A DNA stretch of 41,677 nucleotides from Robiginitomaculum sp. (GTDB lineage: Bacteria > Pseudomonadota > Alphaproteobacteria > Caulobacterales > Maricaulaceae). This document shows, piece after piece, positions 1-41,677 of the stretch (within the stretch, counting starts at the first letter, position 1; each line of letters begins with the position of its first letter). A program made the translations under genes and the position numbers. The stretch covers positions 1 to 41,677 of the forward strand of contig JALSHE010000104.1 of NCBI GenBank assembly GCA_026982415.1, in the 5' to 3' direction. The notes under the pieces were generated by a model. That model saw only the letters and a list, made by a program, of their open reading frames with translations. It was not told where the DNA came from and did not search any database.

Positions 1-522
1 ATCGGTGAAATCCAGCCCGCCTGCGAACGCCCGGAAATCTTCTTCAATCTGGTTGAAAACCTTTTGCGAATACGCGGCCAAATCCATTTTATTTATGGCC
101 ACCACCACATGCTTAATCCCCAGCAAGGACGTGATAAAAGCATGGCGTCTTGTCTGCACTTGCACTCCATAGCGTGCGTCAATCAAGAGCACAGCCAAAT
201 CGGCAGTGGACGCGCCCGTGGCCATATTACGGGTATATTGTTCATGGCCTGGTGTATCAGCGACTATGAATTTGCGCTTGTCCGTGGCGAAATATCTATA
301 GGCCACGTCAATAGTGATGCCCTGCTCGCGCTCCGCTGCCAAGCCGTCGACCAAGGCGGCCAAATCAGGTGTGCCGCCTTTATCCATAGACGTCATCTGG
401 TCGTCAAACACCTGTTTGCTGTCATAGAGCAAGCGCCCGATTAGGGTCGACTTACCGTCGTCCACACTACCGCAGGTGATAAACCGTAACAGGCTTTTAT
501 TTTCTGATGCACCGAGAGCCAT
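1..522 (-). CDS. cysN: CysN, sulfate adenylyltransferase large (GTPase) subunit, C-terminal part outside window
   Basis: The regulatory GTPase subunit of ATP sulfurylase. With CysD it couples GTP hydrolysis to making adenosine 5'-phosphosulfate from sulfate and ATP in the cytoplasm. The first 174 codons are present and the frame is open to the window edge, so this is truncated by the window, not a pseudogene. Translation of the minus strand shows the elongation-factor-type GTPase motifs in order: P-loop GSVDDGKST near residue 18, the REQGITID switch region, DTPGH, and NKMD. Some family members carry a C-terminal APS kinase (CysC) domain; whether this one does cannot be seen. The start ATG at 522 shares one base with the cysD stop (TAATG), so the two are translationally coupled in one operon. 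Identification is firm. Confidence 0.95.
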
Positions 523-1628
523 TAAAAATACCCCTCTTGCTTCTTGTCTTCCATGCTCGAACCGTTATCCCCGTCAATGACACGGCCTTGGCGCTCGGAG
601 GTTCTGGATGCCAGGGTCTCGCGGACAACCTCGGGCAAGGTCGTTGCCGTGCTCTCAACCGCGCCCGTCAGCGGGTAGCAACCGAGCGTGCGAAAGCGCA
701 CCATTTTCTCAGTGACTGCTTCGTCTTTCCCAATAGGCATACGGTCGTCGTCAACCATAATCAGCACCCCGTCCCGCTCGACTACGGGACGTTTGGCGGC
801 CAGATATAAATCCGGGACTTCAATATTCTGTGCGAGGATATATTGCCAAATATCCGCTTCGGTCCAATTGGAGAGCGGGAATACCCGCATACTTTCTCCT
901 TTAGCCACACGCGTATTATAAATCGACCAAAGCTCTGGCCTTTGGTTTTTCGGATCCCAGCGATGATTTTTGGTGCGAAAGGAAAACACCCGTTCCTTGG
1001 CGCGGGATTTTTCTTCGTCGCGCCGGGCGCCGCCAAAAGCCGCATCAAATTTATATTTATCCAGCGCCTGTTTGAGGCCTTGGGTTTTCATCATATCCGT
1101 ATGGACTTCGGAGCCGTGGGTAAACGGCCCAATGCCCTGCTTGCTACCGTCGGGATTGGTGTGGACAATAAGCTCAAGGCCTAGCTCTCCCATACGGCGG
1201 TTGCGAAATGCAATCATGTCCTTAAACTTCCAACCCGTATCCACATGCAATAGCGGGAAAGGCAGCTTGGCCGGATAAAACGCTTTCAGCGCCAGATGCA
1301 ACATGACCGCGCTATCTTTACCAACACTATAAAGCATGACCGGATTAGCACACTGGGCCACAACCTCGCGCATAATATGAATACTCTCGGCTTCTAGTCG
1401 TTGTAAATGCGTGAGGCCGTTCGCCGTCTGCGGTGCGGTTTTTTGCTCTAATGCATCCAAAACCATAAAGGCTTTTTCTAGTGTCTTGAGCGTACATTGC
1501 CCACCAGATTGCAACCGCGCTATGCCCTTACCATCATTCATCAATTTGCGCGAGATAGTTGACAAAGATTGACCACTGGCGGTAGCGAACGCTTCGGCGC
1601 GGCGGATCAATTCAGCAATATCCTGCAT
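522..1628 (-). CDS. cysD: CysD, sulfate adenylyltransferase small subunit with an extra N-terminal HTH-like domain
   Basis: The catalytic PP-loop subunit of ATP sulfurylase, partner of CysN. The body from about residue 71 to the end is a standard Cys[14 protein letters not shown], the PP-loop SVGKDS at 101-106, [24 protein letters not shown], and the usual C-terminal ending [10 protein letters not shown]. The family is normally about 300 residues; this one is 368. Residues 1-62 form an additional, mostly helical segment ([21 protein letters not shown], then a short loop, then [16 protein letters not shown]). It resembles small helix-turn-helix proteins seen in alphaproteobacteria; that resemblance is my recollection, not a search. 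No start codon lies at the usual CysD beginning (the codon there is CTC), so the extension looks real and not a mis-called start. First gene of the cysDN unit, about 96 bp after the aminotransferase gene on the same strand. Confidence 0.93.
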
Positions 1629-1635
1629 AGATTTA

Positions 1636-1649
1636 TGGGAAATATCCCA
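1636..1649 (-). promoter_or_regulatory. Inverted repeat just upstream of the cysD start, possible operator
   Basis: TGGGA-N4-TCCCA lies 8 bases before the cysD ATG, between the start codon and the likely promoter. On the minus strand it reads GGGATATTTCCC. Its position suits a repressor site or a leader hairpin that covers the ribosome-binding region; no clear Shine-Dalgarno is visible between it and the ATG. Because CysD carries a DNA-binding-like N-terminus, autoregulation is an attractive but untested idea. A loose promoter (TTGAAA-15-GATAAT on minus, about 1672-1698) lies further upstream. Confidence 0.4.
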
Positions 1650-1724
1650 CCTTTACTTAACTAAAAGGCGCAATTATCTTGTTTTTCGCTCATTTTCAAG
1701 CAAAAAACCAGACCAATCCCACGA

Positions 1725-2846
1725 TTATATTGATTTTGCCACTGCTTCTATGACCAAATCCTGGTTTTCACGGCTTAGATAGGCGTGCATGGGCAGAGCC
1801 GCCACATTGTGCATAACCTGCTCGGTCACCGGCAGACCATTGCCGCTGATGGGGAAATCCGTATAGGCAGATTGCAAATGCACGGGACGCGGATAATAGG
1901 CCGCAACAGGTATTTCTTGCGCACGGACATTGTCCAAGAACGCGTCGCGGTTCTCGACCTCTATCGTATATTGCGCCCATGTGGACACGCCGCCTGTAAT
2001 GACGGTTGGCGTTTTGATGCCCAGCGGTTTCAAAGCTGCGGCATATCTATCCGCAATTCTATTCCTGTCTTCAATCTCACGGGCGAATACTTTGAGCTTC
2101 TCCAATAAAATCGCTGCTTGGATGGTATCAAGTCGCGAATTGAGCCCAATTTTATCATGGTCATAAGGTGTGCGGGAACGACCGTGGAATGCCAAATCGC
2201 GAAGTTCCGTCGTAAGTGCCCCATCATTGGTCAGTATAGCCCCACCGTCGCCGTAACAGCCGAGCGGCTTGGCCGGAAAGAAACTGGTGGTCGCCACATC
2301 CGCCCAATGTGCCGGACTGTGACCGTTTAACCGACTGCCCAGACTTTGCGCGTTGTCGGATATGAGCTTTAAATCTTCGCCCCTTGTGATGGCCGCAATC
2401 GCCGGATAATCCGCACTTTGGCCAAACAAATCCACTGCAATCACACAGCGCGGCGTTAAAACCCCTGCCCGCTTCACCCCATCAATCGCCGCCTGCAACG
2501 ATTCGGGGCACATGGTATATGTATCCGGGTCAATATCGACAAATACGGGCGTCGCCCCGACAATGGCAATGGCTTCCGCCGTGGCCGTATAGGTAAATGA
2601 CGGACAAAATACCGCGTCACCCACCGTTATCCCCCAAGCCAACATCGGTATTTTCAGCGCGTCCGTACCATTTGCACAGGCCGCCACATGCGCCACACCC
2701 TCAAACACTGCCAGCTCGCTCTCAAACTGCCCAACCTCAGGCCCCAAGATATAGGCACCGTGGCGAATAACCCGGTTCACCGCCCTATCAATATCACCTT
2801 CGATAGTTTTGCGCTGGGCTTGTAGATCAATAAATGGGAAAAGCAT
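1725..2846 (-). CDS. DegT/DnrJ/EryC1/StrS family sugar aminotransferase (WbpE/WlbC-like)
   Basis: A PLP-dependent aminotransferase that transfers an amino group to a keto-sugar nucleotide, typically in making amino sugars for O-antigen, capsule or glycan modification. Length 373 aa is typical. Visible features are the N-terminal FIDLQAQ, RHGAYILGPEV, the PLP phosphate-binding ANGTDAL (58-64), the cofactor-contacting Asp at 164 in ISDNAQSLGS, and the Schiff-base lysine K193 in TSFFPAKPLGCYGDGGA. The TSFFPxKPLGCYGDGG block is close to that of UDP-2-acetamido-2-deoxy-3-oxo-glucuronate aminotransferases (WbpE/WlbC), but substrate cannot be fixed from sequence alone. No other sugar-nucleotide genes are in view. 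It precedes cysDN on the same strand, which could hint at sulfated glycans, but co-transcription is not shown. Confidence 0.88.
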   Translation of the reverse strand: MLFPFIDLQAQRKTIEGDIDRAVNRVIRHGAYILGPEVGQFESELAVFEGVAHVAACANGTDALKIPMLAWGITVGDAVFCPSFTYTATAEAIAIVGATPVFVDIDPDTYTMCPESLQAAIDGVKRAGVLTPRCVIAVDLFGQSADYPAIAAITRGEDLKLISDNAQSLGSRLNGHSPAHWADVATTSFFPAKPLGCYGDGGAILTNDGALTTELRDLAFHGRSRTPYDHDKIGLNSRLDTIQAAILLEKLKVFAREIEDRNRIADRYAAALKPLGIKTPTVITGGVSTWAQYTIEVENRDAFLDNVRAQEIPVAAYYPRPVHLQSAYTDFPISGNGLPVTEQVMHNVAALPMHAYLSRENQDLVIEAVAKSI

Positions 2847-2946
2847 AAATATCCTAACTAAAAATTCCAGCCCGCTCTATGCCAAGCCCTACTGCCAAAC
2901 AACTAACAAAAACATACAATCTGTTACGATTGGCATACGGACGCAA

Positions 2947-2986
2947 ATATAGCCTGGCCGTACAGCCGTGGTTTTTCCTGCTATAT
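2947..2986 (+). promoter_or_regulatory. Inverted repeat in the divergent region before the DUF3422 gene
   Basis: ATATAGC (2947-2953) and GCTATAT (2980-2986) are perfect inverted arms 26 bases apart. A TATAAT box follows at 3005-3010, about 35 bases before the ATG at 3045, but there is no recognisable -35 at the right distance. The 198 bp between the two divergent genes therefore hold at least one promoter and possibly an operator. Low certainty. Confidence 0.25.
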
Positions 2987-3044
2987 GCACGGTTGCGGCG
3001 CGACTATAATAAGCTAAATTCATGTGAGTCGGGAGAGATACTTT

Positions 3045-4316
3045 ATGGATATTTTTATTAAGCAGCATGTTTTGCGTGAAGCTATATTGGCTGAAGTTCA
3101 TGCACGACCCTATAGGGCATTGGCTACGCCGCGCGCGGTTTTACAGCAGGCATTTTTATGTAAGCCTTCATCAAATGCACAAGACGACATGGCGGCTTTT
3201 TGGCAATGGTGTATCAACCAAGGCTTGACGCCCCCCGAAGCAGAATCGCGCCATCACACAGTGGTTATAGACGGCATTCAACTCATATGGGAGCGTCATA
3301 CAGAGTTCGTCACCCTGACATGGGACTGTAAATTCACGAAAACCGCGCAAAGAAAACTATGGCAAATATCGGCAAAACACGCCGAAAACATGATGGCCAG
3401 CAAGCACAGTCTAATTTCTGCCGCTCGGGTAAATTTACTTGAATGCGCAGATACCAGCAAGACGCCCGATCTGCGCGAATTTGACCCTGAAAGTATTTGC
3501 ATGTCTTTGGTCAAAGGCGAAAGAGCGCTGATTATAACCGATTTTATGCAAGACGAATTTGGTGCCACCAAATATACATTACATAATAGAGGGTTGGACG
3601 ACCGAAATTGCGGTATATTGGTGCGGCGTATTTTGGAAACTGAAACATACCGCATGATGTCGCTTTACGGGTTTGAACGCATCAAGAAAACATTGCCGGA
3701 AATCGCGGCAGTAGAAACACAGCTTGTGCATTTAATGAAACAGGTAAACACGAAATCGGATATTGCCGCCACACGGAAAAGCCTTGACGAAATTACGGAT
3801 ATTGCCGCCGACCTTGCTAAACTATCCGCAGCTAGCCAATATAGGTTCTCCGCATCGCGTGCCTATTATTCCCTAGTAAAGGCACGGCTTAAACGCATTA
3901 ACGAACAAGGCATTCCGAGTTATTCCAAGATAGAAGAGTTTTTGAACAAACGCCTCGCCCCCGCCATGCGCACCGTTGAGAATGTCGAACAAAGAATAGC
4001 GGTTGCGGGGGATAAACTCGATAGATCAACGGGACTACTACGCACCAAGGTTGAAATGCAAATGCAGGTGCAAAACAAAGCCGTGCTGGATAGCATGAAT
4101 GAGCGCGCCCTCATGCAATACCGCTTGCAAACAACCGTGGAGGGCCTGTCTATCGCTGCAGTCAGCTATTATGTTGTTGGCCTGTTGAATTATATCGCCA
4201 AAGGTATTGGCGTCGATAGCTATATCAATCCCAAAACCCTCACTGCCATTTTTGTGCCCATCGCCATTGTATCTGTCTGGTATATCGTTCGCCGCATACG
4301 AGCGAAACACAAATAG
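3045..4316 (+). CDS. DUF3422 family membrane-anchored protein
   Basis: A 423-residue protein matching the DUF3422 family of alphaproteobacteria and some betaproteobacteria; its function is not known. The N-terminus has the family-typical REAILAEVHARPYRAL. The middle is soluble and mixed, with EFVTLTWD and ERALIITDFMQDEFGATKYTLHN. Residues about 210-360 are helical and probably coiled coil (AAVETQLVHLMKQVN, then MRTVENVEQRIAVAGDKLDRS). The C-terminus has two hydrophobic stretches (LSIAAVSYYVVGLLNYIAKG and LTAIFVPIAIVSVWYIV) followed by a basic tail, so it is anchored in the inner membrane by a hairpin. I choose ATG 3045 over the in-frame GTG at 3024 because GGGAGAG lies just upstream of it. 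It stands alone between divergent and convergent spacers. Confidence 0.85.
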   Translation: MDIFIKQHVLREAILAEVHARPYRALATPRAVLQQAFLCKPSSNAQDDMAAFWQWCINQGLTPPEAESRHHTVVIDGIQLIWERHTEFVTLTWDCKFTKTAQRKLWQISAKHAENMMASKHSLISAARVNLLECADTSKTPDLREFDPESICMSLVKGERALIITDFMQDEFGATKYTLHNRGLDDRNCGILVRRILETETYRMMSLYGFERIKKTLPEIAAVETQLVHLMKQVNTKSDIAATRKSLDEITDIAADLAKLSAASQYRFSASRAYYSLVKARLKRINEQGIPSYSKIEEFLNKRLAPAMRTVENVEQRIAVAGDKLDRSTGLLRTKVEMQMQVQNKAVLDSMNERALMQYRLQTTVEGLSIAAVSYYVVGLLNYIAKGIGVDSYINPKTLTAIFVPIAIVSVWYIVRRIRAKHK

Positions 4317-4354
4317 ATTTAGTGGTGACAAATAATACTTGTGCCTACCCTAGA

Positions 4355-4383
4355 AACACCTATTACAGGTAATCAGAGGTGTT
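4355..4383 (+). promoter_or_regulatory. Nested hairpin in the leader of the beta-barrel gene
   Basis: AACACCT (4355-4361) pairs with AGGTGTT (4377-4383), and inside it ATTAC (4362-4366) pairs with GTAAT (4369-4373), leaving only a CAG bulge. No T-run follows, so it is not an ordinary terminator of the preceding gene. It lies 42 bases before the ATG of the outer-membrane protein. It may be a leader structure or an operator. Confidence 0.4.
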
Positions 4384-4424
4384 ACCGCTGGGGCATTTAC
4401 ACATTAAATCAATAGGAGAGAGAC

Positions 4425-4961
4425 ATGAAGTCTTTATCAACTGCAATAATCACAATAATGGCTTTAGGTTTGACGAATCCAGCTTTCGCCGAAGACGGTT
4501 CTGAAGGCAACGGCGACGGTTTTTTTGTCGGTGCAGGCGGTGTCATGTATGATAATAATGACTTAATAGGCGTTCAAGGCACGGTCGGCTATAATTTTGC
4601 CAAATATTTTGGTGTCGAGGGTGTTATTAGTACGGGCGTTGTCGACACGGATGTCCCTGGTACAAGTCTTTCAGTCGGGGTAGATAGCTCCTTTGCTGGC
4701 TTTGGTACATTGCGTATGGCTAACGATCAATATTCAGTTTACGTAAAAGGCGGTTACCACTCCACCAAATTTGGCGCAACTGGCCCCATTACGGGCAATC
4801 TGACATTAGACGGGATTGCGGGCGGTATTGGTTTCGACTGGTATTTCAACAAAAGTTCAGGTGTACGTATGGAAGCAGTTTCTTACGACACCAAAGACCT
4901 GAATGTACAAGGCGTCAACGGTATGACCCTAATCTCCTTGTCATATCTACATAAATTTTAA
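4425..4961 (+). CDS. Small outer-membrane beta-barrel protein
   Basis: A 178-residue secreted protein with a clear signal peptide (MKSLSTAIITIMALGLTNPAFA, cleavage after AFA). It continues as alternating strands rich in Gly, aromatic and small residues: GDGFFVGAGGVMYDNN, VQGTVGYNFAKYFGVEGV, YSVYVKGGYHSTKFG, and a final strand LISLSYLHKF ending in Phe. This is the pattern of an eight-stranded OmpA/OmpW-like or outer membrane beta-barrel domain protein (the kind covered by PF13505). The strong Shine-Dalgarno AGGAGAG upstream fixes the start. A good intrinsic terminator follows directly, so it is a single-gene unit. Ligand or exact role is not determinable; structural or lipid-related functions are common in the family. 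Confidence 0.82.
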   Translation: MKSLSTAIITIMALGLTNPAFAEDGSEGNGDGFFVGAGGVMYDNNDLIGVQGTVGYNFAKYFGVEGVISTGVVDTDVPGTSLSVGVDSSFAGFGTLRMANDQYSVYVKGGYHSTKFGATGPITGNLTLDGIAGGIGFDWYFNKSSGVRMEAVSYDTKDLNVQGVNGMTLISLSYLHKF

Positions 4962-4970
4962 GATTGCGAA

Positions 4971-5005
4971 AAGGGCGGATTGGGCTTTTGCACAATCCGC
5001 CTTTT
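4971..5005 (+). terminator. Intrinsic terminator after the beta-barrel gene
   Basis: GGCGGATTG (4974-4982) and CAATCCGCC (4993-5001) form a 9-bp stem with a 10-base loop. AAAA precedes and TTTT follows. It sits 10 bases after the stop codon. Confidence 0.9.
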
Positions 5006-5083
5006 GCCACTTACTTCTATCCCGCTAACGCTACCAATATATTTTTCCCACTACAGTCCATATTTCTCCGTGACCTGCGCACC

Positions 5084-5103
5084 GCGCCCTGCTATGCGGG
5101 CGC
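5084..5103 (+). promoter_or_regulatory. Hairpin abutting the rnd start codon
   Basis: GCGCCC (5084-5089) and GGGCGC (5098-5103) are perfect inverted arms around TGCTATGC, and the second arm ends at the base before the ATG of rnd. There is no Shine-Dalgarno in the usual window. The transcript is therefore either leaderless, starts close by, or has its start region held in a GC-rich hairpin. Role unknown. Confidence 0.35.
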
Positions 5104-6270
5104 ATGAAAATTATAACAACAACTGATTCTTTGGCTAAATTTTGCAAAAAAGCCAAATCTGCGCCTTTTATTGCTCTTGATACCGAATTTATGCGCGAAC
5201 GGACTTTTTATTCCCAATTATGTTTGATCCAAATGGCGACACCGGACGACGAAGCTATCTTAGATCCGCTAGCGGACGGCATAGATTTATCGCCACTTCT
5301 TGCCATCCTTGCAAGTAAAGACATCGAAAAGGTCATGCACGCCGCACGTCAGGACATGGAAATTTTCTATAAATTACTCGGAAAAGTACCCGCCCCCTTA
5401 TTCGACACCCAAATCGCCGCCATGGCGCTCGGGTTTGGGGAAAATGTTGGCTACCTGGCATTGGTCAAAGGTCGTCTGGGTATAAATTTGGACAAGGGGG
5501 CGCGCTTTACCGATTGGGCGCGCCGGCCATTATCCGATAATCAGCTCAATTATGCGCTGGCCGACGTCACCCATTTGCGGGATTTATATCCGGGTATGTG
5601 CCGGGAACTAACCAAAAAAGGCCGCATGGACTGGGTACGCGAAGAAATGTTGTCCATGAGCGACCCCCATTTATACGATTTCGATCCCGAGCGGGCCTGG
5701 ATGCGCCTTAAGCCGCGCATGTTCCGCCAAGACTATCTGGCTGCCCTGAAAGCCGCCGCCGCATGGCGCGAACGCGAAGCCCAGATCAAAGACCTGCCGC
5801 GCGGGCGCATTCTCAAGGACGACGGTATTTATGTTATCGCCCAACGCAAGCCTAAACGGGTCCAAGACCTGAACAATGTGCGCGGTATCCCGGGTGGCTT
5901 TGCCAACCGCAAAACCGCATCGGATCTTATAGACGAGGTGCAAAAGGCTATCAATAACGCCGCTGACTACGCGCCTGACACTGCCCGCAAATTACAAATG
6001 CCGTCCGGTCTTGGGCCGAGTGTTGATATGCTGAAAACACTGCTTCGACTAAAAACAGAATACGAAGACATCGCGCCGCGTCTGATCGCCAATGTAGCGG
6101 ATTTAACGGAACTTGCCGCGTTCGGGAAGAAAGCAAATGTCCGCGCCTTGAGCGGTTGGCGCCGCGAAGTGTTCGGTGAAGATGCGCTAAAAATGCTGAA
6201 CGGCGAAATTAGTCTGACTTTGAAGGACAAAAAAGTCGTCGCGGTCTCTTGTGTCCCCCAAAGCGAATAA
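5104..6270 (+). CDS. rnd: Ribonuclease D
   Basis: A 3'-5' exoribonuclease of the DEDDy type that trims tRNA precursors and other stable RNAs in the cytoplasm. Length 388 aa fits the family. All catalytic positions are visible: D26 and E28 in the Exo I motif ALDTEF, D84 in Exo II (HAARQDMEIF), and Y150 and D154 in Exo III (LNYALADVTHL). An HRDC domain follows at about residues 205-285 (YLAALKAAAAWREREAQIKDLPRGRILKDD). The C-terminal 100 residues are helical, as in other alphaproteobacterial copies. The gene overlaps the following pseudouridine synthase gene by 20 bases in another frame, implying translational coupling of two RNA-processing activities. Confidence 0.95.
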   Translation: MKIITTTDSLAKFCKKAKSAPFIALDTEFMRERTFYSQLCLIQMATPDDEAILDPLADGIDLSPLLAILASKDIEKVMHAARQDMEIFYKLLGKVPAPLFDTQIAAMALGFGENVGYLALVKGRLGINLDKGARFTDWARRPLSDNQLNYALADVTHLRDLYPGMCRELTKKGRMDWVREEMLSMSDPHLYDFDPERAWMRLKPRMFRQDYLAALKAAAAWREREAQIKDLPRGRILKDDGIYVIAQRKPKRVQDLNNVRGIPGGFANRKTASDLIDEVQKAINNAADYAPDTARKLQMPSGLGPSVDMLKTLLRLKTEYEDIAPRLIANVADLTELAAFGKKANVRALSGWRREVFGEDALKMLNGEISLTLKDKKVVAVSCVPQSE

Positions 6271-6928
6271 CGCCTTACGCCCCTTCACCTATGACCCACC
6301 GCAAGAGGCTGTGGAGGTCATATGCGAAGACCCGCATTTTCTCATTGTCAATAAACCTGCCGGCCTGCTCTCTGTTCCGGGTAAATCGGACGACCTGAAA
6401 GATTGTCTAGAATCCCGCGTCCAAGCACACTTCCCAGACGCCCGTATCATCCACCGCCTCGACACAGCGACCAGCGGAATTATGGTCATGGCGCGCACCG
6501 CCCACGCCCACCGTCATATCGGTTTGCAGTTCGAAAACCGCCAAATCCGCAAAACCTATCTCGCTGACATTTGGGGCGTTCCGAACGAAAAATCCGGCAC
6601 CATAAACCTGCCGCTCATCTGCGATTGGCCTAACCGCCCTTTGCAAAAAGTCGATTTCAATATTGGCAAACCTACTGAGACTGAATGGGCGACACTCGAA
6701 TCTCATGGGCGCATTACCCGTGTCCTGCTAAAACCAAAAACCGGACGCTCCCACCAGTTGCGCGTCCATATGCTGGAGCTTGGCCACCCTATATTGGGCG
6801 ACAATCTCTACGCCCACGACGAAGCTTTCAAAGCAAGCTCCCGCATGCACCTCCACGCCCACGCAATAGAGTTCAGACACCCAGACGGCGGCGCCCATTT
6901 AGACTTCAAAGCGGATTGCGATTTTTAG
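6251..6928 (+). CDS. RluA-family pseudouridine synthase
   Basis: Isomerises uridine to pseudouridine in rRNA or tRNA. The signature HRLDTATSGIMVM is at residues 68-80, with catalytic Asp D71. Further family blocks are YEDPHFLIVNKPAGLLSVPG-like residues 26-44 here reading CEDPHFLIVNKPAG, the RKTYLADIWG segment, and GRSHQLRVHMLELGHPILGD. There is no N-terminal S4 domain, and at 225 aa it is of the short RluA/TruC type. The target base (23S 746 / tRNA 32 for RluA, tRNA 65 for TruC) cannot be settled. The start is a GTG at 6251 inside the end of rnd; no better start lies downstream before the conserved core. Confidence 0.9.
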   Translation: MSPKANNALRPFTYDPPQEAVEVICEDPHFLIVNKPAGLLSVPGKSDDLKDCLESRVQAHFPDARIIHRLDTATSGIMVMARTAHAHRHIGLQFENRQIRKTYLADIWGVPNEKSGTINLPLICDWPNRPLQKVDFNIGKPTETEWATLESHGRITRVLLKPKTGRSHQLRVHMLELGHPILGDNLYAHDEAFKASSRMHLHAHAIEFRHPDGGAHLDFKADCDF

Positions 6929-6955
6929 AGTGCATCCTTTTAGAGCCTCCCCAAT

Positions 6956-6993
6956 AAAAAAAGCGGAACCAACAAGCTCCGCTTTTCTTTTTT
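6956..6993. terminator. Bidirectional intrinsic terminator between the pseudouridine synthase gene and cspA
   Basis: AAAAGCGGA (6959-6967) and TCCGCTTTT (6978-6986) form a 9-bp stem with a 10-base loop. A-rich sequence lies to the left and a T-rich tract to the right, so it can end transcripts from both convergent genes. Confidence 0.9.
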
Positions 6994-7045
6994 GTATCAG
7001 GCTATTTAGCCCGATTGAAATTTAGTCCAGAAAGAAATCCAGAGA

Positions 7046-7255
7046 CTAGCCTTCAATAATCGTTAGATCGCCAGCAGCTTCTTTACCGCGATTTTCTACG
7101 ATTTCGTAGCTAACTTTTTGGTCTTCTTGCAGACCTGAAAGGCCAGCCGCTTCAACAGCACTTACGTGTACAAACACGTCTTTGCCGCCATCGTCAGGCT
7201 CGATAAATCCGTAACCTTTAGTTCCGTTAAACCATTTAACTGTTCCAGTTGCCAT
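7046..7255 (-). CDS. Cold-shock domain protein (CspA family)
   Basis: A single cold-shock domain of 69 residues that binds single-stranded RNA and DNA and acts as an RNA chaperone. RNP1 is KGYGFIEP (residues 13-20) and RNP2 is VFVHVS (27-32). The starting [18 protein letters not shown] is canonical. The strong Shine-Dalgarno AGGAGAG sits 4 bases before the ATG. It is monocistronic, with its own terminator and a long leader, the usual arrangement for csp genes. Several paralogues normally exist per genome, so no letter is assigned. Confidence 0.96.
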
Positions 7256-7435
7256 AGTACTCTCCTAATTTGAGCAATAATAAAACCCCAACCACTTTGG
7301 CAAAGCGCCTGGAGACAAATAGAGATTAAAAGCTGGGAATTGAAGGACTTAGAACTTTGGAAACGCGGGTGATCGTGAGATCAACATTCGAGAACTCGAA
7401 CTGGTTTATTGGGTACTTAGAAAAACAATATTATA
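7256..7435 (-). promoter_or_regulatory. Long structured 5' leader and -10 box of the cold-shock gene
   Basis: A TATAAT box on the minus strand lies at 7430-7435, which would give a leader of about 165-170 nt. Within it are two compact inverted repeats: TTCGAG-AA-CTCGAA (7387-7400) and TGATC-GTGA-GATCA (7370-7383). Long structured leaders control temperature-dependent stability and translation of csp mRNAs in other bacteria. No good -35 is seen, so the promoter itself is tentative. The rest of the intergenic stretch up to 7531 shows nothing I can name. Confidence 0.5.
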
Positions 7436-7531
7436 GACTCACGACTACCAAAATTTAAAATCTAAGGGTCATATACACACGTATTTCATAAGCGCAAGTT
7501 AATTTGTCTGTTATTCCTGTACGAATAGCAG

Positions 7532-9127
7532 TTAGTTACGGGCAGATTTAATCATATCCGCCGCTTTTTCGGCTATCATAATCGTCGGGGCGTTGGTGTT
7601 GCCTGAATTTACCTGCGGCATGATTGAGGCATCAACGACCCGCAATCCTAGAAGGCCGTGGACTTTTAACTCCGAGTCAACCACGGCCATATGGTCGACG
7701 CCCATTTTACAGCTACCTACGGGATGATAGACCGTATCGGCGCGGTTGCGGATTTCTTCGCGCCATTCATTGTCGCTCATATCTTCTGTGCTATACAGGC
7801 GCTTGCCGCGAATACTGTCAAAGGCCGGAGATTTAACGATTTGCTCAATGAGCTTTACGCCTTTTAGCAAGACTTCCATGTCGGCATCGTCTTCTAAAAA
7901 TGCTGGGTCGATTAGCGGCGCGGCAAATGGGTCATTGCTCACTAGCTTGACCGTGCCGCGAGATTTAGGTCGCAGCACGCAAACATGACAAGAATACCCG
8001 TGACCGAGGTGGGATTTACGGGCGTGGTCATCGACTATGCCGACAACGAAATGGGTTTGTAAGTCTGGGACTGAAACGTCTGGGCTGGATTTATAAAACC
8101 CGCCGACCTCGGCAAAGTTGGAGGTGAAAATCCCGGTCTTGTGTTTGCGGTATTCAAACACGGCTTTGATGGCTTTAAAGATACCCACGAGGGAATAGCC
8201 GAGCGTATCCGTACTTTTAGACTTATAGGAAATGATATAATCAATATGGTCGTGTAGGTTTTTGCCAACACCCGGAAGATGATGCACACAATCTATACCG
8301 ACCTGTGCCAATTCATCTTTATCGCCAATGCCTGAGAGTAGTAAGATTTGCGGCGACCCAAATGCACCGCCGCAAAGGAGGACTTCGCGCGCCGCATTGA
8401 TGGTTTGGATTTCGTCGTCTATCTGGCATTCAACCCCAGTCGCCCGACCATCTTCGATATTGATCTTGGTGGTAGTGGCCTCTGTGATAACTGTGAGATT
8501 GGGACGGTCGAGATTTGGCGTTAGATAGGCTTTGGCAGCACTGAACCGTTGGCCATCTTTTTGGGTGACTTCATAACGGCCTGTGCCTTCAAATTGTTCG
8601 CCGTTAAAATCTTCAGTTTTAGGCAGTTGAAGCTGGGCACAAGCGTCGAGATAATGTTCGGCGGTCGGGTTTGGTGAACGCAAGTTTGTGACATTCAGCG
8701 GGCCGCCTTCCCCGCGCAGATCATTGCCGCCAGCTTCGCGGTTTTCAGACTTCTTAAAATAGGGAAGCACGTCGCCCCAACCCCAGCCTTTAGCACCCAT
8801 GTCTACCCAATTATCATAATCGGATTTATGGCCGCGAATGTAAATCATAGCATTTATGGACGAAGACCCACCCAAAGTCTTGCCGCGCGGCTGATACCCT
8901 TTACGTCCGTTCAAGCCATTTTGCGGGACGGTCTCAAAACCCCAATTCAGCTTGCCGGCTTTGGGCATCAATGCCGCCGCACCTGCAGGCACATTGATCA
9001 AAAAACTGTCGTCTTTTGGCCCTGCTTCCAATAGGCATACCGTAACGTCCGGGTCTTCGGAGAGCCGTCCTGCCAAAGTGCAGCCCGCCGAACCCCCGCC
9101 GATTATGACATAATCATAGCTCTTCAT
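7532..9127 (-). CDS. GMC family FAD-dependent oxidoreductase (choline/alcohol dehydrogenase type)
   Basis: An FAD enzyme of the glucose-methanol-choline family that oxidises an alcohol to an aldehyde. The dinucleotide-binding motif is at the N-terminus (YVIIGGGSAGCTLAGRLSED, then VCLLEAG). The GMC signature GKTLGGSSSINAMIYIRGH follows. The C-terminal active site has the catalytic His in YHPVGSCKMG and an Asn in NSGNTNAPTIMIAEKAAD. Length 531 aa fits BetA-like and alkanol dehydrogenases; the natural substrate is unknown. I prefer ATG 9127 to the in-frame GTG 9133 because AGGAG ends 6 bases before the ATG and abuts the GTG. It overlaps the end of the upstream amidohydrolase gene by 14 bases, so the two are co-translated. 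No signal peptide, so it is cytoplasmic or membrane-associated. Confidence 0.9.
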   Translation of the reverse strand: MKSYDYVIIGGGSAGCTLAGRLSEDPDVTVCLLEAGPKDDSFLINVPAGAAALMPKAGKLNWGFETVPQNGLNGRKGYQPRGKTLGGSSSINAMIYIRGHKSDYDNWVDMGAKGWGWGDVLPYFKKSENREAGGNDLRGEGGPLNVTNLRSPNPTAEHYLDACAQLQLPKTEDFNGEQFEGTGRYEVTQKDGQRFSAAKAYLTPNLDRPNLTVITEATTTKINIEDGRATGVECQIDDEIQTINAAREVLLCGGAFGSPQILLLSGIGDKDELAQVGIDCVHHLPGVGKNLHDHIDYIISYKSKSTDTLGYSLVGIFKAIKAVFEYRKHKTGIFTSNFAEVGGFYKSSPDVSVPDLQTHFVVGIVDDHARKSHLGHGYSCHVCVLRPKSRGTVKLVSNDPFAAPLIDPAFLEDDADMEVLLKGVKLIEQIVKSPAFDSIRGKRLYSTEDMSDNEWREEIRNRADTVYHPVGSCKMGVDHMAVVDSELKVHGLLGLRVVDASIMPQVNSGNTNAPTIMIAEKAADMIKSARN

Positions 9128-10862
9128 TTGCACTCCTGATCGGTTTTTTCACGCCGTCCAACACAACACCCCAAATCGCAATATTTGGCCAATCTTCGGC
9201 TTTGGTGGTGAGGGGGTTCATATCTAATATTGTGAAGTCGGCTTTTTTGCCAACTTCAATAGAGCCGATTTTGCCCTCCAGCCCCAGCGCCCAAGCCGCG
9301 TCAATCGTGATGGCCCGCAAAGCCTGTTCGGCGCTTAATCTCTCGGCTGGTGTGGACACGCCGCCCTCTCTGGTGGAGCGTAACATATGCACTGATGCCG
9401 CCGTTAATGGTGACGGCGGGGCAAGGGGTGCGTCCGAATGCATGGTCGTATGCAGGTCGGCTTTCATGGTTGAGGCCAAGGGTGTCATATATTTGACCCG
9501 CTCGCCAATAGCGGACACATAAGCTTCACCCATATAATGCACATAGTGCGAGGCCACAGAAATACCTGCGCCCAGCTCTTTGGCTTTGGCAATTTGTGTG
9601 GGCGTGATGAGACCTACATGTTCAAGGACAAGCTTTTGTCCCTCTACAGTTCCGTTTTTTTGTACGGCTTCAAATGCGGCCAGCGTCGCATCTTGAGCCG
9701 CATCGCCGTTTGAATGGATACGTATATCTAGCCCCGCCGACCAATAAGGCTCCATGGTTGTGGCGAGTTTATCCGGTGCCGTCACCCAAAGACCACTCTC
9801 CCCTTTATTTTGCCCGCCTGTATATCCCGGCGGAGAAACTCGCATGGTTTGTGAATAAAATGCCGCATCTGTGAATAATTTGACTTGCGGTAAGACGCGC
9901 GGCCAAGTGTCTTTGGTCGCTTCGACCATTTCGCCCATTTTGTTGATGCGCTCTTCGCCAAATGCATGTGCAAAGGCCCGATGCTCGGGCACAAGGTACA
10001 GTTTTGTGCGAGCATCCGAACCAATAAGCGCTTTATAATAATTGTCTTCAAGCGGCAAACCAAACAGACCATAGCCAAGCTCTGCTACGGTCGTCACACC
10101 ATTGCTAGCAAACATGGATTCCAAGCCTTTATACCCGCGCCCAATATCCTTCGGCGCTAGAAATAAATGGCCAACATTGTTGAGAAAATCAAATACCGCA
10201 TCTTCATAGACCCGCCCGGTTGGCTCTCCGTCTACGCCCAATGGCACGCCGTGAAACTTATCCGCCCAGCTGGCATCGACTTTGGCATAGGTGAGCGCTT
10301 TAGAGTTTAAGTAAAAATCATGACCGGAATAATGCCAAATAATCAATGGACGCTTTGTTGTTATTTTATCAAGGACATGTTTGTCGAGAGCGCCGTGTAC
10401 CAAATTATGATAGCCGTAAATCACCAACGGATCAGTCCCGCTATGCTCGGCATTTAACTCGGTAATACGTGCCAAAAATGCCGCCCTGTCCGGCAGTCCT
10501 TTCACAGTCCCTGCGGGCGTCTCCACATCCCACGGTGGCGCGAAAGGTTTTGCATACATCATGGCGCCGAGGATCATATGCACATGGGGGTCGATGAGAC
10601 CGGGCACTATGGTTTTTTTGGCGAAGCTATCGTCCAAGGTTGCGCCGTTAAATTGCTTGGTCAAGTTCTCACTTTTATCGACACCAACAATTTTATCTCC
10701 GCGTACCGCTAGGGCGCTTGCTATTGGGTCTTCATGATTAGATGTGAGTATGGTTTTAGCGGAGTATATGGTAACATCACTATGCTCCACAACAGGCTTA
10801 GAACATGCACTTATCAGTCCAGCTAAAACAACCAGCAGTAATCGGATCGTAAACCTCATCAT
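9114..10862 (-). CDS. YtcJ-like metal-dependent amidohydrolase, predicted lipoprotein
   Basis: A hydrolase of the amidohydrolase superfamily (amidohydrolase family 3, YtcJ-like). Metal-binding signs are HxH in GLIDPHVHM, the TDAAF segment, IRIHSNGDAA, and TMHSDAPLAPPSPL. The N-terminus is a lipoprotein signal: MMRFTIRLLLVVLAGLISAC with lipobox I-S-A-C and lipidated Cys 20. The enzyme should therefore sit on a membrane facing the periplasm or outside. The substrate is unknown; family members act on N-acyl, carbamate or amide bonds. I start at ATG 10862 because GGGG lies just before it and because this places the signal correctly; an upstream TTG at 10877 is less likely. First gene of a two-gene unit with the GMC oxidoreductase, divergent from a TonB receptor. 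Confidence 0.87.
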   Translation of the reverse strand: MMRFTIRLLLVVLAGLISACSKPVVEHSDVTIYSAKTILTSNHEDPIASALAVRGDKIVGVDKSENLTKQFNGATLDDSFAKKTIVPGLIDPHVHMILGAMMYAKPFAPPWDVETPAGTVKGLPDRAAFLARITELNAEHSGTDPLVIYGYHNLVHGALDKHVLDKITTKRPLIIWHYSGHDFYLNSKALTYAKVDASWADKFHGVPLGVDGEPTGRVYEDAVFDFLNNVGHLFLAPKDIGRGYKGLESMFASNGVTTVAELGYGLFGLPLEDNYYKALIGSDARTKLYLVPEHRAFAHAFGEERINKMGEMVEATKDTWPRVLPQVKLFTDAAFYSQTMRVSPPGYTGGQNKGESGLWVTAPDKLATTMEPYWSAGLDIRIHSNGDAAQDATLAAFEAVQKNGTVEGQKLVLEHVGLITPTQIAKAKELGAGISVASHYVHYMGEAYVSAIGERVKYMTPLASTMKADLHTTMHSDAPLAPPSPLTAASVHMLRSTREGGVSTPAERLSAEQALRAITIDAAWALGLEGKIGSIEVGKKADFTILDMNPLTTKAEDWPNIAIWGVVLDGVKKPIRSANEEL

Positions 10863-11102
10863 ATTCCCCGCAACCAAATTTTACTTATCATATGAATAAA
10901 CTTGCATAGCTGGGGGTCATTTGTCAATTTGCTTAAATAGGGAAAGAGGGACTTGCCGTTAATCAATTTTATATTAATTTCTCCGATAGACTTCATTGAC
11001 CATTAGGGTCTGTGCTTGTCTTTATTTTCCGATTCTGTGATGCATTTTTAACACAGGCGACCACCAAACGGTCAAGCCGGAGCTGGCAAGCCCTTGAAAT
11101 AC
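10863..11102. other. Divergent intergenic stretch between the amidohydrolase and TonB-receptor genes
   Basis: About 240 bp upstream of both starts without a credible ORF. It is AT-rich around 10980-11060. A TTAA-N11-TTAA pair near 10971 has the wrong spacing for a CtrA box. I see no clear promoter for the minus-strand gene. The plus-strand promoter lies just to the right. Confidence 0.4.
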
Positions 11103-11161
11103 TTGTCTCCTCGCCCGGTTTCTGTATACTGATTTTATCAGAGAGATGCTAAAACAGCATC
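11103..11161 (+). promoter_or_regulatory. Promoter and leader hairpin of the first TonB receptor gene
   Basis: TTGTCT (11103-11108), a 16-bp spacer and TATACT (11125-11130) form a good sigma-70 type promoter. Just after the expected start of transcription, GATGCT (11145-11150) and AGCATC (11156-11161) form a perfect 6-bp hairpin with loop AAAAC. It ends 8 bases before the AAGGGA Shine-Dalgarno and could modulate translation or mRNA stability. Confidence 0.55.
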
Positions 11162-11181
11162 TAAATTCAAGGGAACCATCT

Positions 11182-13581
11182 ATGTTAAAAAAATATGTAC
11201 GTGGCGCATCTGCGCTTTCAATTCTAGTGGCAATGCCTGCGTTCGCGCAAAGCGGGCCAGTACTCGACGAAATTATTGTTACCGCACAATTTCGCGCTCA
11301 AGGCTTGCAAGACGTGCCGATCTCTGTCGCAGCCGTTGATGCAAAGATTATCGAAGAACAAAGCATCGTCAAAATTGAAGACCTGACGACATTTGTCCCC
11401 AACTTCACATATACGGAAACTGGTATCTCTACTAACTTTTTCATTCGCGGTGTCGGTTCGGGTATCAATCAGGGCTTTGAGCAATCGGTTGGTGTTTATG
11501 TAGACGGTGTACATTTTCCGCGCGGTCAACAAGTACGTGCACCTTTCCTTGATTTGGAACGGGTTGAAGTATTGCGCGGGCCGCAATCCATTTTGTTTGG
11601 TAAAAACTCGGTTGCTGGTGCTTTGAATATCACAACGGCTAAACCAACGCACGAGTTTGAAGGTTCTATCCTGGCGCAACGTGAATTTGTTGACGGCGAA
11701 AATATTATAGAAGGCGTGCTATCCGGGCCAATATCTGACCGGGTTCGTGCCCGTGTTGCAGCTCGTTACCGGGATTTGGACGGCTGGATTTATAACGCTA
11801 CTTTGGATCAGGACGAACCTCAACGCAAAGAGTTCACGGTGCGCGGTACGGTCGAAGTTGATGTTACTGATGCTTTACAAGCGACCTTCAAGGTAGAGAC
11901 CAGCAATTTTGATACTGTTGGCCGTAACATTGAGATTGAAAATGCGCAGGCTGTTGGTGGGCTGACCTATGGTCAGGTGTTGGTCAACGTGTTTGGTCAA
12001 GATGCCAGCGTTCTTAATGAAGTCCAAGATGGTATTCGCTCTTCTAATGGTGATTATTCCAACAACAACATGTCCGTATATCAAATGACACTGGACTGGG
12101 AATTGGGTGATCATAATTTGCAAACAATTTCAGCTTTTGAGACTTTGAAATATGACGAAATTTGCGATTGCGATGATACGGGTGCCAATGTGTTTACCGC
12201 TAATTTGCAAGAAAGTTATAAGCAGTTTTCACAAGAAATCCGCCTGACTTCACCTCTAGGTGATGATTATGATTATATTTTGGGTGCCTATTTCCAGACA
12301 TCCGATCATAGCTATGAAGACCAGATTGTTGTGCCGGCTAACTCGGTTCTGGGGGCGGCGGCTTCGCCTGCGCTTCTCAACACACAAGCGGCTCGGATTG
12401 CCCAAGTTGACGCAACCGTATTGTCTGCATTCGCGCAAGTAAATTGGCACTTTAGCGATGATTTGACCTTGCAGCTTGGTGGTCGCATCACCAATGATAA
12501 CCGCGACGGTTCCCGCGTGATGAATATCCAGGCGGCTGGCGGTGGTGCTTTGCCAGCGGCGCAAGCGGCGGCGGCAATTGTTTACGGGGTTGGGTTTCAA
12601 ATTGTTTCGACCAACCTTGAAGCTTTCCCGGGTGCCACACCAATAGGCGGAGGGGCAACAGTCGGAGATTTGCTCAATCAACTTGGTAGCTCCAGCCCTG
12701 TTGGCAGTCGCAACAAGACCACATTTTCACCTGATGTGAAATTGGTTTGGGATGTTAGTGACGACACCATGCTCTATGCAAGTTGGGCGCAAGGGTTTAA
12801 ATCCGGCGGGTTTGATTTCCGCGCTAACAATCGGGGCACATTTGCAACCTCTAACGAAGCATTTGAGTTTGACGATGAGAAAGCCAATAACTTTGAACTT
12901 GGCGGCAAGTTTAAACTTGGCGGTTCTGCCGAACTAAATGCAACGGCTTATTACACCAAATTTAACGATCTACAGGTCTCTATTTTTGATGGCGTACTTG
13001 GTTTTAATGTTCGCAATGCTGCGACCTCGGTTGTTAAAGGTATTGAGCTGGATGGTCGTTGGGCGCTCAGCGATCATGTTCGCCTGAACGGCGGTCTATC
13101 CTTGATGGATTTTGAGTTTACCGACTTCCGTGATGGTCAATGTTATTTTGGGCAAAACAATCCAGCGGATCCAAACTTTGACCGCGTACAGCCTAATGGG
13201 CTGTGCGATTATACGGGTCTTTCCAACCAATTAGTGTCTGATTTCTCTGGCAATCTTGCCATAGATTTTGACCATCCAATTGGTGATTACGAGATCACAG
13301 GGTTGGCGAGCCTATTCTATGCCAGCGCCTACGATTCGGCGGCAACCAAAGACCCGGCTGGGCGTCAAGATGGTTATGTGAAGCTCAATGCGCGCATAGC
13401 CTTTGCCCCACAAGACGGTCCTTGGGAAATTGCCCTGCTCGGTAAGAACTTGACCGACGAAATCCTACGTACCTATTCAGGAGACGTTCCGTTGGCGGGT
13501 AGCTCATTTGGTCGCAAAACCAATTACACATTCTTTAGCCAAGGACGTACTGTCGCCTTACAAGGTCGTGTGAAGTTTTAG
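11182..13581 (+). CDS. TonB-dependent outer-membrane receptor
   Basis: An outer-membrane beta-barrel with a plug domain that imports a substrate using TonB-ExbBD energy. The start at ATG 11182 gives a clean signal peptide (MLKKYVRGASALSILVAMPAFAQ), preceded by AAGGGA at proper distance. After it comes the TonB-box-like DEIIVTAQ, then the plug (DVPISVAAVD, FIRGVGSG, VGVYVDGVHFPR, LERVEVLRGPQSILFGKNSVAGALNI). The barrel contains typical strands such as LYASWAQGFKSGGFDFRA and ends in VALQGRVKF with terminal Phe. At 799 aa it belongs to the large family of receptors that alphaproteobacteria use for complex organics as well as iron chelates; the ligand is unknown. Neighbouring genes for a surface amidohydrolase and an exported aminopeptidase suggest an organic substrate. 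A strong terminator follows. Confidence 0.93.
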   Translation: MLKKYVRGASALSILVAMPAFAQSGPVLDEIIVTAQFRAQGLQDVPISVAAVDAKIIEEQSIVKIEDLTTFVPNFTYTETGISTNFFIRGVGSGINQGFEQSVGVYVDGVHFPRGQQVRAPFLDLERVEVLRGPQSILFGKNSVAGALNITTAKPTHEFEGSILAQREFVDGENIIEGVLSGPISDRVRARVAARYRDLDGWIYNATLDQDEPQRKEFTVRGTVEVDVTDALQATFKVETSNFDTVGRNIEIENAQAVGGLTYGQVLVNVFGQDASVLNEVQDGIRSSNGDYSNNNMSVYQMTLDWELGDHNLQTISAFETLKYDEICDCDDTGANVFTANLQESYKQFSQEIRLTSPLGDDYDYILGAYFQTSDHSYEDQIVVPANSVLGAAASPALLNTQAARIAQVDATVLSAFAQVNWHFSDDLTLQLGGRITNDNRDGSRVMNIQAAGGGALPAAQAAAAIVYGVGFQIVSTNLEAFPGATPIGGGATVGDLLNQLGSSSPVGSRNKTTFSPDVKLVWDVSDDTMLYASWAQGFKSGGFDFRANNRGTFATSNEAFEFDDEKANNFELGGKFKLGGSAELNATAYYTKFNDLQVSIFDGVLGFNVRNAATSVVKGIELDGRWALSDHVRLNGGLSLMDFEFTDFRDGQCYFGQNNPADPNFDRVQPNGLCDYTGLSNQLVSDFSGNLAIDFDHPIGDYEITGLASLFYASAYDSAATKDPAGRQDGYVKLNARIAFAPQDGPWEIALLGKNLTDEILRTYSGDVPLAGSSFGRKTNYTFFSQGRTVALQGRVKF

Positions 13582-13607
13582 ACGCCTCAAATTGAAGATA
13601 GAAAAGC

Positions 13608-13636
13608 AAAAGGCCGGGTTTTCCCCGGCCTTTTGT
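13608..13636 (+). terminator. Intrinsic terminator after the first TonB receptor gene
   Basis: GGCCGGG (13612-13618) and CCCGGCC (13624-13630) form a very stable stem around a 5-base loop, extended by AAAA/TTTT pairing on the outside. It begins 26 bases after the stop codon. Confidence 0.93.
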
Positions 13637-13754
13637 GGTTTTCGACTAGAGCGCTGAAAGTGATTTTATATTGGGTTTCGTTGCTCTAGACAAAGTACCA
13701 AAATCCGCATAGCCTGCGCTATATAATCTCCGCCCAATCTGTGGCGGTTCTAAA

Positions 13755-13767
13755 TTGCTAATAGCAA
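13755..13767 (+). promoter_or_regulatory. Palindrome upstream of the exported aminopeptidase gene
   Basis: TTGCTA-A-TAGCAA is a perfect palindrome with one central base, 15 bases before the GTG start. A TATAAT lies at 13722-13727 without a convincing -35. It may be an operator downstream of the promoter. Low certainty. Confidence 0.3.
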
Positions 13768-13782
13768 AACATGGAGTTTCTT

Positions 13783-15342
13783 GTGAAGATAATTATTTCT
13801 AAAATAGTGCTGAGTTTTATTTTTTCGTGCATGTTTGTACATGCGGCTTATGCAAATACAAACACCACCCAGTTTGAATTTGAAGATAAGGCCATTAATG
13901 CCGAACATATCGCGATTTTTATAGGCAAAGATGGTGCGTTAAGTGAAGCCGTAGCCAATATCAGCGCTAAAAGCGATGGTCGGTTGGAAACCGCGCTCAA
14001 AGATGCCGAGTTTAAAGGGGAGTTCGGCAAGAAATTGCATTTATACGGTTTGTCTCCATTTAAGTCTATTCTTGTGGTTGGAGCAGGGGAAGGCACATTA
14101 TCAGTGCGCCAGCTTCGCGACCTTGGCGGCTATGTGGCGCAAGCCAGTAACAATAATCATTCTCTGAGTGTCATCACAGCGGGACTTGATACCACAGTTG
14201 AACAAAGTGCGGCACAAATTGCTACGGGCTATGCGCTGGGTTCATACACGTTTAAAAAGTATAAAACAAAGAAAGATACTACAGCCAAACAACAGACCCG
14301 CACAGTTAGTTTCCATAGCGATGGCTTTAAGGCTGCTAAAGCTTTATTTGAAACGGATCTAAACTATGTTGTAGCGGGTGTAAAATTTGCCCGCGACATG
14401 GGAACCGAGCCAGGTAAAACTATCTATCCAGAAAGCTATGCCCAAGGCGTGCGAAAGTTATTTAACGGTGTTGCCAACGTTAAAATTGAGGTCATGGGAC
14501 TTTCCCAGATGAAGCGCAACAATATGGGGGCGCTTATCGGGGTTGGACAAGGCTCTGTGCATGACCCGCGTCTTATCATTGTCACCTATATGGGCGGCGC
14601 GCGCGGTGCGGCACCAATTGCTTTGGTTGGAAAGGGTATTACTTTTGATACTGGCGGGATTAGCTTAAAGCCAAATAAGGGCCAATGGGCAATGAAGTCC
14701 GATCTTTCCGGAGCAGCAGCGGTAGCGGGAACACTTTATGCAGTGGCCAAACGTGGTGACAAAGTCAATCTGGTCGGGGTTATGGCCATGGCCGAAAATA
14801 TGCCTTCTGGAGATGCCATTCGTCCCGGCGACGTTTTAAAGACGATGAGCGGTACGACCATAGAGGTTATGTCAACGGATGCCGAGGGTCGCCTCGTCCT
14901 GTCTGATGCCATTACCTACGTACAAAAGGAATATGACCCGCGTCTGCTCATCAATATTGCAACGCTTACAGGCTCTGCCGCGCGGGCAATGGGCGAAGAT
15001 TATGGGGTGGTTATCACGCGTGATTGGGATTTGGCGCAAGACATGATGCGTATTGGTAAAGTAGCAGGCGAAGACGTCTGGCCGTTGCCACTCAACAAAA
15101 ACCATTACAAAGCCATTCGTTCTGATATTGCTGATATTAAAAGTACGGCTGGCAATCCAGGTGCCAGTATTGGCGCAGCTGTCATCGGCACCTTTGTCGA
15201 CGAAGACCGCAAATGGGTGCATTTGGATATTGCTGGTGTAGATTGGTTGAGCAAAGCCAAGCCGACGACACCAAAAGGTCATGCGGGCTGGGGCGTCAGG
15301 TTTTTAGATGCTGTTGTTCGTGAAGAGCAGCAGGCGGAATAG
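13783..15342 (+). CDS. M17 leucyl aminopeptidase with a signal peptide
   Basis: A two-metal exopeptidase removing N-terminal residues from peptides. The catalytic domain is intact: GKGITFDTGGISLKP (metal-binding Lys and Asp), MKSDLSGAAAV (Asp), and STDAEGRL (Asp, Glu and the bicarbonate-site Arg). The family signature is usually NTDAEGRL; here the first residue is Ser, which is not a ligand. Cytoplasmic PepA has no leader, but this protein starts with KIIISKIVLSFIFSCMFVHAAYA, a normal Sec signal with cleavage after AYA, so it should be periplasmic or secreted. I prefer GTG 13783 over ATG 13771 because GGAG lies 6 bases upstream of it and because it gives a compact signal peptide. Length 519 aa. 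It follows a TonB receptor, in line with extracellular peptide use. Confidence 0.9.
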   Translation: MKIIISKIVLSFIFSCMFVHAAYANTNTTQFEFEDKAINAEHIAIFIGKDGALSEAVANISAKSDGRLETALKDAEFKGEFGKKLHLYGLSPFKSILVVGAGEGTLSVRQLRDLGGYVAQASNNNHSLSVITAGLDTTVEQSAAQIATGYALGSYTFKKYKTKKDTTAKQQTRTVSFHSDGFKAAKALFETDLNYVVAGVKFARDMGTEPGKTIYPESYAQGVRKLFNGVANVKIEVMGLSQMKRNNMGALIGVGQGSVHDPRLIIVTYMGGARGAAPIALVGKGITFDTGGISLKPNKGQWAMKSDLSGAAAVAGTLYAVAKRGDKVNLVGVMAMAENMPSGDAIRPGDVLKTMSGTTIEVMSTDAEGRLVLSDAITYVQKEYDPRLLINIATLTGSAARAMGEDYGVVITRDWDLAQDMMRIGKVAGEDVWPLPLNKNHYKAIRSDIADIKSTAGNPGASIGAAVIGTFVDEDRKWVHLDIAGVDWLSKAKPTTPKGHAGWGVRFLDAVVREEQQAE

Positions 15343-15442
15343 CCAAGCCAGAAAAGTGCGCAGCCTGCCTCTTGTACAAACCCCACCCCATCAAAGTAAT
15401 TTTATACTAGGCCGTGGTGACCATTTAGGAGATAATAGTAAT

Positions 15443-15493
15443 ATGTGTTTAGGAGGTAGAGTTGATGAAAAAAATGAGCACAGAAAAAACTGA
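15443..15493 (+). CDS. Possible 16-codon leader ORF overlapping the acyl-CoA ligase start
   Basis: An ATG at 15443 preceded by AGGAGA (10-base spacing) opens a 16-codon frame that overlaps the first codons of the acyl-CoA ligase gene in a different frame and contains that gene's own Shine-Dalgarno (AGGAGGT). Two ribosome-binding sites in tandem suggest coupling or competition. The peptide (MCLGGRVDEKNEHRKN) resembles nothing I know, and chance is a fair explanation. Confidence 0.25.
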   Translation: MCLGGRVDEKNEHRKN

Positions 15494-17039
15494 AACAATT
15501 GGGGGCATGCTTTCGCATTTTGCAAGAACATGCCCCGATGCTGAAGCCGCCGTGCAAGGTGATATACGGCTTTCCTATAGCCAGCTTAAAGCCGAAGTAG
15601 ACAAGGTTTCCAAGGCTTTGATAGCTACGGGCGTTGAGGCGGGTGACCGTGTTGGTATAATGGCACCGTCTGGCCTGGATTTTTATTTCACATATTTGGC
15701 GACCGTAGCCATTGGCGGAGTTTGGTTTGGCCTAAACCCCCGCTACCAAGAACCAGAATATAAATATCTCCTGCACGATACTAGGCCTAAAATATTGTTC
15801 ACGGTCTCGCCGTTTGAGGACAGAGACTATTCTACAGTTTTACAAAATGCCGGGGTTTCAGGGACACAATATTATGTCTACGGCGCGCCGACAAAATCGG
15901 CGAATAGCTATGAGAGTTTCATTGAAAAGGCCGCAAACATTTCGGATGCAGAATTACTAGCCAGACAAACCCAAGTGCAGGCCGAAGATATTGCAGCCAT
16001 TGTCTATACCTCTGGATCAACCGGTGAGCCGAAGGGCGCGATGTTGTCCCACAGGGCCATTGTAGGGAGCGCCATTGCCAACGCCAAATGGATGGCGGGC
16101 GGCCCCCATAAAGCGCTGTGTTGTTTGCCTATCAATCATGTAGCTTCGCTCAATAATCTTTGCATGAATGTCATGGCTGGTGGGGGGTGTATGGTTTTTC
16201 ATGACCAATTTGATTTATCCGCTATCATGACAATAACCAAGAGCGAACAATTAACATATATGCTCACTAGCCCGACTTTGCTCATGATGCTGCTTGCCTA
16301 TGACGGGTTCAGCCTGGAGGCTTTGCAGTCTCTACGGCTCATTATTTTTGGCGGCGCGGTGACGCCGGAAGATTTGATCCGGCAGTACCAGCCCATTGGC
16401 GCAAAATTAGGCACCATATACGGCCTGTCCGAAACCTGCGGCATTATCTCCCATTCTGCGCTTGGTGCAAGCCTTGACGTGATGGCCAATACAATCGGCA
16501 AGCCCATAGAGGGGGCTGAGTGGCGGATATGCGGTCCGAGCGGAGACATATTGGGAATAGGCGAGGTTGGTGAATTGCAAATCAAAGGCCCACACATTTT
16601 ATCAGGGTATTTTAATAAGCCAGAAGCCAGCGCGGAGGCCATGGCGGATGACGGGTTCTTCAGAACCGGAGATTTATGTATATTACGGGACGACGGCAAT
16701 GTGGAGTTTTCCGGGCGGCTCAAAGAAATGTTTAAATCCGGTGCCTATAATGTGTACCCGCTAGAGGTCGAACGAGCCATCGAGAACCATGAACAGGTCG
16801 CAATGGCAGTTGTGGTCGGTATACCCGATGAATTATACCAAGAAGTGGGGTTTGCATTTGTCAAATCCAAACCCGGACAGGATATATCTGTCCCCGAGTT
16901 AAAAGCTTTCCTGCGCACACAAATCGCCAATTATAAAATACCCAAGAAGTTCAGCATCGTAGACGACTTCCCGACTTTACCAAATACAAAGGTCGATAAA
17001 ATGGCGCTGAAAAAAATGCTGGAAGAAAATAATGGATAA
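15465..17039 (+). CDS. Acyl-CoA synthetase (AMP-forming, ANL superfamily)
   Basis: Activates a carboxylic acid, probably a fatty or aromatic acid, to its CoA thioester through an acyl-AMP. The core motifs are complete: IVYTSGSTGEPKGAMLSH (ATP-binding loop), YGLSETCG, FFRTGDLCILRDDG, the hinge GRLKEMFKSGAYNVYPLEVE, and the C-terminal catalytic lysine in LPNTKVDKMALKK. Length 524 aa is typical of medium/long-chain ligases; chain preference is not readable from sequence. ATG 15465 lies 8 bases after AGGAGG; a TTG just before it is less likely. The gene overlaps the following crotonase-family gene by 8 bases, so ligase and crotonase work as a pair, plausibly in fatty-acid or side-chain degradation. 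Confidence 0.92.
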   Translation: MKKMSTEKTETIGGMLSHFARTCPDAEAAVQGDIRLSYSQLKAEVDKVSKALIATGVEAGDRVGIMAPSGLDFYFTYLATVAIGGVWFGLNPRYQEPEYKYLLHDTRPKILFTVSPFEDRDYSTVLQNAGVSGTQYYVYGAPTKSANSYESFIEKAANISDAELLARQTQVQAEDIAAIVYTSGSTGEPKGAMLSHRAIVGSAIANAKWMAGGPHKALCCLPINHVASLNNLCMNVMAGGGCMVFHDQFDLSAIMTITKSEQLTYMLTSPTLLMMLLAYDGFSLEALQSLRLIIFGGAVTPEDLIRQYQPIGAKLGTIYGLSETCGIISHSALGASLDVMANTIGKPIEGAEWRICGPSGDILGIGEVGELQIKGPHILSGYFNKPEASAEAMADDGFFRTGDLCILRDDGNVEFSGRLKEMFKSGAYNVYPLEVERAIENHEQVAMAVVVGIPDELYQEVGFAFVKSKPGQDISVPELKAFLRTQIANYKIPKKFSIVDDFPTLPNTKVDKMALKKMLEENNG

Positions 17040-17835
17040 ACCAAACTCCGACGAAATTACACTCAAGCATGACGGTGACATCTGCTTTGTTTGCTTCAAC
17101 CGGCCTGAGCGCAACAACACACTTAAACTATCAACGCTCAAATTGTTGGCGAAAATTGCGCGCGGGTTTACGAACGACATTGAAACCAAAGTGGTGGTTT
17201 TTCATGCGAGAGGCAAGCATTTTAGCTTCGGGGCGGATTTACGCGACATACAAAAACAAGCGGCTAAAAACTTACCATTAGTAATACGCAGACGACAAAT
17301 GGGATTTGGGGCAGAACTTCTAAAGTCTATCCAAAATATCCCCCAGGTTACCATTTGTGCTGTACAAGGAATGGCGGTTGGTGGGGCAGTAGCCATTGCC
17401 AGCGCTTGTGATTTTCGTATTGGTAGTCTGGATTGCAAAGTCTCTTACGGTGAGGTTAAGCTCGGCATGCCCCTGATGTGGCAAGCTTTACCCTTATGTG
17501 TGCAATTAATTGGCCCGGCGCGGGCAAAAAAAATGATTATGTCCGGCCAGCCGGAGAACGCAAAAAAACTCTTAGACTGGGGTTTTATAGACGAAATTTC
17601 CGACCCAGAGGCCTTGCTGGAAAATACCGTAAAAATGGCCAAGCTTTATACATCATTGCCGCCAATGGCCGTTCAGGCTATCAAGAAAAGCATCAATGCC
17701 TATAGTAGCGCATTCGACCATGCGGTGATGCATATGGACACGGACCAATTTTTATTGTTGCAAAACAGCAAAGATGCCGGGGAAGCATTCCTGGCCGTAA
17801 CCGAGAAACGACCAGGGGTTTTTACGGGAAATTAA
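17032..17835 (+). CDS. Enoyl-CoA hydratase/isomerase (crotonase) family protein
   Basis: A 267-residue crotonase-fold protein acting on acyl-CoA thioesters. The oxyanion-hole segments are GKHFSFGADLRDI and QGMAVGGAVAIASACDFRIG. Of the two catalytic glutamates of classical hydratase (rat Glu144 and Glu164), the first matches E141 in YGEVKLGM. The second aligns with K167 in GPARAKKMIMSG, where hydratases have the Glu of AMEMxLTG. The typical GGTQRL loop is also absent. It may therefore be an isomerase, hydrolase or dehalogenase-like member instead of a standard hydratase. It overlaps the acyl-CoA ligase gene by 8 bases and ends the unit; no terminator is evident. Confidence 0.87.
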   Translation: MDKPNSDEITLKHDGDICFVCFNRPERNNTLKLSTLKLLAKIARGFTNDIETKVVVFHARGKHFSFGADLRDIQKQAAKNLPLVIRRRQMGFGAELLKSIQNIPQVTICAVQGMAVGGAVAIASACDFRIGSLDCKVSYGEVKLGMPLMWQALPLCVQLIGPARAKKMIMSGQPENAKKLLDWGFIDEISDPEALLENTVKMAKLYTSLPPMAVQAIKKSINAYSSAFDHAVMHMDTDQFLLLQNSKDAGEAFLAVTEKRPGVFTGN

Positions 17836-17882
17836 TGGGCGCAAACCAGTAACGTGTCCTAATTGTTCGCAGGCTCTAGGCA

Positions 17883-18569
17883 TTAGGTTGTTGGCTCTTC
17901 TGCGCTGGATGCTTTGGCTGCGGCTTCTGCTTCGGCCTTTGCCGCAGCTTCGGCTGCCGCAATTTCAGGGTTTTCTGCGGCAAATTTGGCAGCCGCCTTT
18001 GCTGCCGCTTTGGCACGAGCTGCGGACAGGGTTTCAATGATTTTGTCCATGGTCGAGCCAGTGTCCATCTTCATGATGGCTGAAACTTCGCGTACCATGC
18101 GGTCGATTGCCCGCTCATAAAGTTGCCGTTCGGAATAGGATTGGTCGGGCTGTTCTTCGGTTCTGTAGAGGTCGCGAACAACTTCGGTCAGGAGCAGTAA
18201 ATCACCAGAATTGATTTTACCCTCATATTCTTGCGCCCGGCGGCTCCACATTGTACGCTTAACCCGAGGACGCCCCCTAAGGGTGGTAAAGGCATCTTTG
18301 AGCACTTTGTCATTGGCTAGACCGCGCATACCAGAACTGTCTACTTTTTGGGTTGGGACACGCAAAGTCATTTTATCTTGTTCAAACAAAATCACATAGA
18401 CCTCAATATCCATCTCAGCGATGGTTTCGGTCTCAATAGCAATAACTTTGCCCATACCGTGTGCTGGGTAGACAATAAAATCACCTGCCTTGAATTTTAA
18501 TTTGATTTTTTTGCCTGCCGTTTTCTTTGCGGCAGGTTTTTTTCGCGTTGTTTTTTTTGGGGTAGCCAT
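17883..18569 (-). CDS. CarD/CdnL family RNA polymerase-binding regulator with basic N-terminal and Ala-rich C-terminal tails
   Basis: A transcription factor that binds the beta subunit of RNA polymerase and stabilises open complexes at housekeeping promoters. The Tudor-like RNAP-interaction domain is FKAGDFIVYPAHGMGKVIAIE through MTLRVPTQKVDSSGMRGL. A helical DNA-contacting region follows (RTMWSRRAQEYEGKINSGDLLLLTEVVRDLYR). The protein is 228 residues against about 165-180 in most relatives: about 20 Lys/Ala/Thr-rich residues precede the domain (ATPKKTTRKKPAAKKTAG), and an Ala/Glu-rich tail of about 45 residues ends it. I start at ATG 18569 (AAGGA upstream); longer in-frame starts would add an implausible segment. 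It lies downstream of fdxA on the same strand, an order common in alphaproteobacteria. Confidence 0.92.
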   Translation of the reverse strand: MATPKKTTRKKPAAKKTAGKKIKLKFKAGDFIVYPAHGMGKVIAIETETIAEMDIEVYVILFEQDKMTLRVPTQKVDSSGMRGLANDKVLKDAFTTLRGRPRVKRTMWSRRAQEYEGKINSGDLLLLTEVVRDLYRTEEQPDQSYSERQLYERAIDRMVREVSAIMKMDTGSTMDKIIETLSAARAKAAAKAAAKFAAENPEIAAAEAAAKAEAEAAAKASSAEEPTT

Positions 18570-18713
18570 AAATGGAGTTCCTTTTGGAGCGCTACTGCAA
18601 ATGCAGTTTTCTAGATTCAAACAAAAACGACGCGGAGACATTGATATCCGCGCCGTTCTAACTTCTTTAGTATAACACAAAAATTGGCAAAAAACCAGTG
18701 CGTGGTCAGCATT

Positions 18714-18752
18714 TTTTCACAAAAATCACATTTTATTTGTTTGGTGTGAAAA
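18714..18752 (-). repeat. Inverted repeat between fdxA and carD
   Basis: TTTTCACA (18714-18721) and TGTGAAAA (18745-18752) are perfect 8-bp inverted arms around a 23-base AT-rich loop that itself contains a further TCACA. It lies after the fdxA stop on the minus strand. It could be a weak terminator of fdxA or a regulatory site for carD. Not decided. Confidence 0.35.
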
Positions 18753-18772
18753 CAATGGCACTCGCAGTACAG

Positions 18773-19117
18773 TTACGGGTCACCCTTACCGGGCGTCGGG
18801 TCAAAGTATTTTTCAAATTTCCCGGTCTCTTCTTCAAAGTCTTCACCGTCTTTCGGCGGTATTCCCATATATGTAATGTTCGGCCAAATTTCGGCGTATT
18901 TGGTATTTATCGCCAGCCATTTGCCGTCTTTATCATCTTCTGAGTCCGGTACTATGGCGTCTATGGGGCATTCTGGCTCACATACGCCGCAATCAATACA
19001 TTCGTCCGGGTGGATGACCAACATGTTGGCCCCCTCATAGAAACAGTCTACCGGGCACACTTCTATACAATCCATGAATTTGCATTTTATACATGCATCT
19101 AAAACAATATATGTCAT
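18773..19117 (-). CDS. fdxA: Ferredoxin FdxA (7Fe, [3Fe-4S][4Fe-4S] type)
   Basis: A small low-potential electron carrier of 114 residues. The cluster-binding cysteines are in the two typical blocks: [17 protein letters not shown] at the N-terminus and [12 protein letters not shown] at about 40-51. The first block's order gives one [3Fe-4S] and one [4Fe-4S] cluster as in Azotobacter-type ferredoxins. The C-terminal extension ([19 protein letters not shown]) is characteristic of the alphaproteobacterial FdxA group. AAGG precedes the ATG. Its physiological partner is unknown; it is conserved in this neighbourhood with CarD and the S4 protein. Confidence 0.95.
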
Positions 19118-19178
19118 TGTCAGCCTTTACTTTATTTGACGATTACCTTGCATTTGAATTGGCGTGGACAGTGTAAAT

Positions 19179-19184
19179 TGTCAA
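19179..19184 (-). promoter_or_regulatory. Isolated -35 consensus before fdxA
   Basis: A perfect TTGACA on the minus strand lies just beyond the end of the S4-protein gene and 62 bases before the fdxA ATG. The matching -10 position reads CAATTC, which is poor. It may mark an fdxA promoter needing an activator. Low certainty. Confidence 0.3.
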
Positions 19185-19188
19185 CCAC

Positions 19189-19491
19189 CTAATCTGCGTT
19201 TTGACCAAACGCCTCACCCAGTATATCGGCATAGAGCGCCCGTGCTTCGCATACTGGCCCGCGCCTTTCCCCGAGGTTCAAGACTTCAATTTGGATTAGT
19301 TTATCATAAGCGGTAAATGTCAATTGGTCACCGATATGTACTTCACTATGGGGCTTTCGCACACGAAAAACCTGCCCGCCGCGAAATATCCGCACTTTGC
19401 CGCTCGATATACAACGAGCCGACAAAATACGGGTCTTAAAAAACCGGGCGCGCCACAACCATATATCCAGCCTTACCCCATCTTCACTCAA
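19189..19491 (-). CDS. S4-domain RNA-binding protein, HslR-like
   Basis: A 100-residue single S4 domain protein: VRLDIWLWRARFFKTRILSARCISSGKVRIFRGGQVFRVRKPHSEVHIGDQLTF. This is the pattern of Hsp15 (HslR), which in E. coli binds stalled 50S subunits carrying nascent chains and helps recycle them. The basic C-terminal tail of E. coli Hsp15 is missing, as in many alphaproteobacterial copies. The start overlaps the stop of the upstream helicase gene by four bases (ATGA), so the two are translationally coupled. Confidence 0.88.
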   Translation of the reverse strand: MSEDGVRLDIWLWRARFFKTRILSARCISSGKVRIFRGGQVFRVRKPHSEVHIGDQLTFTAYDKLIQIEVLNLGERRGPVCEARALYADILGEAFGQNAD

Positions 19492-22400
19492 GTTTTTTTA
19501 TCCTTGGGCTTAACTTTGTTTTCGGGTTTGGTTTTAGTTGTAGCTTTAGCTTTGGGTTTAGCTTTGGGCTTATCAGCTTTTGGTTCGTCAAAATTTAAAC
19601 CCGCAAGTGCTGCAAACGGCGAAGCGGACGGCGGCATAGCGCCCCCTTGTTTAGGTGGCGCCCATGTTGTCTGTGTCGGCCTACCGGGTGGCTTACGGCG
19701 CTTGTTTTGTCGTTTTTTCTGGCCTTGCTCACTCTGACCAGCCTTGCTTCCAGCAGCTTGTTGAGTTGCGGAAGCAAAATCCGCATAACCCGACAAATTA
19801 TTACGCCGCGCTGGTTTTCGCCTTTGCGGCCTTCGGTTTTGGGTAGACACGTCTTTATCGGGATCATTGCTACCATGTTTGGATGGTCTATAGCGCGACG
19901 GTGGTTTTACGGCACGGCCATATGCCCACAATTCAAGATGTGTTTGAAAAATCGGGTTACCCTCATCGTCTTCTTCCGGCTTGGCGACATGGTCATTTAA
20001 TATAATCAACCGATGGCGTTTGCGTTTAGGTATATAGTCAGGATGGGTTTTATCGGTGGTTGGTTCTGGTTTGTTTTGCAGTACAGGTGGAAAATCATCG
20101 GGGTTAATATCGCCGATTTCTTTGGCTTTTAGGATTGCGTCCCTGCGGGCGAAATAAGCCAATACATATTTCTTGTGTGCCTCTGCCTCTGCTTCGGTAA
20201 ATGCTTGTGTGGTTTTGCGGTATTTAAGTGCCACCAAAATTTCTTCAAAATCTTCGAAAGAACATCCTAACAAAGACAGCATTTCTTTTTTAATGACAAA
20301 ACGCCCATCTTCACGCTCTTTACGCGCCTGAAACAACATTTTGGCAAGACGGTTCATAATATCAAAACGGATAATGCGCGGGCCGCGCCGCGTATACCCC
20401 GCCATTTGTAAAACTTCTTCATAAAAACCGGCTTGGGAGGGCATGGAAGTCATACCATTTTTGGGCAAAAACGGTTGACTTGAGCGTTGCCCTTCCGCAG
20501 TTTTTTCCCAAGCATAAACATATAAAAGACTGAGCAAACGCGCAGGCGCCGGCTTCATCAAGTCACGCATATAAACATAATAAAAACCGAACACACCGCC
20601 TAGGCTGACAATATAATTTATCGCGGTGCTTTCGGTAGACTTAACAATTTTAGCATGAGCACGCTTATCTAACGTACCGTAGTTTTCATACATAATATGC
20701 GCCATAGCGCGGGCGTCTTTATAGGATGTCGGGCTTTCGGCGAATTCACGCAGGGCAAATATACAGCCGAGTTTTTGTGTTATCTCAAGGCGTATGAAAT
20801 CGGCTAGGCGGCCTATGGCACTATCACGTAATATTTGAGAACCAAGTTCTCCGCACAGCAATTCCACCTTGGGTTTGAGCATGCTGTCGCCTCTTGCCAA
20901 TTTGCCAATAGGTGCATCGTTCCAAATAAATTCACCTTGATCAGATAAGCCGATAGCACCTTGGCCAGAGCCTGCTATTTGCATCAGGCGTCTATCGATT
21001 TCTGGTGTTAAAGACTGGCTGGCGGTTTGCTTGATAGCTTTCGCTTCAAGTTCGCTTTCAGTATCCACAGGCGTAAAGACAAGACCGTTAAGTGTACCGA
21101 GTATTTGTCCGGCGCAGACGACCTGTCCTTCTGATGTGACAGTTGCGTTCATATTGGCTTTTTCTCCTATTCCCTTTAACAATATACTGGTGCGTGCATC
21201 AACAAAGCGGTCGACCAATTTATTGTGTAGCGCATCTGATAGCCTGTGTTCAACAGTTTGTGCTAGTTTTACCCAGTCTTTTTCTGGCAATACCCAATCC
21301 AGTTTATGGGCTATATAAGTCCACGTGCGAATATTGGCCAGTCTTGATGACAACTTTTCTACCGACCCGCCGATTTCGTCCAACCGTGAAATATTGCGTC
21401 GCATATAGCTGTCCGGTAATTTTCCGTTGTTCCTGTATAAATGCGTATGTACATCTTCCAGTAAACGGGCGTGAGCTTCCGGGCCGAGATCTGGGAAATC
21501 AGGTATTTGGCAGACATCCCAAAGCAGTTTCACGTCATGAGCATTATGAATATTGTCTTCAATATCATGGGTGTCGCACAGACGCGACAAAGCTGCCTCA
21601 TCTGCGGCAGGTGCAATTCGGCGCAGACCTTTTAGTTTTGGCGGCGTAGCCAAACTATGTTTCAAAGCTTCAACGGTCGAAAAATCAAGCGCAGTTGAAC
21701 GCCATTCCGCATAGCGTTCGGGCATGAACGCATTGTTCTCAATACGGGCAATCATATCGTCGTCCAGAGGTAAACACGAACCCGTAGTACCAAAACTACC
21801 ATCATTGCGGAAGCGCCCTGCCCGCCCGGCAATTTGCGCCGTCTCTGCTGCCGTCAAATAACGCCGCCGCTCCCCGTCAAATTTACGTAGGGACGCGAAT
21901 GCAACATGATCCGCATCTAGGTTGAGGCCCATACCAATGGCATCGGTTGCCACCATATAATCGACCTCGCCCGATTGGTAGAGAGCTGCCTGTGCATTAC
22001 GTGTGCGCGGGCTTAAACTACCCATGACCAAAGCTGCGCCGCCGTAATTGCGCCGCATCAATTCAGCCAGTGCATACACCTCACCAGCCGAGAACGCCAC
22101 GACCACGCTGCGCTTGGGCAAGCGGGAAAGCTTTGTATGGCCTACATAGGATAAAACCGAGAACCGTTCGCGGGTCATGAAACGGGCGTCTGGCACCAAA
22201 GCTTCTATCAAGGGGCGCGCCGTATTTGCACCCAGTAGTAATGTTTCTTCCGTCCCTCTTGCGTGGAGCATACGGTCAGTGAACACGTGACCGCGTTCTT
22301 TGTGAGCGATCATTTGCACTTCGTCGATAACCACGCTGGCAAATTTACCGGCGCGTATATCGGTCATAGGCATGGCTTCTGCGGTGCAAATAAGATACCG

Positions 22401-22616
22401 TGCATGGGGCGGTACGATTTTTTCTTCCCCGGTTATCAAAGCACAAGAAGCTTCGCCTTTTTCGCGCACAGCCCGTTCGTAAACTTCCCGCGCCAACAAA
22501 CGCAGCGGCAAGCCAATAACACCGCTCGCACGTGCCAGCATGCGCTCGACCGCATAGTGGGTTTTGCCCGTATTGGTGCCGCCCAGTACGGCGGTGATGG
22601 TTGGTTTAAACTGCAT
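19488..22616 (-). CDS. Suv3-like superfamily 2 RNA helicase with long basic C-terminal tail
   Basis: A 1042-residue helicase resembling mitochondrial degradosome helicase Suv3, common in alphaproteobacteria. Walker A is GGTNTGKT (12-19), Walker B is VIDEVQM (D98-E99-V100-Q101), SFSAGEVYAL-like motif IV reads VVAFSAGEVYALAEL, and motif VI is AQIAGRAGRF. The N-terminal RecA domains cover about residues 1-290; a middle region matches the Suv3-type C-terminal helicase part. The last about 180 residues are low complexity, rich in Lys, Pro, Arg and Ala (GRAVKPPSRYRPSKHGSN then KPKAKPKAKATTKTK), likely disordered and RNA-binding. It starts 46 bp from the divergent sixA gene. It probably unwinds structured RNA for an exonuclease; the partner is not in view. 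Confidence 0.9.
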   Translation of the reverse strand: MQFKPTITAVLGGTNTGKTHYAVERMLARASGVIGLPLRLLAREVYERAVREKGEASCALITGEEKIVPPHARYLICTAEAMPMTDIRAGKFASVVIDEVQMIAHKERGHVFTDRMLHARGTEETLLLGANTARPLIEALVPDARFMTRERFSVLSYVGHTKLSRLPKRSVVVAFSAGEVYALAELMRRNYGGAALVMGSLSPRTRNAQAALYQSGEVDYMVATDAIGMGLNLDADHVAFASLRKFDGERRRYLTAAETAQIAGRAGRFRNDGSFGTTGSCLPLDDDMIARIENNAFMPERYAEWRSTALDFSTVEALKHSLATPPKLKGLRRIAPAADEAALSRLCDTHDIEDNIHNAHDVKLLWDVCQIPDFPDLGPEAHARLLEDVHTHLYRNNGKLPDSYMRRNISRLDEIGGSVEKLSSRLANIRTWTYIAHKLDWVLPEKDWVKLAQTVEHRLSDALHNKLVDRFVDARTSILLKGIGEKANMNATVTSEGQVVCAGQILGTLNGLVFTPVDTESELEAKAIKQTASQSLTPEIDRRLMQIAGSGQGAIGLSDQGEFIWNDAPIGKLARGDSMLKPKVELLCGELGSQILRDSAIGRLADFIRLEITQKLGCIFALREFAESPTSYKDARAMAHIMYENYGTLDKRAHAKIVKSTESTAINYIVSLGGVFGFYYVYMRDLMKPAPARLLSLLYVYAWEKTAEGQRSSQPFLPKNGMTSMPSQAGFYEEVLQMAGYTRRGPRIIRFDIMNRLAKMLFQARKEREDGRFVIKKEMLSLLGCSFEDFEEILVALKYRKTTQAFTEAEAEAHKKYVLAYFARRDAILKAKEIGDINPDDFPPVLQNKPEPTTDKTHPDYIPKRKRHRLIILNDHVAKPEEDDEGNPIFQTHLELWAYGRAVKPPSRYRPSKHGSNDPDKDVSTQNRRPQRRKPARRNNLSGYADFASATQQAAGSKAGQSEQGQKKRQNKRRKPPGRPTQTTWAPPKQGGAMPPSASPFAALAGLNFDEPKADKPKAKPKAKATTKTKPENKVKPKDKKT

Positions 22617-22662
22617 AGTTTTTATTCTTTTGTCTTGGCTTTATATCCGCTAACATACCGGT

Positions 22663-23163
22663 ATGACAACTCAACACTTACTTCTGATGCGGCACGCAAA
22701 ATCATCCTGGAACCACGAAGGTTTGACCGACCACGAAAGACCCCTGAACAAAAGAGGTCGTCGGGCTTCGCGAGATATTGGTGATGTGCTGCGGGCGAAA
22801 AGTCTAGTGCCAGATCATATTTGGTCATCCGATAGTGCGCGTACCCGCGAAACTTTTGCACACACTTTTGCAGATAGCGGTATTAAACCCAAATGGCATT
22901 CGGGGTTTTACCATGCGTCCGCCAACCAAGTTCTTTATATATGTGCCGAAAACGGCGAGCCAGAGACGGGGACACTCATGTTGCTCGGGCACAATCCGGG
23001 ATGGGAAGATTTACTGTTTCATTTTTCGGGGTTGTCCCGCCGTATGCCCACAGGGGCTTGCGCAATCTTTGACCGAACCCGCACCAAAGCCGACTGGTTA
23101 GAGCGAGAAAGTTGGCGGTTGGTGGAGTTGCTATTGCCGCGTGAATATGAGCGTAACGCATAA
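22663..23163 (+). CDS. sixA: SixA-like phosphohistidine phosphatase
   Basis: A 166-residue member of the histidine phosphatase (branch 1) superfamily; SixA removes phosphate from histidine residues of phosphotransfer proteins. The catalytic motif LMRHAKSSW sits at residues 8-16 (R10, H11), followed by DHERPLNKRGRRAS, SSDSARTRETF and the second catalytic His in LMLLGHNPGWEDL. No Shine-Dalgarno is visible before the ATG, so the mRNA may be leaderless. It stands alone on the plus strand between the divergent helicase gene and the convergent rpsP. The exact target phosphoprotein is unknown; the name rests on the RHAKSSW and GHNPG motifs. Confidence 0.85.
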   Translation: MTTQHLLLMRHAKSSWNHEGLTDHERPLNKRGRRASRDIGDVLRAKSLVPDHIWSSDSARTRETFAHTFADSGIKPKWHSGFYHASANQVLYICAENGEPETGTLMLLGHNPGWEDLLFHFSGLSRRMPTGACAIFDRTRTKADWLERESWRLVELLLPREYERNA

Positions 23164-23170
23164 AAACTAG

Positions 23171-23196
23171 CCAAAAAAACGGGCCAAAAAAACGGG
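23171..23196 (-). repeat. Tandem 13-bp duplication including a terminator arm
   Basis: CCAAAAAAACGGG occurs twice in perfect tandem (23171-23183 and 23184-23196). On the minus strand each copy supplies a CCCG(T)7 segment, that is, the 3' arm plus T-tract of the rpsP terminator. The duplication therefore provides two alternative terminator ends. Confidence 0.8.
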
Positions 23197-23216
23197 CAAG
23201 ATTTCTCCCGCCCGTC
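23186..23216 (-). terminator. Intrinsic terminator after rpsP
   Basis: On the minus strand ACGGGC (from 23215 down to 23210) pairs with GCCCGT (23197-23192), followed by a seven-base T-run. A second GCCCG(T)7 directly downstream can pair instead. It ends the ffh-rpsP transcript 35 bases after the rpsP stop. Confidence 0.85.
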
Positions 23217-23250
23217 AATAATGTAAACAACTCAAAAACCTGATATAGGT

Positions 23251-23781
23251 TTAGTCTGCTGGTTTTTCTTCTGGCGTAGCTTCAGCAGCTGGAGCGTCCT
23301 CTTTAGGCGCTTCCTCTTTAGGCGCAGCTTTGGCTTCTGCAGCAGCAACTTTTTCAGCTTCTGCGGCTTCGGCGGCGGCGACTTTGGCAGCGGCGGCAGC
23401 TTCTTTCGCGGCTTCTTTAGCTTCGATTTCAGCGGCTTTGCGGGCTTCTTCTTTGCCTTTGCGAGCTTCTATTAGTTCGAGAGCTTTGGCGCCGGGCTTG
23501 CCTTTAATCGGGTTATTGCCGTGCTTCCATTCCCACAGACCAGCAGCGCCCAAGAAACGAGCTACGCGTTCTGTTGGACGTGCGCCTTTGGCCAGCCAAG
23601 CTTTGGCTTTCTCTGGGTCAATATGTACGCGGTTCTCGTCAGTTTTTGCGAGCAACGGGTTATAGTGACCAATATGGTCGATATAGCGGCCATCGCGCGG
23701 CGAGCGGGCATCGGCCACAACAACGCGGTAGTAAGGACGTTTTTTAGACCCGTGACGAGCCAGTCTGATTTTAAGTGCCAT
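23251..23781 (-). CDS. rpsP: Ribosomal protein S16 with long Ala/Glu/Lys-rich C-terminal tail
   Basis: A small-subunit ribosomal protein. The conserved core is residues 1-80: [70 protein letters not shown]. coli S16 is 82 residues; this protein is 176. After about residue 110 the chain is a repeat-like helix of Ala, Glu and Lys ([20 protein letters not shown]) ending in an acidic, Pro-containing stretch. Alphaproteobacterial S16 proteins often have extensions, but this is at the long end. It follows ffh by 39 bp in the same operon. The rimM-trmD-rplS genes that usually follow rpsP are absent here; a terminator comes instead. Confidence 0.97.
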
Positions 23782-23820
23782 GATATTTTCCTTTGTTTAG
23801 CATTCAAATTTAATTTCTAC

Positions 23821-25389
23821 TTATTTCTTCTTTGGGGAACCACCGAGACCCGGTAATCCGCCACCAAGTCCAGGGAGGCCTTTACCACCCATCGCTTTTC
23901 CTAGGCCAGGTAATCCTTTAGGCAGGCTGCCGCCGCCCATTTTCTTTTGCATATCTTCGAGCATTTTCGGATCCATATCCGGCAGGCCACCGCCCATGCC
24001 TCCCTTAGGCATTCCGCCGCCCATTCCGCCTCCCATGGCATTCATCATGCCGCGCATACCGCCTTTGCCCATTTTTTTCATCATATCAGACATGCCCCGG
24101 TGCATTTTCAGCAGCTTGTTAACATCCGCCACACTCATGCCCGAACCCGCCGCAATGCGTTTCTTGCGCGATGCTTTAATCAGTTTCGGGTGAGTGCGCT
24201 CATAGGGCGTCATGGAGAAAATAATCGCCTGTTGCCGCGCCAAAAGCTTATTATCAACCCCGCCCATTTGGTCGACGGCCTTGCGCATTTTGCCCATGCC
24301 CGGCATTAATTTCATCAGGCCGCCCATGCCGCCCATTTTGTTAATTTGCCCAAGCTGTTTAGCGAGGTCGTCCAAGTCGAACGATCCTTTCTCCATTTTT
24401 TTCTGGAGTGCGGCGGCTTCTTTTTCGTCGATAATATCGGTGGCTTTTTCCACCAAGGCAACAATATCGCCTTGACCGAGAATGCGCCCAGCAATCCGTT
24501 CCGCGTCAAATACTTCCAGCCCGTCAAGCTTCTCGCCTGTACCCAGAAACTTAATCGGTAGGCCTGTAACCGCCCGCATAGACAACGCCGCACCGCCGCG
24601 ACCATCACCATCAATCCGTGTCAGGATTAGACCCGTGAGCGGTAAGCGGTCATTAAAACGCCGCGCCGTCTCCACCGCATCTTGTCCGGTTAGAGCATCG
24701 GCAATGAGGAGCGTTTCGACCGGTTTGGCCAGTTCCGCGACGCTAGCCACTTCGTCCATCAACTCGTCGTCGAGCGTGGTGCGACCAGCCGTATCAAGGA
24801 ACACAACATCATAACCCCCGAGCTTGCCCTCTTTCATTGCTCGTTTGGTGATTTGAATTACATCTTCACCTTTGACGATTGGCAAGAAGCCGACCCCGGC
24901 TTGTTCCGCCAAAATACCGAGCTGCTCCATAGCGGCTGGACGGCGTGTATCGAGAGAAGCCAGTAATACTTTCTTCTTGGCTTTGGTGCGCAGGAATAAT
25001 CCGAGCTTGCCCGATGTGGTGGTTTTACCAGAACCTTGTAGGCCTGCCATCAGGATGAAAGCTGGTGGGCGGACACTTAAATTCAAATGAGAGGACGCCG
25101 GAGGTTCTTCACCTTCTTCGACCTTACCGCCGAGCATTTCCACCAAACCGTCATGGACGATTTTGATGATTTGCTCACCGGGTTTAACCGCGCGGATAAC
25201 TTTCTCGCCGACGGCTTCTTCGCGTATTTGTGTGATGAAGTCTTTGACAACGGGCAGTGCTACATCGGCCTCAAGCAGAGCAATGCGAATTTCGCGCATA
25301 GCGGCACTAACGTCCTTCTCGGAAAGGGCGCCGCGTCCGGTTAATGTGTCAAATACGCCGCCGAGGCGGTCGCTTAAGGCTTCAAACAT
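23821..25389 (-). CDS. ffh: Signal recognition particle protein Ffh
   Basis: The SRP GTPase that binds 4.5S RNA and signal sequences and delivers ribosomes to FtsY at the inner membrane. An N domain (1-90) is followed by the G domain with GLQGSGKT (116-123), DTRRPAAMEQL, DTAGR and TRIDGDGRGGAALS. The methionine-rich M domain runs from about 330 (FDLDDLAKQLGQINKMGGMGGLMKLMPG) through IAAGSGMSVADVNKLLKMH, the 4.5S RNA-binding helix region. The C-terminal 70-80 residues are Gly/Met-rich, including three GLPGLG repeats and a final KKK, longer than in E. coli (453 aa against 522 here). The likely Shine-Dalgarno is AGAAG. It is preceded by a promoter, a short RNA and a terminator-like hairpin. Confidence 0.97.
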   Translation of the reverse strand: MFEALSDRLGGVFDTLTGRGALSEKDVSAAMREIRIALLEADVALPVVKDFITQIREEAVGEKVIRAVKPGEQIIKIVHDGLVEMLGGKVEEGEEPPASSHLNLSVRPPAFILMAGLQGSGKTTTSGKLGLFLRTKAKKKVLLASLDTRRPAAMEQLGILAEQAGVGFLPIVKGEDVIQITKRAMKEGKLGGYDVVFLDTAGRTTLDDELMDEVASVAELAKPVETLLIADALTGQDAVETARRFNDRLPLTGLILTRIDGDGRGGAALSMRAVTGLPIKFLGTGEKLDGLEVFDAERIAGRILGQGDIVALVEKATDIIDEKEAAALQKKMEKGSFDLDDLAKQLGQINKMGGMGGLMKLMPGMGKMRKAVDQMGGVDNKLLARQQAIIFSMTPYERTHPKLIKASRKKRIAAGSGMSVADVNKLLKMHRGMSDMMKKMGKGGMRGMMNAMGGGMGGGMPKGGMGGGLPDMDPKMLEDMQKKMGGGSLPKGLPGLGKAMGGKGLPGLGGGLPGLGGSPKKK

Positions 25390-25424
25390 AAATAAGTTCT
25401 TCTAGTTATTCCGTTTTCCCATAC

Positions 25425-25462
25425 AAAAAAGACCCCGGTGAACATATAATGTCGACCGGAGG
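25425..25462 (-). terminator. Terminator-like hairpin in the ffh leader
   Basis: On the minus strand CTCCGGT (25461-25455) pairs with ACCGGGG (25439-25433, one G-U), and ACAT/ATGT pair further in. Six T residues follow (25430-25425). The structure lies 35 bases before the ffh start, so it would end a short upstream RNA or attenuate ffh. Confidence 0.7.
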
Positions 25463-25546
25463 ACCCTGCTTATATCGTCCATACCCAACAAGGGAAATGC
25501 ATGGTGTCGCATAAGTCAGAGCGCAATTTCAGTTGCGCATAGGATT
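25425..25546 (-). ncRNA. Putative short RNA or attenuated leader upstream of ffh
   Basis: A near-consensus promoter (25553-25581) and a terminator-like hairpin with T6 (25425-25462) delimit a predicted transcript of about 120 nt on the minus strand. Near its 5' end GCGCAA and TTGCGC form a 6-bp hairpin with loop CTGAAA (25521-25538); GGAC and GTCC can form another before the terminator. It lacks the GGAAG/AGCAGC apical sequences of 4.5S RNA, so it is not the SRP RNA despite its position. It could be an independent small RNA or an ffh leader with premature termination. I do not recognise the family. Confidence 0.45.
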
Positions 25547-25552
25547 GCGCGG

Positions 25553-25581
25553 CTTATAGGGGCGGGAATTTAGAGTGTCAA
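25553..25581 (-). promoter_or_regulatory. Strong sigma-70 type promoter upstream of ffh
   Basis: On the minus strand TTGACA (25581-25576), a 17-bp spacer, and TATAAG (25558-25553). This is the best promoter match in the window. It drives the short RNA and, by read-through of the terminator-like hairpin, ffh-rpsP. Confidence 0.8.
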
Positions 25582-25642
25582 TGGGGTTGTTATGTCCACC
25601 CCGTATTGCCATTCACGGGTTTTCAAAGCGGGGTTCGTGAAG

Positions 25643-25678
25643 ACATTGCAGTGCCAAGAACTGAACTGCCCACAATGT
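25643..25678 (-). repeat. Nested inverted repeat between hda and the ffh promoter
   Basis: ACATTG (25643-25648) and CAATGT (25673-25678) are perfect arms, and GCAGT/ACTGC pair inside on the minus strand. No T-run follows, so it is not a standard terminator for hda. In addition CATAAGTCAG occurs at 25510-25519 and again at 25680-25689, next to each structured element. The 311 bp between hda and ffh therefore hold structure beyond one promoter, but no ORF I believe. Confidence 0.5.
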
Positions 25679-25700
25679 TCATAAGTCAGGGACTGTACAC

Positions 25701-26372
25701 CTAAAACAACTGCCCTTGTTTGAATTGGGGCATGTATTTCGCGGCAAAACTCCGCGTTACATTGACCTTTTCAGTTGCGGCTTGCTTGTCTAAATCGCGG
25801 ATGAGAGCGCGGAGGCTGTCAACCGATCTGTCTGCATGGACAAGCATATAATCTATGAGACTATCCGAAACCTTTAGACCTCTATCCAGAAATAATTTGG
25901 TGATAATAGCGCTCAGTAAGTCTTCATCCGGTTCTTGAATGCGGGCGATCTGGACGTTCTTTAAGCGCGAATGCAGATCAGGCAATTGTACATTCCATAC
26001 GGACGGCACGGTTTGATCACTCAGCAAAAGTGCCTTTAATTCTCCGGTTATGGTCAGGTTGATCAAGGTGAACAGGGTGTATTCATCTGCGTTGGATGCA
26101 TTGTCAATCCAGAGCGCCCTGCCCCGATAATCGCGTCTTGGAACAAATCCATTGCCACCATCCAAACTGATGGCCTGTTGGCTTTCGGCCCAAATATGGC
26201 CAAGATGCGTTTTACCGCACCCCTTGGGGCCAATGACGGCTAGTATATGATTGGCCCAGTTTTCTGTATCTGCCAGTGCCGTGACGGCCTCAACGTTAGA
26301 AACGCCGTGTACAAATGCGCCGGCGCTATTGTCCGGATCCAAAATTAAATCTAGCGGGAATTGTCTACTCAT
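25701..26372 (-). CDS. hdaA: Hda-type regulator of DnaA (HdaA)
   Basis: A DnaA-like AAA protein that, bound to the sliding clamp, stimulates ATP hydrolysis by DnaA after initiation. At 223 residues it has only the AAA part. Walker A is GPKGCGKTHL (48-57), the Walker B position reads ALWIDNAS, and the sensor region includes LPDLHSRLKNVQIARIQEPDEDLLSAII. The N-terminus MSRQFPLDL contains the expected clamp-binding hexapeptide QFPLDL (residues 4-9). The last five residues, QGQLF, fit the other clamp-binding form Q-x-x-L-F. It follows the DUF2066 gene by 36 bp on the same strand, next to divergent purMN, an arrangement I associate with alphaproteobacterial hdaA. Confidence 0.9.
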   Translation of the reverse strand: MSRQFPLDLILDPDNSAGAFVHGVSNVEAVTALADTENWANHILAVIGPKGCGKTHLGHIWAESQQAISLDGGNGFVPRRDYRGRALWIDNASNADEYTLFTLINLTITGELKALLLSDQTVPSVWNVQLPDLHSRLKNVQIARIQEPDEDLLSAIITKLFLDRGLKVSDSLIDYMLVHADRSVDSLRALIRDLDKQAATEKVNVTRSFAAKYMPQFKQGQLF

Positions 26373-26408
26373 ATCTTCATGCTTATAACGCCGCGCCCCA
26401 AGCCATGT

Positions 26409-27455
26409 TTAGCGGTAACCCGTTCGGCTCAACACCATGCCGATATTTTCGTCTTGCCGCAGGGACACGCCCTTAAACGCCAATTCATTGCGCAAACGCT
26501 CAATATCGCCGCCGTAATATAGTGACATCAAAGCGCCCGATTTAGACACGGCTTGAAGCTGGGCCGAGCGGATTTGCGCCGAGCCATTGATAATATCTTT
26601 CAAGCCAATCCATTCTGCATGGGAACGGTACAAAATCGAAACCGGCATAACCACCGTTTCTGCATTAACAGCCGTGACAGAACTGGCTTTCCAATCGTCT
26701 TCAACCTTACGCACAACATTTGCCACAGTATCCGCCGCCGTTGTTCCGCGCACCCGGCCAAGATAACGGCTGTTTTCTGTATCAACGGCAATATCTTGAA
26801 GCGTTGCACTATAGCCGCTGCCTTCTTGAGTGGCGCTCACGATCAGTATTTGCTGCACCCCATAAGCACGGCCAATGGCTTTTAAAGTTTTCATATCGAG
26901 GGCGCTAACGTCCAGTGTACGGACGAGGCGAAACACATCGGCATTAGGGGTAATGGCCTGCATAGGTGTCAATGCGTGCTCAATATTAGCGCGTTGCCAT
27001 GCAGAACTCCATTTGTTCGACGCCCACAAATCATGGCCTTGCAATGCAGGAATAACCAAACGTTTGCGAGATTGGGTCGAGATAAGCCGCAATCCTTTGG
27101 CCCGCATATATTGTTCCACCGCCGCCCGGTTAAAAGCCACCGTAATGTCGCCGAGATAACGGTTGGCGGAGCGCTTTTCATTAGAGATTTCCAATGCGCG
27201 GATCATTTTTGGCCCGTCTTGTTCAGAAACACCCACAAAGCCTTTGGCGCGCCGCTCGCTGGCCAAGCTCATCCGCTCCACCAACATATTGGCGGCAACC
27301 ACCTGCCCCTGTGCGATAGCATTGGTTTGAGCCTCAAGCGCATTTTTTGCGGTCGCATCCACATGCACGCCACTCACGGTATAAGGGTCACCCGCCTGCG
27401 CAGAAACTGATAAGCCAAAAGCAAAAAACAAAATAGTCAAAACGCGAAAAAACAT
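26409..27455 (-). CDS. DUF2066 domain protein, exported
   Basis: A 348-residue protein of the DUF2066 family, function unknown. It begins with a signal peptide (MFFRVLTILFFAFGLSVSAQAG, cleavage after AQA). The family-typical start of the mature part is DPYTVSGVHVDATAKNALEAQTNAIAQGQVVAANMLVERM, followed by RSANRYLGDITVAFNRAAVEQYMRAKGL. The rest alternates strands and helices. I start at ATG 27455 because GAGG lies just upstream and the longer frame would bury the signal peptide. It is upstream of hdaA in one unit and divergent from purM, where DUF2066 genes are commonly found. Periplasmic location is predicted. Confidence 0.82.
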   Translation of the reverse strand: MFFRVLTILFFAFGLSVSAQAGDPYTVSGVHVDATAKNALEAQTNAIAQGQVVAANMLVERMSLASERRAKGFVGVSEQDGPKMIRALEISNEKRSANRYLGDITVAFNRAAVEQYMRAKGLRLISTQSRKRLVIPALQGHDLWASNKWSSAWQRANIEHALTPMQAITPNADVFRLVRTLDVSALDMKTLKAIGRAYGVQQILIVSATQEGSGYSATLQDIAVDTENSRYLGRVRGTTAADTVANVVRKVEDDWKASSVTAVNAETVVMPVSILYRSHAEWIGLKDIINGSAQIRSAQLQAVSKSGALMSLYYGGDIERLRNELAFKGVSLRQDENIGMVLSRTGYR

Positions 27456-27705
27456 AAATACCTCACATGATTTACGCCACCCTAGCCGAAAATACGGCAA
27501 GATAAAGACCCGAATGCATTCACCCTCAGGAAAATACTATCGCAACAAGCAATTCTCGGATAGAATAATATGATGAGCTGTGTAACTCTGTAGTTCTGTG
27601 ATAGCGTGGTCGTATCACCATATTGTTTTTACCTTACCAGAGCAGTGTAGGCTTGAAATTAGGTGCGGGCTGCGTCATTAAGCCCATGAATAGGCAAGGC
27701 GAATC

Positions 27706-28761
27706 ATGGCTAACGAAAAAAACTCTCCAAAAAACAGCTGGAGCTATAAGGATGCGGGCGTTGATATTGATGCTGGCGAAACTTTGGTTGACCAGATTAA
27801 ACCGCTGGCGGCCAGTACGCGCCGTCCGGGAGCCGAAGCCATGCTCGGCGGGTTCGGCGGCGCATTTGATTTAAAGGCTGCCGGGTTTGACGACCCTATA
27901 TTAGTATCGGGTACGGACGGGGTTGGTACCAAACTGCGCATTGCCATTGATAGCGGACAATTGGGCACGGTTGGTATTGATCTGGTCGCCATGTGCGTCA
28001 ATGATGTGCTGGCGCAAGGTGCGGAACCTTTGTTCTTTCTTGATTACTACGCCACCGGTAAATTAACACCCGATACTGCCGCTTTGGTTATTTCCGGTAT
28101 TGCAGAGGGGTGCCGCCAATCGGGCTGTGCGCTGATCGGCGGCGAAACGGCGGAAATGCCCGGCATGTATGCAGGTGATGATTTTGATCTGGCCGGGTTC
28201 GTCGTCGGCGCGGCAGAGCGCGGCGGTCTCCTGCCTAAAGAAGACGACATGCGTAGCGGTGATGTTCTTATTGGCCTGCCGTCCAGCGGACCGCACTCCA
28301 ATGGCTATTCACTCATCCGTAAAATTGTTGAAATATCAGGCTTGGCTTGGGATGCCCCTGCCCCATTTGCAACAGACACGAACTTAGCCGAAGCCCTGCT
28401 GACTCCCACCAAAATTTATGTTAAAACTCTGATGCCTCTTGTCCGCCAAGGCCGGATCAAAGGTCTTGCCCATATTACAGGCGGCGGCATTACCGATAAT
28501 ATTCCGCGCATGCTCCCTAAGCATTTGATCCCGAAAGTGGATTTTTCTGCATGGCCGCGCCCAGCGGTGTTTTCCTGGCTACAAGAAACTGGCGGCGTGG
28601 ATGAAGCGGAACTGCGCCGCGCCTTTAATTGCGGTCTCGGCATGGTGTTGTGTGTCAACAAGGACAATGCCGTCGACATTTTAGCCGCACTGAACACCGA
28701 ACCCATGACAGATTCTGGCAAAGCCTATATTATCGGCGAATTATGTCCCACAAAAGCGTAA
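27706..28761 (+). CDS. purM: Phosphoribosylformylglycinamidine cyclo-ligase (AIR synthetase)
   Basis: Fifth step of purine synthesis: ATP-dependent ring closure of FGAM to AIR. At 351 residues it is full length. Family blocks are [12 protein letters not shown], the substrate/ATP loop [68 protein letters not shown] and [20 protein letters not shown] lies before the ATG. purN overlaps its last 19 bases, so the two are coupled. A possible promoter (TTGTTT-17-TGTAGG) lies near 27623-27651 but is weak. Confidence 0.97.
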
Positions 28762-29351
28762 ATGGAAAAGTCAAAACCGCTGTCCTGATCTCCGGTGGCG
28801 GCTCTAATATGGTGGCCTTGGTGCAGGCCGCACAAGACCCGGGCTTTCCAGCCGAAATAGTATTGGTCATCAGTAATAGACCCGGTGCTGGCGGCATCAC
28901 CAAAGCCGAAGACCTTGGCGTAAAAGTCCTGTGCATTGATCACAAAAATTTCAAAACTCGTAAACAATTCGAACAGGCAATGGATAAAATGCTCCGCGCC
29001 CACGGTACAGAGCTTATTTGCAATGCAGGTTTCATGCGTATTTTAAGCCCGTGGTTTGTTGGAAGCTGGCGCGGGCGACAACTGAATATCCACCCGTCGC
29101 TTTTGCCAAAGTTCAAAGGCCTCCACACCCATGAGCGCGCCATTGAGGCGGGCGAAAGCGAACATGGCTGCACCATACACTATGTAGATGAGGGCATGGA
29201 CACAGGTAAAATCATCGCGCAAGCTAAAGTCAAAGTTTTACCGGATGATACGAAAGAAACACTAGCCGCAAGGGTATTGAAAGCGGAACACAAACTATAC
29301 CCCCAAATATTGATGCAGATAGCCAGCGAAAAACCACCAACCCAAAATTAA
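28743..29351 (+). CDS. purN: Phosphoribosylglycinamide formyltransferase (GART 1)
   Basis: Third step of purine synthesis: transfers formyl from 10-formyl-tetrahydrofolate to GAR. It has [12 protein letters not shown] at the N-terminus, [15 protein letters not shown], the catalytic [32 protein letters not shown] with Asn and His, and the Asp in [15 protein letters not shown] start at ATG 28743, inside the end of purM; it gives 202 residues, normal for PurN. Confidence 0.96.
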
Positions 29352-29390
29352 CTTCGGCTATTGCTTCCATTCCCGGCAAACAATTGGGTA

Positions 29391-29418
29391 TTGTCTGCGC
29401 GTAATTATCCTGTACACT
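29391..29418 (+). promoter_or_regulatory. Putative promoter of the phosphodiesterase gene
   Basis: TTGTCT (29391-29396), a 16-bp spacer, and TACACT (29413-29418), about 80 bases before the ATG. The element is almost the same as the one before the first TonB receptor gene (TTGTCT-16-TATACT). Confidence 0.45.
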
Positions 29419-29498
29419 AATTGGTAAGGGGCAACCTGTAGATCTTTCTGGGGATGGATCTTGACTTGAATATAAGTTAAGAAACACGAGGAAAGCTA

Positions 29499-30344
29499 AT
29501 GATCATTGCACAAATATCCGATTTACACATTGGCTTTGCAGGTAAGGGGAAAGTTTGTAAAAATTCCGAACGCTTAAAACAAGTCGTGGACGCCCTCAAC
29601 ACATTACAACGCCAACCAGATCTGGTTATCGCGACAGGCGACTTGGTCGAGCACGGTCAGGATTGGGCTTACCAGGATTTAAAAAACGAACTCCGGCAAA
29701 TCAAAAGTCCCGTATATTTTGCCTTTGGCAATCATGACGACCGTGAAGCTTTTCTAAAAATATTCCCGCATTTTCCGCTCGTAGACGGGTTCTTGCAATA
29801 CACGGTCGAAGATCATGCCGTGCGTATCATTGTCCTCGACACCCTGAAAGAAGGTCGCCACGGCGGAAGTTTTTGCCAAACCCGCACCGATTGGCTGGAT
29901 GCCAAATTGGCCGAACAGCCAGAACGCCCGACCGTGATTGCCATGCACCACCCCCCCATTCGCACCGGCATTGGCTGGTTAACGGCAAAACCAGGTGACA
30001 AATGGGTGGAGCGTTTGCGAGACGTTATTTCGCGCTATGATAATGTAGAACATATTATGGCCGGGCATACCCACCGCAGCATTTTTAAATCCTTCGCGGG
30101 CGCAACCATTTCCGTGACCCAGGCCATTGCCCCACAAACAAAGCTGGAACTGGCCGATATTGACCCGCATATACCGGATGGGCGGGGCTTGTTGGTCGAA
30201 TCCCGGCCAGGATTTTGTCTGCACTATTGGAACGGGGACGACATAACCACCCACTCCGCCCAAGCCCCATGCGGCAAAACCCTGCTACATTATGACGAAA
30301 AACATGCATATGTGGTCAAACATACGCTAGATTTGGATCATTAG
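29499..30344 (+). CDS. Calcineurin-like metallophosphoesterase, CpdA type
   Basis: A 281-residue class III phosphodiesterase. The metal ligands are all visible: D8 and H10 in QISDLHIG, D48 in TGDLVEHG, N78-H79-D80 in GNHDDRE, the MHHPP histidines, and GHTHRS. The best characterised relatives are cAMP phosphodiesterase CpdA and Mycobacterium Rv0805, so control of cyclic AMP is the best guess; substrates of the family vary widely. GAGGAAAG lies before the ATG. It stands between purN and a DNA glycosylase-like gene, 38 bp before the latter. Confidence 0.85.
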   Translation: MIIAQISDLHIGFAGKGKVCKNSERLKQVVDALNTLQRQPDLVIATGDLVEHGQDWAYQDLKNELRQIKSPVYFAFGNHDDREAFLKIFPHFPLVDGFLQYTVEDHAVRIIVLDTLKEGRHGGSFCQTRTDWLDAKLAEQPERPTVIAMHHPPIRTGIGWLTAKPGDKWVERLRDVISRYDNVEHIMAGHTHRSIFKSFAGATISVTQAIAPQTKLELADIDPHIPDGRGLLVESRPGFCLHYWNGDDITTHSAQAPCGKTLLHYDEKHAYVVKHTLDLDH

Positions 30345-30382
30345 CATTGCGCTAAAAAACCTGCACCTATACTCATAAACCC

Positions 30383-31570
30383 ATGACACTAAAAATTTCC
30401 AACCGCGACGCACGGCGACTTTGGTTGCACAGCCACGGGCTTGGGCGTGCGCCAACAGGGGCGGTGGATGTGTTGCAGATCATCAAAGATTTAGGCTTTG
30501 TGCAATTGGATAGCATCCGCAATGTCACCCGCGCCCATCACCATATATTGTGGTCGCGCAACCAAAATTACCGCGAACCTATGTTGTGGGAATGTCTATC
30601 CCGAGACAGGGCGTTGTTCGAGCATTTCACCCATGATGCGTCCATAATCCCTATGGAATATTACCCCATATGGCGAAAACAATTCCGCCGCATGCAGAAA
30701 CGCCTGGGGGCGTCTAAATATTATAAAGCCTTCCCGGGTGCGCAAGACCGCGAAGTGATTAAAGACCGCATCCGAAACGAAGGCGCGCTGTCCACCCGTG
30801 CATTTGAGAGCAAAATTAAAGGCAAAAAACAAATGTGGTCGCGCCCGCCCCACAAATTAGCGCTAGATTATATGTGGTATATCGGCGAGCTAACCACATC
30901 CCACCGCACTAATTTTATCAAATACTATAACCTGTCAGAACATGTTATTCCGCACGAGTACCGCGCGCGGGAGCATAATGACCACACCCAAATACATTGG
31001 CTTTGCACAGCGGCTCTTGAACGGCTTGGCATGGCTAGTCTGCGCGATATACAGAAATTTTGGGAAGCGGTGGATGCACCCGAAGTTAAAACCTGGGCGC
31101 AGAAAAACTCTGAGCACTTCATACCCATCAGTGTGCAAGCCGCAGACCGTTCTTGGCACAGCATGTTTGCGCCTAACGATATAGAAGAAAGACTTGCAAA
31201 TACCCGAAACCCCACATCACGCTTGCGGATTATCAACCCGTTTGACCCGGCAATTCGCGACCGCACACGCCTCCTGCGGCTGTTCGGGTTTGAGTACCGC
31301 ATAGAAATTTTCGTCCCCGCCGCCAAACGCAAATGGGGTTATTATGTTTATCCGCTACTGGAGGGCGACAAATTTATTGGCCGGATAGAGATAAAATCCG
31401 ACCGTAAGGCCGGTGTGTTGACCGTGCATAATCTGTGGAAAGAGGCGAACGTGAAATGGACGGAAACCCGCGTAAGCAATCTTTCGTCCGAACTGCGACG
31501 GCTAGCGCGTATGATCAACGTACACACCCTGCATTGGGATTGCCCAAAAATACCTAATTCGGCACTATAG
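30383..31570 (+). CDS. YcaQ/AlkX-like DNA glycosylase (winged-helix HTH_42 family)
   Basis: A 395-residue protein of the HTH_42 / YcaQ family. In E. coli YcaQ (AlkX) removes bulky N-alkyl adducts and unhooks DNA interstrand crosslinks; the catalytic element is a Q-hydrophobic-D motif. Here that motif is VQLDSI, with Q41 and D43. Other family blocks are RNVTRAHHHILWSRNQNY, HASIIPMEYYPIW-like text, KLALDYMWYIGEL and LFGFEYRIEIFVPAAKRKWGYYVYPLLEGDKFIGRIEIK, the winged-helix end. It follows the phosphodiesterase gene by 38 bp and may share its transcript. uvrA about 7 kb downstream is another crosslink and bulky-lesion repair gene, but not linked. Confidence 0.85.
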   Translation: MTLKISNRDARRLWLHSHGLGRAPTGAVDVLQIIKDLGFVQLDSIRNVTRAHHHILWSRNQNYREPMLWECLSRDRALFEHFTHDASIIPMEYYPIWRKQFRRMQKRLGASKYYKAFPGAQDREVIKDRIRNEGALSTRAFESKIKGKKQMWSRPPHKLALDYMWYIGELTTSHRTNFIKYYNLSEHVIPHEYRAREHNDHTQIHWLCTAALERLGMASLRDIQKFWEAVDAPEVKTWAQKNSEHFIPISVQAADRSWHSMFAPNDIEERLANTRNPTSRLRIINPFDPAIRDRTRLLRLFGFEYRIEIFVPAAKRKWGYYVYPLLEGDKFIGRIEIKSDRKAGVLTVHNLWKEANVKWTETRVSNLSSELRRLARMINVHTLHWDCPKIPNSAL

Positions 31571-31630
31571 CATTTACAGCCAATCTCTGGTCATGAAGCA
31601 AGGGCAAGCTCTAAACAACCCAAAACCCAT

Positions 31631-31654
31631 GCTATAATGTTATAGTCTTATAGC
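31631..31654 (+). promoter_or_regulatory. Nested inverted repeats overlapping the -10 of the second TonB receptor gene
   Basis: GCTATAA (31631-31637) and TTATAGC (31648-31654) are perfect outer arms. A third copy, TTATAG (31640-31645), forms an inner palindrome CTATAA-TG-TTATAG with the left arm. The TATAAT box (31633-31638) lies within the left arm. There is no consensus -35 at the right distance. The arrangement suits repressor binding over the promoter. Confidence 0.5.
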
Positions 31655-31669
31655 ATATCGGAGGGTATT

Positions 31670-34258
31670 ATGTCGACTTGTAAATTTCGTAAATTGGTCT
31701 TATCATCATCATGTCAGCTTGCGTTGGTAGTAGGTTTGACCGCTGGAACTGGCATTTCTGTTGCTGCGCAAACCGAGGCTGCCGCTGCCAAAGACGAAAT
31801 AATTGTCACGGCGCGTCGGCAGTCAGAGAGCCTGCGCGATGTACCCGGTACGGTCAGTGTTCTTACACAAGCAAGATTAGAAAACGCGGGCGTAGCGCGG
31901 GCAGATGATTTTATCGAAATGACGCCGGGCGTCACTATGGTCAATGCGGCAGAAGCTGGCGATACACAGGTCAATATTCGCGGTATAAACGGCGCGCGCG
32001 ATGCCGAAAACAGTTTTGCATTCATTGTGGACGGCGTTCTTTATACCAACCCCGCCGCCTTCAACCGGGAATATATAAACCTCAAGCAAATCGAAGTTTT
32101 CAAAGGCCCACAAGGGGCGCTCTATGGGCGTAATGCTGCCGCAGGTGCAATTATCATCACCACGGAGAAACCAGGCAATGAGACCCACGGTAAATTATCC
32201 GTCAGTGCTGCCGAAGACAACACCTATGTTGTCAAAGGCGGCATCTCAGGTGCGCTGTCCCAAGATACAGTGTTTGCCAGCCTGTCAGGGGATTGGCGTA
32301 AATCGGACGGGTTTTACCGCAATAGTTTTCAAGGCGGTGCGCCAGTCGTAGATGCCTTTGAGAGCTACAATCTCAATGGCCGGATTTTATGGCAACCAAG
32401 CGATGCGTTATCCGTAGACATAAAAGCCCGTATCGGCGACATTGATGCTTCAGCAATAACTTTTAATTCGACGTTTAATTTACCCGTCTTTGCTTCCGCT
32501 ACCAACAACCCCCCGGCTTTTCAGGACGTCAATGATTTTGACTTTCTGTTCCAACCCAATATTATTTCGGACAATGACCAATCTGCCAAAGAATTTTCGG
32601 CAAAATTTGACTACAAACTGGATAACACCACCCTCACCGGGTGGGCGCTATTTAGCGATATTGAAAACAATCTAATTTCCGACGGTACATCTGCCGCATT
32701 CGGATTTTATGCGCCAGATGCAGCGTGCCAGCAAAGCGTCACCGATCTAAATGCAGCAGGCATCCAATTGCTAGCGCCGCAATTTATCGGCACATCACCA
32801 GTCGGCGTGATATTTGATCCCACTGGCTCGTTCCTTGGGGCTTATACCCCTACGACATGCGACGGCATTCAAGAGCAACTTCGAGACCAACGAGATTTTA
32901 GTGCCGAATTGCGCTGGGCCTCCGACCAAGACGGCCCCTTACAGTGGATGGTCGGTGGCTATTTCCTTGATATAGACAGACAAGTCGGTGTTTCGTTGAA
33001 CCGCGATAGCGGTGCCGCACCTGTGCGCGGCCTGTTTCAAAATGGTGGCCCCAATGCGACCGCGTCGCTGACCCATGATGATTTCGACAGCAGTGTACTG
33101 GCCGTATTTGGCCAAGTGCAATTTGATGTCTCTGATGATTTTGAAATCTCTGTTGCCGCCCGCTATGACAGCGAAAAGCGCAAAGTTAGCTCCCTCGTAC
33201 CGACCAATGTGACCCAATCGGTAATTGATTTGAACTTTGACGGGATTTTCAACGACCCGCTCAACCCTGCCCTCAGTAGCTTAATCAACCCGGCAGGCAC
33301 TATCCCCGATAAAGAACAAACCTTCTCGGCGCTCCAACCGAAAATATCGGCCACTTGGGATGCCAGTGATAATCTTACCTTGTTTGGCAATTGGGGCAAA
33401 GGCTTCAAAGCGGGCGGCTTCAATAATTCCGGCAGCGCCGCCACAATCGATATTTTTATCAACGGCTTCATCAATGGCGGCATCGGCATTAACTTTGCCG
33501 ATAATCTTGGCGTCCCTTTGCCCGTTATTGGGGATAATTTCAAAAAAGAAACATCCAGCGCGTTCGAAGCTGGCTTCAAAGCTAATTTAATGGACGGTAC
33601 AGTGCGCCTTAGTGGTGCTGCCTACAAGACCGATGTCACTGACATGCAGTTTTTCGAATTTTTAGTTGGTTCGTTCGGGCTTTTGCGTGTCGTGTCCAAC
33701 ATCGACAAAGTTAATATTACCGGATTTGAACTGGCGATTGACGGACGGGTTAATGACAATTTGCACCTTTATGCGAGCGGTAGCTGGATAGATAGCCAGA
33801 TTAAAGCCAACGCCTCTCGCCCAGATACCGTCGGCAACAAGTCCCCCTACACACCAGATTACACCATAAACTTGGGCGGGGACCTTACATGGCCATTGTC
33901 GGATAATATGTCCCTTACTGCCCATGCCAACGCGCAATTTATCGGTCCTACGTGGTTTCACACGGTGCAAGGCGGCCAGCGACCAACTATATTTATGCCG
34001 TTATTCGAGCTTGGCTTTGGCGCAGGCGCTGGCGCGTTGGGTACAGCTGATTTTTCAAATGCCCGGCGAGATGCCTACACCACACTGAATGCCAGGCTGG
34101 GTTTGAACATAAATAATTGGTCCATTACCGCTTTCGTTGATAATTTCACGGACGAGAAATATTTAGAAGAGGTTATCCCAGCACCCGAATTTGGCGGATC
34201 CTTTAACCATCCGGGTGCGCAAAGAAGGTTTGGCGCCGAGATTACCACCAAGTTTTAG
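31670..34258 (+). CDS. TonB-dependent outer-membrane receptor
   Basis: A second TonB-dependent importer, 862 residues. The signal peptide is about MSTCKFRKLVLSSSCQLALV up to SVAAQ; the TonB-box-like DEIIVTARR follows. The plug has LRDVPGTVSVLTQ, TPGVTMV, VNIRGINGARDAE, FIVDGVLYTNPAAFNREYINLKQIEVFKGPQGALYGRNAAAGAIIITTEKP. The barrel includes LTLFGNWGKGFKAGGFNN and the C-terminus ends GAEITTKF with terminal Phe. It is not closely similar in sequence to the receptor at 11-13 kb. GGAGGG lies before the ATG. The ligand is unknown; no siderophore or catabolic gene is next to it. Confidence 0.93.
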   Translation: MSTCKFRKLVLSSSCQLALVVGLTAGTGISVAAQTEAAAAKDEIIVTARRQSESLRDVPGTVSVLTQARLENAGVARADDFIEMTPGVTMVNAAEAGDTQVNIRGINGARDAENSFAFIVDGVLYTNPAAFNREYINLKQIEVFKGPQGALYGRNAAAGAIIITTEKPGNETHGKLSVSAAEDNTYVVKGGISGALSQDTVFASLSGDWRKSDGFYRNSFQGGAPVVDAFESYNLNGRILWQPSDALSVDIKARIGDIDASAITFNSTFNLPVFASATNNPPAFQDVNDFDFLFQPNIISDNDQSAKEFSAKFDYKLDNTTLTGWALFSDIENNLISDGTSAAFGFYAPDAACQQSVTDLNAAGIQLLAPQFIGTSPVGVIFDPTGSFLGAYTPTTCDGIQEQLRDQRDFSAELRWASDQDGPLQWMVGGYFLDIDRQVGVSLNRDSGAAPVRGLFQNGGPNATASLTHDDFDSSVLAVFGQVQFDVSDDFEISVAARYDSEKRKVSSLVPTNVTQSVIDLNFDGIFNDPLNPALSSLINPAGTIPDKEQTFSALQPKISATWDASDNLTLFGNWGKGFKAGGFNNSGSAATIDIFINGFINGGIGINFADNLGVPLPVIGDNFKKETSSAFEAGFKANLMDGTVRLSGAAYKTDVTDMQFFEFLVGSFGLLRVVSNIDKVNITGFELAIDGRVNDNLHLYASGSWIDSQIKANASRPDTVGNKSPYTPDYTINLGGDLTWPLSDNMSLTAHANAQFIGPTWFHTVQGGQRPTIFMPLFELGFGAGAGALGTADFSNARRDAYTTLNARLGLNINNWSITAFVDNFTDEKYLEEVIPAPEFGGSFNHPGAQRRFGAEITTKF

Positions 34259-34412
34259 CAAGACGTTCTACGGGCCAGAAACTAGGTAATGTGCTTATAA
34301 ATTTCCCCGAGACATCTTGCCGACACCCCGTGTAGTGTGCCATACGCGAACCAGAACAAGCTTCTTAAAACAGAGGCATTGAGATTGAACAACAATACGG
34401 GGCACAAATACT

Positions 34413-35348
34413 ATGATTGTTGAACGCAAAATATCGACCTTACGACTGCTCAAGGTGATTTGGAAACAACTTGCCATGATGATTATTATTTCGTCTATCA
34501 TTGTCATACCAATGATGTATTTTGGCTGGGGTGAATATGCACCGGATATGACAGCACCGCTTATCCTTGGTACAGCCATTTCCATCTTTCTAGGGTTTCG
34601 GACAAATTCTGCTTATGAACGTTGGTTTAAGGCGCGGGAGCTTTGGGGCACCATGCGTGCTTGGTCGCGAAACCAGACACTATTACTGTCGCGCCTGCAC
34701 GAGAAACATATCAACCACAATACCGGCAAGCCGTCCAAATTGGCTAAAACCGTTATGCACCGCATGATCCGCAGAAACATTGCCTGGATTTGGGTATTGG
34801 GTCGCCAGCTTAAAGACGTACCGCCTTTCGAGGGCGTGCGCGCATTGCTGACGGACGAAGACTATGCAGTCGCTAGTGACTGCCACAATCCGGCTCTCAA
34901 ATTATTATTTTTACAGTCCCGGGATTTTCGTATAGCCCAAAGCGAAGGTCAGTTTATCGACGGCGAGCATTTTGAAATGGTCGCTATCCAGCGCGAACTT
35001 GTTGCTGGACAAACCGCCTGTGAGGGCCTCAAAAACACGCCCTTCCCAACCCATTACACCTATTTCACCAATGTGTTTCTCTGGCTATTTCTCATCTTGT
35101 TGTCCTTCGCTTTGCCCGGTCTCGAAAATGTCGGGCTATTGGCTATTCCAGCAGTTGTCATAGTAGGCTGGGTGTTCTTTATGGTCGAGGGTATCGGCTC
35201 TTATATGGAAGAACCATTCACAAACAACCGCAATGTCATCCCCATGGATGCCCTAGCAAGATCCTTGGAACGCGACCTAATAGCCTTTGGCTTGGGGGAA
35301 GACGATCTCCCAGACATGGTCATGCCAATCGACGGCGCTTTATATTAA
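34413..35348 (+). CDS. Bestrophin family (UPF0187) ion channel
   Basis: A 311-residue inner-membrane protein of the bestrophin family. The signature GFRTNSAYERWFKARELWGTMRAWSRNQ is at about 61-88. Hydrophobic segments are at about 20-37 (LAMMIIISSIIVIPMMYFGW), 48-60, and a pair at about 218-255 (FLWLFLILLSFALPGL, LLAIPAVVIVGWVFFMVEGIG), followed by EPFTNNRNVIPMDALARSLERDL. Bacterial bestrophins form pentamers that conduct mono- or divalent ions; eukaryotic ones are chloride channels. Ion selectivity is not readable here. Its stop codon overlaps that of the convergent fRMsr gene by three to four bases. Confidence 0.9.
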   Translation: MIVERKISTLRLLKVIWKQLAMMIIISSIIVIPMMYFGWGEYAPDMTAPLILGTAISIFLGFRTNSAYERWFKARELWGTMRAWSRNQTLLLSRLHEKHINHNTGKPSKLAKTVMHRMIRRNIAWIWVLGRQLKDVPPFEGVRALLTDEDYAVASDCHNPALKLLFLQSRDFRIAQSEGQFIDGEHFEMVAIQRELVAGQTACEGLKNTPFPTHYTYFTNVFLWLFLILLSFALPGLENVGLLAIPAVVIVGWVFFMVEGIGSYMEEPFTNNRNVIPMDALARSLERDLIAFGLGEDDLPDMVMPIDGALY

Positions 35349-35806
35349 AGCAATAACGTCTTACAGATAGCTTCCAAACCCGCTTGATCCACAGCGTCAA
35401 ATGTCGCGAGGTCTGTCGAGTCTATATCCAACACTGCTGCCAATTCGCCCGCCTTGTCAAATACAGGCACAACGATTTCCGACATTGTTTTGCTGTCGCA
35501 GGCTATGTGGCCGGGAAATTTGTGGACATCTTCGACCAGCACGGTTTTACCCGAAGCTGCAACCGTCCCGCACACACCTTTGCCGAACGGAATGCGCAAA
35601 CAGCCCAACGTACCTTGATAAGGGCCGACCACGAGTTCACTTGGTTTGAGCGGGTCGACTAGGTAGAAACCTGTCCAATAAAATTGCGGGAATGCCCCGT
35701 TTAGAAGACAACAGGCCGTTGCATAGCGGGCGATCATAGAGGTTTCGCCCGCATTGACGGCAGCTATTTCTGTAGCGATCCGCCCATATAGTTCGGCCTT
35801 ATCCAC
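35345..35806 (-). CDS. msrC: Free methionine-(R)-sulfoxide reductase (GAF domain, fRMsr)
   Basis: Reduces free L-methionine-(R)-sulfoxide in the cytoplasm. A single GAF domain of 153 residues. The three active-site cysteines are C69 (TLGCLRIPFG), C79 (GKGVCGTVA) and C103 (GHIACDSKTMSEIVVPV). Their spacing of 10 and 24 equals that of the E. coli enzyme (Cys84, 94, 118). WTGFYLVD and LAAVLDIDSTDLATFD are also typical. I choose the GTG at 35806, which overlaps the SDR stop by 8 bases; no ATG lies before the conserved core and the longer frame would read back into the SDR gene. The Shine-Dalgarno is poor (AAGG abuts the GTG), so translation probably depends on coupling. Last gene of the MaoC-SDR unit. 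Confidence 0.85.
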   Translation of the reverse strand: MDKAELYGRIATEIAAVNAGETSMIARYATACCLLNGAFPQFYWTGFYLVDPLKPSELVVGPYQGTLGCLRIPFGKGVCGTVAASGKTVLVEDVHKFPGHIACDSKTMSEIVVPVFDKAGELAAVLDIDSTDLATFDAVDQAGLEAICKTLLL

Positions 35807-36707
35807 CCTTAGCCATAGCCTTACCGACGAATTTCTCGGATTGTTGGAAACCTTGGGTGAATTCTTGCGCACCAGCGGTGTCGTTAATCTTGTCCATACC
35901 CGCCATGACATTTTCAGGCGTCTGGTCTGCGGGTGCCAGATAAATCCCGTCGGTTTCTGTGATTACCGTGCGGGCATAACCGCCAGCCCCGGCACAGAGT
36001 ATCGTCCGGTTCGGAGAATTTTCTGCCACTAAGGTAATCAGACCCGCCGTAACAGATGCGGGTGTGAGTAATTTCAGCGCCTCCTCGGGGATCAGACCTT
36101 CGGTCATGCGGGTATGGGCAACGGGCGACAAAGCATTAATGCGAATATCGTATTTTGCGCCCTCAATACACAATGTATTCATCAAGCCAACAAGACCAGC
36201 CTTGGCAGCCCCATAATTGGCCTGGCCAAAATTGCCATACATACCAGACGATGATGTGGTCATGGCAATACGGCCATAGCCTTGATCGCGCATAATATCC
36301 CAGACGGCCTTGGTGCAATTTACACTGCCCATCAAATGCACATCCATGACCACTTGAAAATCCTTAAGTTCCATTTTGACGAATGATTTATCGCGCAAAA
36401 TCCCGGCATTATTAACCAGAACATCGACCCGCCCCCATTTGTCCATAGCTTCGCCGACCATAGTTTCGACCTGGGCATAGTCCGCAACATTGGCGCCGCT
36501 CACTATGGCTTCGCCGCCAGCTTTTATGATTGTGTCCGCGACTTCTTGAGCCGGGGTCATTGAACCGCCCGTGCCGTCTGCCGCGCCTCCGAGATCGTTG
36601 ACCACAACTTTCGCGCCGCGTTTTGCTAGTTCGATTGCGTGGGAACGGCCCAAGCCTGCGCCGGCTCCGGTGACGATTGCCACACGGTTATTAAATTCGA
36701 TTTTCAT
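35799..36707 (-). CDS. SDR dehydrogenase, MFE-2-like (3R)-hydroxyacyl-CoA dehydrogenase
   Basis: A short-chain dehydrogenase of 302 residues. The NAD-binding TGAGAGLG is at 13-20, VVVNDLGG (36-41) selects NAD, NNAG is at 99-102, and the catalytic set is Ser about 153, Y165 and K169 (GQANYGAAKAGL). The N-terminus VAIVTGAGAGLGRSHAIELAKRGAKVVVNDLGG and the C-terminal half resemble the dehydrogenase part of peroxisomal multifunctional enzyme 2, which oxidises (3R)-hydroxyacyl-CoA. Its C-terminal extension beyond a standard 250-residue SDR also fits that group. It follows a MaoC-type hydratase gene by 28 bp, as expected for successive beta-oxidation steps. Confidence 0.88.
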   Translation of the reverse strand: MKIEFNNRVAIVTGAGAGLGRSHAIELAKRGAKVVVNDLGGAADGTGGSMTPAQEVADTIIKAGGEAIVSGANVADYAQVETMVGEAMDKWGRVDVLVNNAGILRDKSFVKMELKDFQVVMDVHLMGSVNCTKAVWDIMRDQGYGRIAMTTSSSGMYGNFGQANYGAAKAGLVGLMNTLCIEGAKYDIRINALSPVAHTRMTEGLIPEEALKLLTPASVTAGLITLVAENSPNRTILCAGAGGYARTVITETDGIYLAPADQTPENVMAGMDKINDTAGAQEFTQGFQQSEKFVGKAMAKGG

Positions 36708-36735
36708 GTGATTTTCCTAAATGGTGGTTTAAAAC

Positions 36736-37188
36736 TTATATAAATATCAGGGAGAGCCACTCAGCTACGGCAGCGGGCTTTGCACCACCTTCGATCTCAA
36801 CCGTAATAGTGTGACAAAGTAATAGCTGTCCGGGGTTTTTCTCTTCGGCTGATGACAAAGTAAAGCGGCCACGAATTTTGGCACCGCTCGGAACAGGGGA
36901 TAAGAACCTAACTTTGTTAAGGCCGTAATTCATACCCATTTTAGCCCCCTCAACGGCAGGCAATCCGGTCTCGGCAAAGCGGGACAACATAGACAATGTC
37001 AAAAATCCGTGGGCGATGGTGCCGCCGAAGGGCGTGAACATTTTCGCTTTTTCCGCATCTATATGGATGAATTGGTGGTCTTCGGTAACATCGGCAAACC
37101 CAGAAATCCTGTCTTGGGTCATTTCAGCCCATTCAGATACGCCAAGTTCCTGCCCGATTTTGGCTTGTAAGCCCTCTAATACGCTCAT
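36736..37188 (-). CDS. MaoC family (R)-specific enoyl-CoA hydratase
   Basis: A 150-residue hot-dog fold protein. The hydratase-2 motif has catalytic D37 and H42 in TEDHQFIHID, followed by the GGTIAHGFLTLSMLSRF helix and GMNYGLNKVRFLSPVPSGAKIRGR. It hydrates trans-2-enoyl-CoA to (3R)-hydroxyacyl-CoA. First gene of a minus-strand unit with the SDR and fRMsr genes. AGAGGAC lies before the ATG. Chain length or branched substrate preference cannot be read. Confidence 0.9.
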   Translation of the reverse strand: MSVLEGLQAKIGQELGVSEWAEMTQDRISGFADVTEDHQFIHIDAEKAKMFTPFGGTIAHGFLTLSMLSRFAETGLPAVEGAKMGMNYGLNKVRFLSPVPSGAKIRGRFTLSSAEEKNPGQLLLCHTITVEIEGGAKPAAVAEWLSLIFI

Positions 37189-37304
37189 GATAAAGTCCTC
37201 TTATATGCATTTTATTGCATACTAGAGCAAATCCCGGCCAGCGCAAGCAAACAAAACCCACACAAGCCAGATAACGACAAACCACTAAATGCAAATAGGC
37301 CTTA

Positions 37305-37466
37305 TTAGGCGCTTAGTTTTTCCGCGTCACGCAATCTACGAGCCAAACGGTCACGCGTCGCGAAATCTGCCGGACGGACATATTTGCTTTTCAATATTTT
37401 TTTCAAGCGTTTAAGATCCGCTTTGATAGTTTTGATAGATTGCCTACTGTTTTTACGTTCTTTCAT
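37305..37466 (-). CDS. Small basic hypothetical protein
   Basis: A 53-residue frame from ATG 37466, with GGGGAG about 9 bases upstream; an in-frame ATG at 37541 would give 78 residues but has no better signal. The sequence is strongly basic and helical (KTIKADLKRLKKILKSKY, RDRLARRLRDAEKL) with a Lys/Leu heptad look, possibly a short coiled coil or nucleic-acid-binding peptide. I do not recognise a family. It lies alone between the MaoC operon and the divergent racemase gene, with CtrA-like boxes upstream. Coding status is plausible but unproven. Confidence 0.45.
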   Translation of the reverse strand: MKERKNSRQSIKTIKADLKRLKKILKSKYVRPADFATRDRLARRLRDAEKLSA

Positions 37467-37586
37467 TGTGCGTCTCCCCAGACCTTTAAGTTCTGCGTCT
37501 ACGCCCTCCAGACATTTATTGTGACCCGCGTTTAATTTCAAAAGAAAGAAAACCGAATCGCCCCAGTATGTATCCTATCAAGATAT

Positions 37587-37604
37587 GATTAACCTATCGT
37601 TAGT
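37587..37604. promoter_or_regulatory. CtrA-like box 1 over the racemase promoter
   Basis: TTAA-N7-TTAG at 37589-37603 matches the CtrA consensus TTAA-N7-TTAA at 7 of 8 positions. Its right half lies at the -35 position of a TTATAT box at 37621-37626 (17-bp spacing), the usual geometry of a CtrA-activated promoter in Caulobacter. Confidence 0.5.
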
Positions 37605-37638
37605 ATTTAGCCAGACAAAGTTATATTTTTGTAATAGA

Positions 37639-37656
37639 GATTAACTTTTCGTTATT
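37639..37656. promoter_or_regulatory. CtrA-like box 2 downstream of the predicted start site
   Basis: TTAA-N7-TTAT at 37641-37655, 15 bases before the ATG of the racemase gene. Over 18 bases it matches box 1 at 15 positions, 52 bp apart. Its position after the predicted transcription start would suit repression. Confidence 0.45.
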
Positions 37657-37670
37657 ATGCTGTGATACCT

Positions 37671-38672
37671 ATGACTAATAATCCGCTAAAAAACACCAAA
37701 GTTATCGAACTTTCCGGCATTGGCCCGACGCCCTATGCCGGGCAATTGCTGGCTGATTTGGGAGCGGAAGTTATCCGCATTGAAAGGCCGGGCGCGCTCA
37801 AACTCCCTGTGGAAAACCGTGGCAAGACATGTTTAGAGTTGGATTTGAAAACAAAACAGGGTCGGCAAGCTGTGCTAGACCTATTGCCGAGCGCACATAT
37901 TGTGTTTGAAGGCAACCGCCCCGGCGTTATGGAAAAACTTGGCCTTGGCCCAGAACATTGCCGTAAAATTAATCCGGCGCTAATTTACGGGCGTATGACA
38001 GGTTGGGGGCAGAGCGGGCCTTGGGCGCACAAAGCTGGGCATGACATCAATTATATCGGCCTAACGGGCGCACTTCACGCTATGGGAGATGCAGACCGTC
38101 CGCCGTCCCTGCCCTTAAATTTTGTCGGTGATTACGGCGGCGGTAGCCAGTTTTTGGTCATTGGCATTTTGGCGGCTTTGGTACAGGCAAAAGCAACCGG
38201 AAAGGGTCGCATCATAGACGCGGCCATTATTGACGGAACTTTCTCCATGATGGGTATCGTACACTCTTTGGATCATATGGGTATGTGGTCGGAGAAACGC
38301 AGTAGTAATTTGCTCGATGGCTCAAGGCCGTTCTATCGTTGCTACACGACAAGCGACGGCGGGTTTATGGCGGTTGGCTGTTTGGAACCAAAATTTTTCA
38401 GTGAAATGCTCAGGGTCTTGAACCTGGATCCGCAAACTTACGGCGACCAAAACAACCCAAACCTTTGGCCAGAGCAAACCGAACTGCTCTCACACATTTT
38501 CAAAAGCAAGCCCCGCGCCTATTGGGAATTCTTGTTCGAAAATACAGATGCTTGCGTCACTCCCGTCCTCACCTATGGCGAGGCAAAAAATCACCCACAC
38601 AATAAAGCGCGCGCCACGCACATAGAGCAAGGCGGCCTTACTCACCCTGCAAAAGCGCCGAGATTTATGTGA
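37671..38672 (+). CDS. CaiB/BaiF CoA-transferase family protein, alpha-methylacyl-CoA racemase type
   Basis: A 333-residue class III CoA-transferase fold protein. Its closest type is alpha-methylacyl-CoA racemase (AMACR), which interconverts (2R)- and (2S)-methylacyl-CoA. The three catalytic residues of mycobacterial MCR, His126, Asp156 and Glu241, correspond to H124 (GHDINYIGLTGAL), D154 (NFVGDYGGG) and E239 (VGCLEPKFF), with the same spacing. The N-terminal GPTPYAGQLLADLGAEVIRIERPG is typical. Start at ATG 37671; a GTG at 37662 is possible. There is no Shine-Dalgarno of note. It lies close to the MaoC-SDR operon, consistent with methyl-branched chain oxidation. Confidence 0.88.
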   Translation: MTNNPLKNTKVIELSGIGPTPYAGQLLADLGAEVIRIERPGALKLPVENRGKTCLELDLKTKQGRQAVLDLLPSAHIVFEGNRPGVMEKLGLGPEHCRKINPALIYGRMTGWGQSGPWAHKAGHDINYIGLTGALHAMGDADRPPSLPLNFVGDYGGGSQFLVIGILAALVQAKATGKGRIIDAAIIDGTFSMMGIVHSLDHMGMWSEKRSSNLLDGSRPFYRCYTTSDGGFMAVGCLEPKFFSEMLRVLNLDPQTYGDQNNPNLWPEQTELLSHIFKSKPRAYWEFLFENTDACVTPVLTYGEAKNHPHNKARATHIEQGGLTHPAKAPRFM

Positions 38673-38785
38673 TTTCTGCCTAAACCTGTCAGGAGCGGTC
38701 AGTTTCCGCTTTCAATCACTTATGTTCATGTTATGAGCCATTATCAAGAGACGTGGAGCGCCTTTTGGCACGACAGGGAAACTAA

Positions 38786-41623
38786 ATGACTTCATTAAAA
38801 CACATAAAAGTGCGCGGTGCGCGGACACATAATCTTAAAAACGTCAATGTGGATTTGCCGCGTGATAAGCTCATCGTTATTACTGGCTTGTCTGGTTCAG
38901 GCAAATCATCCTTGGCCTTTGATACCATCTATGCGGAGGGACAGCGGCGCTATGTGGAAAGCTTGTCGGCTTATGCAAGACAGTTTTTGGAGCTGCAAGA
39001 CAAGCCGGATGTGGACAGCATAGAAGGCCTATCGCCCGCAATTTCTATCGAGCAAAAAACTACGTCCAAAAACCCGCGCTCCACTGTGGGCACGGTTACG
39101 GAAATTTACGATTATATGCGCCTCTTGTGGGCGCGGGTTGGTGTGCCCTATTCACCTGCTACGGGCCTGCCCATTGAGAGCCAAAGCGTTGCGCAAATGG
39201 TCGACCGCGTCATGGCTCTGCCCGAGAAAACCAAACTTTATATCCTCGCCCCCATCGTGCGCGGGCGCAAAGGTGAATACCGCAAAGAATTTGCAGACCT
39301 GATGAAACAAGGTTTTCAGCGAGCAAAAATCGACGGCGAGTTAGTCCGTATCGAAGAAGCGCCTGCGCTAGATAAAAACTACAAGCACGACATTGATGTT
39401 GTGGTTGACCGCGTTGTGGTGCGCGAAGGTTTGGAAACACGGCTCGCCGATAGTTTCGAGACGGCTCTGCGCCTCTCGGATGGTCTAGCCGTTGCGGAAA
39501 ATGCGGACGACGGCGAACGCATCTTGTTTTCGCAGAAGTTCGCCTGCCCCGTGTCGGGCTTTACCATTTCGGAAATTGAACCACGCTTGTTTTCTTTCAA
39601 CTCGCCCCACGGCGCTTGTCCGGCCTGCGACGGGCTGGGGCATGAGCTTAAATTTGATGCCAAATTGGTTATCCCCGACAACTCTAAAACTCTTAGATCA
39701 GGCGCCATCGCCCCGTGGTCAAAGACGCCGAGCCGCATGTACCGCCAGACCCTCGAAGCCTTGGCCAACCATTACGGGTTCGATTTGGAAACCCCGTGGC
39801 AAAAACTGAAGGCCAAACACCAAGACATTCTTTTGCACGGCACCAAAGGCGAAATGGTGCAATTTGTCTATTCCGAAGCCGGACGCAAATACGAAACCAA
39901 GAAACCGTTCGAAGGCATTATCCCCAATCTGGATCGCCGTTTCAGGGATACGGAAAGCACATGGGCGCGGGATTTTCTAGCCAAATTCCAGTCCACCGCA
40001 AAATGCGAAACTTGCGACGGCAAACGCCTGCGCCCCGAAGCTCTCGCGGTGAAAATTGACGGTATGGACATCACCGAAACTGGCGATATGTCCATCAAGC
40101 TGGCCAAGGACAGGTTCGAAAAGTTGTCCAAAGACCTAAAAGGCCAAAGCAGCGAAATCGCCCGCCCCGTCCTCAAGGAAATCTCCGACCGCTTGTCATT
40201 CTTGAACGCAGTCGGGCTGGATTATTTGACGCTGGGACGTGGTTCCGGCTCGCTTTCCGGCGGTGAGAGCCAACGCATTCGCCTCGCCTCACAAATCGGC
40301 TCCGGCCTGACGGGTGTGCTCTATGTGCTGGACGAACCCAGTATCGGCCTGCACCAGCGCGACAATGCGCGGCTGTTGGAAACCCTGCGTGGACTACGGG
40401 ATTTGGGCAATACGGTGATTGTGGTTGAGCACGACGAAGACGCTATTTTAACCGCAGATTACGTCCTCGACATGGGGCCACTTGCGGGCATAGAGGGCGG
40501 CGAGGTTGTGGCCGAGGGCACGCCTGCCAAGATTAAGGCCAACAAAAAATCCCTGACCGGGCAATATTTGGTCGGTAAAAAGAAAATCGCCATCCCGTCC
40601 GAGCGCCGTAAAGCCGGGCATAAATTCCTTAAGGTAAATGGCGCACGGGGCAATAATTTAAAATCCATAGACGTGGAATTTCCCCTTGGCCTGTTCATCT
40701 GTGTCACGGGCGTGTCGGGCGGCGGTAAATCCACCCTGACGGTTGAAACCCTGTACAAAGCGGCAGCGCGCAAACTGAATAATTCCAGCGTCTCGGTCAT
40801 GCCCCACGATAGCATTGAGGGCTTCGAATATCTCGACAAAGTTATCGACATAGACCAATCCCCTATCGGGCGCACACCGCGCTCTAACCCGGCCACATAT
40901 ACGGGCGCATTTACCCCCATACGCGACTGGTTCGCTGGCCTGCCCGAAGCCAAAACCAGAGGCTATAAACCGGGGCGGTTTAGTTTCAATGTCAAGGGCG
41001 GACGCTGTGAAGCGTGTCGGGGCGGCGGGGTTATCAAGATAGAAATGCACTTCTTACCGGACGTATATGTGCAGTGCGAAACCTGTCGGGGCAAACGCTA
41101 TAACCGCGAGACACTTGAGATAAAATTCAAGGGTAAAACCATCGCCGATATATTGTCCATGAGCGTTGATGATGCGGCGGTGTTCTTTAAGGCCGTGCCG
41201 AGCATCCGCGATAAAATGGTCACATTACAACGGGTCGGGCTGGGCTATCTGCAAGTTGGGCAACAGGCGACCACACTCTCCGGCGGCGAAGCCCAACGGG
41301 TCAAACTGGCCAAAGAACTGTCCAAGCGCGCCACAGGCCGCACGCTGTATATTCTGGACGAACCAACCACCGGGCTACATTTTGAAGATGTCAATAAACT
41401 GCTCGGTGTGCTGAACGAATTGGTCGAGGGCGGCAACACCATGATCGTCATCGAACATAATCTAGACGTCATAAAAACCGCAGACTGGATAATAGACCTA
41501 GGCCCAGAAGGCGGCGACGGCGGCGGCGAAGTGGTCGCCATAGGCACACCGGAAGACGTAGCCAAGGTTAAGAAAAGCTGGACAGGTAAATATTTGAAAC
41601 CTGCGTTAGATAAAAACCTTTAA
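38786..41623 (+). CDS. uvrA: UvrA, excinuclease ABC subunit A
   Basis: Damage-recognition ATPase of nucleotide excision repair; forms UvrA2B2 and loads UvrB at bulky lesions. The 945 residues are complete. Two ABC modules are visible: Walker [13 protein letters not shown] near 33 and [12 protein letters not shown] in the second half; signature motifs [13 protein letters not shown] and [15 protein letters not shown]; Walker [17 protein letters not shown] and [16 protein letters not shown]. The second zinc module is intact ([20 protein letters not shown] to CETCRGKRY). The first has CPVSGF ... CPACDGLG, with Ser in place of the second Cys, a variant I recall from other alphaproteobacteria. The start ATG has GGGAAAC upstream. 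No LexA-box could be identified with confidence. Confidence 0.98.
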
Positions 41624-41677
41624 AACGGGTCGAGTTTAGAATTGATCCTCATTATTAGTGATTTCTCCGCTTGCCTA

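Follow-up and report, generated by a model that had tools for sequence, protein, structure and literature searches.

A leader RNA before ffh and rpsP in Alphaproteobacteria that is related to the ffh motif and may answer to ribosomal protein S16

The ffh–rpsP unit and its leader

The window analysed here, a stretch of 41,677 nucleotides from Robiginitomaculum sp., carries on its minus strand ffh, which encodes the SRP protein, followed by rpsP, which encodes ribosomal protein S16 and starts 43 nt past the ffh match. Upstream of ffh lies a leader made up of a promoter, three hairpins (P1, P2 and P3) and a short tail. From the end of the unit back to the promoter, the features are as follows.

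23191–23216, minus strand: terminator-like hairpin and T-run after rpsP, found by a consensus scan (11-pair stem, then TTTTT)
23251–23781, minus strand: rpsP (ribosomal protein S16), second gene of the unit (Pfam PF00886, 90.8 bits)
23821–25389, minus strand: ffh, with SRP54 GTPase and signal-peptide-binding domains (Pfam PF00448, PF02978, PF02881)
25419–25432, minus strand: tail UCUUUUUUGUAUGG, at a fixed spacing after P3 and conserved to about +14 in a profile over 89 sequences
25433–25461, minus strand: hairpin P3, GC-rich, with a C25454·C25440 mismatch and G25453·U25441; classed as a diverged copy of the ffh motif RF01793
25465–25520, minus strand: hairpin P2, long, with a variable tip; three helices 95–100% paired in 46 family sequences
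25521–25538, minus strand: hairpin P1, GCGCAA-CUGAAA-UUGCGC, 6 bp; 97.1% of cells paired in 46 family sequences
25553–25558, minus strand: −10 element TATAAG, read from the sequence, with a 17-nt spacer from the −35 element
25576–25581, minus strand: −35 element TTGACA, read from the sequence; TTGAC at −35 in 68 of 71 elements placed by the model R1 (described below)

The hairpin at 23191–23216 is the probable end of the ffh–rpsP unit. The S16 of the window has 176 amino acids; its Pfam domain spans residues 9–70 and is followed by an extended C-terminal tail in which Ala, Glu and Lys abound. Beyond the unit, a 1042-residue helicase with a Suv3-type DEXQ-box domain (Pfam PF22527) is encoded at 19488–22616 on the minus strand; Suv3-type helicases are best known from mitochondria. 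Upstream of the leader, an hda-like protein is encoded at 25701–26372, also on the minus strand (Pfam Hda_lid 26.1, just below the cut-off of 27.0). Among the relatives first checked, the hda protein occurred solely in the window's own locus, and the idea that the element is a passenger of hda was rejected on that ground.

A first-pass annotation of this DNA had named TTGACA-17-TATAAG the best promoter of the window, and it is indeed the sole site there with 11 of 12 promoter matches. Since randomised copies of the window hold 0.9 such sites on average, the match alone lies within chance, and the evidence beyond chance comes from its conservation (see below). Transcription is predicted to start near 25546, about 7 nt past the −10 element and about 8 nt before P1. 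The internal 6-bp hairpin, the final hairpin with its T6 (25430–25425, minus strand) and the ATG of ffh 35 nt further on, at 25389, all lie where that annotation had placed them. When the fold of the leader RNA was compared with shuffles, z was −3.05. The stem of P3 is broken by the C·C mismatch in the window's copy, which is probably why the consensus terminator scan omits it.

As the annotation had also held, the leader is not 4.5S RNA. Both 4.5S RNA and 6S RNA were considered as identities for it and rejected, each being located on another contig: 4.5S RNA at G000:C65 (57.7 bits, the sole RF00169 match in the genome) and 6S RNA at G000:C55 (RF00013, 54.5 bits). RF00169 gave no match at the leader itself, so that an SRP context is what leader and 4.5S RNA have in common. 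As for mimicry of SRP RNA, by eye the P3 of some relatives resembles a loop of the genome's own 4.5S RNA; that of the window does so less.

Conservation of the hairpins and kinship with the ffh motif

When the 261-nt region was compared by blastn with 61 related genomes, 35 gave a match at E <= 1. Alignments were long and good for most members of the genus and weaker for part of the family; many of the remaining matches were short and attributable to chance. In all 16 relatives first fetched, ffh lay just 3' of the element. An alignment of 46 family sequences, the window included (A1), was picked partly for TTGAC, with the two C's of P3 also a criterion. It left out loci whose P3 was not caught by a regular expression or that had no TTGAC 70–150 nt before P3, as well as duplicates, rows containing N and some chosen exclusions (L058, L066, L069, L070, L074 and L093). 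Across the three hairpins, 98.3% of cells in this alignment are paired, against 87.5% in shuffles, and there are 152 two-sided changes against 32. The covariance search in relatives that the first-pass annotation had proposed shows covariation in all three hairpins. By hairpin, two-sided changes occur in 1 of the 6 pairs of P1 (A-U to G-C) and in 9 of the 13 pairs of P2.

Because TTGAC is present in A1 partly by construction, the promoter was recounted on elements placed, with the promoter disregarded, by R1, a covariance model built from family sequences only. R1 matches 132 of 200 genomes of the window's order at E <= 0.01 and 42 of 289 genomes of the class at E <= 0.001. Among 71 distinct elements placed in this way, the best −35 position holds TTGAC in 68 and the full TTGACA in 49, and the total promoter match is at least 9 of 12 in 59. 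A spacer of 17 nt scores best in 45 of them, one of 15 nt in 23, one of 18 nt in two and one of 19 nt in one. When the count is confined to 31 of the 46 sequences in A1, with the window among them and TTGAC partly a criterion, the spacer is 17 nt in 30, and the −10 elements end 10–14 nt upstream of P1; the wider set is less uniform. P1 and the long P2 are additions kept in the window's family and, more loosely, in its order. Throughout the class, a stem of at least 8 resembling P2 lies beside P3 in 22 of 88 cases, weakly above the fraction of 0.11 in randomised sequence, and a general P2 was rejected as barely exceeding that level.

P3 has a wider kinship. It is a diverged homologue or variant of the ffh motif (Rfam RF01793), and the first-pass proposal of a new small RNA therefore falls away for this hairpin. 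The motif was described in 2009 as a bulged single hairpin with two conserved cytosines and no known function (PMC2704228). P3 shares with it the internal loop of two C's, the outermost C-G pair and the place before ffh in Alphaproteobacteria (PMC2704228). It differs in that the window's copy lies below the Rfam threshold and is accompanied by P1 and the long P2, and in having G·U beside the C·C where the Rfam consensus has A·C. RF01793 found no match at the Rfam cut-off in the window or its genome, and none in the window even at E <= 10; since the window's copy does not reach the gathering score of 35 bits, we file it as a diverged homologue or variant and not as a member of RF01793 by the Rfam rule.

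The correspondence of place is seen in relatives. RF01793 overlaps the place of P3 in 5 of 20 relatives selected by R1. It does so too at 10 of the 20 ffh loci in another set, picked by the Ffh protein only; in six of those ten (L202, L215, L219, L220, L221 and L222) R1 agrees with the place. With a strict, model-free hairpin scan P3 was detected in 58 of 80 named ffh loci; the controls gave 5 hits in 800 randomised sequences and 4 in 320 coding stretches. A laxer scan detected it in 63 of 80, against 6 of 400.

For a class-wide view we used R2, a model of P3 with short flanks built from 87 sequences (A4). Of 216 upstream regions, 46 had been dropped as having no P3 by the scan, and 2 of the 89 non-redundant P3 regions were dropped for distance or length. 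R2 scores the window's P3 at 49.5 bits (25419–25470). In A4, two-sided changes occur in 10 of the 11 pairs of P3 (198 changes against 58 in shuffles) and the outermost pair is C-G in 87 of 87, pairing having been part of the selection in each case. The C·C mismatch is present in every sequence of A1 and A4 by construction, the C's being among their selection criteria. In A3, which comprises R1 matches and for which the C's were no criterion, it is found in 45 of 49, with C-G in two and the hairpin absent in two weak matches. Among the 89 scanned sequences, the pair beside the C·C is A·C in 40, G·U in 27, G-C in 19 and A-U in 3, other pairs being excluded by the scan.

The 2009 description has the motif in every fully sequenced member of the Rhodobacterales, Sphingomonadales and Rhizobiales, and lists none in Rhodospirillales or Caulobacterales (PMC2704228). 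The window's order is, by inference, the Caulobacterales of GTDB, and one of its families probably includes Caulobacter; NCBI taxonomy assigns Robiginitomaculum to Maricaulales and Hyphomonas to Hyphomonadales, and the nearest named ffh loci are those of Robiginitomaculum, Hellea and Algimonas. RF01793 had no match in 14 named control genomes, Caulobacter vibrioides among them. Over the 289 genomes of the class it gives 58 over the cut-off and 74 at E <= 0.001; R2 matches 178 of the 289 at E <= 0.01. As R2 was partly built from the same loci, its counts are to be read as occurrence and not as an independent test of homology; they are also lower bounds, three new elements having turned up in loci fetched later. 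Within the window's order, RF01793 reaches 11 of 120 genomes at E <= 0.1. The known range of the motif is hence extended to an order where Rfam finds 1 of 120 genomes over the cut-off and R2 finds 114 of 120.

The tail and the question of termination

The tail keeps a fixed spacing from P3, and the distance to the start codon ranges from 24 to 292 nt. In the profile over 89 sequences the most frequent bases are C at +1 (70%) and T at +4 (74%), +10 (79%) and +11 (87%); information from +15 to +20 is 0.01–0.24 bits. A fixed tail combined with a variable start-codon distance suggests regulation while the RNA is being made, and less so an occlusion of the ribosome site.

The window's own copy looks like an intrinsic terminator, in that a GC-rich hairpin is followed by T6 and T occupies 7 of the first 8 tail positions. 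With 8 T in the first 10 bases, it has the most of all 46 family sequences; L003 has 7, and the other 44 have at most 6. An intrinsic terminator, however, takes an unbroken GC stem and a conserved U-tract. Here it is the C·C interruption that is conserved and not the T-run, and the conserved tail extends to about +14. At least 5 T in the first 8 positions are found in merely 26 of 89 non-redundant tails, and at least 6 in 10 of 89. A plain terminator or sRNA was accordingly rejected as the general reading. The suggestion of an attenuator fits the window's species, whose tail could act in this manner, and does not fit the family as a whole.

A broader form of that suggestion is that P3 and a U-rich tail cause partial termination or pausing in response to some other signal, such as the general state of translation or transcription. 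This would go well with the T fraction of the first 8 tail bases (0.45, against 0.23 in the upstream region), with the constant position of the tail relative to P3 and with the T-rich tail of the window. An 'ffH leader RNA' is moreover included among the sRNAs from RNA-seq of Bartonella bacilliformis (PMC7717549). Yet the scarcity of T-rich tails, and the tails of two ffh-less genomes (see below), which begin CAATACTGG and CTATACTTG, count against it, and we consider it unlikely.

It is also conceivable that the leader is a ligand-free structural 5' end, serving mRNA stability or the start of translation. Its conservation at a conserved promoter would be expected on that account; the conserved C·C loop and the fixed spacing of the tail point to recognition beyond stability, and we regard the account as very unlikely. 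A long-range pairing between the 5' end and the tail was evaluated by permutation: with the P1 arm included, swapped halves did as well in 28–121 of 5000 and in 15 of 2000 permutations, and with the P1 arm mostly omitted in 891–2027 of 5000.

Linkage to rpsP and the case for S16

R2 has a single match in the window's own genome. In the class, R1 found 38 matches outside the window's order, of which 26 loci were saved, and all 26 lie just before ffh. Fifty R2 loci of the class (L257–L306) have ffh downstream in 48 cases; of the remaining two, L276 has its ffh cut by the contig end and L301 is a weak second match with no ffh downstream. Such weak matches without ffh downstream (L112, L114, L301 and L320–L324) were taken as chance; the second matches L301 and L320–L324 score 24–31 bits. 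When named ffh loci were chosen by protein alone, an R2 match lay upstream in 79 of 80 (34 of the 80 had been used in building R2), and the 80th, L165, has an R1 match. From the end of the R2 match to ffh these loci measure 4 to 723 nt. The longest distance is that of Hyphomonas sp. ih12 (L180, match at 729–778), where something intervenes.

This placement bears on whether the element is a small RNA that acts in trans and shares the ffh promoter by happenstance. Rfam does type RF01793 as sRNA, and in Sinorhizobium meliloti a candidate of about 120 nt, sm5, was predicted between dapF and ffh, its detection being given as 'not done' (PMC2573895). But nearly all checked loci precede ffh or rpsP, most genomes have one match, and the T-run is not conserved; a trans-acting RNA is to us the least credible of the accounts.

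After ffh comes rpsP in 107 of 110 loci (some genomes being counted twice under two names); L172 and L208 end too soon, and L188 has no rpsP within 1281 nt after ffh. Of the genes rimM, trmD and rplS, none was found in the window, and in G006 trmD and rplS are on the opposite strand. L19 was therefore rejected as a ligand, rplS being missing from the window, and is unlikely to be the general one.

In a few genomes ffh is undetected or lies apart from rpsP. In one family (f54; G564, G345 and G469, from two genera, 95–97% complete), no Ffh was found at E <= 1e-60, and it is possible that the SRP protein has been lost from these 1.4 Mb genomes (loci L344–L346). Here the element stands directly before rpsP at the usual place of ffh, in the order dapF (other strand), element, rpsP; in G345, rimM, trmD and rplS follow rpsP. 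RF01793 scores 48.7, 38.5 and 41.2 bits in G564, G345 and G469, all over the Rfam cut-off, and the outer stem is retained through changes, the leaders of the two genera being 65–70% identical. Deletion of ffh may have stranded the element in front of rpsP as a relic, even if its stem has been preserved through these changes. The S16 of L345 (171 amino acids), like that of the window, has a long repetitive tail. In a genome of another family, G384, ffh and rpsP lie on different contigs; R2 has a match of 21.5 bits, which we take as weak, directly before rpsP and finds no element before ffh.

The association is not universal. Upstream of an rpsP with no preceding ffh, R2 detected no element in four genomes with at least 890 nt of sequence there (G315, G424, G316 and G555), nor in three with 200–410 nt available (G320, G471 and G548). 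Twenty rpsP loci were fetched, 19 from genomes without an earlier R2 match and one (G403) with. Fifteen of them have ffh before rpsP; four of these 15 carry an R2 element, three of them new, and 11 have none that R2 detects, the genomes having all but one been chosen for lacking an R2 match. Among loci tested for rpsP there was no clear case of the element with ffh and without rpsP, and rpsP is the one gene common to all settings examined.

One candidate regulator of an ffh leader is Ffh itself: free Ffh, or the SRP, would bind the leader and lower ffh expression, with rpsP a passenger. The element does precede ffh in the great majority of loci examined, and the 2009 paper considered regulation of ffh possible (PMC2704228). 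Nevertheless, the four genomes in which Ffh is undetected (three) or ffh is elsewhere (one) retain the element in front of rpsP, none was found upstream of the unlinked ffh of G384, G315 and G320, and R2 has no match on the genome's own 4.5S RNA locus (L001). We hold autoregulation by Ffh to be distinctly unlikely. Four genomes in which the element precedes rpsP instead of ffh make S16 a better candidate than Ffh for what the element serves. The regulatory leader of ffh that the first-pass annotation suggested is plausible, while the tuning of SRP protein synthesis is probably not its main point.

We propose instead that the element is an autogenous leader of the ffh–rpsP operon, in which binding of S16 at the C·C loop of P3 is predicted to lower expression of the operon; this is the reading we favour, with reasonable though far from full confidence. 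A sigma-70-type promoter would start an RNA that folds into P1, P2 and P3 with the short conserved tail, and that reads on into ffh and rpsP. Surplus S16 would bind P3 at the C·C loop, and operon expression would go down. Repression might come about through a pause or an end of transcription at the tail, most plausibly where the tail is U-rich, as in the window's species, or else translation might be hindered. The operon holds the gene of the proposed ligand, as the arrangement of rpsP after ffh described above indicates. In E. coli 16S rRNA, where sequence and secondary structure only were compared, a simple scan found no hairpin resembling P3, and the best R2 match was 10.0 bits (E 0.027).

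There is a partial precedent. An S16 leader has been predicted in Flavobacteria, and the same study holds that an operon's leading gene says little about which ligand is bound (PMC7247131). The two cases are alike in the rpsP operon and in S16 as the proposed ligand; the flavobacterial leader belongs to another phylum and lies directly before rpsP and usually rimM (PMC7247131). A 2024 review describes the rpsP operon as one without information on its regulation, which is rare among ribosomal-protein operons (PMC10931766). The main text of the 2009 ffh-motif paper names neither rpsP nor S16 (PMC2704228), and among the open-licence papers listed by a search, none was seen to link the ffh motif with S16.

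On the proposed reading, an RNA family that has been an orphan since 2009 gains a concrete candidate ligand. The 'ffh' RNA may then be misnamed: it would be a leader that answers to S16, is widespread in Alphaproteobacteria and makes production of the SRP protein depend on how much S16, a ribosomal assembly protein, is available. In the window's order its 5' domain is enlarged, and in one streamlined family it would have persisted after ffh was lost; on this wider statement we are evenly divided. If S16 is the ligand, a single leader would link the SRP with the assembly of ribosomes in a large part of a class that counts culturable model organisms among its members, and the protein-targeting machine would be made in step with ribosomes.
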